Below are positions 1 to 35,117 of a stretch of 35,117 nt of DNA, in pieces. The DNA comes from Lishizhenia sp. (GTDB lineage: Bacteria > Bacteroidota > Bacteroidia > Flavobacteriales_D > Crocinitomicaceae): NCBI GenBank assembly GCA_007117355.1, contig SKGS01000250.1, positions 1-35,117 of the forward strand. Direction: 5' to 3'. The position numbers were made by a program, and so were the translations under genes. Positions within the stretch are counted from its first letter, which is position 1; every line of letters starts with the position of its first letter. Under the pieces are notes generated by a model, which was not told where the DNA came from, searched no databases, and worked only from the letters and a program-made list of their open reading frames with translations.

Positions 1-131
1 AGTTTGTTGGAGTGAATGATACGTTCGGGGAAAGTGGAACGCCAGATGAATTAATGGCAAAATATGGTATTGATACGAAAGATGTCGTTGCTGCGTGTAA
101 ACGAGTTCTGGAAAGAAAATATAATGGATAG
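1..131 (+). CDS. transketolase C-terminal subunit, 3' end only
   Basis: The frame starting at base 3 is open from the window edge and ends in TAG at 129-131, leaving 42 codons. The visible peptide contains GVNDTFGESGTPDELMAKYG followed by a short helix ending RVLERKYNG. This is the characteristic C-terminus of transketolase or the separate C-terminal (pyrimidine-binding plus C-terminal domain) subunit of split transketolases, in the non-oxidative pentose phosphate pathway. In split enzymes the partner N-terminal subunit would lie upstream, outside the window. The stop codon overlaps the start of the following aminotransferase, so the two are probably translationally coupled. The assignment rests only on this tail, so transketolase versus a related 1-deoxyxylulose-5-phosphate synthase-like enzyme cannot be fully separated, though the tail fits transketolase best. 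Confidence 0.8.
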   Translation, partial: FVGVNDTFGESGTPDELMAKYGIDTKDVVAACKRVLERKYNG

Positions 132-1329
132 CAAAAGTTACTCAGCCAATCAGGAACAATTCTTACGATTACAAGGACAAACAAGTCTGTTTCCTTTTTT
201 GATTGAAGTAGATTACGCAAATGGTCCTTATATTTTTGATAAATCAGGTAAGCGTTACACCGATATGATTTCAGGTGTTGCCGTAAACAATATCGGTCAC
301 AATCATCCGAAAGTGGTTGATGCTATTCAAAATCAATTAAATAAACATCTTCACGTGATGGTTTATGGTGAGTTTGTTCAAGATGCTCCGCTCCAAATGG
401 CTGAACGTTTAACGCAAGTTCTTCCAGAACAATTAAATAGTGTTTATACTGTTAACTCAGGAACAGAAGCGAACGAAGCAGCAATAAAATTAGCAAAAAG
501 AGTTACCAAACGTACAGAGATTGTTGCTTGTTTTGGTGCTTATCACGGATCCACAAATGGTTCTTTAAGTATCTCCGCTAATGAGCTAAAAAAAACGGCA
601 TATCGACCTTTGCTTCCCGATATTCGTTTTATTCGTCACAATCAATTGGAGGATTTAACTGCAATTACCGAAAAAACAGCAGGGGTTATTATAGAACCAG
701 TGCAAGGTGATGCGGGGGTGCGAGTTGCATCAAAAGAATATTTAATTGCTCTCAGAAAAAGGTGTGATGAAGTAGGCGCATTATTGATTTATGATGAGAT
801 TCAATGCGGTATAGGTCGAACTGGAAAAATGTTTGCATTTGAACATTCAGGAGTAGCACCAGACATTCTAACTTTAGGAAAAGCGTTAGGCGGAGGTATG
901 CCAATTGGCGCGCTAGTTAGCGATAAAAAGAATTTAGATTTATTCACGCATCATCCAATGTTGGGACACATTACAACTTTTGGTGGTCATCCAATGGTTT
1001 GTGCAGCAGCAGCAGCATGTTTAAATGTAATGTCAACAGAAATTAACTTTGCTGAAATTGAGGAAAAAGGGAGATGGATGGAGCAACAGTTCTCAAAAAT
1101 AAATGAGATTGTCGAAATTCGCAGAATTGGGCTAATGTTTGCAATTGATATGGTTAATACAGAACGTGTTTCAAAAATTGTAAATCGCTGTTTAGAACTT
1201 GGAATTATCACGTTTTGGTTTTTATCTCATCCTAATAGTTTTAGGCTAAGCCCACCGTTGAATATGACTTGGGAAGAACTCAAAGAGGCAACCAATTTGA
1301 TAGTGAAAGGGGTAGAAGAAACGAAGTGA
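124..1329 (+). CDS. class III aminotransferase (aspartate aminotransferase family protein)
   Basis: A 401-residue PLP-dependent class III aminotransferase, the fold of acetylornithine, ornithine and 4-aminobutyrate aminotransferases. The PLP-binding Asp lies in YDEIQCGIGRTGK (Asp224) and the Schiff-base Lys in LTLGKALGGGMPIGAL (Lys253). The glycine-rich cofactor-phosphate segment VNSGTEANEAAIKLAK is also present. Length matches the family. The frame is open further upstream to base 64, but the ATG at 124 begins a normal N-terminus and overlaps the preceding transketolase stop by eight bases; the extra upstream codons would be antisense to nothing but lie entirely inside the transketolase gene. 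The true substrate cannot be read from sequence; Bacteroidota carry several such enzymes annotated only as aspartate aminotransferase family. No arginine or lysine biosynthesis genes adjoin it. Confidence 0.9.
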   Translation: MDSKSYSANQEQFLRLQGQTSLFPFLIEVDYANGPYIFDKSGKRYTDMISGVAVNNIGHNHPKVVDAIQNQLNKHLHVMVYGEFVQDAPLQMAERLTQVLPEQLNSVYTVNSGTEANEAAIKLAKRVTKRTEIVACFGAYHGSTNGSLSISANELKKTAYRPLLPDIRFIRHNQLEDLTAITEKTAGVIIEPVQGDAGVRVASKEYLIALRKRCDEVGALLIYDEIQCGIGRTGKMFAFEHSGVAPDILTLGKALGGGMPIGALVSDKKNLDLFTHHPMLGHITTFGGHPMVCAAAAACLNVMSTEINFAEIEEKGRWMEQQFSKINEIVEIRRIGLMFAIDMVNTERVSKIVNRCLELGIITFWFLSHPNSFRLSPPLNMTWEELKEATNLIVKGVEETK

Positions 1330-1444
1330 GTTTTAAGATAATTGTTAGTATGATTATTTCTCATCGAATTCATAAGGTTAATGACTGATTGAGGTAAAAG
1401 TTAATTAAATCATCTAAATTTGATGGCAAATATTTACTTATACT

Positions 1445-2734
1445 TTGGCTAAAAATAGACGAAAATTCATTCAAATACTTAAATGGAGCTGTATTAGTTT
1501 CCTAATTTTTACCATAGGTTTTGGAATTTATTTCTGGCAAATATTTAACTTGAACGAAGACGATTGTTCCAAATTGTATTATTACACCATAAAGTCTGTT
1601 CCTTTTCAAAATAAAAGTCCCAGATACATCTCCTTTGTTAGCAGTTATGAAAAAACCGAAAACATATATTTCGGCAAAGCCAGAATGAAAGCGCGAGGCG
1701 GCTCTTCAGCTGATTACCCGAAACACAATTTTGCAATCGAATTCCCAGATAAAATTTCTATTGCAGGAATGCCAAGAGATGATGATTGGATACTTTGTGC
1801 ATCATATATCGATCGCTCTTTTTTGAGACATAAACTGTCTTTTGACCTTTTTATGCAATTTGATGAAAAGAACATAGCTCCGAAAACCGATTATCTAGAA
1901 GTATTTCGAAACTTTCGCTATCATGGTCTATATGTCGTTATGGAGAGAATGGATGCCAAGCGCTTAAAAGTGGATAAAGCGGATAGAACCGCTAGAATTT
2001 TTAAAGAACCAGTAGTTTTTATTCATCCATCTATTCCTACTAAAGGAAGTAACCCATTCAAGCCAGGTGATCTACACCATCAAAAGTTTCCGAAGTTTGA
2101 AAAAGAGAACAATACCTCTGAAATGGAAACTATTAGAAATTTCATCGTTGATACTGATGATTCTATTTTTTTCTGTCCTAATAATGGAGTCTCAAATTAT
2201 TTTGATTTAAAAAGCATTATTGATTGGCATATTCTTCTTTTGCTAACACATAATGAAGATGGAGTAATCAAGAATTTCATTTTGTTTAAACAAAATGAAG
2301 CAGCAAAATACAGCGTAGCACCTTGGGATTATGACCATTCATTCGGAAGAGATGGCGACTCAGAACCCCATCAATCAGGCATAATAGATGTTTCTCGAAA
2401 TACACTTTTAGCTCGGTTATTAACCAATGAAGATTATAAAATTAATCTTGCGAAACGATATAATGAATTGGTTAAAAAGGAAATCATAAGCAACAAAAAC
2501 TTACTAGAAAATATTGATTTAACAACGAAAAAAATAAGAGATCTCGTTGAAAGAAATAATGAACGTTGGCCACATGATGACCTATATTTTGATAGTGTAA
2601 CGTTTGAGCAAGAAATTGAATTAATAAAATCTTGGATACCGAAACAACTATTGCTTCTAGATGAATACTTCAATAATATTCTTTTTCTGTGCAATGATTC
2701 AATGTTTAACTTTATACCAAAATTGTTGAAATAG
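1445..2734 (+). CDS. CotH kinase family protein, membrane-anchored
   Basis: A 429-residue protein with one N-terminal membrane segment (about residues 12-33) followed by a CotH-like domain. Family signatures visible are ARGGSSADYPKHNFAIEF, GMPRDDDWILCASYIDRS, YHGLYVVMERM and APWDYDHSFGRDGDS. The last two correspond to the ErI and PWDyD motifs of CotH, an atypical secreted protein-kinase-like family first known from Bacillus spore coats. The helix suggests the domain faces the periplasm. The start is uncertain: TTG at 1445 is the only usual start codon before the membrane helix, since the frame is closed by TGA at 1421-1423. It lies inside a promoter-like sequence. Neighbours give no functional link. 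Role in this organism is unknown. Confidence 0.8.
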   Translation: MAKNRRKFIQILKWSCISFLIFTIGFGIYFWQIFNLNEDDCSKLYYYTIKSVPFQNKSPRYISFVSSYEKTENIYFGKARMKARGGSSADYPKHNFAIEFPDKISIAGMPRDDDWILCASYIDRSFLRHKLSFDLFMQFDEKNIAPKTDYLEVFRNFRYHGLYVVMERMDAKRLKVDKADRTARIFKEPVVFIHPSIPTKGSNPFKPGDLHHQKFPKFEKENNTSEMETIRNFIVDTDDSIFFCPNNGVSNYFDLKSIIDWHILLLLTHNEDGVIKNFILFKQNEAAKYSVAPWDYDHSFGRDGDSEPHQSGIIDVSRNTLLARLLTNEDYKINLAKRYNELVKKEIISNKNLLENIDLTTKKIRDLVERNNERWPHDDLYFDSVTFEQEIELIKSWIPKQLLLLDEYFNNILFLCNDSMFNFIPKLLK

Positions 2735-2860
2735 ATGGATTTTTCAAATATCAAGCATTGATTTTTCATATGTGACGAAAAATGTCATTGAATTACTCAC
2801 TGATTACTTACTTATTTATTGAATTTCAGCGACTTTATCAACGTAAATCAAAGTTTTACA

Positions 2861-3355
2861 TTACAACTTTAAAATTTTTATTTCTACTCTTCTATTGATA
2901 GCATGTAATTTTTCTTTCTCAAAGTCTGTTTCAACTTGTTGAATTATTTCTTCTGGAATCACAGGGTCGTATTCTCCATAACCTTTAACTTCAATTCTCT
3001 CACTTTTTATACCCATTTTTTGTATTAAAAGGCTTTTTATTTGCACTGCTCGCTTTTCTGAAATACTTTCATTGTAAGTTGCACTTCCTCTATAGTCGGT
3101 GTGTGTACCTAATTCAACTACAAAGCTAGGATGAGAAGCTAGGAAATTTGCAATTACTTGAACAGAGTCATAATGCTTTGGATATATTCTGTTACCGCCG
3201 CCCAACGTAAAGTGAATAGTTGGTGCAAGAATTTTATCACCTACTTCAAAAGTTGTATCGGTAAATGATTTATAAATCCTTTCATTCGTTTGACCGTTCA
3301 GTAAAAAAACATTCCAAATAGTTAGAAAAATCAAGTATTTAATCGTATTTTTCAT
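2861..3355 (-). CDS. OmpA-family C-terminal domain protein, exported
   Basis: A 164-residue protein with a signal peptide (MKNTIKYLIFLTIWNVFLLNG, likely cut just before QTNER) and an OmpA C-terminal peptidoglycan-binding domain over about residues 55-164. Recognisable are ELGTHTDYRGSATYNESISE, the KRAVQIKSLLI helix, RIEVKGYGEYDPV and the terminal NRRVEIKI strand. The THTDYRG Asp and the NRRVE Arg are the diaminopimelate-contacting positions of the family. The ATG whose complement is at 3353-3355 was chosen because it begins exactly at the signal peptide; a longer frame to 3394 would place 13 odd residues before it. There is no beta-barrel and no lipobox, so this is a stand-alone soluble periplasmic OmpA domain rather than a classical porin. 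It is divergent from the gene at 3590. Confidence 0.88.
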   Translation of the reverse strand: MKNTIKYLIFLTIWNVFLLNGQTNERIYKSFTDTTFEVGDKILAPTIHFTLGGGNRIYPKHYDSVQVIANFLASHPSFVVELGTHTDYRGSATYNESISEKRAVQIKSLLIQKMGIKSERIEVKGYGEYDPVIPEEIIQQVETDFEKEKLHAINRRVEIKILKL

Positions 3356-3589
3356 GTTTGTATTGAGTCTTAATAACTGTTTACCAAAAAACACTAGTTA
3401 TTCTATTCATTTACTACAATATATATTCGAATATACGTATTTTTTTTATACTGTTTTGGTCTTATCTGATAATTCTAGTTTTACTTTGTTAGGTTATTTT
3501 AGAAAGATACAACGAATCGGAAATAGAGAAATTAGCGCAATGACTTTGTGGATTGAGGAAATTTTTGAATAATGAGTTAAAAAATAATA

Positions 3590-4474
3590 ATGTCAGAACT
3601 TATAAATAAACACACCTTGTTTTTGATAACACTTACATTTGTTATAAATGGCTATTGCTCAATTGTAACACCAAAATTAGATGTGCTTTTTTACGAAAGG
3701 GATACTTTACTTATTTCTAAGTTATACAAAGATGAAATATTAAAAACCATTGATAAAGATGAAGAGTTTAACAAGTATTACAGACCTAATCAATCGTATA
3801 AATACACCGCTTATTGGAAAATAGAACAGGGCAAATTATATTTGTTGAAAATCTCGAATTGCAGAAGTTATTTTTGTTCAAATGAAACGAGTAGCGACAC
3901 ATTAAACTTAAATGATTATCGGTTTTTCCGAAGAAAGAAAAAAAATGGAAAAATAGATTTAACTCCAAAAAATAAAACACTTTTTGTTCATGATAGGTTT
4001 GTTCTAAGGGGAGGGTGGATGCCCACTTATTTGATGGATTATGAGTTTCACTTCAAAAATAAGAGATTAAATAGTATTGACACTACCTATAATTATTTTG
4101 ACAACCCCGAAAGGCTGAAAAGATACAGTTTTCAACAAATTCATGATACAATTCTTGAAATTATACAAGACAATATTTTCATTCAACCTTCTGGTTTACC
4201 AACTAAAGTAATCGATTTTTCTTTGGCGGTTGGTGTTGCAAATGATGGTAAATTTGAATTCTTAGATATGTTTAATGTTTTTGATCGGAGCATACAAGAT
4301 ACAGTTGCTTTAGAAACTATTAACAAATTCATCGATATAAGTATGGTGGAGACAGTTTTGAAAAAATGTAAATGGGATGAAATGAAAAGTTTATCGAAAG
4401 ATAGTTTCATTTTTAACTTCGTTTTAAGGTTAGAAAAAAATGAATATGAGCTTATCTTCAAGTATTTCCATTGA
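3590..4474 (+). CDS. exported protein of unknown function
   Basis: A 294-residue protein that I do not recognise. Residues 1-25 form a signal peptide or membrane anchor (hydrophobic LFLITLTFVINGYCS). The rest is rich in Tyr, Lys, Asp and Phe with alternating strands, for example YKYTAYWKIEQGKLYLLKIS, and a cysteine pair in SNCRSYFCSNE that could form a disulfide in the periplasm. The stretch from about residue 195 to 294 (VIDFSLAVGVANDGKFEFLD then IDISMVETVLKKCKWDEM) resembles the general shape of periplasmic TonB-C-like repeats in Bacteroidota (a helix followed by a K.W.P-type turn), but without the diagnostic residues; this is a weak impression. The ATG at 3590 was taken as the first before the hydrophobic segment. 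It sits between divergent and convergent neighbours and is probably transcribed alone. Confidence 0.7.
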   Translation: MSELINKHTLFLITLTFVINGYCSIVTPKLDVLFYERDTLLISKLYKDEILKTIDKDEEFNKYYRPNQSYKYTAYWKIEQGKLYLLKISNCRSYFCSNETSSDTLNLNDYRFFRRKKKNGKIDLTPKNKTLFVHDRFVLRGGWMPTYLMDYEFHFKNKRLNSIDTTYNYFDNPERLKRYSFQQIHDTILEIIQDNIFIQPSGLPTKVIDFSLAVGVANDGKFEFLDMFNVFDRSIQDTVALETINKFIDISMVETVLKKCKWDEMKSLSKDSFIFNFVLRLEKNEYELIFKYFH

Positions 4475-4620
4475 AAAACTACAGTTATAAACTTCTTTGG
4501 AGATATTTTTAAAATTACTTTTTCCATTAAACTCATGATAGCACCGATTGAATTTAATTGCGTTTTTCAATCCAAATGTAGTAACGAACTATTTGGAGTG
4601 ATTTGTTTCAAGAAGCATAA

Positions 4621-6501
4621 TTAATCCACCAACACTTTTTGAACTATATGAAAACCCTTATCTCCTTTTACTTCGATAGTGTAGTGTCCTTTTGGCAAAT
4701 TATCTAAATTCATAGAAAAAAGATTGGTTCCAGGTTTTACCTTTTTCGCATAAACAGTTTGCATTAACTTTCCCGCCCCATCATAGAGGTTGAAATAACA
4801 AATTTGAGGTTGGTCGATTTCGAATTGCACATGAACAACCTCCTTTGTTGGATTTGGATAAACCTTTACAGTAGTTTTTGTTGTTTTTATCTCTTTAACA
4901 TCCAAAGACTCTAATGGCAAAAGCAATTTGGAAATCCACGTTCTTTGTTGATTAAGTTGTCCATAAGACCCTGAAAAATAAGCAATATTAGGCTCATTAT
5001 ATTTTACTTGAACGGTAGTATAATCTCCCCATCTATCCGTTGGTGAATCGAGCATGTTAATTACGCTAGTTCCTTCTTTTAAAATAGTTAAATCGGAGTA
5101 ACTATTATTTTCATAAATAACGCAAGCATTTCCTGGGAAATAATCTGGAGAGGTGTAATTAAAGCAAATAACTGCTGCATCACTTCCATTTCCAGGGTCA
5201 ATATAAGCAATAGTAGCATAACCCAACCCTAAAGTGTCATAACTAATTAAATTTACCTGTAAATCATTGTTGCCTTCAACATCAGATATTTTTCCGTGTA
5301 ATATACCTGCTTGATTATTAGAGAAATCTATAGAATTCATTACGAAATTAATTATTCCATTTTCATAGTATGCATCTTTGATGGTATTGTAATTTGTTTG
5401 AAGAAAAAGTCCTTCTGGTTGTTCTGTTCTAACAGGCATAGCATATTTAACAGGTGTTTGAATAAATGTGCTTTCTATTAGAAAATCGTCTTCATTATTT
5501 CCAGATACTTTCAAAAGGAAAAGAGTATCTTTCGGAGGGTAATTACCATCGATATCGGGAAAAGGACAGTCCAACGTTGAAAGAAAATACATAGCTGGTC
5601 CATATTGCGTTTTTCCTCCTTTTACTGGAATAACATTATAATAATGAATTTCCGATGGAATTGAAACATCAAAACCCGGATTAACAACATGATAACCAAA
5701 TTCTAAATCTTCTTCTCCTAAATAACCATCTTGTTTATTTATTTGAATTATTCGAGCACCATAAAAATCCCAAGTTGAAAAGTCTTCTAAATCTGCGAAG
5801 TTGGTAATTGAAATATACAAATTTTCATTATTGATTGCAATTGTTGGGTAATCTGACCAGGTGTTATCTTCAAGTAGATTGCCTTTAATACTATAAAAAT
5901 TCCATTCTCCACTTGGGTCATTGGTTTTTGAAAAACAAACAATTACTTCGTTGGTGGTATGATTATAACCAGTTAATAAAACCAAAATAAAACGATCTTC
6001 ATCTTGGTCGTATATTATTCTAGGGTCATATTTTGGACCAATAATCTGTAAAGAAGAGGTAAATTGAAACAAACTTCTATTCGAAATCAATTCATGTTGG
6101 CTATTGTAAATAGCAATTCTTGAATTCCGCACAACCATAATGTCTCCATTATTTGAAACAGCTATTCCATCATCGTTAGGAACACTATTACCATCAAAGG
6201 GACCTTCAAAACCATCAATTACTTGAACTTTTGGTGTGTCTCCAGAAAAGGTTCTATCCTCAGAAGAATCTGTATCAACTTCAATGCTCTCAGAAGCTAT
6301 TCCTTTTATACTATTGAGATTGGGATTATGGATTAATATCGGTGCAAAGTCAGGCTCATCTTCTGAAGGTTTATTAGGACTTATCGTTAAAAGTTTTTTT
6401 GTTGTAAATGAGTATGACTTTGTTTTTTCTTGACCTAAAGCAGGTAAACAGGCTAAAAAAATGGTCAAAAACACAAATGATATTCCTTGAATAATTTTCA
6501 T
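4621..6501 (-). CDS. T9SS type A sorting domain-containing secreted protein
   Basis: A 626-residue protein with a signal peptide (MKIIQGISFVFLTIFLACLP then ALGQ) and a C-terminal type IX secretion sorting domain. The domain covers about the last 75 residues: VKVYPNPTKEVVHVQFEI, then YFNLYDGAGKLMQTVYA, then LPKGHYTIEVKGDKG ending in KVLVD. This predicts export through the outer membrane and release or attachment at the cell surface. The middle has repeated aromatic and Asp-rich motifs (YDPRIIYDQDEDRFILVLLT, SDYPTIAINNENLYIS, DRWGDYTTVQVKY) suggesting a beta-propeller-like adhesin or binding fold; no protease, glycosidase or other catalytic motif was recognised. The start at 6501 is preferred because it begins right at the signal peptide; an in-frame ATG seven codons upstream (6522) is possible. 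A -7 promoter box lies at 6550-6557. Confidence 0.88.
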   Translation of the reverse strand: MKIIQGISFVFLTIFLACLPALGQEKTKSYSFTTKKLLTISPNKPSEDEPDFAPILIHNPNLNSIKGIASESIEVDTDSSEDRTFSGDTPKVQVIDGFEGPFDGNSVPNDDGIAVSNNGDIMVVRNSRIAIYNSQHELISNRSLFQFTSSLQIIGPKYDPRIIYDQDEDRFILVLLTGYNHTTNEVIVCFSKTNDPSGEWNFYSIKGNLLEDNTWSDYPTIAINNENLYISITNFADLEDFSTWDFYGARIIQINKQDGYLGEEDLEFGYHVVNPGFDVSIPSEIHYYNVIPVKGGKTQYGPAMYFLSTLDCPFPDIDGNYPPKDTLFLLKVSGNNEDDFLIESTFIQTPVKYAMPVRTEQPEGLFLQTNYNTIKDAYYENGIINFVMNSIDFSNNQAGILHGKISDVEGNNDLQVNLISYDTLGLGYATIAYIDPGNGSDAAVICFNYTSPDYFPGNACVIYENNSYSDLTILKEGTSVINMLDSPTDRWGDYTTVQVKYNEPNIAYFSGSYGQLNQQRTWISKLLLPLESLDVKEIKTTKTTVKVYPNPTKEVVHVQFEIDQPQICYFNLYDGAGKLMQTVYAKKVKPGTNLFSMNLDNLPKGHYTIEVKGDKGFHIVQKVLVD

Positions 6502-6549
6502 TTTTATATTTTTCAATAACATATTTCTAGAATTGAGTTTAAACTATAA

Positions 6550-6557
6550 CAAAGGTA
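6550..6557 (-). promoter_or_regulatory. putative -7 promoter box for the T9SS protein gene
   Basis: Read on the minus strand these bases are TACCTTTG, an exact match to the Bacteroidota -7 consensus TAnnTTTG. A possible -33 TTG lies at 6584-6586 (minus strand), somewhat far at 26 bases. The box is 27 bases ahead of the ATG at 6522 and 48 ahead of 6501, so it fits either start. Confidence 0.4.
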
Positions 6558-6686
6558 AATAATATTTAGCTATTGAAGCGGTACAATGAATCTAAAATCC
6601 CTATTAACCGAAGTCAGCGGCGAAGCGAATTTAAACTTTTTATAAAATCTAAAAGCAATAATTCCACAATACTAATTTTTATCAAT

Positions 6687-6694
6687 TATTTTTG
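6687..6694 (+). promoter_or_regulatory. putative -7 promoter box for folD
   Basis: TATTTTTG matches TAnnTTTG and ends 17 bases before the folD ATG, giving a predicted leader of about a dozen bases. No clear -33 TTG is present at the expected distance, and a T-rich match can arise by chance in such DNA. Confidence 0.35.
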
Positions 6695-6711
6695 TTGAAA
6701 GTTTTAAGGAA

Positions 6712-7590
6712 ATGCAAATTTTAGACGGTAAAACCACATCTGAAGAGATAAAAATTGAACTTAAAGAAGCTGTTGAACAACGAAAAATTGCTGGCAAGAA
6801 AACGCCTCATTTAGTAGCTGTTTTAGTTGGAAACGATGGTGGTTCATTGACTTATGTTGGCGCAAAAGTTAGAGCTTGTAAAGAAATTGGCTTTAATAGT
6901 ACGCTAATGCACCTTGAAGATAGCATTTCTGAAAATGAACTTTTAGATGTGGTGGAAAAGCTGAATAATGACGATGAAATTGACGGGTTTATTGTCCAAC
7001 TTCCATTACCCAAACATATTGACGAAAAAAAAATCACCTTAGCAATCAACCCAATGAAAGATGTGGATGGTTTTCATCCTACTAATCTTGGTAACATGGT
7101 ATTAAATCTACCTGGTTTTTTACCTGCTACTCCTGCTGGAATGATGGAGATGCTAAAAAGATATAACATCGAAACTTCTGGAAAACATTGTGTTGTAATT
7201 GGAAGGTCTCATATTGTTGGTTCACCAATGAGCATATTGATGGCCCGAAATACAAATCCAGGAAACTGTACCGTAACTTTAGCGCATAGCAGAACGCAAG
7301 ATTTAAAATCATTAACACTCCAAGCAGATATTATTGTGTCAGCTATTGGTTTACCTGGCTTCTTAACTGCCGATATGGTCAAAGATGGGGCTGTGGTATT
7401 AGATGTTGGAATTACGAGAGTAGCAGATGAAACCAAGAAAAATGGTTATCGAATTACAGGTGATGTAGATTTTGAAAGTGTAGCACCAAAAACTTCCTAC
7501 ATAACTCCCGTGCCTGGTGGTGTTGGCCCGATGACCATCGTTTCTCTCATGATGAACACGCTTCGCGCAATGGAATTAAATGGGAAGTAA
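6712..7590 (+). CDS. folD: bifunctional methylenetetrahydrofolate dehydrogenase / methenyltetrahydrofolate cyclohydrolase
   Basis: A 292-residue cytoplasmic enzyme that interconverts 5,10-methylene-, 5,10-methenyl- and 10-formyl-tetrahydrofolate, supplying one-carbon units for purines and formyl-methionine. Diagnostic motifs are [17 protein letters not shown] with the catalytic Tyr and Lys, the folate-site QLPLPKHI and KDVDGFHP, the nucleotide-binding [19 protein letters not shown] and the terminal [19 protein letters not shown]. Length is normal for FolD. The ATG at 6712 directly begins MQILDGK, the conserved N-terminus. It is divergent from the T9SS gene and has its own promoter box; uvrB follows 128 bases later with a separate box. 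Confidence 0.97.
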
Positions 7591-7706
7591 TGAGAAACTC
7601 ATTTTCGGTAGTACTATTAAATAGTTTTAGTTAGTACTTTCATGACTTTTAGGTTTTATTTCCTTGCTTTATCATTTATCTCACAAAGACACTACAAGAA
7701 AATACA

Positions 7707-7714
7707 TATCTTTG
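7707..7714 (+). promoter_or_regulatory. putative -7 promoter box immediately before uvrB
   Basis: TATCTTTG is an exact TAnnTTTG match and ends only four bases before the uvrB ATG at 7719. A -7 box here would put the transcription start at or within a few bases of the start codon, predicting a leaderless or near-leaderless mRNA. A -33 TTG is not evident. Confidence 0.5.
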
Positions 7715-7718
7715 AATT

Positions 7719-9734
7719 ATGGATTTTCAATTAGTTTCTTCTTTTGAACCCACAGGAGACCAACCTGAAGCAATTCGTCAGTTGGTGGAGGGAGTGAAAA
7801 ATGATGTCAAGCATCAAACGCTGTTGGGAGTTACGGGAAGTGGAAAAACGTTTACTGTTGCCAATCTGATTGAAAAGGTCGGAAAACCTACATTGATTTT
7901 ATCGCATAATAAAACACTTGCAGCACAGCTTTATGCCGAGTTTAAACAGTTCTTTCCAAATAACGCAGTAGAGTATTTTGTTTCGTACTACGATTATTAC
8001 CAACCGGAAGCTTATTTACCGGTTACAGATACCTACATTGAAAAAGATTTAGCCATAAACGATGAAATAGAAAAACTACGATTAGCAGCAACTTCAGCAT
8101 TGTTGTCTGGTCGCAGAGATGTAATTGTTGTTTCTTCGGTCTCTTGTATTTATGGTATAGGAAATCCAAATGAGTTTGAAAAAAGCATCATTCCAATTAA
8201 AATTGGTGATGTAATTAGTAGAAATAAATTTCTTTTCAAATTAGTTGAAAACCTTTATTCTCGTGCAGGAGATGAATTTAAGCGTGGAACATTTCGAGCG
8301 AAAGGGGATACGGTAGATATTTTCCTTGCTTATGCAGATTATGCATTGCGGATAGAATTTTGGGGAGATGAAATAGAACGAATTTTTACTATTCATCCGC
8401 TTACAGCCGAAAAAATAGAGGATTTTGAAGCCATCAATATTTATCCTGCAAATATTTTTGTGAGTTCACCAGAAACTACAAAAGCAGCTATTGAAATGAT
8501 TCAGGATGACTTACTTATTCAGGTGGAAGCATTTAAAGAACAAGGTAAGTCTATTGAAGCAAAACGATTAGAGGAGCGCACTAATTACGACCTGGAAATG
8601 ATTCGTGAGCTAGGATATTGTTCAGGAATTGAAAATTATTCTCGTTACTTTGATAAACGAAATCCTGGCACGAGACCTTTCTGTTTATTGGATTATTTTC
8701 CCAAAGATTACTTAATGGTTATTGATGAAAGTCATGTCACATTGCCGCAAGTACGAGGAATGTATGGTGGTGACCGTTCACGAAAAATAAATTTGGTGGA
8801 GTACGGTTTTCGTTTACTAGCAGCGATGGATAACCGTCCTTTGAAATTTGAAGAATTTGAGACCTTAATTAATCAAGCGATTTATGTTAGCGCAACACCT
8901 GCGGATTACGAAATTCAACAATCTGAAGGAGTAATTATTGAGCAGGTGATTCGTCCAACGGGGCTTCTTGACCCTTTAATTGAAGTGCGACCAAGTAAGA
9001 ATCAAATTGATAATTTGATTGAAGAAATTCACATTCGTATTGAGAAAAAAGAAAGAGTCTTAGTGACTACGTTGACGAAGCGAATGGCAGAAGAACTTCA
9101 AAAATACTTAGATAAATTGGGTATTTTATGTCGCTATATCCACAGTGAAATAGATACCATTGAACGCGTTGAAATTTTGCAGCAATTGCGTAGTGGCGTT
9201 TTTGATGTATTAATAGGTGTGAATTTATTACGTGAAGGTCTTGATTTACCAGAAGTTAGCTTGGTTGCCATCATTGATGCGGATAAAGAAGGGTTTCTTA
9301 GAAACGAACGCTCTTTGGTGCAAACCGTAGGTCGGGCAGCAAGAAATGTAAATGGAATGGTAATAATGTATGCCGATAAAACGACAGATAGCATGCAAAA
9401 AACCATCGATGAAACGAATCGAAGAAGAGCTATCCAAGAAGCTTACAATGAAGCGAATGGTTTAGTGCCAACACCATTGAATAAACCTAATGAAGCACCT
9501 ATTTTAATGCGTCGCACTATTGAAAAAGAAGATCCAACTACAAGCTATGAACTACCATCAGAAACACAGCAGCTTGCAGCAGAAGCACAAGAAGGCTATC
9601 TCAATATAGAAGAAACGGAGAAAAAAATTACTGCTATCAAAAAGCAAATGGAAAAAGCAGCGAAAGAACTTGATTTCATGGAAGCAGCTCGATTGCGTGA
9701 TGAAATGTATGCACTTGAAAAATTATTGAAGTGA
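7719..9734 (+). CDS. uvrB: excinuclease ABC subunit UvrB
   Basis: A 671-residue UvrB, the damage-verifying DNA helicase-like subunit of nucleotide excision repair that receives DNA from UvrA and recruits UvrC. In order: N-terminal FEPTGDQPEAI, Walker A GVTGSGKT (residues 37-44), the beta-hairpin region SYYDYYQPEAYLPVTDTYIE, Walker B-like MVIDESHVTLPQ, helicase motifs V and VI in GVNLLREGLDLPEV and SLVQTVGRAARN, and a C-terminal UVR domain (AAKELDFMEAARLRDEMYAL) that binds UvrC. All key parts are intact and the length is typical. uvrA and uvrC are not in the window. A gene of unknown function follows after 14 bases, probably in the same transcript. Confidence 0.98.
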   Translation: MDFQLVSSFEPTGDQPEAIRQLVEGVKNDVKHQTLLGVTGSGKTFTVANLIEKVGKPTLILSHNKTLAAQLYAEFKQFFPNNAVEYFVSYYDYYQPEAYLPVTDTYIEKDLAINDEIEKLRLAATSALLSGRRDVIVVSSVSCIYGIGNPNEFEKSIIPIKIGDVISRNKFLFKLVENLYSRAGDEFKRGTFRAKGDTVDIFLAYADYALRIEFWGDEIERIFTIHPLTAEKIEDFEAINIYPANIFVSSPETTKAAIEMIQDDLLIQVEAFKEQGKSIEAKRLEERTNYDLEMIRELGYCSGIENYSRYFDKRNPGTRPFCLLDYFPKDYLMVIDESHVTLPQVRGMYGGDRSRKINLVEYGFRLLAAMDNRPLKFEEFETLINQAIYVSATPADYEIQQSEGVIIEQVIRPTGLLDPLIEVRPSKNQIDNLIEEIHIRIEKKERVLVTTLTKRMAEELQKYLDKLGILCRYIHSEIDTIERVEILQQLRSGVFDVLIGVNLLREGLDLPEVSLVAIIDADKEGFLRNERSLVQTVGRAARNVNGMVIMYADKTTDSMQKTIDETNRRRAIQEAYNEANGLVPTPLNKPNEAPILMRRTIEKEDPTTSYELPSETQQLAAEAQEGYLNIEETEKKITAIKKQMEKAAKELDFMEAARLRDEMYALEKLLK

Positions 9735-9748
9735 TTTATTGATAATTA

Positions 9749-10360
9749 ATGAGAAGAGTAACTACGATAATGATTTTTGTTTTGTTTCCAACAATTATTT
9801 TTGGACAAAACAAGAGTGAAACCATTTCACTTTTAGAACCTTCATTCTCGATTAATAAATTTGATTTAAATCAACGAGCTTTTATTCCCGACACAATAGT
9901 GAGTGAGTTGTTTGTGGATACTAATTCTATTGAAGAATTAGTGATTAATCATATCTCTTTCCCAAGGCAAAAAGATGAGTTCGGTAATGAAACTATTGGA
10001 CTTAAAAACATTGAATTTTACAAGGTTACTATTTGTAATGTTTCGCCAATTATCAAAACACTTACAACAGAAGATTCAAAATTAGTACTTGTTCAAGAAG
10101 CGCTCGATACAAATGGAAACTGGACACCTATTGAGTATTTTTTTCATAGTGATTGTGCAATGAGTTTCGAAGAAATTGAATTGTTTGAAAATCAATGTGT
10201 CCTTGGTTTTGTTGCAAAGTATTCAGGAAATTACAAAACTGAATTGAGAATTAAATTAAAGTTTGATGAACAAATCATATACAGTAATACGTTTAATGGT
10301 AGTATTAATACTAGTCAGTTTCATAGTGTGAATGTGAACAACTTCTACGAATTCCGGTGA
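9749..10360 (+). CDS. exported protein of unknown function
   Basis: A 203-residue protein that I do not recognise. It has a clear Sec signal peptide (MRRVTTIMIFVLFPTIIFGQ) with probable cleavage just before or after the Gln, which is common in Bacteroidota. The mature part is predicted mostly beta-strand, with segments such as VTICNVSPIIKTLTTEDS, LVLVQEALDTNGNWTPIEYF and YKTELRIKLKFDEQIIYSN that look like a small beta-sandwich, and two Cys (in FHSDCAMSF and ENQCVLGF) that might pair. It starts 14 bases after uvrB and may be read from the same promoter, although a functional link with DNA repair is not suggested by the sequence. The phosphoesterase gene follows 34 bases downstream. Confidence 0.75.
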   Translation: MRRVTTIMIFVLFPTIIFGQNKSETISLLEPSFSINKFDLNQRAFIPDTIVSELFVDTNSIEELVINHISFPRQKDEFGNETIGLKNIEFYKVTICNVSPIIKTLTTEDSKLVLVQEALDTNGNWTPIEYFFHSDCAMSFEEIELFENQCVLGFVAKYSGNYKTELRIKLKFDEQIIYSNTFNGSINTSQFHSVNVNNFYEFR

Positions 10361-10394
10361 ATCAAGAAAAGTTGTGAAAAAAAATACTTGATGA

Positions 10395-10910
10395 ATGAAA
10401 AAAATAGGAGTGATTTCAGATACACACGGCGATTTAGACGATCGTATTTTTCACCATCTGCAAGAAGTCGATGAAATTTGGCATGCTGGAGATGTGGGAA
10501 GTTTAGCTGTTTTGGACAAATTGAGAAGCTTCAAGCCAACACGCTGCGTTTATGGAAATATTGATGACCATGAAATACGCAAGGAAACCGTGCTTTTCGA
10601 CAGATTTCAAGTGGATGGGGTAGAGGTACTCATGACTCACATTGCTGGGAAACCGGGGAAATACTCCAAGCCGCTTTGGGATGAGCTATCAAAAAATGGA
10701 AATCCTAACATTTTAGTCTGTGGACACAGTCATATTCTGCTCGTTAAAATGGATAAACTCAAAAATATGCTTTGGATTAATCCCGGCGCTTGTGGGTATA
10801 AAGGATTTCATTCCGTTCGTACCATTGTTCGTTTCGTAATCAACGAAGGTAATATTCAAAACATGGAAGCTATTGAGCTTGGTAAACGTGGTCAAACTTC
10901 AATGCAATAA
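10395..10910 (+). CDS. YfcE/MJ0936-type metallophosphoesterase
   Basis: A 171-residue single-domain calcineurin-like phosphoesterase. The metal-binding motifs are complete and in order: VISDTHGD (Asp9, His11), IWHAGDVGS, VYGNIDDHE, LMTHIAGKPG and CGHSHI. This compact set is typical of the YfcE/MJ0936 phosphodiesterase family, which cleaves phosphodiesters in vitro and whose physiological substrate is generally unknown. No signal peptide, so cytoplasmic. Its last 19 bases overlap the 3' end of the convergent hemerythrin-like gene. The start at 10395 directly begins the first strand of the fold. Confidence 0.93.
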   Translation: MKKIGVISDTHGDLDDRIFHHLQEVDEIWHAGDVGSLAVLDKLRSFKPTRCVYGNIDDHEIRKETVLFDRFQVDGVEVLMTHIAGKPGKYSKPLWDELSKNGNPNILVCGHSHILLVKMDKLKNMLWINPGACGYKGFHSVRTIVRFVINEGNIQNMEAIELGKRGQTSMQ

Positions 10911-11512
10911 TTATTACCAGAAAGTAAATCTGATTCCAATCTAAGCGCAGTTTTTACTAGTATTTCATCTTCGTAAAAAGCGTGACGATTTAAATCGTCT
11001 CTTAACCAAGTAATCTGTCGAACAAGTACATTAAAAGGATAACAATCATTGACTTCCTTTTGAACTTTTTGAAGCATTTCGATAAAATTATCCAACGGTG
11101 CTTCCGTATCAGAATGACTTTGAATAAAATCCTGCAACGACTTTGAACCCTTTAAAATTCTAGCTGTTTTCGCTTGATCCAGAATTCCTTTACAGTTCAT
11201 CAAATAAACCACATAAGGAAAAATAACATCTTCTTCTTCTTTAATATGTTCCAATAAACCTTGTTCATAACGCTTAAATAAAGTAGCTAGAAAATTAAAG
11301 AAAGCGTGTTTATCCGAAAACTTCTGCGACAATAGCGAAATTGACTGTTGAATTTCGGGTATTTTCTTCGATAAATAAATCTTGTGACTATTTCTTAGAG
11401 ATTCTATTAATATTCTTAAAAAGTGAATATCTTCTTTACCGTTGGATGTCAGGATATGTTGAAACAAATCTGTTTTGGTTATTGCTTCATTTATATTTTC
11501 ATTTCTTGTCAT
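10892..11512 (-). CDS. hemerythrin-domain protein
   Basis: A 206-residue, mostly helical protein with the ligand pattern of the RIC/YtfE/ScdA hemerythrin-like domain: RNSHKIYL (His43), LLEHIKEEEDVIFP (His89 and Glu93), QSHSDTEAPL (His133 and Glu137) and LNRHAFYEDEIL (His177 and Glu181). Three H-x3-E pairs plus the lone His give a complete diiron site. RIC proteins repair iron-sulfur clusters after nitrosative or oxidative stress. The N-terminal DUF542 domain with its conserved Cys, present in full-length RIC, is missing; residues 1-30 are short and unrelated. It may therefore be an iron or oxygen/NO-sensing stand-alone domain. The gene is convergent with the phosphoesterase gene, overlapping by 19 bases. 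Confidence 0.85.
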   Translation of the reverse strand: MTRNENINEAITKTDLFQHILTSNGKEDIHFLRILIESLRNSHKIYLSKKIPEIQQSISLLSQKFSDKHAFFNFLATLFKRYEQGLLEHIKEEEDVIFPYVVYLMNCKGILDQAKTARILKGSKSLQDFIQSHSDTEAPLDNFIEMLQKVQKEVNDCYPFNVLVRQITWLRDDLNRHAFYEDEILVKTALRLESDLLSGNNYCIEV

Positions 11513-11655
11513 AACATTAAGAATAAGGTCGCTGATTACAAAAGTTTTCGCAGCGAGAATTTAATGCCATAAAATTAATTGATGATATTAGAAGATACAA
11601 TACCGTAAAATTGGTATTTATCAATGAATATTTAAAAGTGAAAAAACTAAAATCT

Positions 11656-12282
11656 TTACAACAAATCTTTCAATTTTTCTTTGAGTTCCCTGAGCTCTTC
11701 TTCCAATTGAGTCACTCGTTGTTCGAGACTTTCATTGTAAGCAGAATCAGTTTCTTCCTTTTCTTCGGATGTTTCTTCAAAAGTAGCAAAACAATGTGCG
11801 TACCGAGATTCTTTTTGTCCTGATGCTTTAGGTAATAACTGAACGAATGGCGAATCATAAGCCATTAATTGAGTTAATGTGTCCAAAACCTCTTGTAAAT
11901 CGTCATACGGATACATTCTGCCTGAATTGTTTTTTATTTCTCCAATGGTTAAAGGACCACGAAGAAAGAGCAAACCTAGAACAGTTACTTCCGCAGGGTC
12001 TAAAGGATATTTAACGGCAATAGTATGACGATATTTTATTGTTCGTCCATCTCCTGTGACACTCGCGACTAATAACTTTCTCTTTAAAGAATCAATAGAT
12101 TTCATGACTGTATCATTGTCGTAATTAACTACAGGTTTACGAGACGATTTTTGATTACAAGCAGTAACTAAACCATTTAATGTTAGTGGATAGTAATCGG
12201 GAGTGGTAAATGATTTTTCAATTAATGCACCTAATACACGAACCTCCTCTGTTGTTAATTGTGGTATTTGATTTTCTGTCAT
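11656..12282 (-). CDS. YceH family protein (DUF480)
   Basis: A 208-residue protein of the YceH/DUF480 family. The family signature runs from the N-terminus: EEVRVLGALIEKSFTTPDYY, then PLTLNGLVTACNQKSSR, and a second winged-helix half with VTVLGLLFLRGPLTIGEI and RMYPYDDLQEV. It ends in a Glu-rich coiled coil (about residues 170-208, including LEQRVTQLEEELRELKEKLK). Tandem winged-helix domains imply DNA or protein binding, but the cellular function of the family is not established. It is cytoplasmic, transcribed opposite to hisS, and separated from the hemerythrin-like gene downstream by 143 bases. Confidence 0.92.
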   Translation of the reverse strand: MTENQIPQLTTEEVRVLGALIEKSFTTPDYYPLTLNGLVTACNQKSSRKPVVNYDNDTVMKSIDSLKRKLLVASVTGDGRTIKYRHTIAVKYPLDPAEVTVLGLLFLRGPLTIGEIKNNSGRMYPYDDLQEVLDTLTQLMAYDSPFVQLLPKASGQKESRYAHCFATFEETSEEKEETDSAYNESLEQRVTQLEEELRELKEKLKDLL

Positions 12283-12440
12283 GTTTTTTTTATTGAAGGA
12301 CTAAAATAGTAGTTTTTCTGATTGTAAGTAAACATGCCATTATAAAAAGTTGACTGACTGATAAATTAAAATCTCAATTATTTGATTCTTTTCTAAAATC
12401 ATACTTTTACCAAACACAAAAGCGGTTGTAAAAAATTATG

Positions 12441-12448
12441 TAGTTTTG
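12441..12448 (+). promoter_or_regulatory. putative -7 promoter box for the hisS operon
   Basis: TAGTTTTG matches TAnnTTTG and ends 16 bases before the hisS ATG. It lies in the divergent gap between the YceH gene and hisS and is the best candidate for the promoter of hisS-hutH and the membrane protein gene. A TTG at 12426-12428 is too close to serve as a standard -33. Confidence 0.45.
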
Positions 12449-12464
12449 CAGCAAAATTGTACAA

Positions 12465-13844
12465 ATGGCTCAAAAACCTGCAATTCCTAAGGGAACAAGA
12501 GATTTTTTACCTATTGAAGTTGCTAAACGCAATTATATTTTTGATACGATTAAAAAGTGTTTTCAAAAATATGGTTTTGCACCTATCGAAACTCCATCAT
12601 TTGAGCTGTCTTCTACCTTATTGGGTAAATACGGTGAAGAAGGTGATCGATTGATTTTTCGTATTTTAAATTCTGGTGAAAAAGTAAAAAAAGCAGACCT
12701 AAAAGCACTTGAAGAAGAAAATCTAGCAAGGTTTGCTAATTCATTGTCAGAAAAGGCTTTGCGTTATGATTTGACGGTTCCTTTTGCTCGTTTTGTGGTA
12801 CAGCATCAAAATGAATTAAGTTTTCCTTTTAAACGCTACCAAATTCAACCTGTTTGGAGAGCTGACAGGCCTCAACATGGTAGATATCAAGAATTCTTTC
12901 AATGTGATGCGGATGTGGTTGGTTCTGACTCTTTGCTTTACGAAGTTGATTTTGTGCAGCTTTTTGATGAAGTACTTACTGCGCTTCAAATTCCTGATTT
13001 TAGTATTCACATGAATAACAGAAAAATTTTATCTGGAATAGCAGAAGTTACAGGTGAAACTGATAAACTAATTGCCATAACGGTAGCAATTGACAAACTA
13101 GATAAAGTTGGTGCTGAAGGAGTTGAAAAAGAACTAATTGAAAAAGGGGTAAGTGCTGCTGCTATTGAAAAAATCAAACCTTTATTTTCCTTGAATGGCG
13201 GTAATGATGAGTTAATAGCGTTCATGACAAAATTCTTGGAAACAAGTGAAATAGGTAAAAAGGGATTAGAAGAACTTAATTTTGTATTTAATCAAACGGA
13301 AATGCTTGGTTTGAAAAAAGCGAAATTAATATTTGACGTGACGTTAGCACGCGGTTTAAATTATTACACAGGTGCAATTTTTGAAGTGAAAGCAAACGGC
13401 GTTAAAATGGGTTCTATTTGCGGTGGTGGTCGTTACGATGATCTTACGGGGTTATTTGGAATGTCAGGACTTTCTGGCGTTGGAATTTCGTTTGGTGCTG
13501 ACCGTATTTATGATGTATTAACCACCTTGGATTTATTTCCAAAAACATTAGAAAAAGGCTTAGAAGTGCTCTTCGTGAATTTTGGAGAGCGAGAACAAGA
13601 ATTCTGTCTTCCATTGGTGAAAGAATTAAGAGAAAACGGTATTTCTTCTGAAATTTATCCAACAGCTGCAAAAATTAAAAAGCAATTCAAATACGCTGAT
13701 GATAGAAGAGTGGCTTTTACAGCTATTGTTGGTGAAAAAGAAATTGAAAATGAAGCTGTTATGATGAAAAACATGAATACAGGAGAACAGCAAGAAATAA
13801 GTAAAAGCGAATTAGTGTCATTTATAGAAAAATCAAACAATTAG
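12465..13844 (+). CDS. hisS: histidine--tRNA ligase
   Basis: A 459-residue class II aminoacyl-tRNA synthetase that charges tRNA-His. Visible are the N-terminal KGTRDFLPIE, LRYDLTVPFARFV, motif 2 YQIQPVWRADRPQHGRYQEF, the histidine-binding signature ARGLNYYTGAIFEV with SICGGGRYDDL, motif 3 GVGISFGADRIYDVL and a C-terminal anticodon-binding domain from about residue 355. The position and length are normal for the family. hutH begins two bases after the stop, so the two are almost certainly one transcript. The ATG is preceded by an A-rich leader without a Shine-Dalgarno sequence, as usual for Bacteroidota. Confidence 0.98.
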   Translation: MAQKPAIPKGTRDFLPIEVAKRNYIFDTIKKCFQKYGFAPIETPSFELSSTLLGKYGEEGDRLIFRILNSGEKVKKADLKALEEENLARFANSLSEKALRYDLTVPFARFVVQHQNELSFPFKRYQIQPVWRADRPQHGRYQEFFQCDADVVGSDSLLYEVDFVQLFDEVLTALQIPDFSIHMNNRKILSGIAEVTGETDKLIAITVAIDKLDKVGAEGVEKELIEKGVSAAAIEKIKPLFSLNGGNDELIAFMTKFLETSEIGKKGLEELNFVFNQTEMLGLKKAKLIFDVTLARGLNYYTGAIFEVKANGVKMGSICGGGRYDDLTGLFGMSGLSGVGISFGADRIYDVLTTLDLFPKTLEKGLEVLFVNFGEREQEFCLPLVKELRENGISSEIYPTAAKIKKQFKYADDRRVAFTAIVGEKEIENEAVMMKNMNTGEQQEISKSELVSFIEKSNN

Positions 13845-13846
13845 GT

Positions 13847-15337
13847 ATGTCAGATGAAGTTTTTCATATTGAATTACAGGATTATAGTATCCATCAATTA
13901 AATGAAATATTTAATAAAAAAGTCGAGGTTCAATTAGGTGAGTTAACAAAGGATAAAGTGCAAATTTGCCGCTCGTACCTCGATAATAAAATGGAAAATA
14001 GTGATGAGCTAATTTACGGAATTAATACAGGTTTTGGTTCCTTGTGTGATACTGCAATTTCCAAAAATGAATTATCAAAACTACAAGTAAACTTAGTTCG
14101 TTCTCATGCTTGTGGAACCGGAGAAAAAGTCCCAACTGAAATTGTTAGATGGATGCTTTTGTTAAAAGCATTAGGTCTTTCAAAGGGACATTCAGGCGTT
14201 CAATTATGTACTATCGAACGTTTGCTGTTTTTTTACAATAATGAAATTTACCCTGTTGTTTATCAACAAGGAAGCTTAGGCGCGTCAGGTGATTTAGCTC
14301 CTTTGGCTCATATTGCACTTGCACTGTTAGGGGAAGGAGAAGTGGTGTTTGAAGGTAAAACCTATCCAACTGAGGAAATCTATCAGAGATTTAATTTAAA
14401 ACCAATAGCGTTACAATCAAAAGAAGGGTTGGCTTTACTAAATGGTACTCAATTTATGAGTGCTTATTTAGTTTACTGTGTGTTGAAAGCGAGACAGTTG
14501 TCTAAAAATATAAATCGAATTGCAGCACTAAGTTTAGACGCTTTTGATGGTAGAATCAATCCATTTTTTGAAAATGTAAATGCTGTCAGAAAACAATTAG
14601 GTCAAATTGAAGTGGCTGCTGAAATGAGAGAATTACTCAAGGATAGTAAATTAGTAAAACAACCGAAAAAACATGTCCAAGACCCGTATTGTTTGCGTTG
14701 TATTCCGCAGGTGCACGGTGCAACAAGAGATGCTATTTCTTATACAGAAGACATTGTAATCAGAGAAATAAATGCCGTAACTGATAATCCAACGATATTC
14801 CCTGAGGAGGACTTGGTTATTTCTGCTGGAAATTTTCATGGTCAACCTTTAGCTCTTGCGCTAGATTTCTTAGCGATTGCAGTAGCAGAATTAGGAAGTA
14901 TTTCAGAGAGAAGGTGTTACAAAATGCTCGGAGGCACACGAGGACTTCCAGCTTTTCTTGTTGCAAATCCAGGATTAAACTCCGGTTTTATGATTGCACA
15001 ATATTCAGCTGCTTCAATTGTAAGCCAAAACAAGCAATTATGTCACCCTGCATCGGTTGATACTATTGATTCTTCTAATGGTCAAGAAGATCATGTGAGT
15101 ATGGGAGCCAATGCCGCTACTAAACTTGCCCGAGTTGTCGAGAATGTTTATCAAATAGCAGGTATCGAGCTAATGACAGCTGCACAAGCAATAGAATTTA
15201 GAGATAAAGAAAAAACGAGTTCCAACTTAAAAGAGTTGGTTTCTCAGTATAGGCAGATTGTGCCATTTATTAAAGAAGATTGCTACATGTCAGATTACAT
15301 TCGAAAAAGCAAATCGTTTGTACTAAATTTAAAGTAA
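13847..15337 (+). CDS. hutH: histidine ammonia-lyase
   Basis: A 496-residue aromatic amino acid lyase that converts L-histidine to urocanate and ammonia. The self-processing Ala-Ser-Gly triad that forms the MIO cofactor is at residues 146-148 in GSLGASGDLAPLAH. Other active-site segments are YGINTGFGSL, LLNGTQFMS, QDPYCLRCIPQVHGA, GNFHGQP and SNGQEDHVSMGANAA. The selectivity site reads VRSHACGTGE: the Ser-His pair fits histidine rather than the Phe-Leu of phenylalanine or His-Leu of tyrosine lyases. It starts two bases after hisS. hutU, hutI and hutG are absent from the window, so the catabolic pathway must be encoded elsewhere if present. HAL-like enzymes also occur in aryl-polyene pigment clusters in Flavobacteria, but no such genes are nearby. 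Confidence 0.93.
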   Translation: MSDEVFHIELQDYSIHQLNEIFNKKVEVQLGELTKDKVQICRSYLDNKMENSDELIYGINTGFGSLCDTAISKNELSKLQVNLVRSHACGTGEKVPTEIVRWMLLLKALGLSKGHSGVQLCTIERLLFFYNNEIYPVVYQQGSLGASGDLAPLAHIALALLGEGEVVFEGKTYPTEEIYQRFNLKPIALQSKEGLALLNGTQFMSAYLVYCVLKARQLSKNINRIAALSLDAFDGRINPFFENVNAVRKQLGQIEVAAEMRELLKDSKLVKQPKKHVQDPYCLRCIPQVHGATRDAISYTEDIVIREINAVTDNPTIFPEEDLVISAGNFHGQPLALALDFLAIAVAELGSISERRCYKMLGGTRGLPAFLVANPGLNSGFMIAQYSAASIVSQNKQLCHPASVDTIDSSNGQEDHVSMGANAATKLARVVENVYQIAGIELMTAAQAIEFRDKEKTSSNLKELVSQYRQIVPFIKEDCYMSDYIRKSKSFVLNLK

Positions 15338-15341
15338 AATT

Positions 15342-15845
15342 ATGGAAGAAATTTCAAATAAAGCCCCAAGTTTAACTTTCTTGAAAGTCTTACTGGTCCT
15401 AAGCGCTGTTTCAATTTTCTCAGGATTATATACCACTGTAAGCGCATTAATTAGTGGGCCGTTATCGAGTGAACAGGTTGAAGAGTTCATGGCCGAACAA
15501 ATGCAGAATGTCAAAATCTTTAGAGACCAAGGTGCGGATGATGTTGTTGATATGCTTATCTCAGCGGCAGAGTTGACTGTTTACCAAAACAACCATGTGT
15601 TTTATTCCTTCAACTTGATTACTCTATTGACTTTACTTGTTGGACTGGCAGGAATTTATATGATGTACAAACTCAATAAACTTGGTTTTCATTTGTACAT
15701 TATCTATTCTATTCTTCCAGTTTTGACCTTGTATTTAGTTATTCCAATGGATATGATTCCAAACTTTTTGGTATTTGGGACACTACTGATTTCTGCATTC
15801 TTTTGTATTATGTATGCCACACAACTCAAGCACATGCGCCAATAA
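15342..15845 (+). CDS. four-helix membrane protein of unknown function
   Basis: A 167-residue membrane protein that I do not recognise. Four hydrophobic segments are visible at about residues 12-36, 86-107, 113-131 and 137-158, with a soluble loop of about 45 residues between the first and second (SEQVEEFMAEQMQNVKIFRD and onwards). The N-terminus MEEISNKAPSL is soluble. The layout resembles small flavobacterial integral membrane proteins with no assigned function. It follows hutH after four bases and so probably belongs to the hisS-hutH transcript; there is no hint that it carries histidine, since known histidine permeases are much larger. Confidence 0.78.
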   Translation: MEEISNKAPSLTFLKVLLVLSAVSIFSGLYTTVSALISGPLSSEQVEEFMAEQMQNVKIFRDQGADDVVDMLISAAELTVYQNNHVFYSFNLITLLTLLVGLAGIYMMYKLNKLGFHLYIIYSILPVLTLYLVIPMDMIPNFLVFGTLLISAFFCIMYATQLKHMRQ

Positions 15846-15900
15846 TGTGACATTTTGTCCCTTATTGATTTAGGTATGTTGTTTGATACGTGTTTAAACA

Positions 15901-16743
15901 ATGAGATTTGTCCCAGTTAATAAACACGCAACACTCGAAGCTATTGCTTATCCAATTTTGCTTCTCGCTGTTCTTTGGGTAATTTTTTTGCTAGACAAAT
16001 ATTTTGAGTTAAAACTATACCGATTTGGTGTTTTACCTAAATCATTAGAAGGATTAAAAGGAATTCTTTTTATGCCCTTTATTCACGGTCAACGAGATTT
16101 CTCACATATCATAAACAATTCAATACCGATTGCTATTTTATTGAGTGTTACAATTTATTTTTATCGCTCAATAGCTATTTATGTAATTACACTTATCTGG
16201 TTGCTCGGAGGTTTTTTATTGTGGGCAATTGCTATAAATGAAGGAGTTTACCATATTGGGATTTCGGGAGTCATTTATGGCCTTTTTGGATTTTTATTCG
16301 TTAGTGGATTTTTCAAGAAATACATGCCATTACAGGCAATTAGTTTATTTGTTGTTTTTGTATATGGAAGTCTAGTTTGGGGCATTTTTCCAACCGATGA
16401 AACTATTTCATGGGAAGGACATTTATCAGGATTATTAGTTGGAGTTTTAACTGCATTTGCATTCCGAAAAGAGGGACCAGTACCTCCAAAATATAAGTAT
16501 GAAATAGAAAAGGAACTCGGTATTGAACCACCAGATTTAGAAGGGGAGTGGTTAGAAAGAAGACAACGCTTCCTTGAGGCTAAAAAATTACAAGAATTGC
16601 AAATGCAAGAGAAAAGGAATAACACGGAAAACAAACCTCCTCAGCAAGAAGAAATTGAACCAAAATCTTCAAATACAAGTTCTTCGACTACGCTGGGAGA
16701 TGTAACAATCAATTATATTCCCAAAAAAGTTGATAAGGAATGA
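15901..16743 (+). CDS. rhomboid family intramembrane serine protease
   Basis: A 280-residue polytopic membrane protease. About six hydrophobic segments fill residues 12-190. The catalytic Ser is Ser122 in HIGISGVIYGLFGF and the catalytic His is His174 in WEGHLSGLLVG; the conserved helix-2 histidine appears in FSHIINNSIP. The family cleaves substrates inside the membrane. The C-terminal 90 residues are soluble, starting with a helix rich in Glu, Lys and Arg and ending in a Gln/Glu/Ser-rich, probably disordered tail; the domain family usually lacks so long a tail. Normal substrates cannot be inferred. The gap of 55 bases before it means it may or may not be in the hisS transcript. Confidence 0.9.
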   Translation: MRFVPVNKHATLEAIAYPILLLAVLWVIFLLDKYFELKLYRFGVLPKSLEGLKGILFMPFIHGQRDFSHIINNSIPIAILLSVTIYFYRSIAIYVITLIWLLGGFLLWAIAINEGVYHIGISGVIYGLFGFLFVSGFFKKYMPLQAISLFVVFVYGSLVWGIFPTDETISWEGHLSGLLVGVLTAFAFRKEGPVPPKYKYEIEKELGIEPPDLEGEWLERRQRFLEAKKLQELQMQEKRNNTENKPPQQEEIEPKSSNTSSSTTLGDVTINYIPKKVDKE

Positions 16744-16798
16744 TGGGTTGTTTGTTGTATTGCTTTACAGAAATCAATGCAAATAATTTCTAAAACAT

Positions 16799-16806
16799 TA
16801 CATTTG
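16799..16806 (+). promoter_or_regulatory. putative -7 promoter box for the Nif3-like gene
   Basis: TACATTTG matches TAnnTTTG and ends 19 bases before the ATG of the Nif3-like gene. No convincing -33 TTG is seen at the expected spacing. Confidence 0.4.
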
Positions 16807-16825
16807 CCATAAATCCAAAACAAAG

Positions 16826-17923
16826 ATGGCATCAATTTCAGAAATCACAAATTACCTTGAATCACTAGCTCCACTTTCAACTCAAGAATCTTATGATAAC
16901 TGTGGATTAATCGTTGGAGAACCAAATACAACAGTTAGTGGTGTTTTAATTTCTTTGGATTGCACTGAAGTTGTTGTTGAAGAAGCTATTTCTCTAGGAT
17001 GCAATTTAATAATTTCTCATCACCCAATTGTATTTAAAGGATTGAAACAATTGAATGGTAAAAATTACGTGGAAAGAACGGTCATAAAAGCGATTAAAAA
17101 TGATATTGCTTTGTATGCGATTCATACCAATTTAGACAATTATCAATATGGTGTAAATTTTGAAATAGGAAGTCGCCTCGGGTTAAAGAATTTAAAAGTT
17201 TTGGCACCAACAAAAAAGAAACTTTTAAAGTATGTTGTTTTTTGTCCTAGAGAATATGCACAACAAGTTTCCAAAGCCATGTTTGAGTCAGGAGCAGGAC
17301 AAATTGGTGATTACAGTGAATGTTCTTTTGAAACGGAAGGTACAGGTTATTTCAAACCAGAAGAAAAAGCAAATCCTTTTATTGGTGAGAAAAATAAAAG
17401 AGAGAAAGTTGAAGAAACGAAAATTGAAATGATTAGTCCGCTAGCAAATAAATCTGCTGTTATAACAGCTATGAAGGCAGCGCATCCTTATGAAGAAGTC
17501 GCCTACGATGTTTATTTGCTCGAAAATGAAAATCAATTTGAAGGAGCTGGTATGGTAGGGGAGTTAGAGGAATCAGTTGCAGCACCAGATTTTCTAAATT
17601 TTGTAAAAAAAGAATTCAATTGTGGAGTAATTAGACATACAGCAGTTGTTAAAGAAAAAATACAACGTGTTGCTTTTTGTGGAGGCTCAGGAAGTTTCTT
17701 AATACAATCGGCAAAAAGAAACAAAGCGGATATTTACCTTACTGGCGACTTAAAATACCATGAGTTTTTTGACGCAGAAGATCAAATTATTTTGGCTGAT
17801 ATTGGGCATTTTGAAAGCGAACAATTCACACCAAATTTAATATATGGTATTTTGAAGAAAAATTTTATTAACTTTGCGCTCTATTTGAGTAAAGTGAAAA
17901 CAAATCCGTTAAATTATTTATAA
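16826..17923 (+). CDS. Nif3-like dinuclear metal center hexameric protein
   Basis: A 365-residue protein of the Nif3/YqfO family, which forms a toroidal hexamer with a two-metal site per subunit; its biochemical role remains unsettled. Metal ligands are conserved: ISHHPIVFKG (His65, His66), IHTNLDN (His100, Asp104), and near the C-terminus GDLKYHEFFDA and ADIGHFESEQF (His328, Glu332). The central insertion (about residues 125-235, with HPYEEVAYDVYLLEN) is the PII/CutA-like domain seen in the longer YqfO type. Five bases separate it from the downstream zinc-ribbon gene, a pair that recurs in several bacterial phyla, which suggests a shared process. Confidence 0.94.
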   Translation: MASISEITNYLESLAPLSTQESYDNCGLIVGEPNTTVSGVLISLDCTEVVVEEAISLGCNLIISHHPIVFKGLKQLNGKNYVERTVIKAIKNDIALYAIHTNLDNYQYGVNFEIGSRLGLKNLKVLAPTKKKLLKYVVFCPREYAQQVSKAMFESGAGQIGDYSECSFETEGTGYFKPEEKANPFIGEKNKREKVEETKIEMISPLANKSAVITAMKAAHPYEEVAYDVYLLENENQFEGAGMVGELEESVAAPDFLNFVKKEFNCGVIRHTAVVKEKIQRVAFCGGSGSFLIQSAKRNKADIYLTGDLKYHEFFDAEDQIILADIGHFESEQFTPNLIYGILKKNFINFALYLSKVKTNPLNYL

Positions 17924-17928
17924 CACGT

Positions 17929-18681
17929 ATGGCGACAAAATCAAAAGCGAAAACCTCAACCGTTGCAGAAAAGCTAGATGCTTTGATTAATTTACAACGT
18001 ATTGATTCAGAAATCGATCGTTTATTAACTGTCCGTGGTGAGCTGCCACTAGAAGTGGAAGATTTAGAAGACGAATTACAAGGACTAGAGACAAGAATTG
18101 CCAACATCAATGCAGAACTTGAAGAAATTGAGACAGAAATTACTGAGCGTAAATTAGCTCAAAAAGAATCTCAAACTGCTATTATTAGCTATAAAGAAAA
18201 GCAGAAAAACGTTCGTAATAATCGTGAATATGAATCGCTTTCTAAAGAAATTGAGTTTCAAGAATTAGAAATTCAATTGCACGAGAAAAAATCTAAAGAA
18301 GCAGCTTATCGCGCCGAAAAGAAAAGAGAAGTTTTTGATGAAACGAAAGCGAAATACGAATTGCGCAAAGGTGATTTAGATGTTAAGCAAAAAGAACTTG
18401 AAGAAATAGTTGCTGAGACTCAGAAAGACGAAGACAAACTGCGTAAAGAGTCAGAAAAAGCTAAAAAAGCGATTGATGATCATTTGATGGTAGCGTACAA
18501 TCGTCTTCGTTCAAGTGCAAAAAATGGTCTTGCTGTTGTTCCTATTGATAGAGATTCTTGTGGAGGTTGCTTTAACAGAATTCCACCACAAAGACAGTTA
18601 GATATCATGCAGCGCAAAAAAATAATCGTTTGTGAACACTGCGGAAGAATATTAGTGCCAGCAGAAGAAACGGCAGAATAA
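17929..18681 (+). CDS. coiled-coil C4-type zinc ribbon protein
   Basis: A 250-residue cytoplasmic protein made of a long antiparallel coiled coil (about residues 15-195, heptads of Glu, Lys and Leu with GLETRIANINAELEEIE) and a C-terminal zinc ribbon. The four zinc ligands are Cys211 and Cys214 (SCGGCFNRIPPQRQ) and Cys235 and Cys238 (VCEHCGRIL). This is the widespread family of predicted nucleic-acid-binding zinc ribbon proteins (COG1579-like). The N-terminal TKSKAKTSTVAEK is basic and flexible. It is co-transcribed with the Nif3-like gene (five-base gap) and sits ahead of rplU-rpmA, so a connection with translation or RNA is plausible but not shown. Confidence 0.92.
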   Translation: MATKSKAKTSTVAEKLDALINLQRIDSEIDRLLTVRGELPLEVEDLEDELQGLETRIANINAELEEIETEITERKLAQKESQTAIISYKEKQKNVRNNREYESLSKEIEFQELEIQLHEKKSKEAAYRAEKKREVFDETKAKYELRKGDLDVKQKELEEIVAETQKDEDKLRKESEKAKKAIDDHLMVAYNRLRSSAKNGLAVVPIDRDSCGGCFNRIPPQRQLDIMQRKKIIVCEHCGRILVPAEETAE

Positions 18682-18731
18682 GCATTTTTTCAATAAAAAG
18701 ATTAAAAAAAGTGATTTTCAAAAATATTTAG

Positions 18732-18739
18732 TATTTTTG
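18732..18739 (+). promoter_or_regulatory. putative -7 promoter box for rplU-rpmA
   Basis: TATTTTTG followed by CAG matches TAnnTTTG, with a T-rich run (about 18714-18718) near where the -33 element is expected. It lies 36 bases before the rplU ATG and 50 bases after the zinc-ribbon stop, so rplU-rpmA probably has its own promoter. Confidence 0.5.
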
Positions 18740-18775
18740 CAGTCAAAAATTTAAGTATAATTTAAAATAAACGCT

Positions 18776-19087
18776 ATGTACGCAATTGTAGAGATAGCAG
18801 GGCAACAATTTAAAGTTCAAAAAGACCAACGTGTTTTTGTTCATCGTTTAGCTGCTGAAGAAGGTACAGATGTAACTTTCGACAGAGTTTTATTAACAGA
18901 CGATAACGGAAAAGTTAACGTAGGCGCCCCGGCTATAGATGGTGCAACAGTTTCTGCTAAAGTAGAACGTCACCTGAAAGGAGATAAAGTTATCGTTTTC
19001 AAAAAGAAAAGAAGAAAAGGATACAAAAAGAAAAATGGTCATCGTCAGTATTTAACAGAGTTGACTGTAACAGGTATAAACGGATAA
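18776..19087 (+). CDS. rplU: 50S ribosomal protein L21
   Basis: A 103-residue large-subunit ribosomal protein L21, which contacts 23S rRNA domain I and L20. The N-terminus [18 protein letters not shown] and the C-terminal [20 protein letters not shown] are diagnostic and strongly basic. Length is typical. It is followed 39 bases later by rpmA, the usual L21-L27 order. A promoter box at 18732-18739 and a terminator after rpmA bracket the pair as a transcription unit. Confidence 0.98.
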
Positions 19088-19126
19088 TTCAGAACCAATT
19101 TTAAAAGGTTCATAAATTAAAGAGAT

Positions 19127-19396
19127 ATGGCACATAAAAAAGGAGTCGGTAGTTCGAAAAACGGTAGAGAATCAGAAAGTAAACGCTTAGGTGTAAAGAT
19201 TTTTGGTGGGCAACCAGCAATCGCAGGAAACATAATCGTGCGTCAAAGAGGTACAAAACACCATCCGGGTGAAAATGTAGGAATTGGTAAAGATCATACA
19301 TTATTTGCTTTGACTGACGGAATGGTTGAATTTAGAAAGAAGAAAAATAATCGTTCTTTCGTTTCAGTTGTTCCTTTCGAGAAAACAGAAGCATAA
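19127..19396 (+). CDS. rpmA: 50S ribosomal protein L27
   Basis: An 89-residue ribosomal protein L27, whose N-terminus reaches the peptidyl-transferase centre. The start [20 protein letters not shown] is the mature-type N-terminus without the cleavable extension found in Firmicutes, followed by [20 protein letters not shown] and the [20 protein letters not shown] core. It ends in [21 protein letters not shown]. The gene is followed within 22 bases by a strong intrinsic terminator. Confidence 0.98.
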
Positions 19397-19417
19397 AAAA
19401 GACTTATAATAGTTAGT

Positions 19418-19453
19418 AAAGACTCATCATTTTTGGTGGGTCTTTTTTTTTAG
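19418..19453 (+). terminator. intrinsic terminator after rpmA
   Basis: An 11-pair stem (19418-19428 with 19435-19445, including two G-T pairs), a six-base loop of mainly T, and a run of T through 19451. It ends the rplU-rpmA transcript. This is the clearest Rho-independent terminator in the window. Its loop and right arm overlap a candidate -33 element of the next gene. Confidence 0.88.
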
Positions 19454-19456
19454 TTT

Positions 19457-19464
19457 TATTTTTG
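19457..19464 (+). promoter_or_regulatory. promoter for the lipocalin-like lipoprotein gene
   Basis: TATTTTTG at 19457-19464 matches the -7 consensus. A TTTG at 19432-19435 lies 21 bases upstream, the ideal distance for a Bacteroidota -33 element. The -33 element falls inside the loop and right arm of the rpmA terminator, so the terminator and the promoter share DNA. The predicted leader to the ATG at 19501 is about 30 bases. Confidence 0.55.
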
Positions 19465-19500
19465 GAGCTATTTGTGATGTTTTCACTGAATTGAGAAAAT

Positions 19501-19893
19501 ATGAAATTAACAAGCTACACAATATTTTTTCTTTTTTCATTAGCTCTAAATGCATGTGGAAATAAAAAAGAAATAAATGAATTTAATTCCATTGTAAAGT
19601 CAGGTATTTGGAATGTAACCGAATTATCAGTTAATAATGAGAACGAATTAAATGAATCCATTATTCAATTTGATTTTAAAGAAAATCAAAAACTGCTAAT
19701 ACTTACTTCAGCAAATATACATGAAGCAAATTGGGTTTACGGTGATATTTTTCTAGGACTTCATTTCTCAAATTTTCCCACTCAACTTAATTATTTTCAC
19801 GGTAAATATGTTATTGATAAACTATCCAATGATGAAATTGTAGCAAGAAAAGAAGAGCAAGGAGATGTTACCAAGATGACGTTAAAGAAATGA
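19501..19893 (+). CDS. lipocalin-like lipoprotein of unknown function
   Basis: A 130-residue lipoprotein. The signal is MKLTSYTIFFLFSLALNAC with a lipobox LNAC and the Cys at residue 19, followed by GNKKE. The mature part is all-beta with SGIWNVTELSVNNEN and IIQFDFKENQKLLIL, the opening strand and turn typical of lipocalin-like domain proteins of Bacteroidota (a W near the first strand). The closing strand GKYVIDKLSNDEIVARK is also compatible. No ligand can be named. The gene has its own promoter, directly after the rpmA terminator, and nothing adjacent on the same strand within 150 bases downstream, so it is probably monocistronic. Confidence 0.75.
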   Translation: MKLTSYTIFFLFSLALNACGNKKEINEFNSIVKSGIWNVTELSVNNENELNESIIQFDFKENQKLLILTSANIHEANWVYGDIFLGLHFSNFPTQLNYFHGKYVIDKLSNDEIVARKEEQGDVTKMTLKK

Positions 19894-20046
19894 AGTTAAT
19901 CTTTATTTTATTAGGTCTCCTCAAGGTATTTAAATAGCCTGAATTCTAATTTATCTAAATCACATCGGTTTACTACGTGTTACTAAAGTCACTTTATAAA
20001 TTGAATAATTGAAGTATTATTGCATTTTGATTAACTATAAGAAAAA

Positions 20047-20244
20047 ATGGCGGTACTTAGAAAATACAAAATTACCTTTATTGGATTCATATTTGGTGCT
20101 GTTCTTGGTTATGCTTATTGGAATTATATTGGTTGTATGAGTGGTTCTTGCAGTATTACGTCTTCTCCTATTAACTCAACGATTTATGGTAGTTTTATGG
20201 GAGCAATATTTGCAAACATTTTTCAAAAGGATGAAAAAAAATAG
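20047..20244 (+). CDS. DUF6132-like small membrane protein
   Basis: A 65-residue protein with two membrane segments (about residues 9-28 and 43-59). Between them lies GCMSGSCSITSSPINSTIYG, with a Cys30-x4-Cys35 pair. The pattern of a two-helix protein whose loop reads IGCxSGxCxITSxP is what I recall for DUF6132, common in Bacteroidota. The cysteine pair is probably periplasmic. It precedes the YeiH-type transporter by 59 bases; the family is often near sulfur or redox genes. The function is unknown. Confidence 0.72.
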   Translation: MAVLRKYKITFIGFIFGAVLGYAYWNYIGCMSGSCSITSSPINSTIYGSFMGAIFANIFQKDEKK

Positions 20245-20303
20245 TGTGATAAGGCAAGCTCTTAGGAACAGATAAAAATATAAAAACAAAGAATATTTGA
20301 GAA

Positions 20304-21278
20304 ATGAAACAGTGGATTAGAGCGAATTACAAAGGATTACTTTTGTCTGTTCTTATAGGTGTTTCAGCACATTTTATTGGAAGATTTTCTACCATAAACG
20401 GAGTCATGCTTGGACTTTTGACAGGCATCGTTTTAGGAAATATAATTCCTTTTTCTGGTAGCTTTAACAATGGTATATCGTTTAGTAGTTCAAAATTATT
20501 AGAGTTTTCCATTGTACTTATGGCTTTCAGTATTAATTTTAATGATGTTGTTGCGCTAGGTTGGCAAAATTTTATTTTGGTTGTAGTTATGATAATCAGC
20601 GTCTTGCTTATCACGCTTTTTCTTGCTAAAAAAATGAACTGTCCTGAATCAACTGGAACTTTAGTAGGATTTGGAACAGCAATTTGCGGCTCTTCTGCCA
20701 TTGCAGCAATTGCCCCAGGAGTTGCCAAAAACAAAGGAGATATTGGCATTGCTTTAGCAGTAGTGAACCTCATGGGTAGTATTGGAATGGTGGCATTACC
20801 TTATGTGCTAAAATTCATTGATTTATCTGAAACAGACGCTGGAGTGGTGATTGGTGCAACTTTACACTCCGTTGGAAATGTTGCAGGGGCAGGGTATGGA
20901 ATGGAAAAGTACATTGGAGACACTGCCATTACAATTAAACTTGCTAGGGTTGCAATGCTTTCGCCTGCGGTAATCCTTTTTACTTATCTTGTAAATAAAA
21001 AAGAGGCCAAATCTTGGAAAGAGCATTTTAAACTACCGCTTTATTTATGGCTTTTTATTGCTGTGACAGTTTTTTCAAGTTTGATTAGTTTGCCGAGCAT
21101 CGTCTTAGGTGGAATTAGTGAAATGGGGAAGTTAATATTAACAATTGCTATGGTTGCAATAGGTTTAAAAGTCAGCTTTAAAAAGTTGTTTTTCTCTGGT
21201 AGAAAAGCCATGGGTTTCGGTGCAGTAGTCTTCATAGTACAGATCGCTATTGTAAGTTTGTTGTTATTTCTGTTTTAG
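20304..21278 (+). CDS. YeiH-type putative sulfate exporter
   Basis: A 324-residue polytopic membrane protein of the UPF0324/YeiH family (Pfam Cons_hypoth698). About nine or ten hydrophobic segments are visible. The hallmark GTAICGSSAIAAIAPGV lies at about residues 127-143 and VVIGATLHSVGNVAGAGYGM at about 179-198. In many genomes such proteins are called putative sulfate exporters, and in others they are linked to taurine or cysteate breakdown, but the substrate here is not proven. The small DUF6132-like gene precedes it, so both may form one transcript. Confidence 0.9.
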   Translation: MKQWIRANYKGLLLSVLIGVSAHFIGRFSTINGVMLGLLTGIVLGNIIPFSGSFNNGISFSSSKLLEFSIVLMAFSINFNDVVALGWQNFILVVVMIISVLLITLFLAKKMNCPESTGTLVGFGTAICGSSAIAAIAPGVAKNKGDIGIALAVVNLMGSIGMVALPYVLKFIDLSETDAGVVIGATLHSVGNVAGAGYGMEKYIGDTAITIKLARVAMLSPAVILFTYLVNKKEAKSWKEHFKLPLYLWLFIAVTVFSSLISLPSIVLGGISEMGKLILTIAMVAIGLKVSFKKLFFSGRKAMGFGAVVFIVQIAIVSLLLFLF

Positions 21279-21528
21279 GCAAAAAATTACGTGGTTTTTA
21301 GCTAAATTATATTTGACGTTTCTATCAAAATTAGAAATAAAATTTTCTAGATATGATAAAAATTTGACTTGTGTCCAATAATCCGTAATGCTAGAAATTT
21401 AGTCAAAAAGTTGTACCTTTATCTAAGGGTTTGACAAAAATCAGCACTTAAATAACCGAAATACGGGATGTGACATCTCAATATTCTGTTTTTTTGTGCT
21501 TCATTTTCAAATAATTTTTTCCCAAAAA

Positions 21529-22392
21529 ATGATTAGAACCACAATAAATACCCATAAGATGAATTTACTGATGATTTTATTTCTGTTGTTTGCATGCAAT
21601 AAAGAAGAGATAAATGAAGTAAATAATTATCCTGCTTTACAAACTACGAAAAACATAAGTTATAATGGGGTTTCAGTAGATCTTCTGATTGACAAACCAG
21701 AAGGTGAAGAATTTGATGTGTTAATGATTTTTCATGGAACAGTTGGATACGATAGTTTAATAATGGAAGCGGCTAACAACGCAATGAATCGTTTTAAAAA
21801 TATTTTAGATAGAAAAGACATGATCTTGGTAAGCGTTGCTTATCCTCAAGAGGAGGTGCTTTTTGGTGATGGAATTAAAGAATGTGAAGCAGCGCTGCTT
21901 TGGCTTAAACATAATGCAGGAGTTGATTTAAATATTGAGATCAATAAAATATTTCTTGCAGGACATTCCCAAGGTGGTTACATGGTTACGCGATTAAATA
22001 CTATGCACGAAACAGATGGAGTAATTGCAAACGCTCCTGGACCGCTGAATTTAGTTTTTCGGTGTGAACTTGAGGAAAATGGTCAAATACCACCGGGACT
22101 GGTTTGCGATTTACTTGATGATGAATATGGTCCTCCATCTGTAAACCCTAATCCTTATTTCGAAAGGTCATTATTGAATTATACCAGCAACTATAAGTCA
22201 AAAATCTTATTTGTTCAAGGGCTTGAAGATTCACCCATCCAAATGTATTCTTGGCCAACTTTCAAAGAAAGTCTTTTGGACTGTGATAGTTGTGAAGATA
22301 TTCAGTTTCTTGAATTAGAAGGATTTGGTCATAACGCCCTGTTTAATAATTCACAAGCAAAAAATGAGTTTAATGCTTTTATATCGAATTGA
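21529..22392 (+). CDS. alpha/beta-hydrolase lipoprotein
   Basis: A 287-residue lipoprotein of the alpha/beta-hydrolase fold. The signal is MIRTTINTHKMNLLMILFLL with a lipobox LFAC, the Cys being followed by NKEE. The nucleophile elbow is LAGHSQGGYMV with the catalytic Ser in GHSQG. The oxyanion-side motif LMIFHGTVGYDS comes first, and the acid and His are probably in QGLEDSPI and LEGFGHNAL. Likely an esterase, peptidase or feruloyl-esterase-like enzyme tethered to the outer membrane; the substrate is unknown. The start at 21529 gives a charged n-region; a further ATG at 21559 (MNLLMILFLLFAC) would lack basic residues, and a GTG at 21496 would add an odd 11 residues. Four extra Cys in CELEENG, GLVCDL and DCDSCED may form disulfides. 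Confidence 0.82.
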   Translation: MIRTTINTHKMNLLMILFLLFACNKEEINEVNNYPALQTTKNISYNGVSVDLLIDKPEGEEFDVLMIFHGTVGYDSLIMEAANNAMNRFKNILDRKDMILVSVAYPQEEVLFGDGIKECEAALLWLKHNAGVDLNIEINKIFLAGHSQGGYMVTRLNTMHETDGVIANAPGPLNLVFRCELEENGQIPPGLVCDLLDDEYGPPSVNPNPYFERSLLNYTSNYKSKILFVQGLEDSPIQMYSWPTFKESLLDCDSCEDIQFLELEGFGHNALFNNSQAKNEFNAFISN

Positions 22393-22484
22393 TTTTAAGT
22401 AAAGTCCATATAATTTAATCGTTTCAATTAGGTTAATTATTCAACACGGCACAGATTAATACCTATCTTAGAAATATAATTCTA

Positions 22485-22492
22485 TATCTTTG
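22485..22492 (+). promoter_or_regulatory. putative -7 promoter box immediately before lpxK
   Basis: TATCTTTG is an exact TAnnTTTG match, the same eight bases as before uvrB, and again ends four bases before the start codon (GTG at 22497). A leaderless or near-leaderless transcript is predicted for the whole six-gene unit. No clear -33 TTG is seen. Confidence 0.5.
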
Positions 22493-22496
22493 GTCA

Positions 22497-23549
22497 GTGG
22501 AAAAAATTAGAAAATATTTACTTCCTTTTGGGTGGTTATATGGTGCTATAATGCAACTGCGTAACCTCCTATTTGATAATCAAATTCTCAAATCTTCTAA
22601 AATAAATATTCCCATCGTTTCTGTAGGAAACCTTTCTGTTGGTGGCACAGGTAAAACACCACATGTCGAATGGATTGTTGAACATTTAAGAGCGACTAAA
22701 AAAGTTGCAATCCTTTTGAGAGGATATGGAAGACAAACAAAAGGGTATTTACTCGTTAGCAAACATTGTTCATCGGAGACAGTTGGAGATGAGGCGCTTC
22801 AGTATAAAAAAAAGTTTGGAAACGCTGAAGGGGACAACAAAGCAAATGCTGTTGCAGTTGCTGTTTGTGAAAAAAGAGTAGAGGGAGCTAAAAAATTATT
22901 AGAGCAATTTCCTGATTTAGAAGTCATTGTTTTGGATGATGCATTTCAACACCGAAAGATTAAAAGAGACATAAACATATTACTTATCGATACCAATCAA
23001 CCTTATTGGGAAGACAACATGTTGCCTGCTGGAAACCTTCGCGAATTTCCTAACGGTAGAAACCGAGCTGATGTAATTCTTTTTACCAAAGTTTCCAATG
23101 AATTACTAGAAGATTCAGAGAAAAAAAAATATTTTATCCAAAAAGTCAGAACAAGAAAAGAACTACTAATAGGGTTTACGTCCATTAAATACGGTCAAAT
23201 AATCGGGTTTGATACATCTGATTTTCCACTACCTGACAAAATACTACTCGTAACAGGAATTGCAAATGCAGAACCTTTTCGTAAACATGTTGAATCCTTT
23301 GCATCTGTTCATCATTTAGCTTTCCCAGACCATTACGATTATACAACTCGGGATATGCTCGAAATTCATGAATTATTTGATACTTTTGCAGAGGAAAATA
23401 AAGTGATTTTAACAACTGAAAAGGATTTTATGCGATTGTCTAACCCTTCTATTTTGAAGGAAACAAGAAATTATCCTTGGTTTTATCAGAAAATCACCAT
23501 TGAAATGGATTGTGAACAAAGATTTATAGAAAAATTAAACGAATTATGA
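22497..23549 (+). CDS. lpxK: tetraacyldisaccharide 4'-kinase
   Basis: A 350-residue enzyme that phosphorylates the 4'-position of the lipid A disaccharide, the sixth step of the Raetz pathway, at the inner membrane. The N-terminal LLPFGWLYGAIMQLRNLLF is a membrane-associating helix. The P-loop is VGNLSVGGTGKTPH (residues 43-56), and the second signature is VIVLDDAFQHRKIKRDINIL with Asp-Asp-x-Phe-Gln-His. LPAGNLREFPNGRNRADVIL is also conserved. The start is GTG at 22497, and a promoter box four bases upstream leaves no room for an earlier start. It overlaps the following purine-nucleoside phosphorylase gene by four bases (ATGA) and heads a unit that ends with lpxH. Confidence 0.95.
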   Translation: MEKIRKYLLPFGWLYGAIMQLRNLLFDNQILKSSKINIPIVSVGNLSVGGTGKTPHVEWIVEHLRATKKVAILLRGYGRQTKGYLLVSKHCSSETVGDEALQYKKKFGNAEGDNKANAVAVAVCEKRVEGAKKLLEQFPDLEVIVLDDAFQHRKIKRDINILLIDTNQPYWEDNMLPAGNLREFPNGRNRADVILFTKVSNELLEDSEKKKYFIQKVRTRKELLIGFTSIKYGQIIGFDTSDFPLPDKILLVTGIANAEPFRKHVESFASVHHLAFPDHYDYTTRDMLEIHELFDTFAEENKVILTTEKDFMRLSNPSILKETRNYPWFYQKITIEMDCEQRFIEKLNEL

Positions 23550-24358
23550 TACAAGAAATGAAAGAAGCGGTTGACTTTTTGAAGTCTCAAACTTCAGTTG
23601 AACCGCAAATAGGAATTATTTTGGGAACTGGATTAGGTGGTTTGGTTTCTGAAATTGAGGTGATAGATCAAGTGCCTTACGACAAAATACCTAATTTTCC
23701 AGTTTCAACAGTTGAAAGTCATAGCGGAAAATTGATTTTTGGTAAATTAGGTGGCAAGTCTGTTGTTGCCATGCAAGGTCGTTTTCATTATTACGAAGGT
23801 TATAATTTACAGCAAGTTACCTTTCCTGTTCGCGTGATGAAGCTACTTGGGATTGAACGATTAATAGTCTCAAATGCCTCTGGAGGTGTAAATCCAGACT
23901 TTGAAGTTGGAGAAATAATGGTACTAAACGACCACATTAATTTATTCCCAGGAAATCCGCTTATTGGAAAAAACTTTGACGAATTTGGTCCACGTTTTCC
24001 AGACATGAGTGATGTATATGACGAACAAATGATTGATTTAGCTGATAAAATCGCATCAGAAAATAATATTAAAATTTCAAAAGGTGTTTATTTGGGCTTG
24101 ACTGGTCCAACTTTAGAAACACCTGCGGAATACAAAATGGTTAGAGTGCTTGGTGCTGATGCTGTTGGAATGTCAACTGTTCCTGAAATTATTGTTGCAC
24201 GCCACATGGAAATACCATGTTTTGCAATTTCTATCATTACAGATTTAGGTGTTCCTGGAAAAATTAAAAAAGTTAGTGTACAAGATGTTATCGAAGTAGC
24301 AAGTCGCCAAGAACCAAAAATGACTAAAATTATTAAAGAATTAGTTGCACGTATCTAA
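23546..24358 (+). CDS. purine-nucleoside phosphorylase
   Basis: A 270-residue trimeric-type (PNP/MTAP family) purine-nucleoside phosphorylase, splitting inosine and guanosine to base and ribose-1-phosphate in purine salvage. Motifs: GIILGTGLGGLVSEIE (phosphate-binding loop), MQGRFHYYEGY, LIVSNASGGVNPDFEVGEIM, GLTGPTLETPAEYKMVRVLG and GADAVGMSTVPEIIVARHM. The length fits the roughly 270-residue trimeric class rather than the shorter hexameric DeoD. It starts four bases inside lpxK, so translation is coupled. The link between purine salvage and lipid A is not obvious. Confidence 0.95.
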   Translation: MIQEMKEAVDFLKSQTSVEPQIGIILGTGLGGLVSEIEVIDQVPYDKIPNFPVSTVESHSGKLIFGKLGGKSVVAMQGRFHYYEGYNLQQVTFPVRVMKLLGIERLIVSNASGGVNPDFEVGEIMVLNDHINLFPGNPLIGKNFDEFGPRFPDMSDVYDEQMIDLADKIASENNIKISKGVYLGLTGPTLETPAEYKMVRVLGADAVGMSTVPEIIVARHMEIPCFAISIITDLGVPGKIKKVSVQDVIEVASRQEPKMTKIIKELVARI

Positions 24359-24370
24359 TCTACTGTAAGA

Positions 24371-25834
24371 ATGATTGAAGAAGAATTGTTAGCAAAATAC
24401 GAAGCGGTTATTGGACTGGAAGTTCATGCTCAAATGTTGACCAAAACAAAAGCATATTCCAACGATATAAACGCTTATGGAGCAAGACCAAATACCAATG
24501 TCAGCGTTGTTACTTTAGGGCATCCTGGTACTTTGCCAAAAATGAATAAAAAAACAATAGAATACGCTATAAAACTTGGACTTGCGTTGAATTGCAAGAT
24601 AGCCAATCATCAGTATTTTGCTCGAAAAAATTATTTCTATCCTGATTTACCAAAGGGATACCAAATAACCCAAGACACCACTCCAATTTGCACCAATGGC
24701 CATATTTCTGTTACATTAAAAGACGGAACCGAAAAATATATTGGTATTACGCGAATTCACATGGAGGAAGATGCCGGTAAAAGCATTCACGATGTGGATG
24801 TTTACGATACACTTGTTGATTTGAACAGAGCAGGAACACCATTATTGGAGATTGTTACTGAACCAGATATTCGTTCTGCTGAAGAAGCTTATGCTTATTT
24901 GACTGAAATTCGTCAACTTGTGCGCTATTTGGATATATGTGATGGAAACATGGAAGAAGGTTCGCTGCGATGTGATGCCAATATCTCAGTTCGATTAAAA
25001 GGTGCAGAGAAATTTGGTACTAAAGTGGAGGTGAAGAACATGAACTCCATTCGAAATGTGCACCGCGCCATAGAACACGAAATTGAGCGTCAAATTTTAG
25101 CTTTAGAAAACGGAGAAACATTATTTCAAGAAACTAGAAATTTCGATGCACTTTCCGGTACAACTAGTGCTATGCGCTCGAAAGAAGCAGCAAACGATTA
25201 TCGTTATTTTCCAGAACCTGATTTGCAGCCCTTGTTTGTATCAGAAGACCAAATTCAAGCGGTAAAATCAGAAATGCCTGTTTTGCCTAAAGCTTTACTT
25301 AAAAAATACACCAGTGAACTTGGACTTTCATCTTATGATGCTAATATTCTAATCAGCGCAAAGTCGTTTGCTAACTATTTTGAAGAACTTATTACGCACA
25401 CCAAAAACTATAAGTCAGCAGCGAATTGGATGATAGGCGATATTCGTTCATATATGAACGCTAAAGGAATTGAAATTGAAGAATTTTCTTTGACTCCAAA
25501 AAAAATTGCTGCATTAATAGCATTAATAGACGCGGGGAAAATTTCAAATACAATAGCTTCACAACGTTTATTTCCTGAATTGTTGAACAATCTAGAGGTT
25601 TCTCCAGAAGAATTGGCAATTAAGAATAATTGGATTCAAGATTCTGATGAGGGTTCCATTAAAGCAATTATTTCAGAAGTAATTGAGCAACATTCTGCAG
25701 AGGCCGAGCGTTATAAAAATGGTGAAAAGCAACTTTTAGGGTTCTTTATGGGGCAATTAATGAAAGCCTCAAAAGGGCAAGCAGACCCAAAAGCGGCAAA
25801 TAAGTTAATGAGAGAAACACTAGATAAGCTTTAG
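24371..25834 (+). CDS. gatB: aspartyl/glutamyl-tRNA amidotransferase subunit B
   Basis: A 487-residue subunit of the GatCAB amidotransferase, which converts Glu-tRNA-Gln and/or Asp-tRNA-Asn to the amide forms. Motifs: YEAVIGLEVHAQM, YPDLPKGYQITQDTTPIC, RIHMEEDAGKSIHD and LNRAGTPLLEIVTEPDI, with the C-terminal YqeY-like tail (KGQADPKAANKLMRETLDKL). GatA and GatC are not in the window, as is usual in Bacteroidota where the subunits are scattered. It sits 12 bases after the phosphorylase gene and six before the first TlpA gene. Confidence 0.97.
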   Translation: MIEEELLAKYEAVIGLEVHAQMLTKTKAYSNDINAYGARPNTNVSVVTLGHPGTLPKMNKKTIEYAIKLGLALNCKIANHQYFARKNYFYPDLPKGYQITQDTTPICTNGHISVTLKDGTEKYIGITRIHMEEDAGKSIHDVDVYDTLVDLNRAGTPLLEIVTEPDIRSAEEAYAYLTEIRQLVRYLDICDGNMEEGSLRCDANISVRLKGAEKFGTKVEVKNMNSIRNVHRAIEHEIERQILALENGETLFQETRNFDALSGTTSAMRSKEAANDYRYFPEPDLQPLFVSEDQIQAVKSEMPVLPKALLKKYTSELGLSSYDANILISAKSFANYFEELITHTKNYKSAANWMIGDIRSYMNAKGIEIEEFSLTPKKIAALIALIDAGKISNTIASQRLFPELLNNLEVSPEELAIKNNWIQDSDEGSIKAIISEVIEQHSAEAERYKNGEKQLLGFFMGQLMKASKGQADPKAANKLMRETLDKL

Positions 25835-25840
25835 AGAAAA

Positions 25841-27115
25841 ATGAACAAACTTATTAAAAACAACTATTATTCCTTGTTTATCGTTGTAATAAGCGGCTTT
25901 ATTGTACTATCTTCATGTTCGGAAGAAGGGAAGGGAGACGAAAAACAAAAACAACGTGCTGCAAAGGAAAAAGTAAATTCTGAAAATAATCACAATGAAG
26001 TTGATTATTATGAATCTGACCAAGAATTAACACCAAATGTAATTGTTGCTGGAAATGTAATTAAAGGTGCAAAAGCTTCTTTAGTTGTTGAAGCAAATAC
26101 CCCCGATGGAGTTGTTAGAATTGGACAAACCTTTACTGATGCAGAAGGTAACTTCTCTATCAAGGGTCATATTAAAGATATGGGGCTTTATCAACTGCGA
26201 TTAGAGGAAAGAAGAGTAGAAGGACAAGAGCCAAAACTCGTTCCAATGACTTTAGTGCCTGACGATTCAGTTTTTATTCAATTAGATTTTAATTCGTTCA
26301 ATGTTTCACCTCAATTTTCTGGAACTTCTTGGTCGGAAGTATTGAACGGTTATTTTGAAGAAATGAAAAAGTTTTCGGATTGGCAACAGTCATTAGAAAA
26401 TCCACAACAATATGGAAACGAAAAGTTGATGGCTATGGTTATGGAAGCAAAGAAATCAATGGATGACTTTACTGTAAAAGCGATTAAGAAAAACCCTTCA
26501 AACCCTGCTAATATTGTATTAATGTCTAATTTGTTTCCAATGATGGGTTACGATTATTGGGATAACAAACATTTGGCTGTTCTTCAAAATCTACATAAGA
26601 ATTACCAAGAAGCTTATCCAGAACATCCGATGACTAAATCATTAGGAACACAATTGGAACAATTGCAACAAAGTTATTCGGAGTATGTGGATTTTAAAGA
26701 GAAAAACATAGCACCAAATATTGCCTTGAGTGATCCAAATGGAGAAACAAGACAACTTTCTGACTTAAAAGGAAAGTATGTATTAATCGACTTTTGGGCA
26801 TCTTGGTGTGGACCTTGTAGAATGGAAAACCCAAATGTTGTGCGTTTGTACCGTCAATATAAGGACCAGGGCTTTGAAATATTTAGCGTATCGCTTGATA
26901 CCGAACACGCAAGATGGAAAAAGGCAATTGAAGCAGATGGTTTAATTTGGAAAAATCATGTTAGCGATTTAAAAGGATGGAAAGCTGATGTTGTCAGTCA
27001 ATATCAGTTTAATGCAATTCCTCATACTGTTCTTTTAGACCCTGATGGCAAGATTATTGCAACAAAACTTCGAAGTCATGAATTAGAACAAAAGCTCCAA
27101 GAGATTTTTGGATAA
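25841..27115 (+). CDS. TlpA-family thiol-disulfide lipoprotein
   Basis: A 424-residue lipoprotein. The signal and lipobox are residues 8-26 (ending VLSSC with the Cys followed by SEEG), followed by a charged, flexible linker of about 45 residues rich in Glu, Lys, Asn and Asp. A beta-rich domain (about residues 65-155) resembles DUF4369, then a helical segment, and a C-terminal thioredoxin-like domain with WASWCGPCRMENPN (Cys323, Cys326) and a cis-Pro segment NAIPHTVLL. The lipid anchor places the redox domain in the periplasm, where TlpA-type proteins reduce or oxidise disulfides, for example in cytochrome c maturation. It starts six bases after gatB. The next gene is a paralogue. Confidence 0.9.
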   Translation: MNKLIKNNYYSLFIVVISGFIVLSSCSEEGKGDEKQKQRAAKEKVNSENNHNEVDYYESDQELTPNVIVAGNVIKGAKASLVVEANTPDGVVRIGQTFTDAEGNFSIKGHIKDMGLYQLRLEERRVEGQEPKLVPMTLVPDDSVFIQLDFNSFNVSPQFSGTSWSEVLNGYFEEMKKFSDWQQSLENPQQYGNEKLMAMVMEAKKSMDDFTVKAIKKNPSNPANIVLMSNLFPMMGYDYWDNKHLAVLQNLHKNYQEAYPEHPMTKSLGTQLEQLQQSYSEYVDFKEKNIAPNIALSDPNGETRQLSDLKGKYVLIDFWASWCGPCRMENPNVVRLYRQYKDQGFEIFSVSLDTEHARWKKAIEADGLIWKNHVSDLKGWKADVVSQYQFNAIPHTVLLDPDGKIIATKLRSHELEQKLQEIFG

Positions 27116-27127
27116 AAGATTATTAAA

Positions 27128-28255
27128 ATGGAAAAACTTATTAACGTTACATTACTATTTATTTTTATACTCTCAATTACTTTCACAAGTAAAGCACAAG
27201 AAATTACCGCAAAAATATCTGGGAATTTATTTAATGTTCCTAGTGATACAGTGTATATTTCTCAAAACCTTGGTGCGCAAGGAATGAAAGATTTAGAGAC
27301 TTTTGTACTAGATAAAAAAGGTAACTTTAGTGAGAAACTAAAACTACCAGCAGAAGATTATTATGTTTTGCGTCTTTCTGATGGTCAATCCATAAACTTG
27401 GTGATTCGCGATAAAGATGATTTTAAAGTTTTTGGCGATGGCAAAAATTTGTTTCAATTTGCTAATATTGTTGGTTCAGATGATTCACAAGCGTTAAATG
27501 AATTTATTCGTTTTAACATGGCTTACAATCAAAAATTGGATTCTGCAAAACTATACTTGCAACAAAACCCGGGAAAGGACAAAGAAGTGAATGCTTCCTT
27601 TCAATCTGTTTATAATTCATTTCGAAGTGAGCGACAACAATTCATTTCAGAGTTTGCTAATAGCCCAGCGCTTATTGCTGTTTTAGGAACATTTAATTTA
27701 GACCAAGAGTTTAAAGAATATGAACAAACTGTGGAAGCTTTAAAAGAAAGTTTTTCTAATAGCCCAACAGTTCAAAATGTTGCGCAAGAGTTAGAGAAAA
27801 ACAAGCAATTACGAGCTTCAAAAGCTCCTTTGAGTCCTGGAGCGAAAGCAAGGGATATTGTTATGTCAAACCCGGAAGGTACAGAGATTAAGCTATCGGA
27901 TTACGAAGGGAAAATTGTACTTTTGGATTTTTGGGCTTCTTGGTGCGGTCCTTGCAGAAAAGAGAATCCACATGTTGTGAAATTATATGAAAAGTACAAA
28001 GATGCTGGCTTTACAGTGTTTTCAGTTTCTCTGGATAAAAACAAAACAAGCTGGTTGGCCGCAATAGAAAAAGATAAATTAGTTTGGGACGCACACGTTT
28101 CCGATTTACAAGGTTGGCAAAATGCAGCAGCCAAACAATACCAAGTGTCTTCGATTCCTTTCACTGTATTATTAGACCGAGAAGGAAAGGTTATTCAAAC
28201 CAAATTGAGAGGTTATCAATTGGAGCAAATGTTGGAAAGTATTTTTGGATTTTAA
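27128..28255 (+). CDS. TlpA-family thiol-disulfide protein, soluble
   Basis: A 375-residue paralogue of the preceding gene. The N-terminus is a cleavable signal peptide (residues 1-23, ending SKAQE) with no lipobox, so the protein is probably free in the periplasm. It has a DUF4369-like domain (about residues 25-115), a helical linker and the thioredoxin-like domain with FWASWCGPCRKENPH (Cys273, Cys276) and SIPFTVLL. Both domain order and many residues near CGPC are shared with the upstream gene, including HVSDLxGWxxxxxxQYQ, indicating tandem duplication. It begins 12 bases after the first copy, and the lpxH start overlaps its TAA by one base. Confidence 0.9.
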   Translation: MEKLINVTLLFIFILSITFTSKAQEITAKISGNLFNVPSDTVYISQNLGAQGMKDLETFVLDKKGNFSEKLKLPAEDYYVLRLSDGQSINLVIRDKDDFKVFGDGKNLFQFANIVGSDDSQALNEFIRFNMAYNQKLDSAKLYLQQNPGKDKEVNASFQSVYNSFRSERQQFISEFANSPALIAVLGTFNLDQEFKEYEQTVEALKESFSNSPTVQNVAQELEKNKQLRASKAPLSPGAKARDIVMSNPEGTEIKLSDYEGKIVLLDFWASWCGPCRKENPHVVKLYEKYKDAGFTVFSVSLDKNKTSWLAAIEKDKLVWDAHVSDLQGWQNAAAKQYQVSSIPFTVLLDREGKVIQTKLRGYQLEQMLESIFGF

Positions 28256-29004
28256 TGAGCAACAAAAAAGTATATTTTGCGTCAGACTTTCATCTCGGAG
28301 TTCCAGATTTCAAAACCAGTTTGGTTCGTGAAAAAAAAATCGTTCGATGGCTCGACACCATAAAGAACAATGCCTCTGAAATTTATTTAGTGGGGGATAT
28401 TTTTGATTTTTGGTTCGAATACAAGCACGCTATCCCCAAGGGTTTTATTAGACTTCAAGGAAAAATAGCTGAACTTACAGACGCAGGTATTCCAATTCAT
28501 TTTTTCATTGGAAATCACGATATGTGGATGTTCGGTTATTTTGAAAAAGAACTTGGTGTTAAAATTCACAGAGAACCAATAACGCTAACACTTCAAGGAA
28601 AAATGATACATATCGGTCACGGCGATGGGTTAGGGCCAGGGGACAAAGGCTATAAGTTTATTAAAAAGGTTTTTTCAAACCGTTTTTTTCAATGGTGTTT
28701 TGCTCGCTTACATCCTAATTTTGGCATTGCTGTTGCGAGTTATTCCAGTCGAAGAAGTAGAGCTAAAACAGGACATATTGACGAAGTTTTCCTTGGAGAA
28801 GAAAACGAATGGCTTGTTCTATACTCCAGAGAATATTTAAAAAAAGAATCAATAGATTACTTTATTTTTGGACATCGTCATTTGCCGTTAGATATTAAAT
28901 TGACCGATTCTAGCCGTTATGTCAATCTTGGAGAATGGCTAAAATATAACACCTATGCTGTCCTTTCAGAAGGAGAACTTTCACTTTTAAAGTTTGAAGG
29001 CTAG
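28255..29004 (+). CDS. lpxH: UDP-2,3-diacylglucosamine diphosphatase
   Basis: A 249-residue metallophosphoesterase of the LpxH type, hydrolysing UDP-2,3-diacylglucosamine to lipid X and UMP, the fourth step of lipid A synthesis, at the inner membrane. Motifs in order: FASDFHLGVPD, GDIFDFWFEYKH, IGNHDMWMF, IGHGDGLGPGDKGY, and FGHRHLPLDI. The FDFW and GDKGYK segments are specific to LpxH rather than generic phosphoesterases. The frame is open upstream to 28084, but those codons lie inside the TlpA gene; the ATG at 28255 overlaps its stop (TAATG) and starts the first strand. It closes the six-gene unit begun by lpxK. Confidence 0.92.
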   Translation: MSNKKVYFASDFHLGVPDFKTSLVREKKIVRWLDTIKNNASEIYLVGDIFDFWFEYKHAIPKGFIRLQGKIAELTDAGIPIHFFIGNHDMWMFGYFEKELGVKIHREPITLTLQGKMIHIGHGDGLGPGDKGYKFIKKVFSNRFFQWCFARLHPNFGIAVASYSSRRSRAKTGHIDEVFLGEENEWLVLYSREYLKKESIDYFIFGHRHLPLDIKLTDSSRYVNLGEWLKYNTYAVLSEGELSLLKFEG

Positions 29005-29202
29005 GAAGAGGGTTTTGGGAAATATCTGCTAGAAATTGTTCCTTCAGACGTGTCAGGAAAGGATTTAAATTTCGTCCTCCAACATTTTCACCATTCCTTC
29101 GTTAGCAACTTTTTTGTAACAATCTCTATAATTAGTGTATTATATTAATCTTTGGAAGGATTTTTGAAAGATTTAATCAAAAATGTTTATTACAAGAATT
29201 TT

Positions 29203-31458
29203 ATGAACCGTTTTCTAATTTTTTGTTTCCTCTTTTGCTCCATATTTGGTAAAGAATTTTCTAATTTGGTTGCGCAAGAAGATTATTTTTTAACACCTCA
29301 AGATAAAGCCTATTTATTTCATACGGTAAGAAAAAGCCCAATTCTAGAGCAAAACATTGGACGATATTTTCATTACGCTGGACCTGAAATTTTATTACCA
29401 AATGGTGAGGTAAACTACGACAGTATTGAATTGAAAATTATTAATCAACCGGAGCTACTGATTATTATGTCGGAGGAAATCCGAAAAGCACCAAAAGGTA
29501 TTCTTGCAGAAGCGGCTAATAAACAAGCAGTTTGGGAATTAAATAAACTATTGCATGCCAAGCGAAAAAATAATATTGATAAAGAAGGGCTTTCTTATGA
29601 TTATGAGAATTTTGAACGTGTAATTATTAGTCGATTGCCTACTGTTGCTTTCAAACAAAAAGGAGGAGGAATGATTATTCACCCGAAAGTAGAAAATATT
29701 TTCAATCCTAATTTGTCATTCAATGAAAAAGTAGCAATGTTAGAAGGTTTTGGTAATTGGACTGTGCAAGATAGAAAACAAGTCTTAGATGCTATGAATT
29801 ATGCGATTAATCATTGGGTAGAAAACAGAGCGTTTTCCATTTTTCAAAAACTTGGAGGAGAAGCAGATACCTTTATCAATGTTTTAACTGCCGCAGGCGA
29901 TGGTTCCACAACTTCAGGTTTATTTGAAGAGCGAGAAAAAGATGAAAAAGGTCGTTGGAATAGGGGATTGCCAAAAGCGGTAGGTTTATTTCCTTATTTT
30001 TCAGAAATCGTCATAGATGAAAATAAGAAAAAAGGGAAAGAAAAACTCGAGCCTATGCGTTATTCTATCTTGGATTTTGAAACAGTAGGGGGGAATAAAC
30101 AAACTAATATTCACCTAGATGTATGGGGATACAATAGCGAAAAACAAACCACTGTAGTTATTGAAAAAAACGCAAAGGCCTATCCATTATTTGGTTCCAC
30201 CGAATCGCGTTTTCTTTCACCTGATTCAACTTTTGGCGGCAGCGGAACATACTATACAATGATTAATCGTGTTAAAGCCGATATTGTTGATTTAGAAGAG
30301 AAAATTTCTGGTAAAAAAGGTTTTGATTATAAAATCGCCTATTTTGAAAAGAAAAAAAGTGATAAACTGTTGCAAATTGATAAAACTGAAAAAGAGTTGA
30401 ACGATATGCGTATGCGTCCAATTGTGACAAACGATAAAAAACTGAAAACTAAGTCAGGTGGAAAGGCTAGACGAAAAAAGCAAGAAGCAGTTGTTGCATA
30501 TTACAACCAATTAGCGGCAATTAAGAAAAAAATCAAGGAGTTACAAGAGCAAAAACAGCGAGCAATTGAGCTTATGCAACAAAAAGAGCGTCAAGTGCAT
30601 CACATGTTAGATTTGATTGGCCGAAATTGGGTGCCTTTTAAAGAAAAAGATGGACTTTATATTTTTGAAGATTCTACCACCTTTGATTTATATACTCAGG
30701 AATTTACATTTCCTCCTTCAAAAAAAGATTCTGCTTGGCAAAAAGAACCATTCGAAATTCGCTTAATTGCAATTCCTTATTCACACGTTTCAAATCAAGT
30801 AGATGAAGTGATGCTTCATGTAAATATTGTAGATGTTCGTCCAAAATACGATGCCAAAGTACAACTTATTTTGGAGGATGTTTTCGCTTCTAATTCTTTT
30901 GAGCTTTCAAACCCTTTATTCCAACCTAAAGATTCCCTTTCTGTTGTTGAATTTTTTGAGGCACTTCTGCGAAAAGATTTATCTTTTAATCTTATTATGA
31001 GAGGTGCAGGAGTAGGGAAGTGGAACGGATATCGTACGGTTGCGGATAGATCAGCTCAAGAAGTGGTAAGCTATATTGGAAAAACATCCGAAGAAAGAAG
31101 CAAGAATCGAGAATCAGAGGAAATGAAAAGATTACGTGTTTCTTATGTAGATATTTCACTAAATAGGGCTATACAACTGGAAGTGAATAGTTTTACTGAT
31201 CCTGTTACAACGAATTTTGTAGCACCTTCGAAAGTTATTCAAGAAAAAGTCGCTTCTTATAAGTTGACTGGAAATCAAGTTTTAAGCGCATACAGAACTT
31301 ATACTATTGCCAAAAAGATGCAACAAGAATTAAATGTTTTGGCAGGGATGTATCTGAGTCGTGAAGACGCAAAAAAGGTTATAGATCGAATGAACAAGAA
31401 GTTTCAAAAAGGAACCATTTACGTTGGAAGAACTTCATTTAAATGGAAAGACTTTTAA
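29203..31458 (+). CDS. large exported protein of unknown function
   Basis: A 751-residue protein that I do not recognise. The signal peptide is MNRFLIFCFLFCSIFGKEFS then NLVAQ, with cleavage near AQ-ED. Residues 30-330 are mixed helix and strand, with a Gly-rich segment KQKGGGMIIHPKV and TAAGDGSTTSGLFEE. Residues about 380-470 form a strongly charged coiled coil (KKSDKLLQIDKTEKELNDMR, then KKIKELQEQKQRAIELMQQK), and the C-terminal half has further mixed segments such as IRLIAIPYSHVSNQ and a Lys-rich end. There is no lipobox, no T9SS domain and no obvious catalytic motif. The ATG at 29203 starts the signal; a TTG at 29152 would prefix 17 unlikely residues. The next gene, an anion transporter, follows 15 bases later. 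Confidence 0.78.
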   Translation: MNRFLIFCFLFCSIFGKEFSNLVAQEDYFLTPQDKAYLFHTVRKSPILEQNIGRYFHYAGPEILLPNGEVNYDSIELKIINQPELLIIMSEEIRKAPKGILAEAANKQAVWELNKLLHAKRKNNIDKEGLSYDYENFERVIISRLPTVAFKQKGGGMIIHPKVENIFNPNLSFNEKVAMLEGFGNWTVQDRKQVLDAMNYAINHWVENRAFSIFQKLGGEADTFINVLTAAGDGSTTSGLFEEREKDEKGRWNRGLPKAVGLFPYFSEIVIDENKKKGKEKLEPMRYSILDFETVGGNKQTNIHLDVWGYNSEKQTTVVIEKNAKAYPLFGSTESRFLSPDSTFGGSGTYYTMINRVKADIVDLEEKISGKKGFDYKIAYFEKKKSDKLLQIDKTEKELNDMRMRPIVTNDKKLKTKSGGKARRKKQEAVVAYYNQLAAIKKKIKELQEQKQRAIELMQQKERQVHHMLDLIGRNWVPFKEKDGLYIFEDSTTFDLYTQEFTFPPSKKDSAWQKEPFEIRLIAIPYSHVSNQVDEVMLHVNIVDVRPKYDAKVQLILEDVFASNSFELSNPLFQPKDSLSVVEFFEALLRKDLSFNLIMRGAGVGKWNGYRTVADRSAQEVVSYIGKTSEERSKNRESEEMKRLRVSYVDISLNRAIQLEVNSFTDPVTTNFVAPSKVIQEKVASYKLTGNQVLSAYRTYTIAKKMQQELNVLAGMYLSREDAKKVIDRMNKKFQKGTIYVGRTSFKWKDF

Positions 31459-31473
31459 ACATCCAAGAGCTTA

Positions 31474-32838
31474 ATGATGAAGGCAGCCTATGTACATTTA
31501 CTTTTTGGATTATTCTACCTAGTAGGCGCTTCATTTTTACCAATTTCCTCTTTTGAGCCCAAAGCATTAGGCATCGCATTTTGCATGATTCATTGGTGGA
31601 TAGCTCAACCTGTTCCAATCTATGTTACAGCTCTTGTTCCGCTGATTGTAGGCGTTCCTTTAGGCATGATTTCAGAAACAGAACTTGCATCAGCTTATGG
31701 CAATAAAATGGTGTTCTTGTTTCTAGGTGGTTTTTTGATTGCCTTGGGAATTGAAAAATGGAAGTTGCATCATTATTTTGCAGAATATATTCTTAACCTT
31801 TTCGGTAATTCACCAAAACAGATTTTACTAGGCTTTATGGTATCTACCGCCGCACTAAGCATGTGGATTAGTAATACAGCAACAGCCTTAATGATGCTGC
31901 CAATGGCGATTTCAATTATTCTCTCAATTCCGAGGTTTAGGTTAAAAAAGCGCTTTTCTATTGCGCTTTTACTGAGCATTGCTTTTTCAGCAAATATTGG
32001 GGGAATAGCAACATTGATAGGTACACCACCGAATGTTCAAATGGCTGGAATTTTAGAACAAAACTTTCAAATCGAAATAACATTTTGGCAGTGGTTTAAA
32101 TTTGGATTTCCTTTTATGCTTTTATTGTTGATAGTAACCTATTTTATATTAAGGTTGGTGTTTTTAAAAAACATCTCTTTCGAAGTAAATACGGCTAAGT
32201 CACAAAAAATGAATACCCCTCAAAAAAGGGTATTAGTTGTGTTTTTAATCACAGTTATATTTTGGATTTTTAGTGTTCCCATTTTTAAACCGCTTGGAAT
32301 TCCTATTAACGACACTATGATAGCCTTATTTGGTGGATTTTTACTTTTTATTGTTCCTCAAGAAAATAAAAAGCCACTTTTAGAATGGAACGATACAAAA
32401 CGATTGCCATGGGGAATTTTACTTTTATTCGGTGGTGGATTGGCATTAGCTAAAATGCTTGCAAATGGAAATGTTGTTATTTATGCTGTGGAATCTTTGA
32501 GTTCGTTTAGTCACCTACCATTGATAGTCATTATGTTTTTGTTTTTTGGATTAGCTCTTTTCGCAACGGAACTTATGTCCAATTTAGCACTCGTAAGCAT
32601 TTTAATTCCAGTTTTGGGAGAATTTGCAGTGCTGTACGACTTACCTTTGATAACCCTAGCAGCAGGCGTAGCAATCAGCGCAAGTTGTGCTTTTATGTTA
32701 CCCATCGCAACTCCACCAAACGCAATAGTTTATTCTGCAAACATACTTTCCATGTCTGTGATGGTACGCGTTGGTTTTATAGTGAATTGTATTACACTGG
32801 TTTTAACCACGCTTTTCCTTTATTTCTTCCATGTTTGA
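31474..32838 (+). CDS. SLC13/DASS-family anion transporter
   Basis: A 454-residue polytopic inner-membrane transporter of the divalent anion:sodium symporter (SLC13/DASS) family, importing dicarboxylates, citrate or sulfate-like anions. The first signature is MWISNTATALMMLPMA with SNT, and hairpin segments are GGIATLIGTPPNVQMAG and MLPIATPPNAIVYSANIL. In the second repeat the SNT equivalent reads TELMSNLALVSILIPVL, that is Ser-Asn-Leu. About 11 membrane segments are visible. The start is the first of two consecutive ATG codons. It follows the unknown exported protein by 15 bases. The exact substrate cannot be told from the sequence. Confidence 0.9.
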   Translation: MMKAAYVHLLFGLFYLVGASFLPISSFEPKALGIAFCMIHWWIAQPVPIYVTALVPLIVGVPLGMISETELASAYGNKMVFLFLGGFLIALGIEKWKLHHYFAEYILNLFGNSPKQILLGFMVSTAALSMWISNTATALMMLPMAISIILSIPRFRLKKRFSIALLLSIAFSANIGGIATLIGTPPNVQMAGILEQNFQIEITFWQWFKFGFPFMLLLLIVTYFILRLVFLKNISFEVNTAKSQKMNTPQKRVLVVFLITVIFWIFSVPIFKPLGIPINDTMIALFGGFLLFIVPQENKKPLLEWNDTKRLPWGILLLFGGGLALAKMLANGNVVIYAVESLSSFSHLPLIVIMFLFFGLALFATELMSNLALVSILIPVLGEFAVLYDLPLITLAAGVAISASCAFMLPIATPPNAIVYSANILSMSVMVRVGFIVNCITLVLTTLFLYFFHV

Positions 32839-32906
32839 GAACTTTATCGGCTTTCAAAAATGGATTGAAAAAGTTTTGAATGAATTGAATTTATTCTAAC
32901 CAGCTT

Positions 32907-33029
32907 TATTCACCAATCTGACAAAAAGAAGTGTTCCCAAAAAATAGGGATGCTATAAAACACCTTATTTGCATTTAAAGTGCTTTATATCAATGTGTTA
33001 CTTTATTAACGATGTCAGATTGGTGAATA
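32907..33029. repeat. 123-bp element with 17-bp perfect inverted repeats
   Basis: The 17 bases at 32907-32923 are the exact reverse complement of 33013-33029. If the outer TA on each side is a target duplication, the element is 32909-33027 with 15-bp terminal repeats, the appearance of a TA-inserted miniature element of the IS630/Tc1 type. The 89-base interior holds two smaller hairpins: 32931-32938 with 32947-32949 and 32959-32963 (interrupted), and 32976-32981 with 33000-33005. There is no coding capacity. It lies between the convergent transporter and lysA genes, 7 bases from the lysA stop. A structured bidirectional terminator is the main alternative. Confidence 0.6.
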
Positions 33030-33036
33030 TTGCGGG

Positions 33037-34182
33037 CTAAGCGACTTTTCTATTCCTTGCCTTAAAACAAGTCTCTAATGGTCTGTTAATAAACCTAGAA
33101 GGTATAGTTTCCTTTAAGTTATAATTTAATCGCATACTCGATCCATAAGCTCCTGTACTATGAACGGTTACTAAATCCCCTCTTTTTAAAATTGGAAGAA
33201 GATAGTCTGAGCCAAATGAATCGCTACTTTCACATGATGGACCACTGATGCGATAAGACGCAAAATTAAACGCTTCATGGTGTGCAGAAATTTTGTGACG
33301 TGCACCGTATAACGCAGGACGCATCAACTCTGTCATGCCAATATCAAGGATAGCCAAAGGCATAGAAGTTTCTAAGTGTTTCATGTATTGTACTTCACCA
33401 ATTAATGTACCGCATTGCCCAACTATGCTGCGTCCTGGCTCCAAACGGATTACTTCAATTAGTGAAGTCGGAAGATGTGTACGAATAGCGTTTATCCACC
33501 CTTCAAAGTTAGGAATAGGATTGCGTTCAGGTTGCTCGTAGTCAATACCTAAACCTCCACCAAGATTCAAATAGTCAAATGAATAGTTTGAAGGTAATGC
33601 ATCAATAAAATCTCTTATTTTTTTGGAAAGGCTTACAAAGTAAGTCATATCTAAGATTTGCGAACCTACGTGAACGTGGAAACCGCAAATTGAGCCGTCT
33701 AATTGAACTAATTCTAGCGCTTCCTGCGGCGAAACCCCAAATTTATGATGCTTTTCTCCAGTAGAAATATTCTCATGCGTATCCACTCGTAAATCTGGAT
33801 TTAATCGCAATGCAACTTTTGTAGAAGTTGTGATATGTTGTTTTAATTCTTGAATTAAGTGATATTCTTCCACTGATTCACAATGAATAACAAAAATGTT
33901 TTGTTCCAAAGCGTAAGAAATTTCACGAATGGTTTTACCTGAACCAGCAAATACAATTTGATTGGCATTCCATCCATTTTCTAACGCAGCCTTTATTTCA
34001 CCAGCAGAAACACAATCTACATTCATTCCACCTGATTTTATTTTTCTTAAAATTGGTTCTTCATGATTTGCTTTAATAGCATAGTGCAGTATTGTACCGC
34101 TTTGCTGTGCCGCTTCTTGAGCTACTTTTATTGTTCGCTCTAACAATTGTAAGTCGTATCTGTAATAAGGACCGTTGTACAT
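33037..34182 (-). CDS. lysA: diaminopimelate decarboxylase
   Basis: A 381-residue fold-type III PLP enzyme that decarboxylates meso-diaminopimelate to L-lysine, the last step of lysine biosynthesis. PLP is bound by Lys37 in LHYAIKANHEEPI. Further motifs are DCVSAGEI, FHVHVGSQ, LNLGGGLGIDYE, LEPGRSIVGQCG and the partner-subunit SGPSCESSD. The start at 34182 is preferred: an in-frame TTG at 34203 lies inside a promoter box. The N-terminus is shorter than in many DAPDC enzymes, and the ornithine/arginine decarboxylase relatives cannot be entirely excluded, but CESSD and EPGR favour LysA. The C-terminus ends next to the inverted-repeat element. Confidence 0.9.
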   Translation of the reverse strand: MYNGPYYRYDLQLLERTIKVAQEAAQQSGTILHYAIKANHEEPILRKIKSGGMNVDCVSAGEIKAALENGWNANQIVFAGSGKTIREISYALEQNIFVIHCESVEEYHLIQELKQHITTSTKVALRLNPDLRVDTHENISTGEKHHKFGVSPQEALELVQLDGSICGFHVHVGSQILDMTYFVSLSKKIRDFIDALPSNYSFDYLNLGGGLGIDYEQPERNPIPNFEGWINAIRTHLPTSLIEVIRLEPGRSIVGQCGTLIGEVQYMKHLETSMPLAILDIGMTELMRPALYGARHKISAHHEAFNFASYRISGPSCESSDSFGSDYLLPILKRGDLVTVHSTGAYGSSMRLNYNLKETIPSRFINRPLETCFKARNRKVA

Positions 34183-34200
34183 TTTTATTATTTTAGGCTG

Positions 34201-34208
34201 CAAATATA
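34201..34208 (-). promoter_or_regulatory. putative -7 promoter box for lysA
   Basis: On the minus strand these bases read TATATTTG followed by CAG, an exact TAnnTTTG match. It lies 18 bases ahead of the lysA ATG at 34182 and overlaps an upstream in-frame TTG, which therefore cannot be the start if this box is used. Confidence 0.55.
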
Positions 34209-34468
34209 AATAAAAGTTTTAAATAAAACACATTGTTAAAAATAAAACAAAATAAAAATATTTTAAAGGAAATATATCAAACTTGGTCATAATGGAATTC
34301 AATTGGGAGGTGGTTATATGTATTCAATAGTTTGTACTCAATGATTTAGATTAAATTCTTTAATAGACTAATTTTAATTATATTTGGTTTGTTACATGGC
34401 TTTGAGCATTTCTGAAGGTAAGAGCTAAGTTATACACTATTTTAAAACGGAAAAACGTAAATTATCTA

Positions 34469-34726
34469 ATGAAGGGAAAAACTGTTACAAGAAAACAAAA
34501 GGTTTCAGCAATTATAATAACATTTCCTTTTTTATTAGCGATAACCTTGCTAATTCATGGATTATCAACATTAAATAACATTTATCTTTACGAAGGCTTT
34601 AAAGTTAGTTTCGCTGCAATAACATTTCTTGTCGTTGCTCATGTATCATCCTTATTTATTTTATGGAAGTTCGACAAAATAGAAATACAATTACCTCCGT
34701 CAAAGCTCAAGAAAAAACTATCATGA
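34469..34726 (+). CDS. small membrane protein, possibly the 5' part of a split gene
   Basis: An 85-residue protein with a basic N-terminus (MKGKTVTRKQK), two membrane segments (about residues 12-31 and 44-66) and a basic tail (PPSKLKKKLS). It is not recognised. It stops at TGA (34724-34726), but the same frame stays open directly after the stop for 100 more codons, beginning with a hydrophobic stretch that would form a third helix. It may therefore be a truncated part of a 186-residue three-helix protein. The ATG at 34469 is preceded by an A-rich leader; a TAnnTTTG match is 82 bases upstream at 34379-34386. Confidence 0.6.
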   Translation: MKGKTVTRKQKVSAIIITFPFLLAITLLIHGLSTLNNIYLYEGFKVSFAAITFLVVAHVSSLFILWKFDKIEIQLPPSKLKKKLS

Positions 34727-35029
34727 ATAGTACTTTTCTTTTTGAGTATAGTGTGCAGTTTACTTTTAGAAATGGGATTAAGAATGAACATTAATTATTG
34801 GTTAAAAAGTAGTTATGTTGAAAATATTGAGTTAATCGTTATAGATAAATATATTTCTCAAGACCGACATGGTACTGACCGCTTCATAGTTTTTAATTCA
34901 AATTATGGAAGATTGACAAACAGAGTTAAGCGAAAAAAATATGAATCTTTTTCAATCGGAGACAAATATAAAGCCAATGTACACAAAGGGTTTTTTGAAG
35001 GATATTTTTTGACGGAACCACTAAAATAG
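34727..35029 (+). pseudogene. 3' part of the gene split by TGA
   Basis: The 100 codons after the TGA continue in the frame of the preceding gene to TAG at 35027-35029. They encode a hydrophobic segment (IVLFFLSIVCSLLLEMGLRM) and then a soluble beta-rich region with DRFIVFNSNYGRLTNRVK and FSIGDKYKANVHKGFFEGYF, in which the short IGDKYKANVHKGFFEG stretch has the look of DUF3592-like membrane proteins (weak). As a stand-alone gene it could start only at TTG 34742 or ATG 34772 or later, neither with a clear leader, so it is probably the severed end of a longer gene. If it were translated alone, the product would be about 85-95 residues. Confidence 0.5.
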
Positions 35030-35043
35030 CTTCAAAATTAAAT

Positions 35044-35117
35044 ATATGAACCGAGCACTTCAACAAGTTCCCTACGGTAAACTCAGGGCATCGCAGCATA
35101 CCACTTGCGAGCTCAAC
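35044..35117. repeat. G+C-rich repeat-like sequence at the window edge
   Basis: About 37 of the 72 bases from 35044 to 35115 are G or C (51%), against about one third elsewhere. The stretch begins near ACCGAGCACTTCAACAAGTT and includes CTCAGGGCATCG. The arrangement GAGCACTTC(G/A)ACAAG...CTCAG...GCATCG recalls dispersed intergenic repeats I know from Bacteroidota genomes (from memory, not verified). A short open frame MNRALQQVPYGKLRASQHTT runs to the edge, but repeat translation is more likely. The element continues beyond the window, so its ends and any partner arm cannot be judged. Confidence 0.35.

Follow-up and report, generated by a model that had tools for sequence, protein, structure and literature searches.

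Insertion sequences of the IS1380 family generate target duplications of 4 to 5 bp, and IS1380 and piggyBac are kin. Among the described systems, IS1247 of the IS1380 family is given as 1672 bp long with a 5-bp repeat (PMC3281130). In a report on piggyBac, IS1380 was used as an outgroup, and piggyBac is described there with CCC-type ends and with TTAA and its variants TTAG, CTAA, and GTAA (PMC10813416). Miniature inverted-repeat elements (MITEs) linked to other transposase families are also described. That is, the Cardinium MITE is about 240 bp long and linked to IS982 (PMC9769881), MITEPye1 is linked to IS1182 (PMC11578231), and the TIMEs are linked to Tn3 (PMC4133298); stable RNA folds are reported for the latter two. 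As these three reports describe them, such elements are short and non-coding, with inverted ends like those of their parents and with direct repeats. The elements described below share all of these features, and they differ from the three systems as reported in transposase family and tips and in being built of two arms, of which one is far more conserved than the other. Our limited literature search met no MITE of the IS1380 type in print.

The window, that is, the whole stretch of 35,117 nucleotides that was analyzed (contig SKGS01000250.1 of Lishizhenia sp.), contains a conspicuous palindrome between two convergent genes. One neighbor is a gene for a Na:sulfate/citrate-type transporter (31474-32838, plus strand; PF00939, PF03600), and the other is a gene for a PLP-dependent decarboxylase (33037-34203, minus strand; PF02784, PF00278), which the first-pass annotation had called lysA. 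We think that the palindrome is very probably a non-autonomous MITE of the IS1380 type, present as a short copy without its right arm. The family has multiple copies with common tips and target duplications, and within the same bacterial family these tips also occur on IS1380 elements, both intact ones and relics. Such a MITE family is an ordinary kind of mobile DNA. What is gained here is its link to IS1380 transposases, together with correct borders for annotation and an account of the palindrome.

The first-pass annotation had reported a perfect 17-bp inverted repeat around 89 bases that form smaller hairpins, with TA at its borders. The repeat is exact (32907-32923 and 33013-33029, 89 bases between) and lies beyond chance as judged by shuffles: the end motif, with up to 2 mismatches, occurs twice in the window against a shuffle mean of 0.02 (n=100; 2 reached in none). 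It extends outward imperfectly to 27 nt with 85% complementarity (32897-32923 and 33013-33039). The borders of the element are 32900 and 33036, giving a length of 137 bp, and its ends are 24-bp imperfect inverted repeats, namely CCAGCTTTATTCACCAATCTGACA at 32900-32923 on the plus strand, perfect over the inner 17 bp 32907-32923, and CCCGCAATATTCACCAATCTGACA at 33013-33036 on the minus strand, likewise perfect over the inner 17 bp. Read with the left arm first, which is the canonical orientation, the element lies on the minus strand. On both sides the element is flanked by a direct repeat of CTAA (32896-32899 and 33037-33040). The TA dinucleotides at 32907 and 33029 are present as reported, but they are internal to the inverted ends and are not the target duplication, since the ends reach 32900 and 33036 and the flanking repeat is CTAA.

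The element folds better than 200 of 200 shuffles on both strands, with z values of -5.7 (plus) and -8.9 (minus). The inner hairpins are also visible in the predicted folds: a small one with a CCC/GGG stem lies at 32935-32950, and a longer one, strongest on the minus strand, lies at 32952-32991. The small stem is the sole one that RNAalifold retains across all 32 left arms. No open reading frame of 60 aa was found over the 137 bp. The right copy of CTAA includes the lysA stop codon TAG (33037-33039, minus strand), and this stop codon is retained when the two flanks of the element are joined. A target duplication also overlaps a stop codon, TGA, near position 1500 of a locus in Brumimicrobium salinarum (L099, by eye); such overlap at both places is expected if NTAN-like sites are favored.

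In the genome to which the window belongs, family matches were found at 25 places (E<=1e-7, window copy included), some of which are fragments or are cut by contig ends. When the right arm of a full copy was used as the query, 34 places were found (E<=1e-5), and the end of the window is among them. A full copy measures about 230 bp and consists of a tip, a left arm, a right arm, and a tip, in that order. The left arm (about 113 nt) starts with CACCAATCTGAC and ends with GTCAGATT, and the right arm (about 94 nt) runs from TTGATTTAATTTTGACCTATTTGTCGTTACAA to TTCAAAATTAAAT. In the window copy, the left arm is followed by GG and then by the right tip, and the right arm is absent. Other short forms measure 120 bp (L019, same genome) and 91 to 168 bp (L151, L161, L162, L163, L164, Brumimicrobium); their occurrence in several places means that loss of parts recurs in the family. 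An exact 4-bp repeat flanks three of the seven short forms, counting the window copy (L001, L019, L163). The copies of the family sit at unrelated sites and their ends are conserved.

The target duplications were examined at 60 loci. Automatic pairing of the ends gave no pair at two of them, and the remaining 58 rows represent 57 unique copies, since one element appears as both L011 and L075. An exact 4-bp direct repeat was found in 47 of these 57 copies, and the repeats included TTAA, ATAA, CTAA, TTAG, CTAG, TTAT, TAAT, and TGAT; this count scores two copies with doubtful end choices (L079, L164) as misses and includes one match that uses a tip with 3 mismatches (L008). When the right flanks were shuffled 20,000 times across the 58 rows, the mean number of 4-bp matches was 16.4 and the maximum was 28. 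In 21 of the 47 copies the repeat is non-palindromic, so these duplications cannot be explained as the inverted ends continuing outward, and a flank match that is inverted and not direct was found in none of the 57 copies. Ten copies are without an exact 4-bp repeat, and two of these show a 5-bp repeat by eye (TTTAT at L132, TGTAA at L136). The proposal that this is a miniature inverted-repeat element is borne out by these many copies with target duplications at different sites. The first-pass annotation had expected that several genomic copies with TA duplications would speak for a mobile element; several copies were indeed found and do so, though with duplications of 4 bp and not of TA.

Signs of recent movement come from B. 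salinarum. Three of its copies (L092, L097, L099) do not differ at any of 230 bases and have the duplications TTAT, ATAA, and TGAT, respectively, and a fourth (L085, TTAG) is one base short of them. A second subfamily of this species comprises 19 copies that are 95.7-100% identical (mean 98.6%). Judged from sequence comparison, these near-identical copies at differing duplications point to recent movement. Three related genomes (G007, G078, G089) have both flanks of L099 with no copy between them, and there the interval is also longer for other reasons. The junction in G007, AAGCTTAAGTCAC, is substituted and similar to the joined L099 flanks, AAGCTTGATGTCAC. This comparison resembles an empty site, is not clean, and may be called suggestive. 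For the window copy, we looked at 29 other lysA-like loci with up to 1.5 kb of flank on each side, and the transporter gene accompanied lysA at none of them; eight of these genes (L124-L131), with identities of just 25-29%, are possibly not lysA. Because the pairing of the two genes is not preserved, these loci offer no empty site for the window copy. This copy has probably ceased to move, as judged from its single-copy short form and its changed tip, CCAGC.

Brumimicrobium and Lishizhenia are both genera within the Crocinitomicaceae. Among 150 sampled genomes of this bacterial family, matches to a full copy (E<=1e-5) were found in at least 7 genomes and in 3 of 24 genera; five candidates were scored per genome, so copy numbers are lower bounds. 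A 23-base piece of the right arm had exact matches in 7 stretches of the GTDB collection, which may omit records belonging to the window's own genome, and these were 4 of Brumimicrobium salinarum, 2 of a Lishizhenia MAG, and 1 of a Crocinitomicaceae MAG. A search of 59 genomes gave matches in 6, strong only in the window's own genome and in G001; the matches in G003, G012, G033, and G055 were weak, with E values of 3e-4 or worse, and were not taken as family members on this basis. In one genome (G132), five contig ends (L152, L153, L154, L155, L156) bear TTAA-CCCGCTTTATTCATCAGC and then agree over roughly another 100 bases; they mark a larger element that has these tips and is collapsed in the assembly, its inside not being assembled.

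The candidate partner of the MITE is an IS1380-family transposase. An intact one (NF033539, NCBIfam, E 3.5e-117) is encoded at L199, in another genus of the same bacterial family, by an element of 1754 bp with identical tips, TTAA-CCTGCATTATTCATG, and TTAA on both sides. At each end its tip matches the family's tip pattern in 14 of 15 bases, compared with best values of 13 and 12 in 100 shuffles. A second complete element (L200), also IS1380 by NCBIfam and likewise from another genus, is 1611 bp long with TTAA on both sides, and its tips (12/15 and 13/15) are equal to its own shuffle maxima. Neither the window's own genome (an assembly of 280 contigs in which repeats are partly collapsed) nor B. 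salinarum yielded an intact IS1380 transposase, and one relic was found in each. An intact copy may be missing from the fragmented assembly of the own genome. The own-genome relic, a PF13701 match, has TTAA-CCCTCTTTATTCATG (14/15) on one side and TCAA-CCTGAAAAATTCATG (12/15) on the other, with its 5' tip at the 95% point of the shuffles. The B. salinarum relic, likewise a PF13701 match, is a 5' relic with ATAA-CCCGAAAAATTCATA.

PF13701 was found in 14 of 240 genomes across the bacterial family, 12 of them over its cut-off. The tip test covered 17 of the 27 PF13701 rows; the remaining ten are additional pieces or copies of places already represented. At L202 and L207 the tip matched in 14/15 bases after TTAA on the 3' side (the 5' side was missing or cut off), at L206 in 12/15 after TTAA, and at L201 in 12/15 after CTAG. 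Another piece of the L201 place (L211) gave 11/15, which is within the shuffles, and a second place in G185 (L210) has different CCCG-type ends. No tips above 100 shuffles per side were found at L203, L204, L205, L208, L209, L221, or L194. Several weaker tips (both sides of L200, L201, L206, L193) equal the best of 100 shuffles and do not exceed it, although they adjoin TTAA, ATAA, CTAG, or TCAA. Our confidence in the IS1380 reading is slightly lower for this reason. The MITE family resembles IS1380-family insertion sequences in its tips, which read CCYGC(A/T)TTATTCATG in the members from the same bacterial family, and in the TTAA duplication. In contrast to them, it has no transposase gene and measures 137 bp here and usually about 230 bp, whereas the two complete IS1380 elements are 1611 and 1754 bp long. 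It also resembles piggyBac, as reported, in the CCC-type ends and in TTAA with variants; piggyBac elements belong to animals, whereas this family is bacterial.

The first-pass annotation had named an IS630/Tc1-type transposase with TA duplication as the mover, and an IS5-like enzyme might also be considered, since IS5-like elements prefer YTAR. A mover of either kind would fit the central TA of most duplications (TTAA, CTAA, ATAA, TTAG, CTAG, TTAT), and one of the PF01609 controls (L197) has a one-sided tip match of 12/15, the same value as its shuffle maximum, with no TTAA-like flank. The duplication, however, is 4 bp long, or 5 bp in the two cases seen by eye, and it includes TGAT and TAAT. 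A 2-bp TA duplication was not found at the borders of the elements, where the repeats are of 4 bp, for example TGAT, CTAG, or TTAG. In addition, PF01609 (IS4/IS5-type) had no match in the own genome, and among the PF13701 and PF01609 loci tested, tips above the shuffles on both sides were found at IS1380 loci only, with none at the three PF01609 loci (L195, L197, L198) or at L194. We therefore regard movement by another transposase as improbable, and the IS630/Tc1 proposal gives way to the IS1380 family, whose transposons have matching tips. Two other identities were rejected separately. An integron attC site has a fixed GTT, and the tips here read GGGTTA, GGGCTA, and GGGATA, so that no GTT is fixed; movement of the IS200/IS605 type is ruled out by the existence of duplications.

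It was also proposed that the palindrome acts as a structured RNA, or as a terminator that serves both of the convergent genes, transporter and lysA. Its very stable fold and its position between these genes agree with this idea, as does the retention of the right-arm stems across the family: 874 of 896 cells (98%) are paired in 32 rows. The stability, however, is a consequence of the inverted ends. In the right arm, changes on both sides occur in just 4 of 28 pairs. The left arm has 305 of 321 cells paired and 4 of 19 pairs changed on both sides within the own genus (17 rows), and over all genera (32 rows) RNAalifold retains 3 pairs with 85 of 95 cells. These counts are uncontrolled for relatedness, and we therefore do not claim an RNA function. 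A terminator-like site, that is, a G+C stem followed by a T run, was found at none of the positions in 32780-33160, and Rfam gave no match to 32700-33240 at E<=1 and one match at chance level to a full copy. The copies sit at unrelated places, and the 29 other lysA-like loci had no family element beside lysA save a 22-base match (E 0.006). Among 51 copies, 44 were classifiable by gene context as 19 convergent, 20 tandem, and 5 divergent, based on crude ORF calls with no background. Taken together, a structured RNA or double terminator is highly improbable as the identity of the feature, and a secondary effect on the 3' ends of transcripts is possible.

For the IS1380-type MITE, we infer from these sequences that an IS1380 transposase acts in trans by cut-and-paste steps. 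That is, a DDE transposase of this family, whose gene lies on a different element, would bind the CCCGC(A/T)TTATTCA tips, excise the MITE, and insert it mostly at NTAN sites, leaving a duplication of 4 bp or sometimes 5 bp. The window copy would have been inserted in this way into CTAA, just where lysA ends. Its right arm was possibly lost by template switching on the inner stem, which would account for the extra GG. A recently active small element together with a candidate transposase would provide a usable test system.

The two arms are conserved unevenly. Between 9 copies of the own genus and 5 copies of Brumimicrobium, the mean identity is 85% for the right arm and 53% for the left arm, and conserved right arms are seen in L002, L092, L086, L087, and others. 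We tentatively raise the possibility, which we consider more doubtful than not, that these elements form a bacterial IS1380 MITE family in which the right arm is a selected module, either a site for the transposase or a host factor or a structured RNA or DNA payload spread by the transposon. This unevenness poses a concrete question, and the window copy has lost exactly the conserved right arm.

At the contig end of the window, 35020-35117 is a fragment of another family copy, namely the end of a right arm (matched over 35021-35050), followed by a REP-like palindromic stretch that begins with CCGAGCACTTCAACAAGTTC. An extra REP-like palindromic segment of variable length is present in many copies (L007, L012, L018, L022, L066, L150, L167, and others), located at one fixed point in either tip, TTA|TTCA, as though this were a preferred site or a longer variant of the tip. 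Finally, at 1481-1510 of another locus (L068, contig C272 of genome G000), a 30-bp palindrome, AACCCGTTTTATTTATGAATAATTCGGGTT, consists of two tips joined directly without a body, and it is perhaps the remnant of an abortive event.
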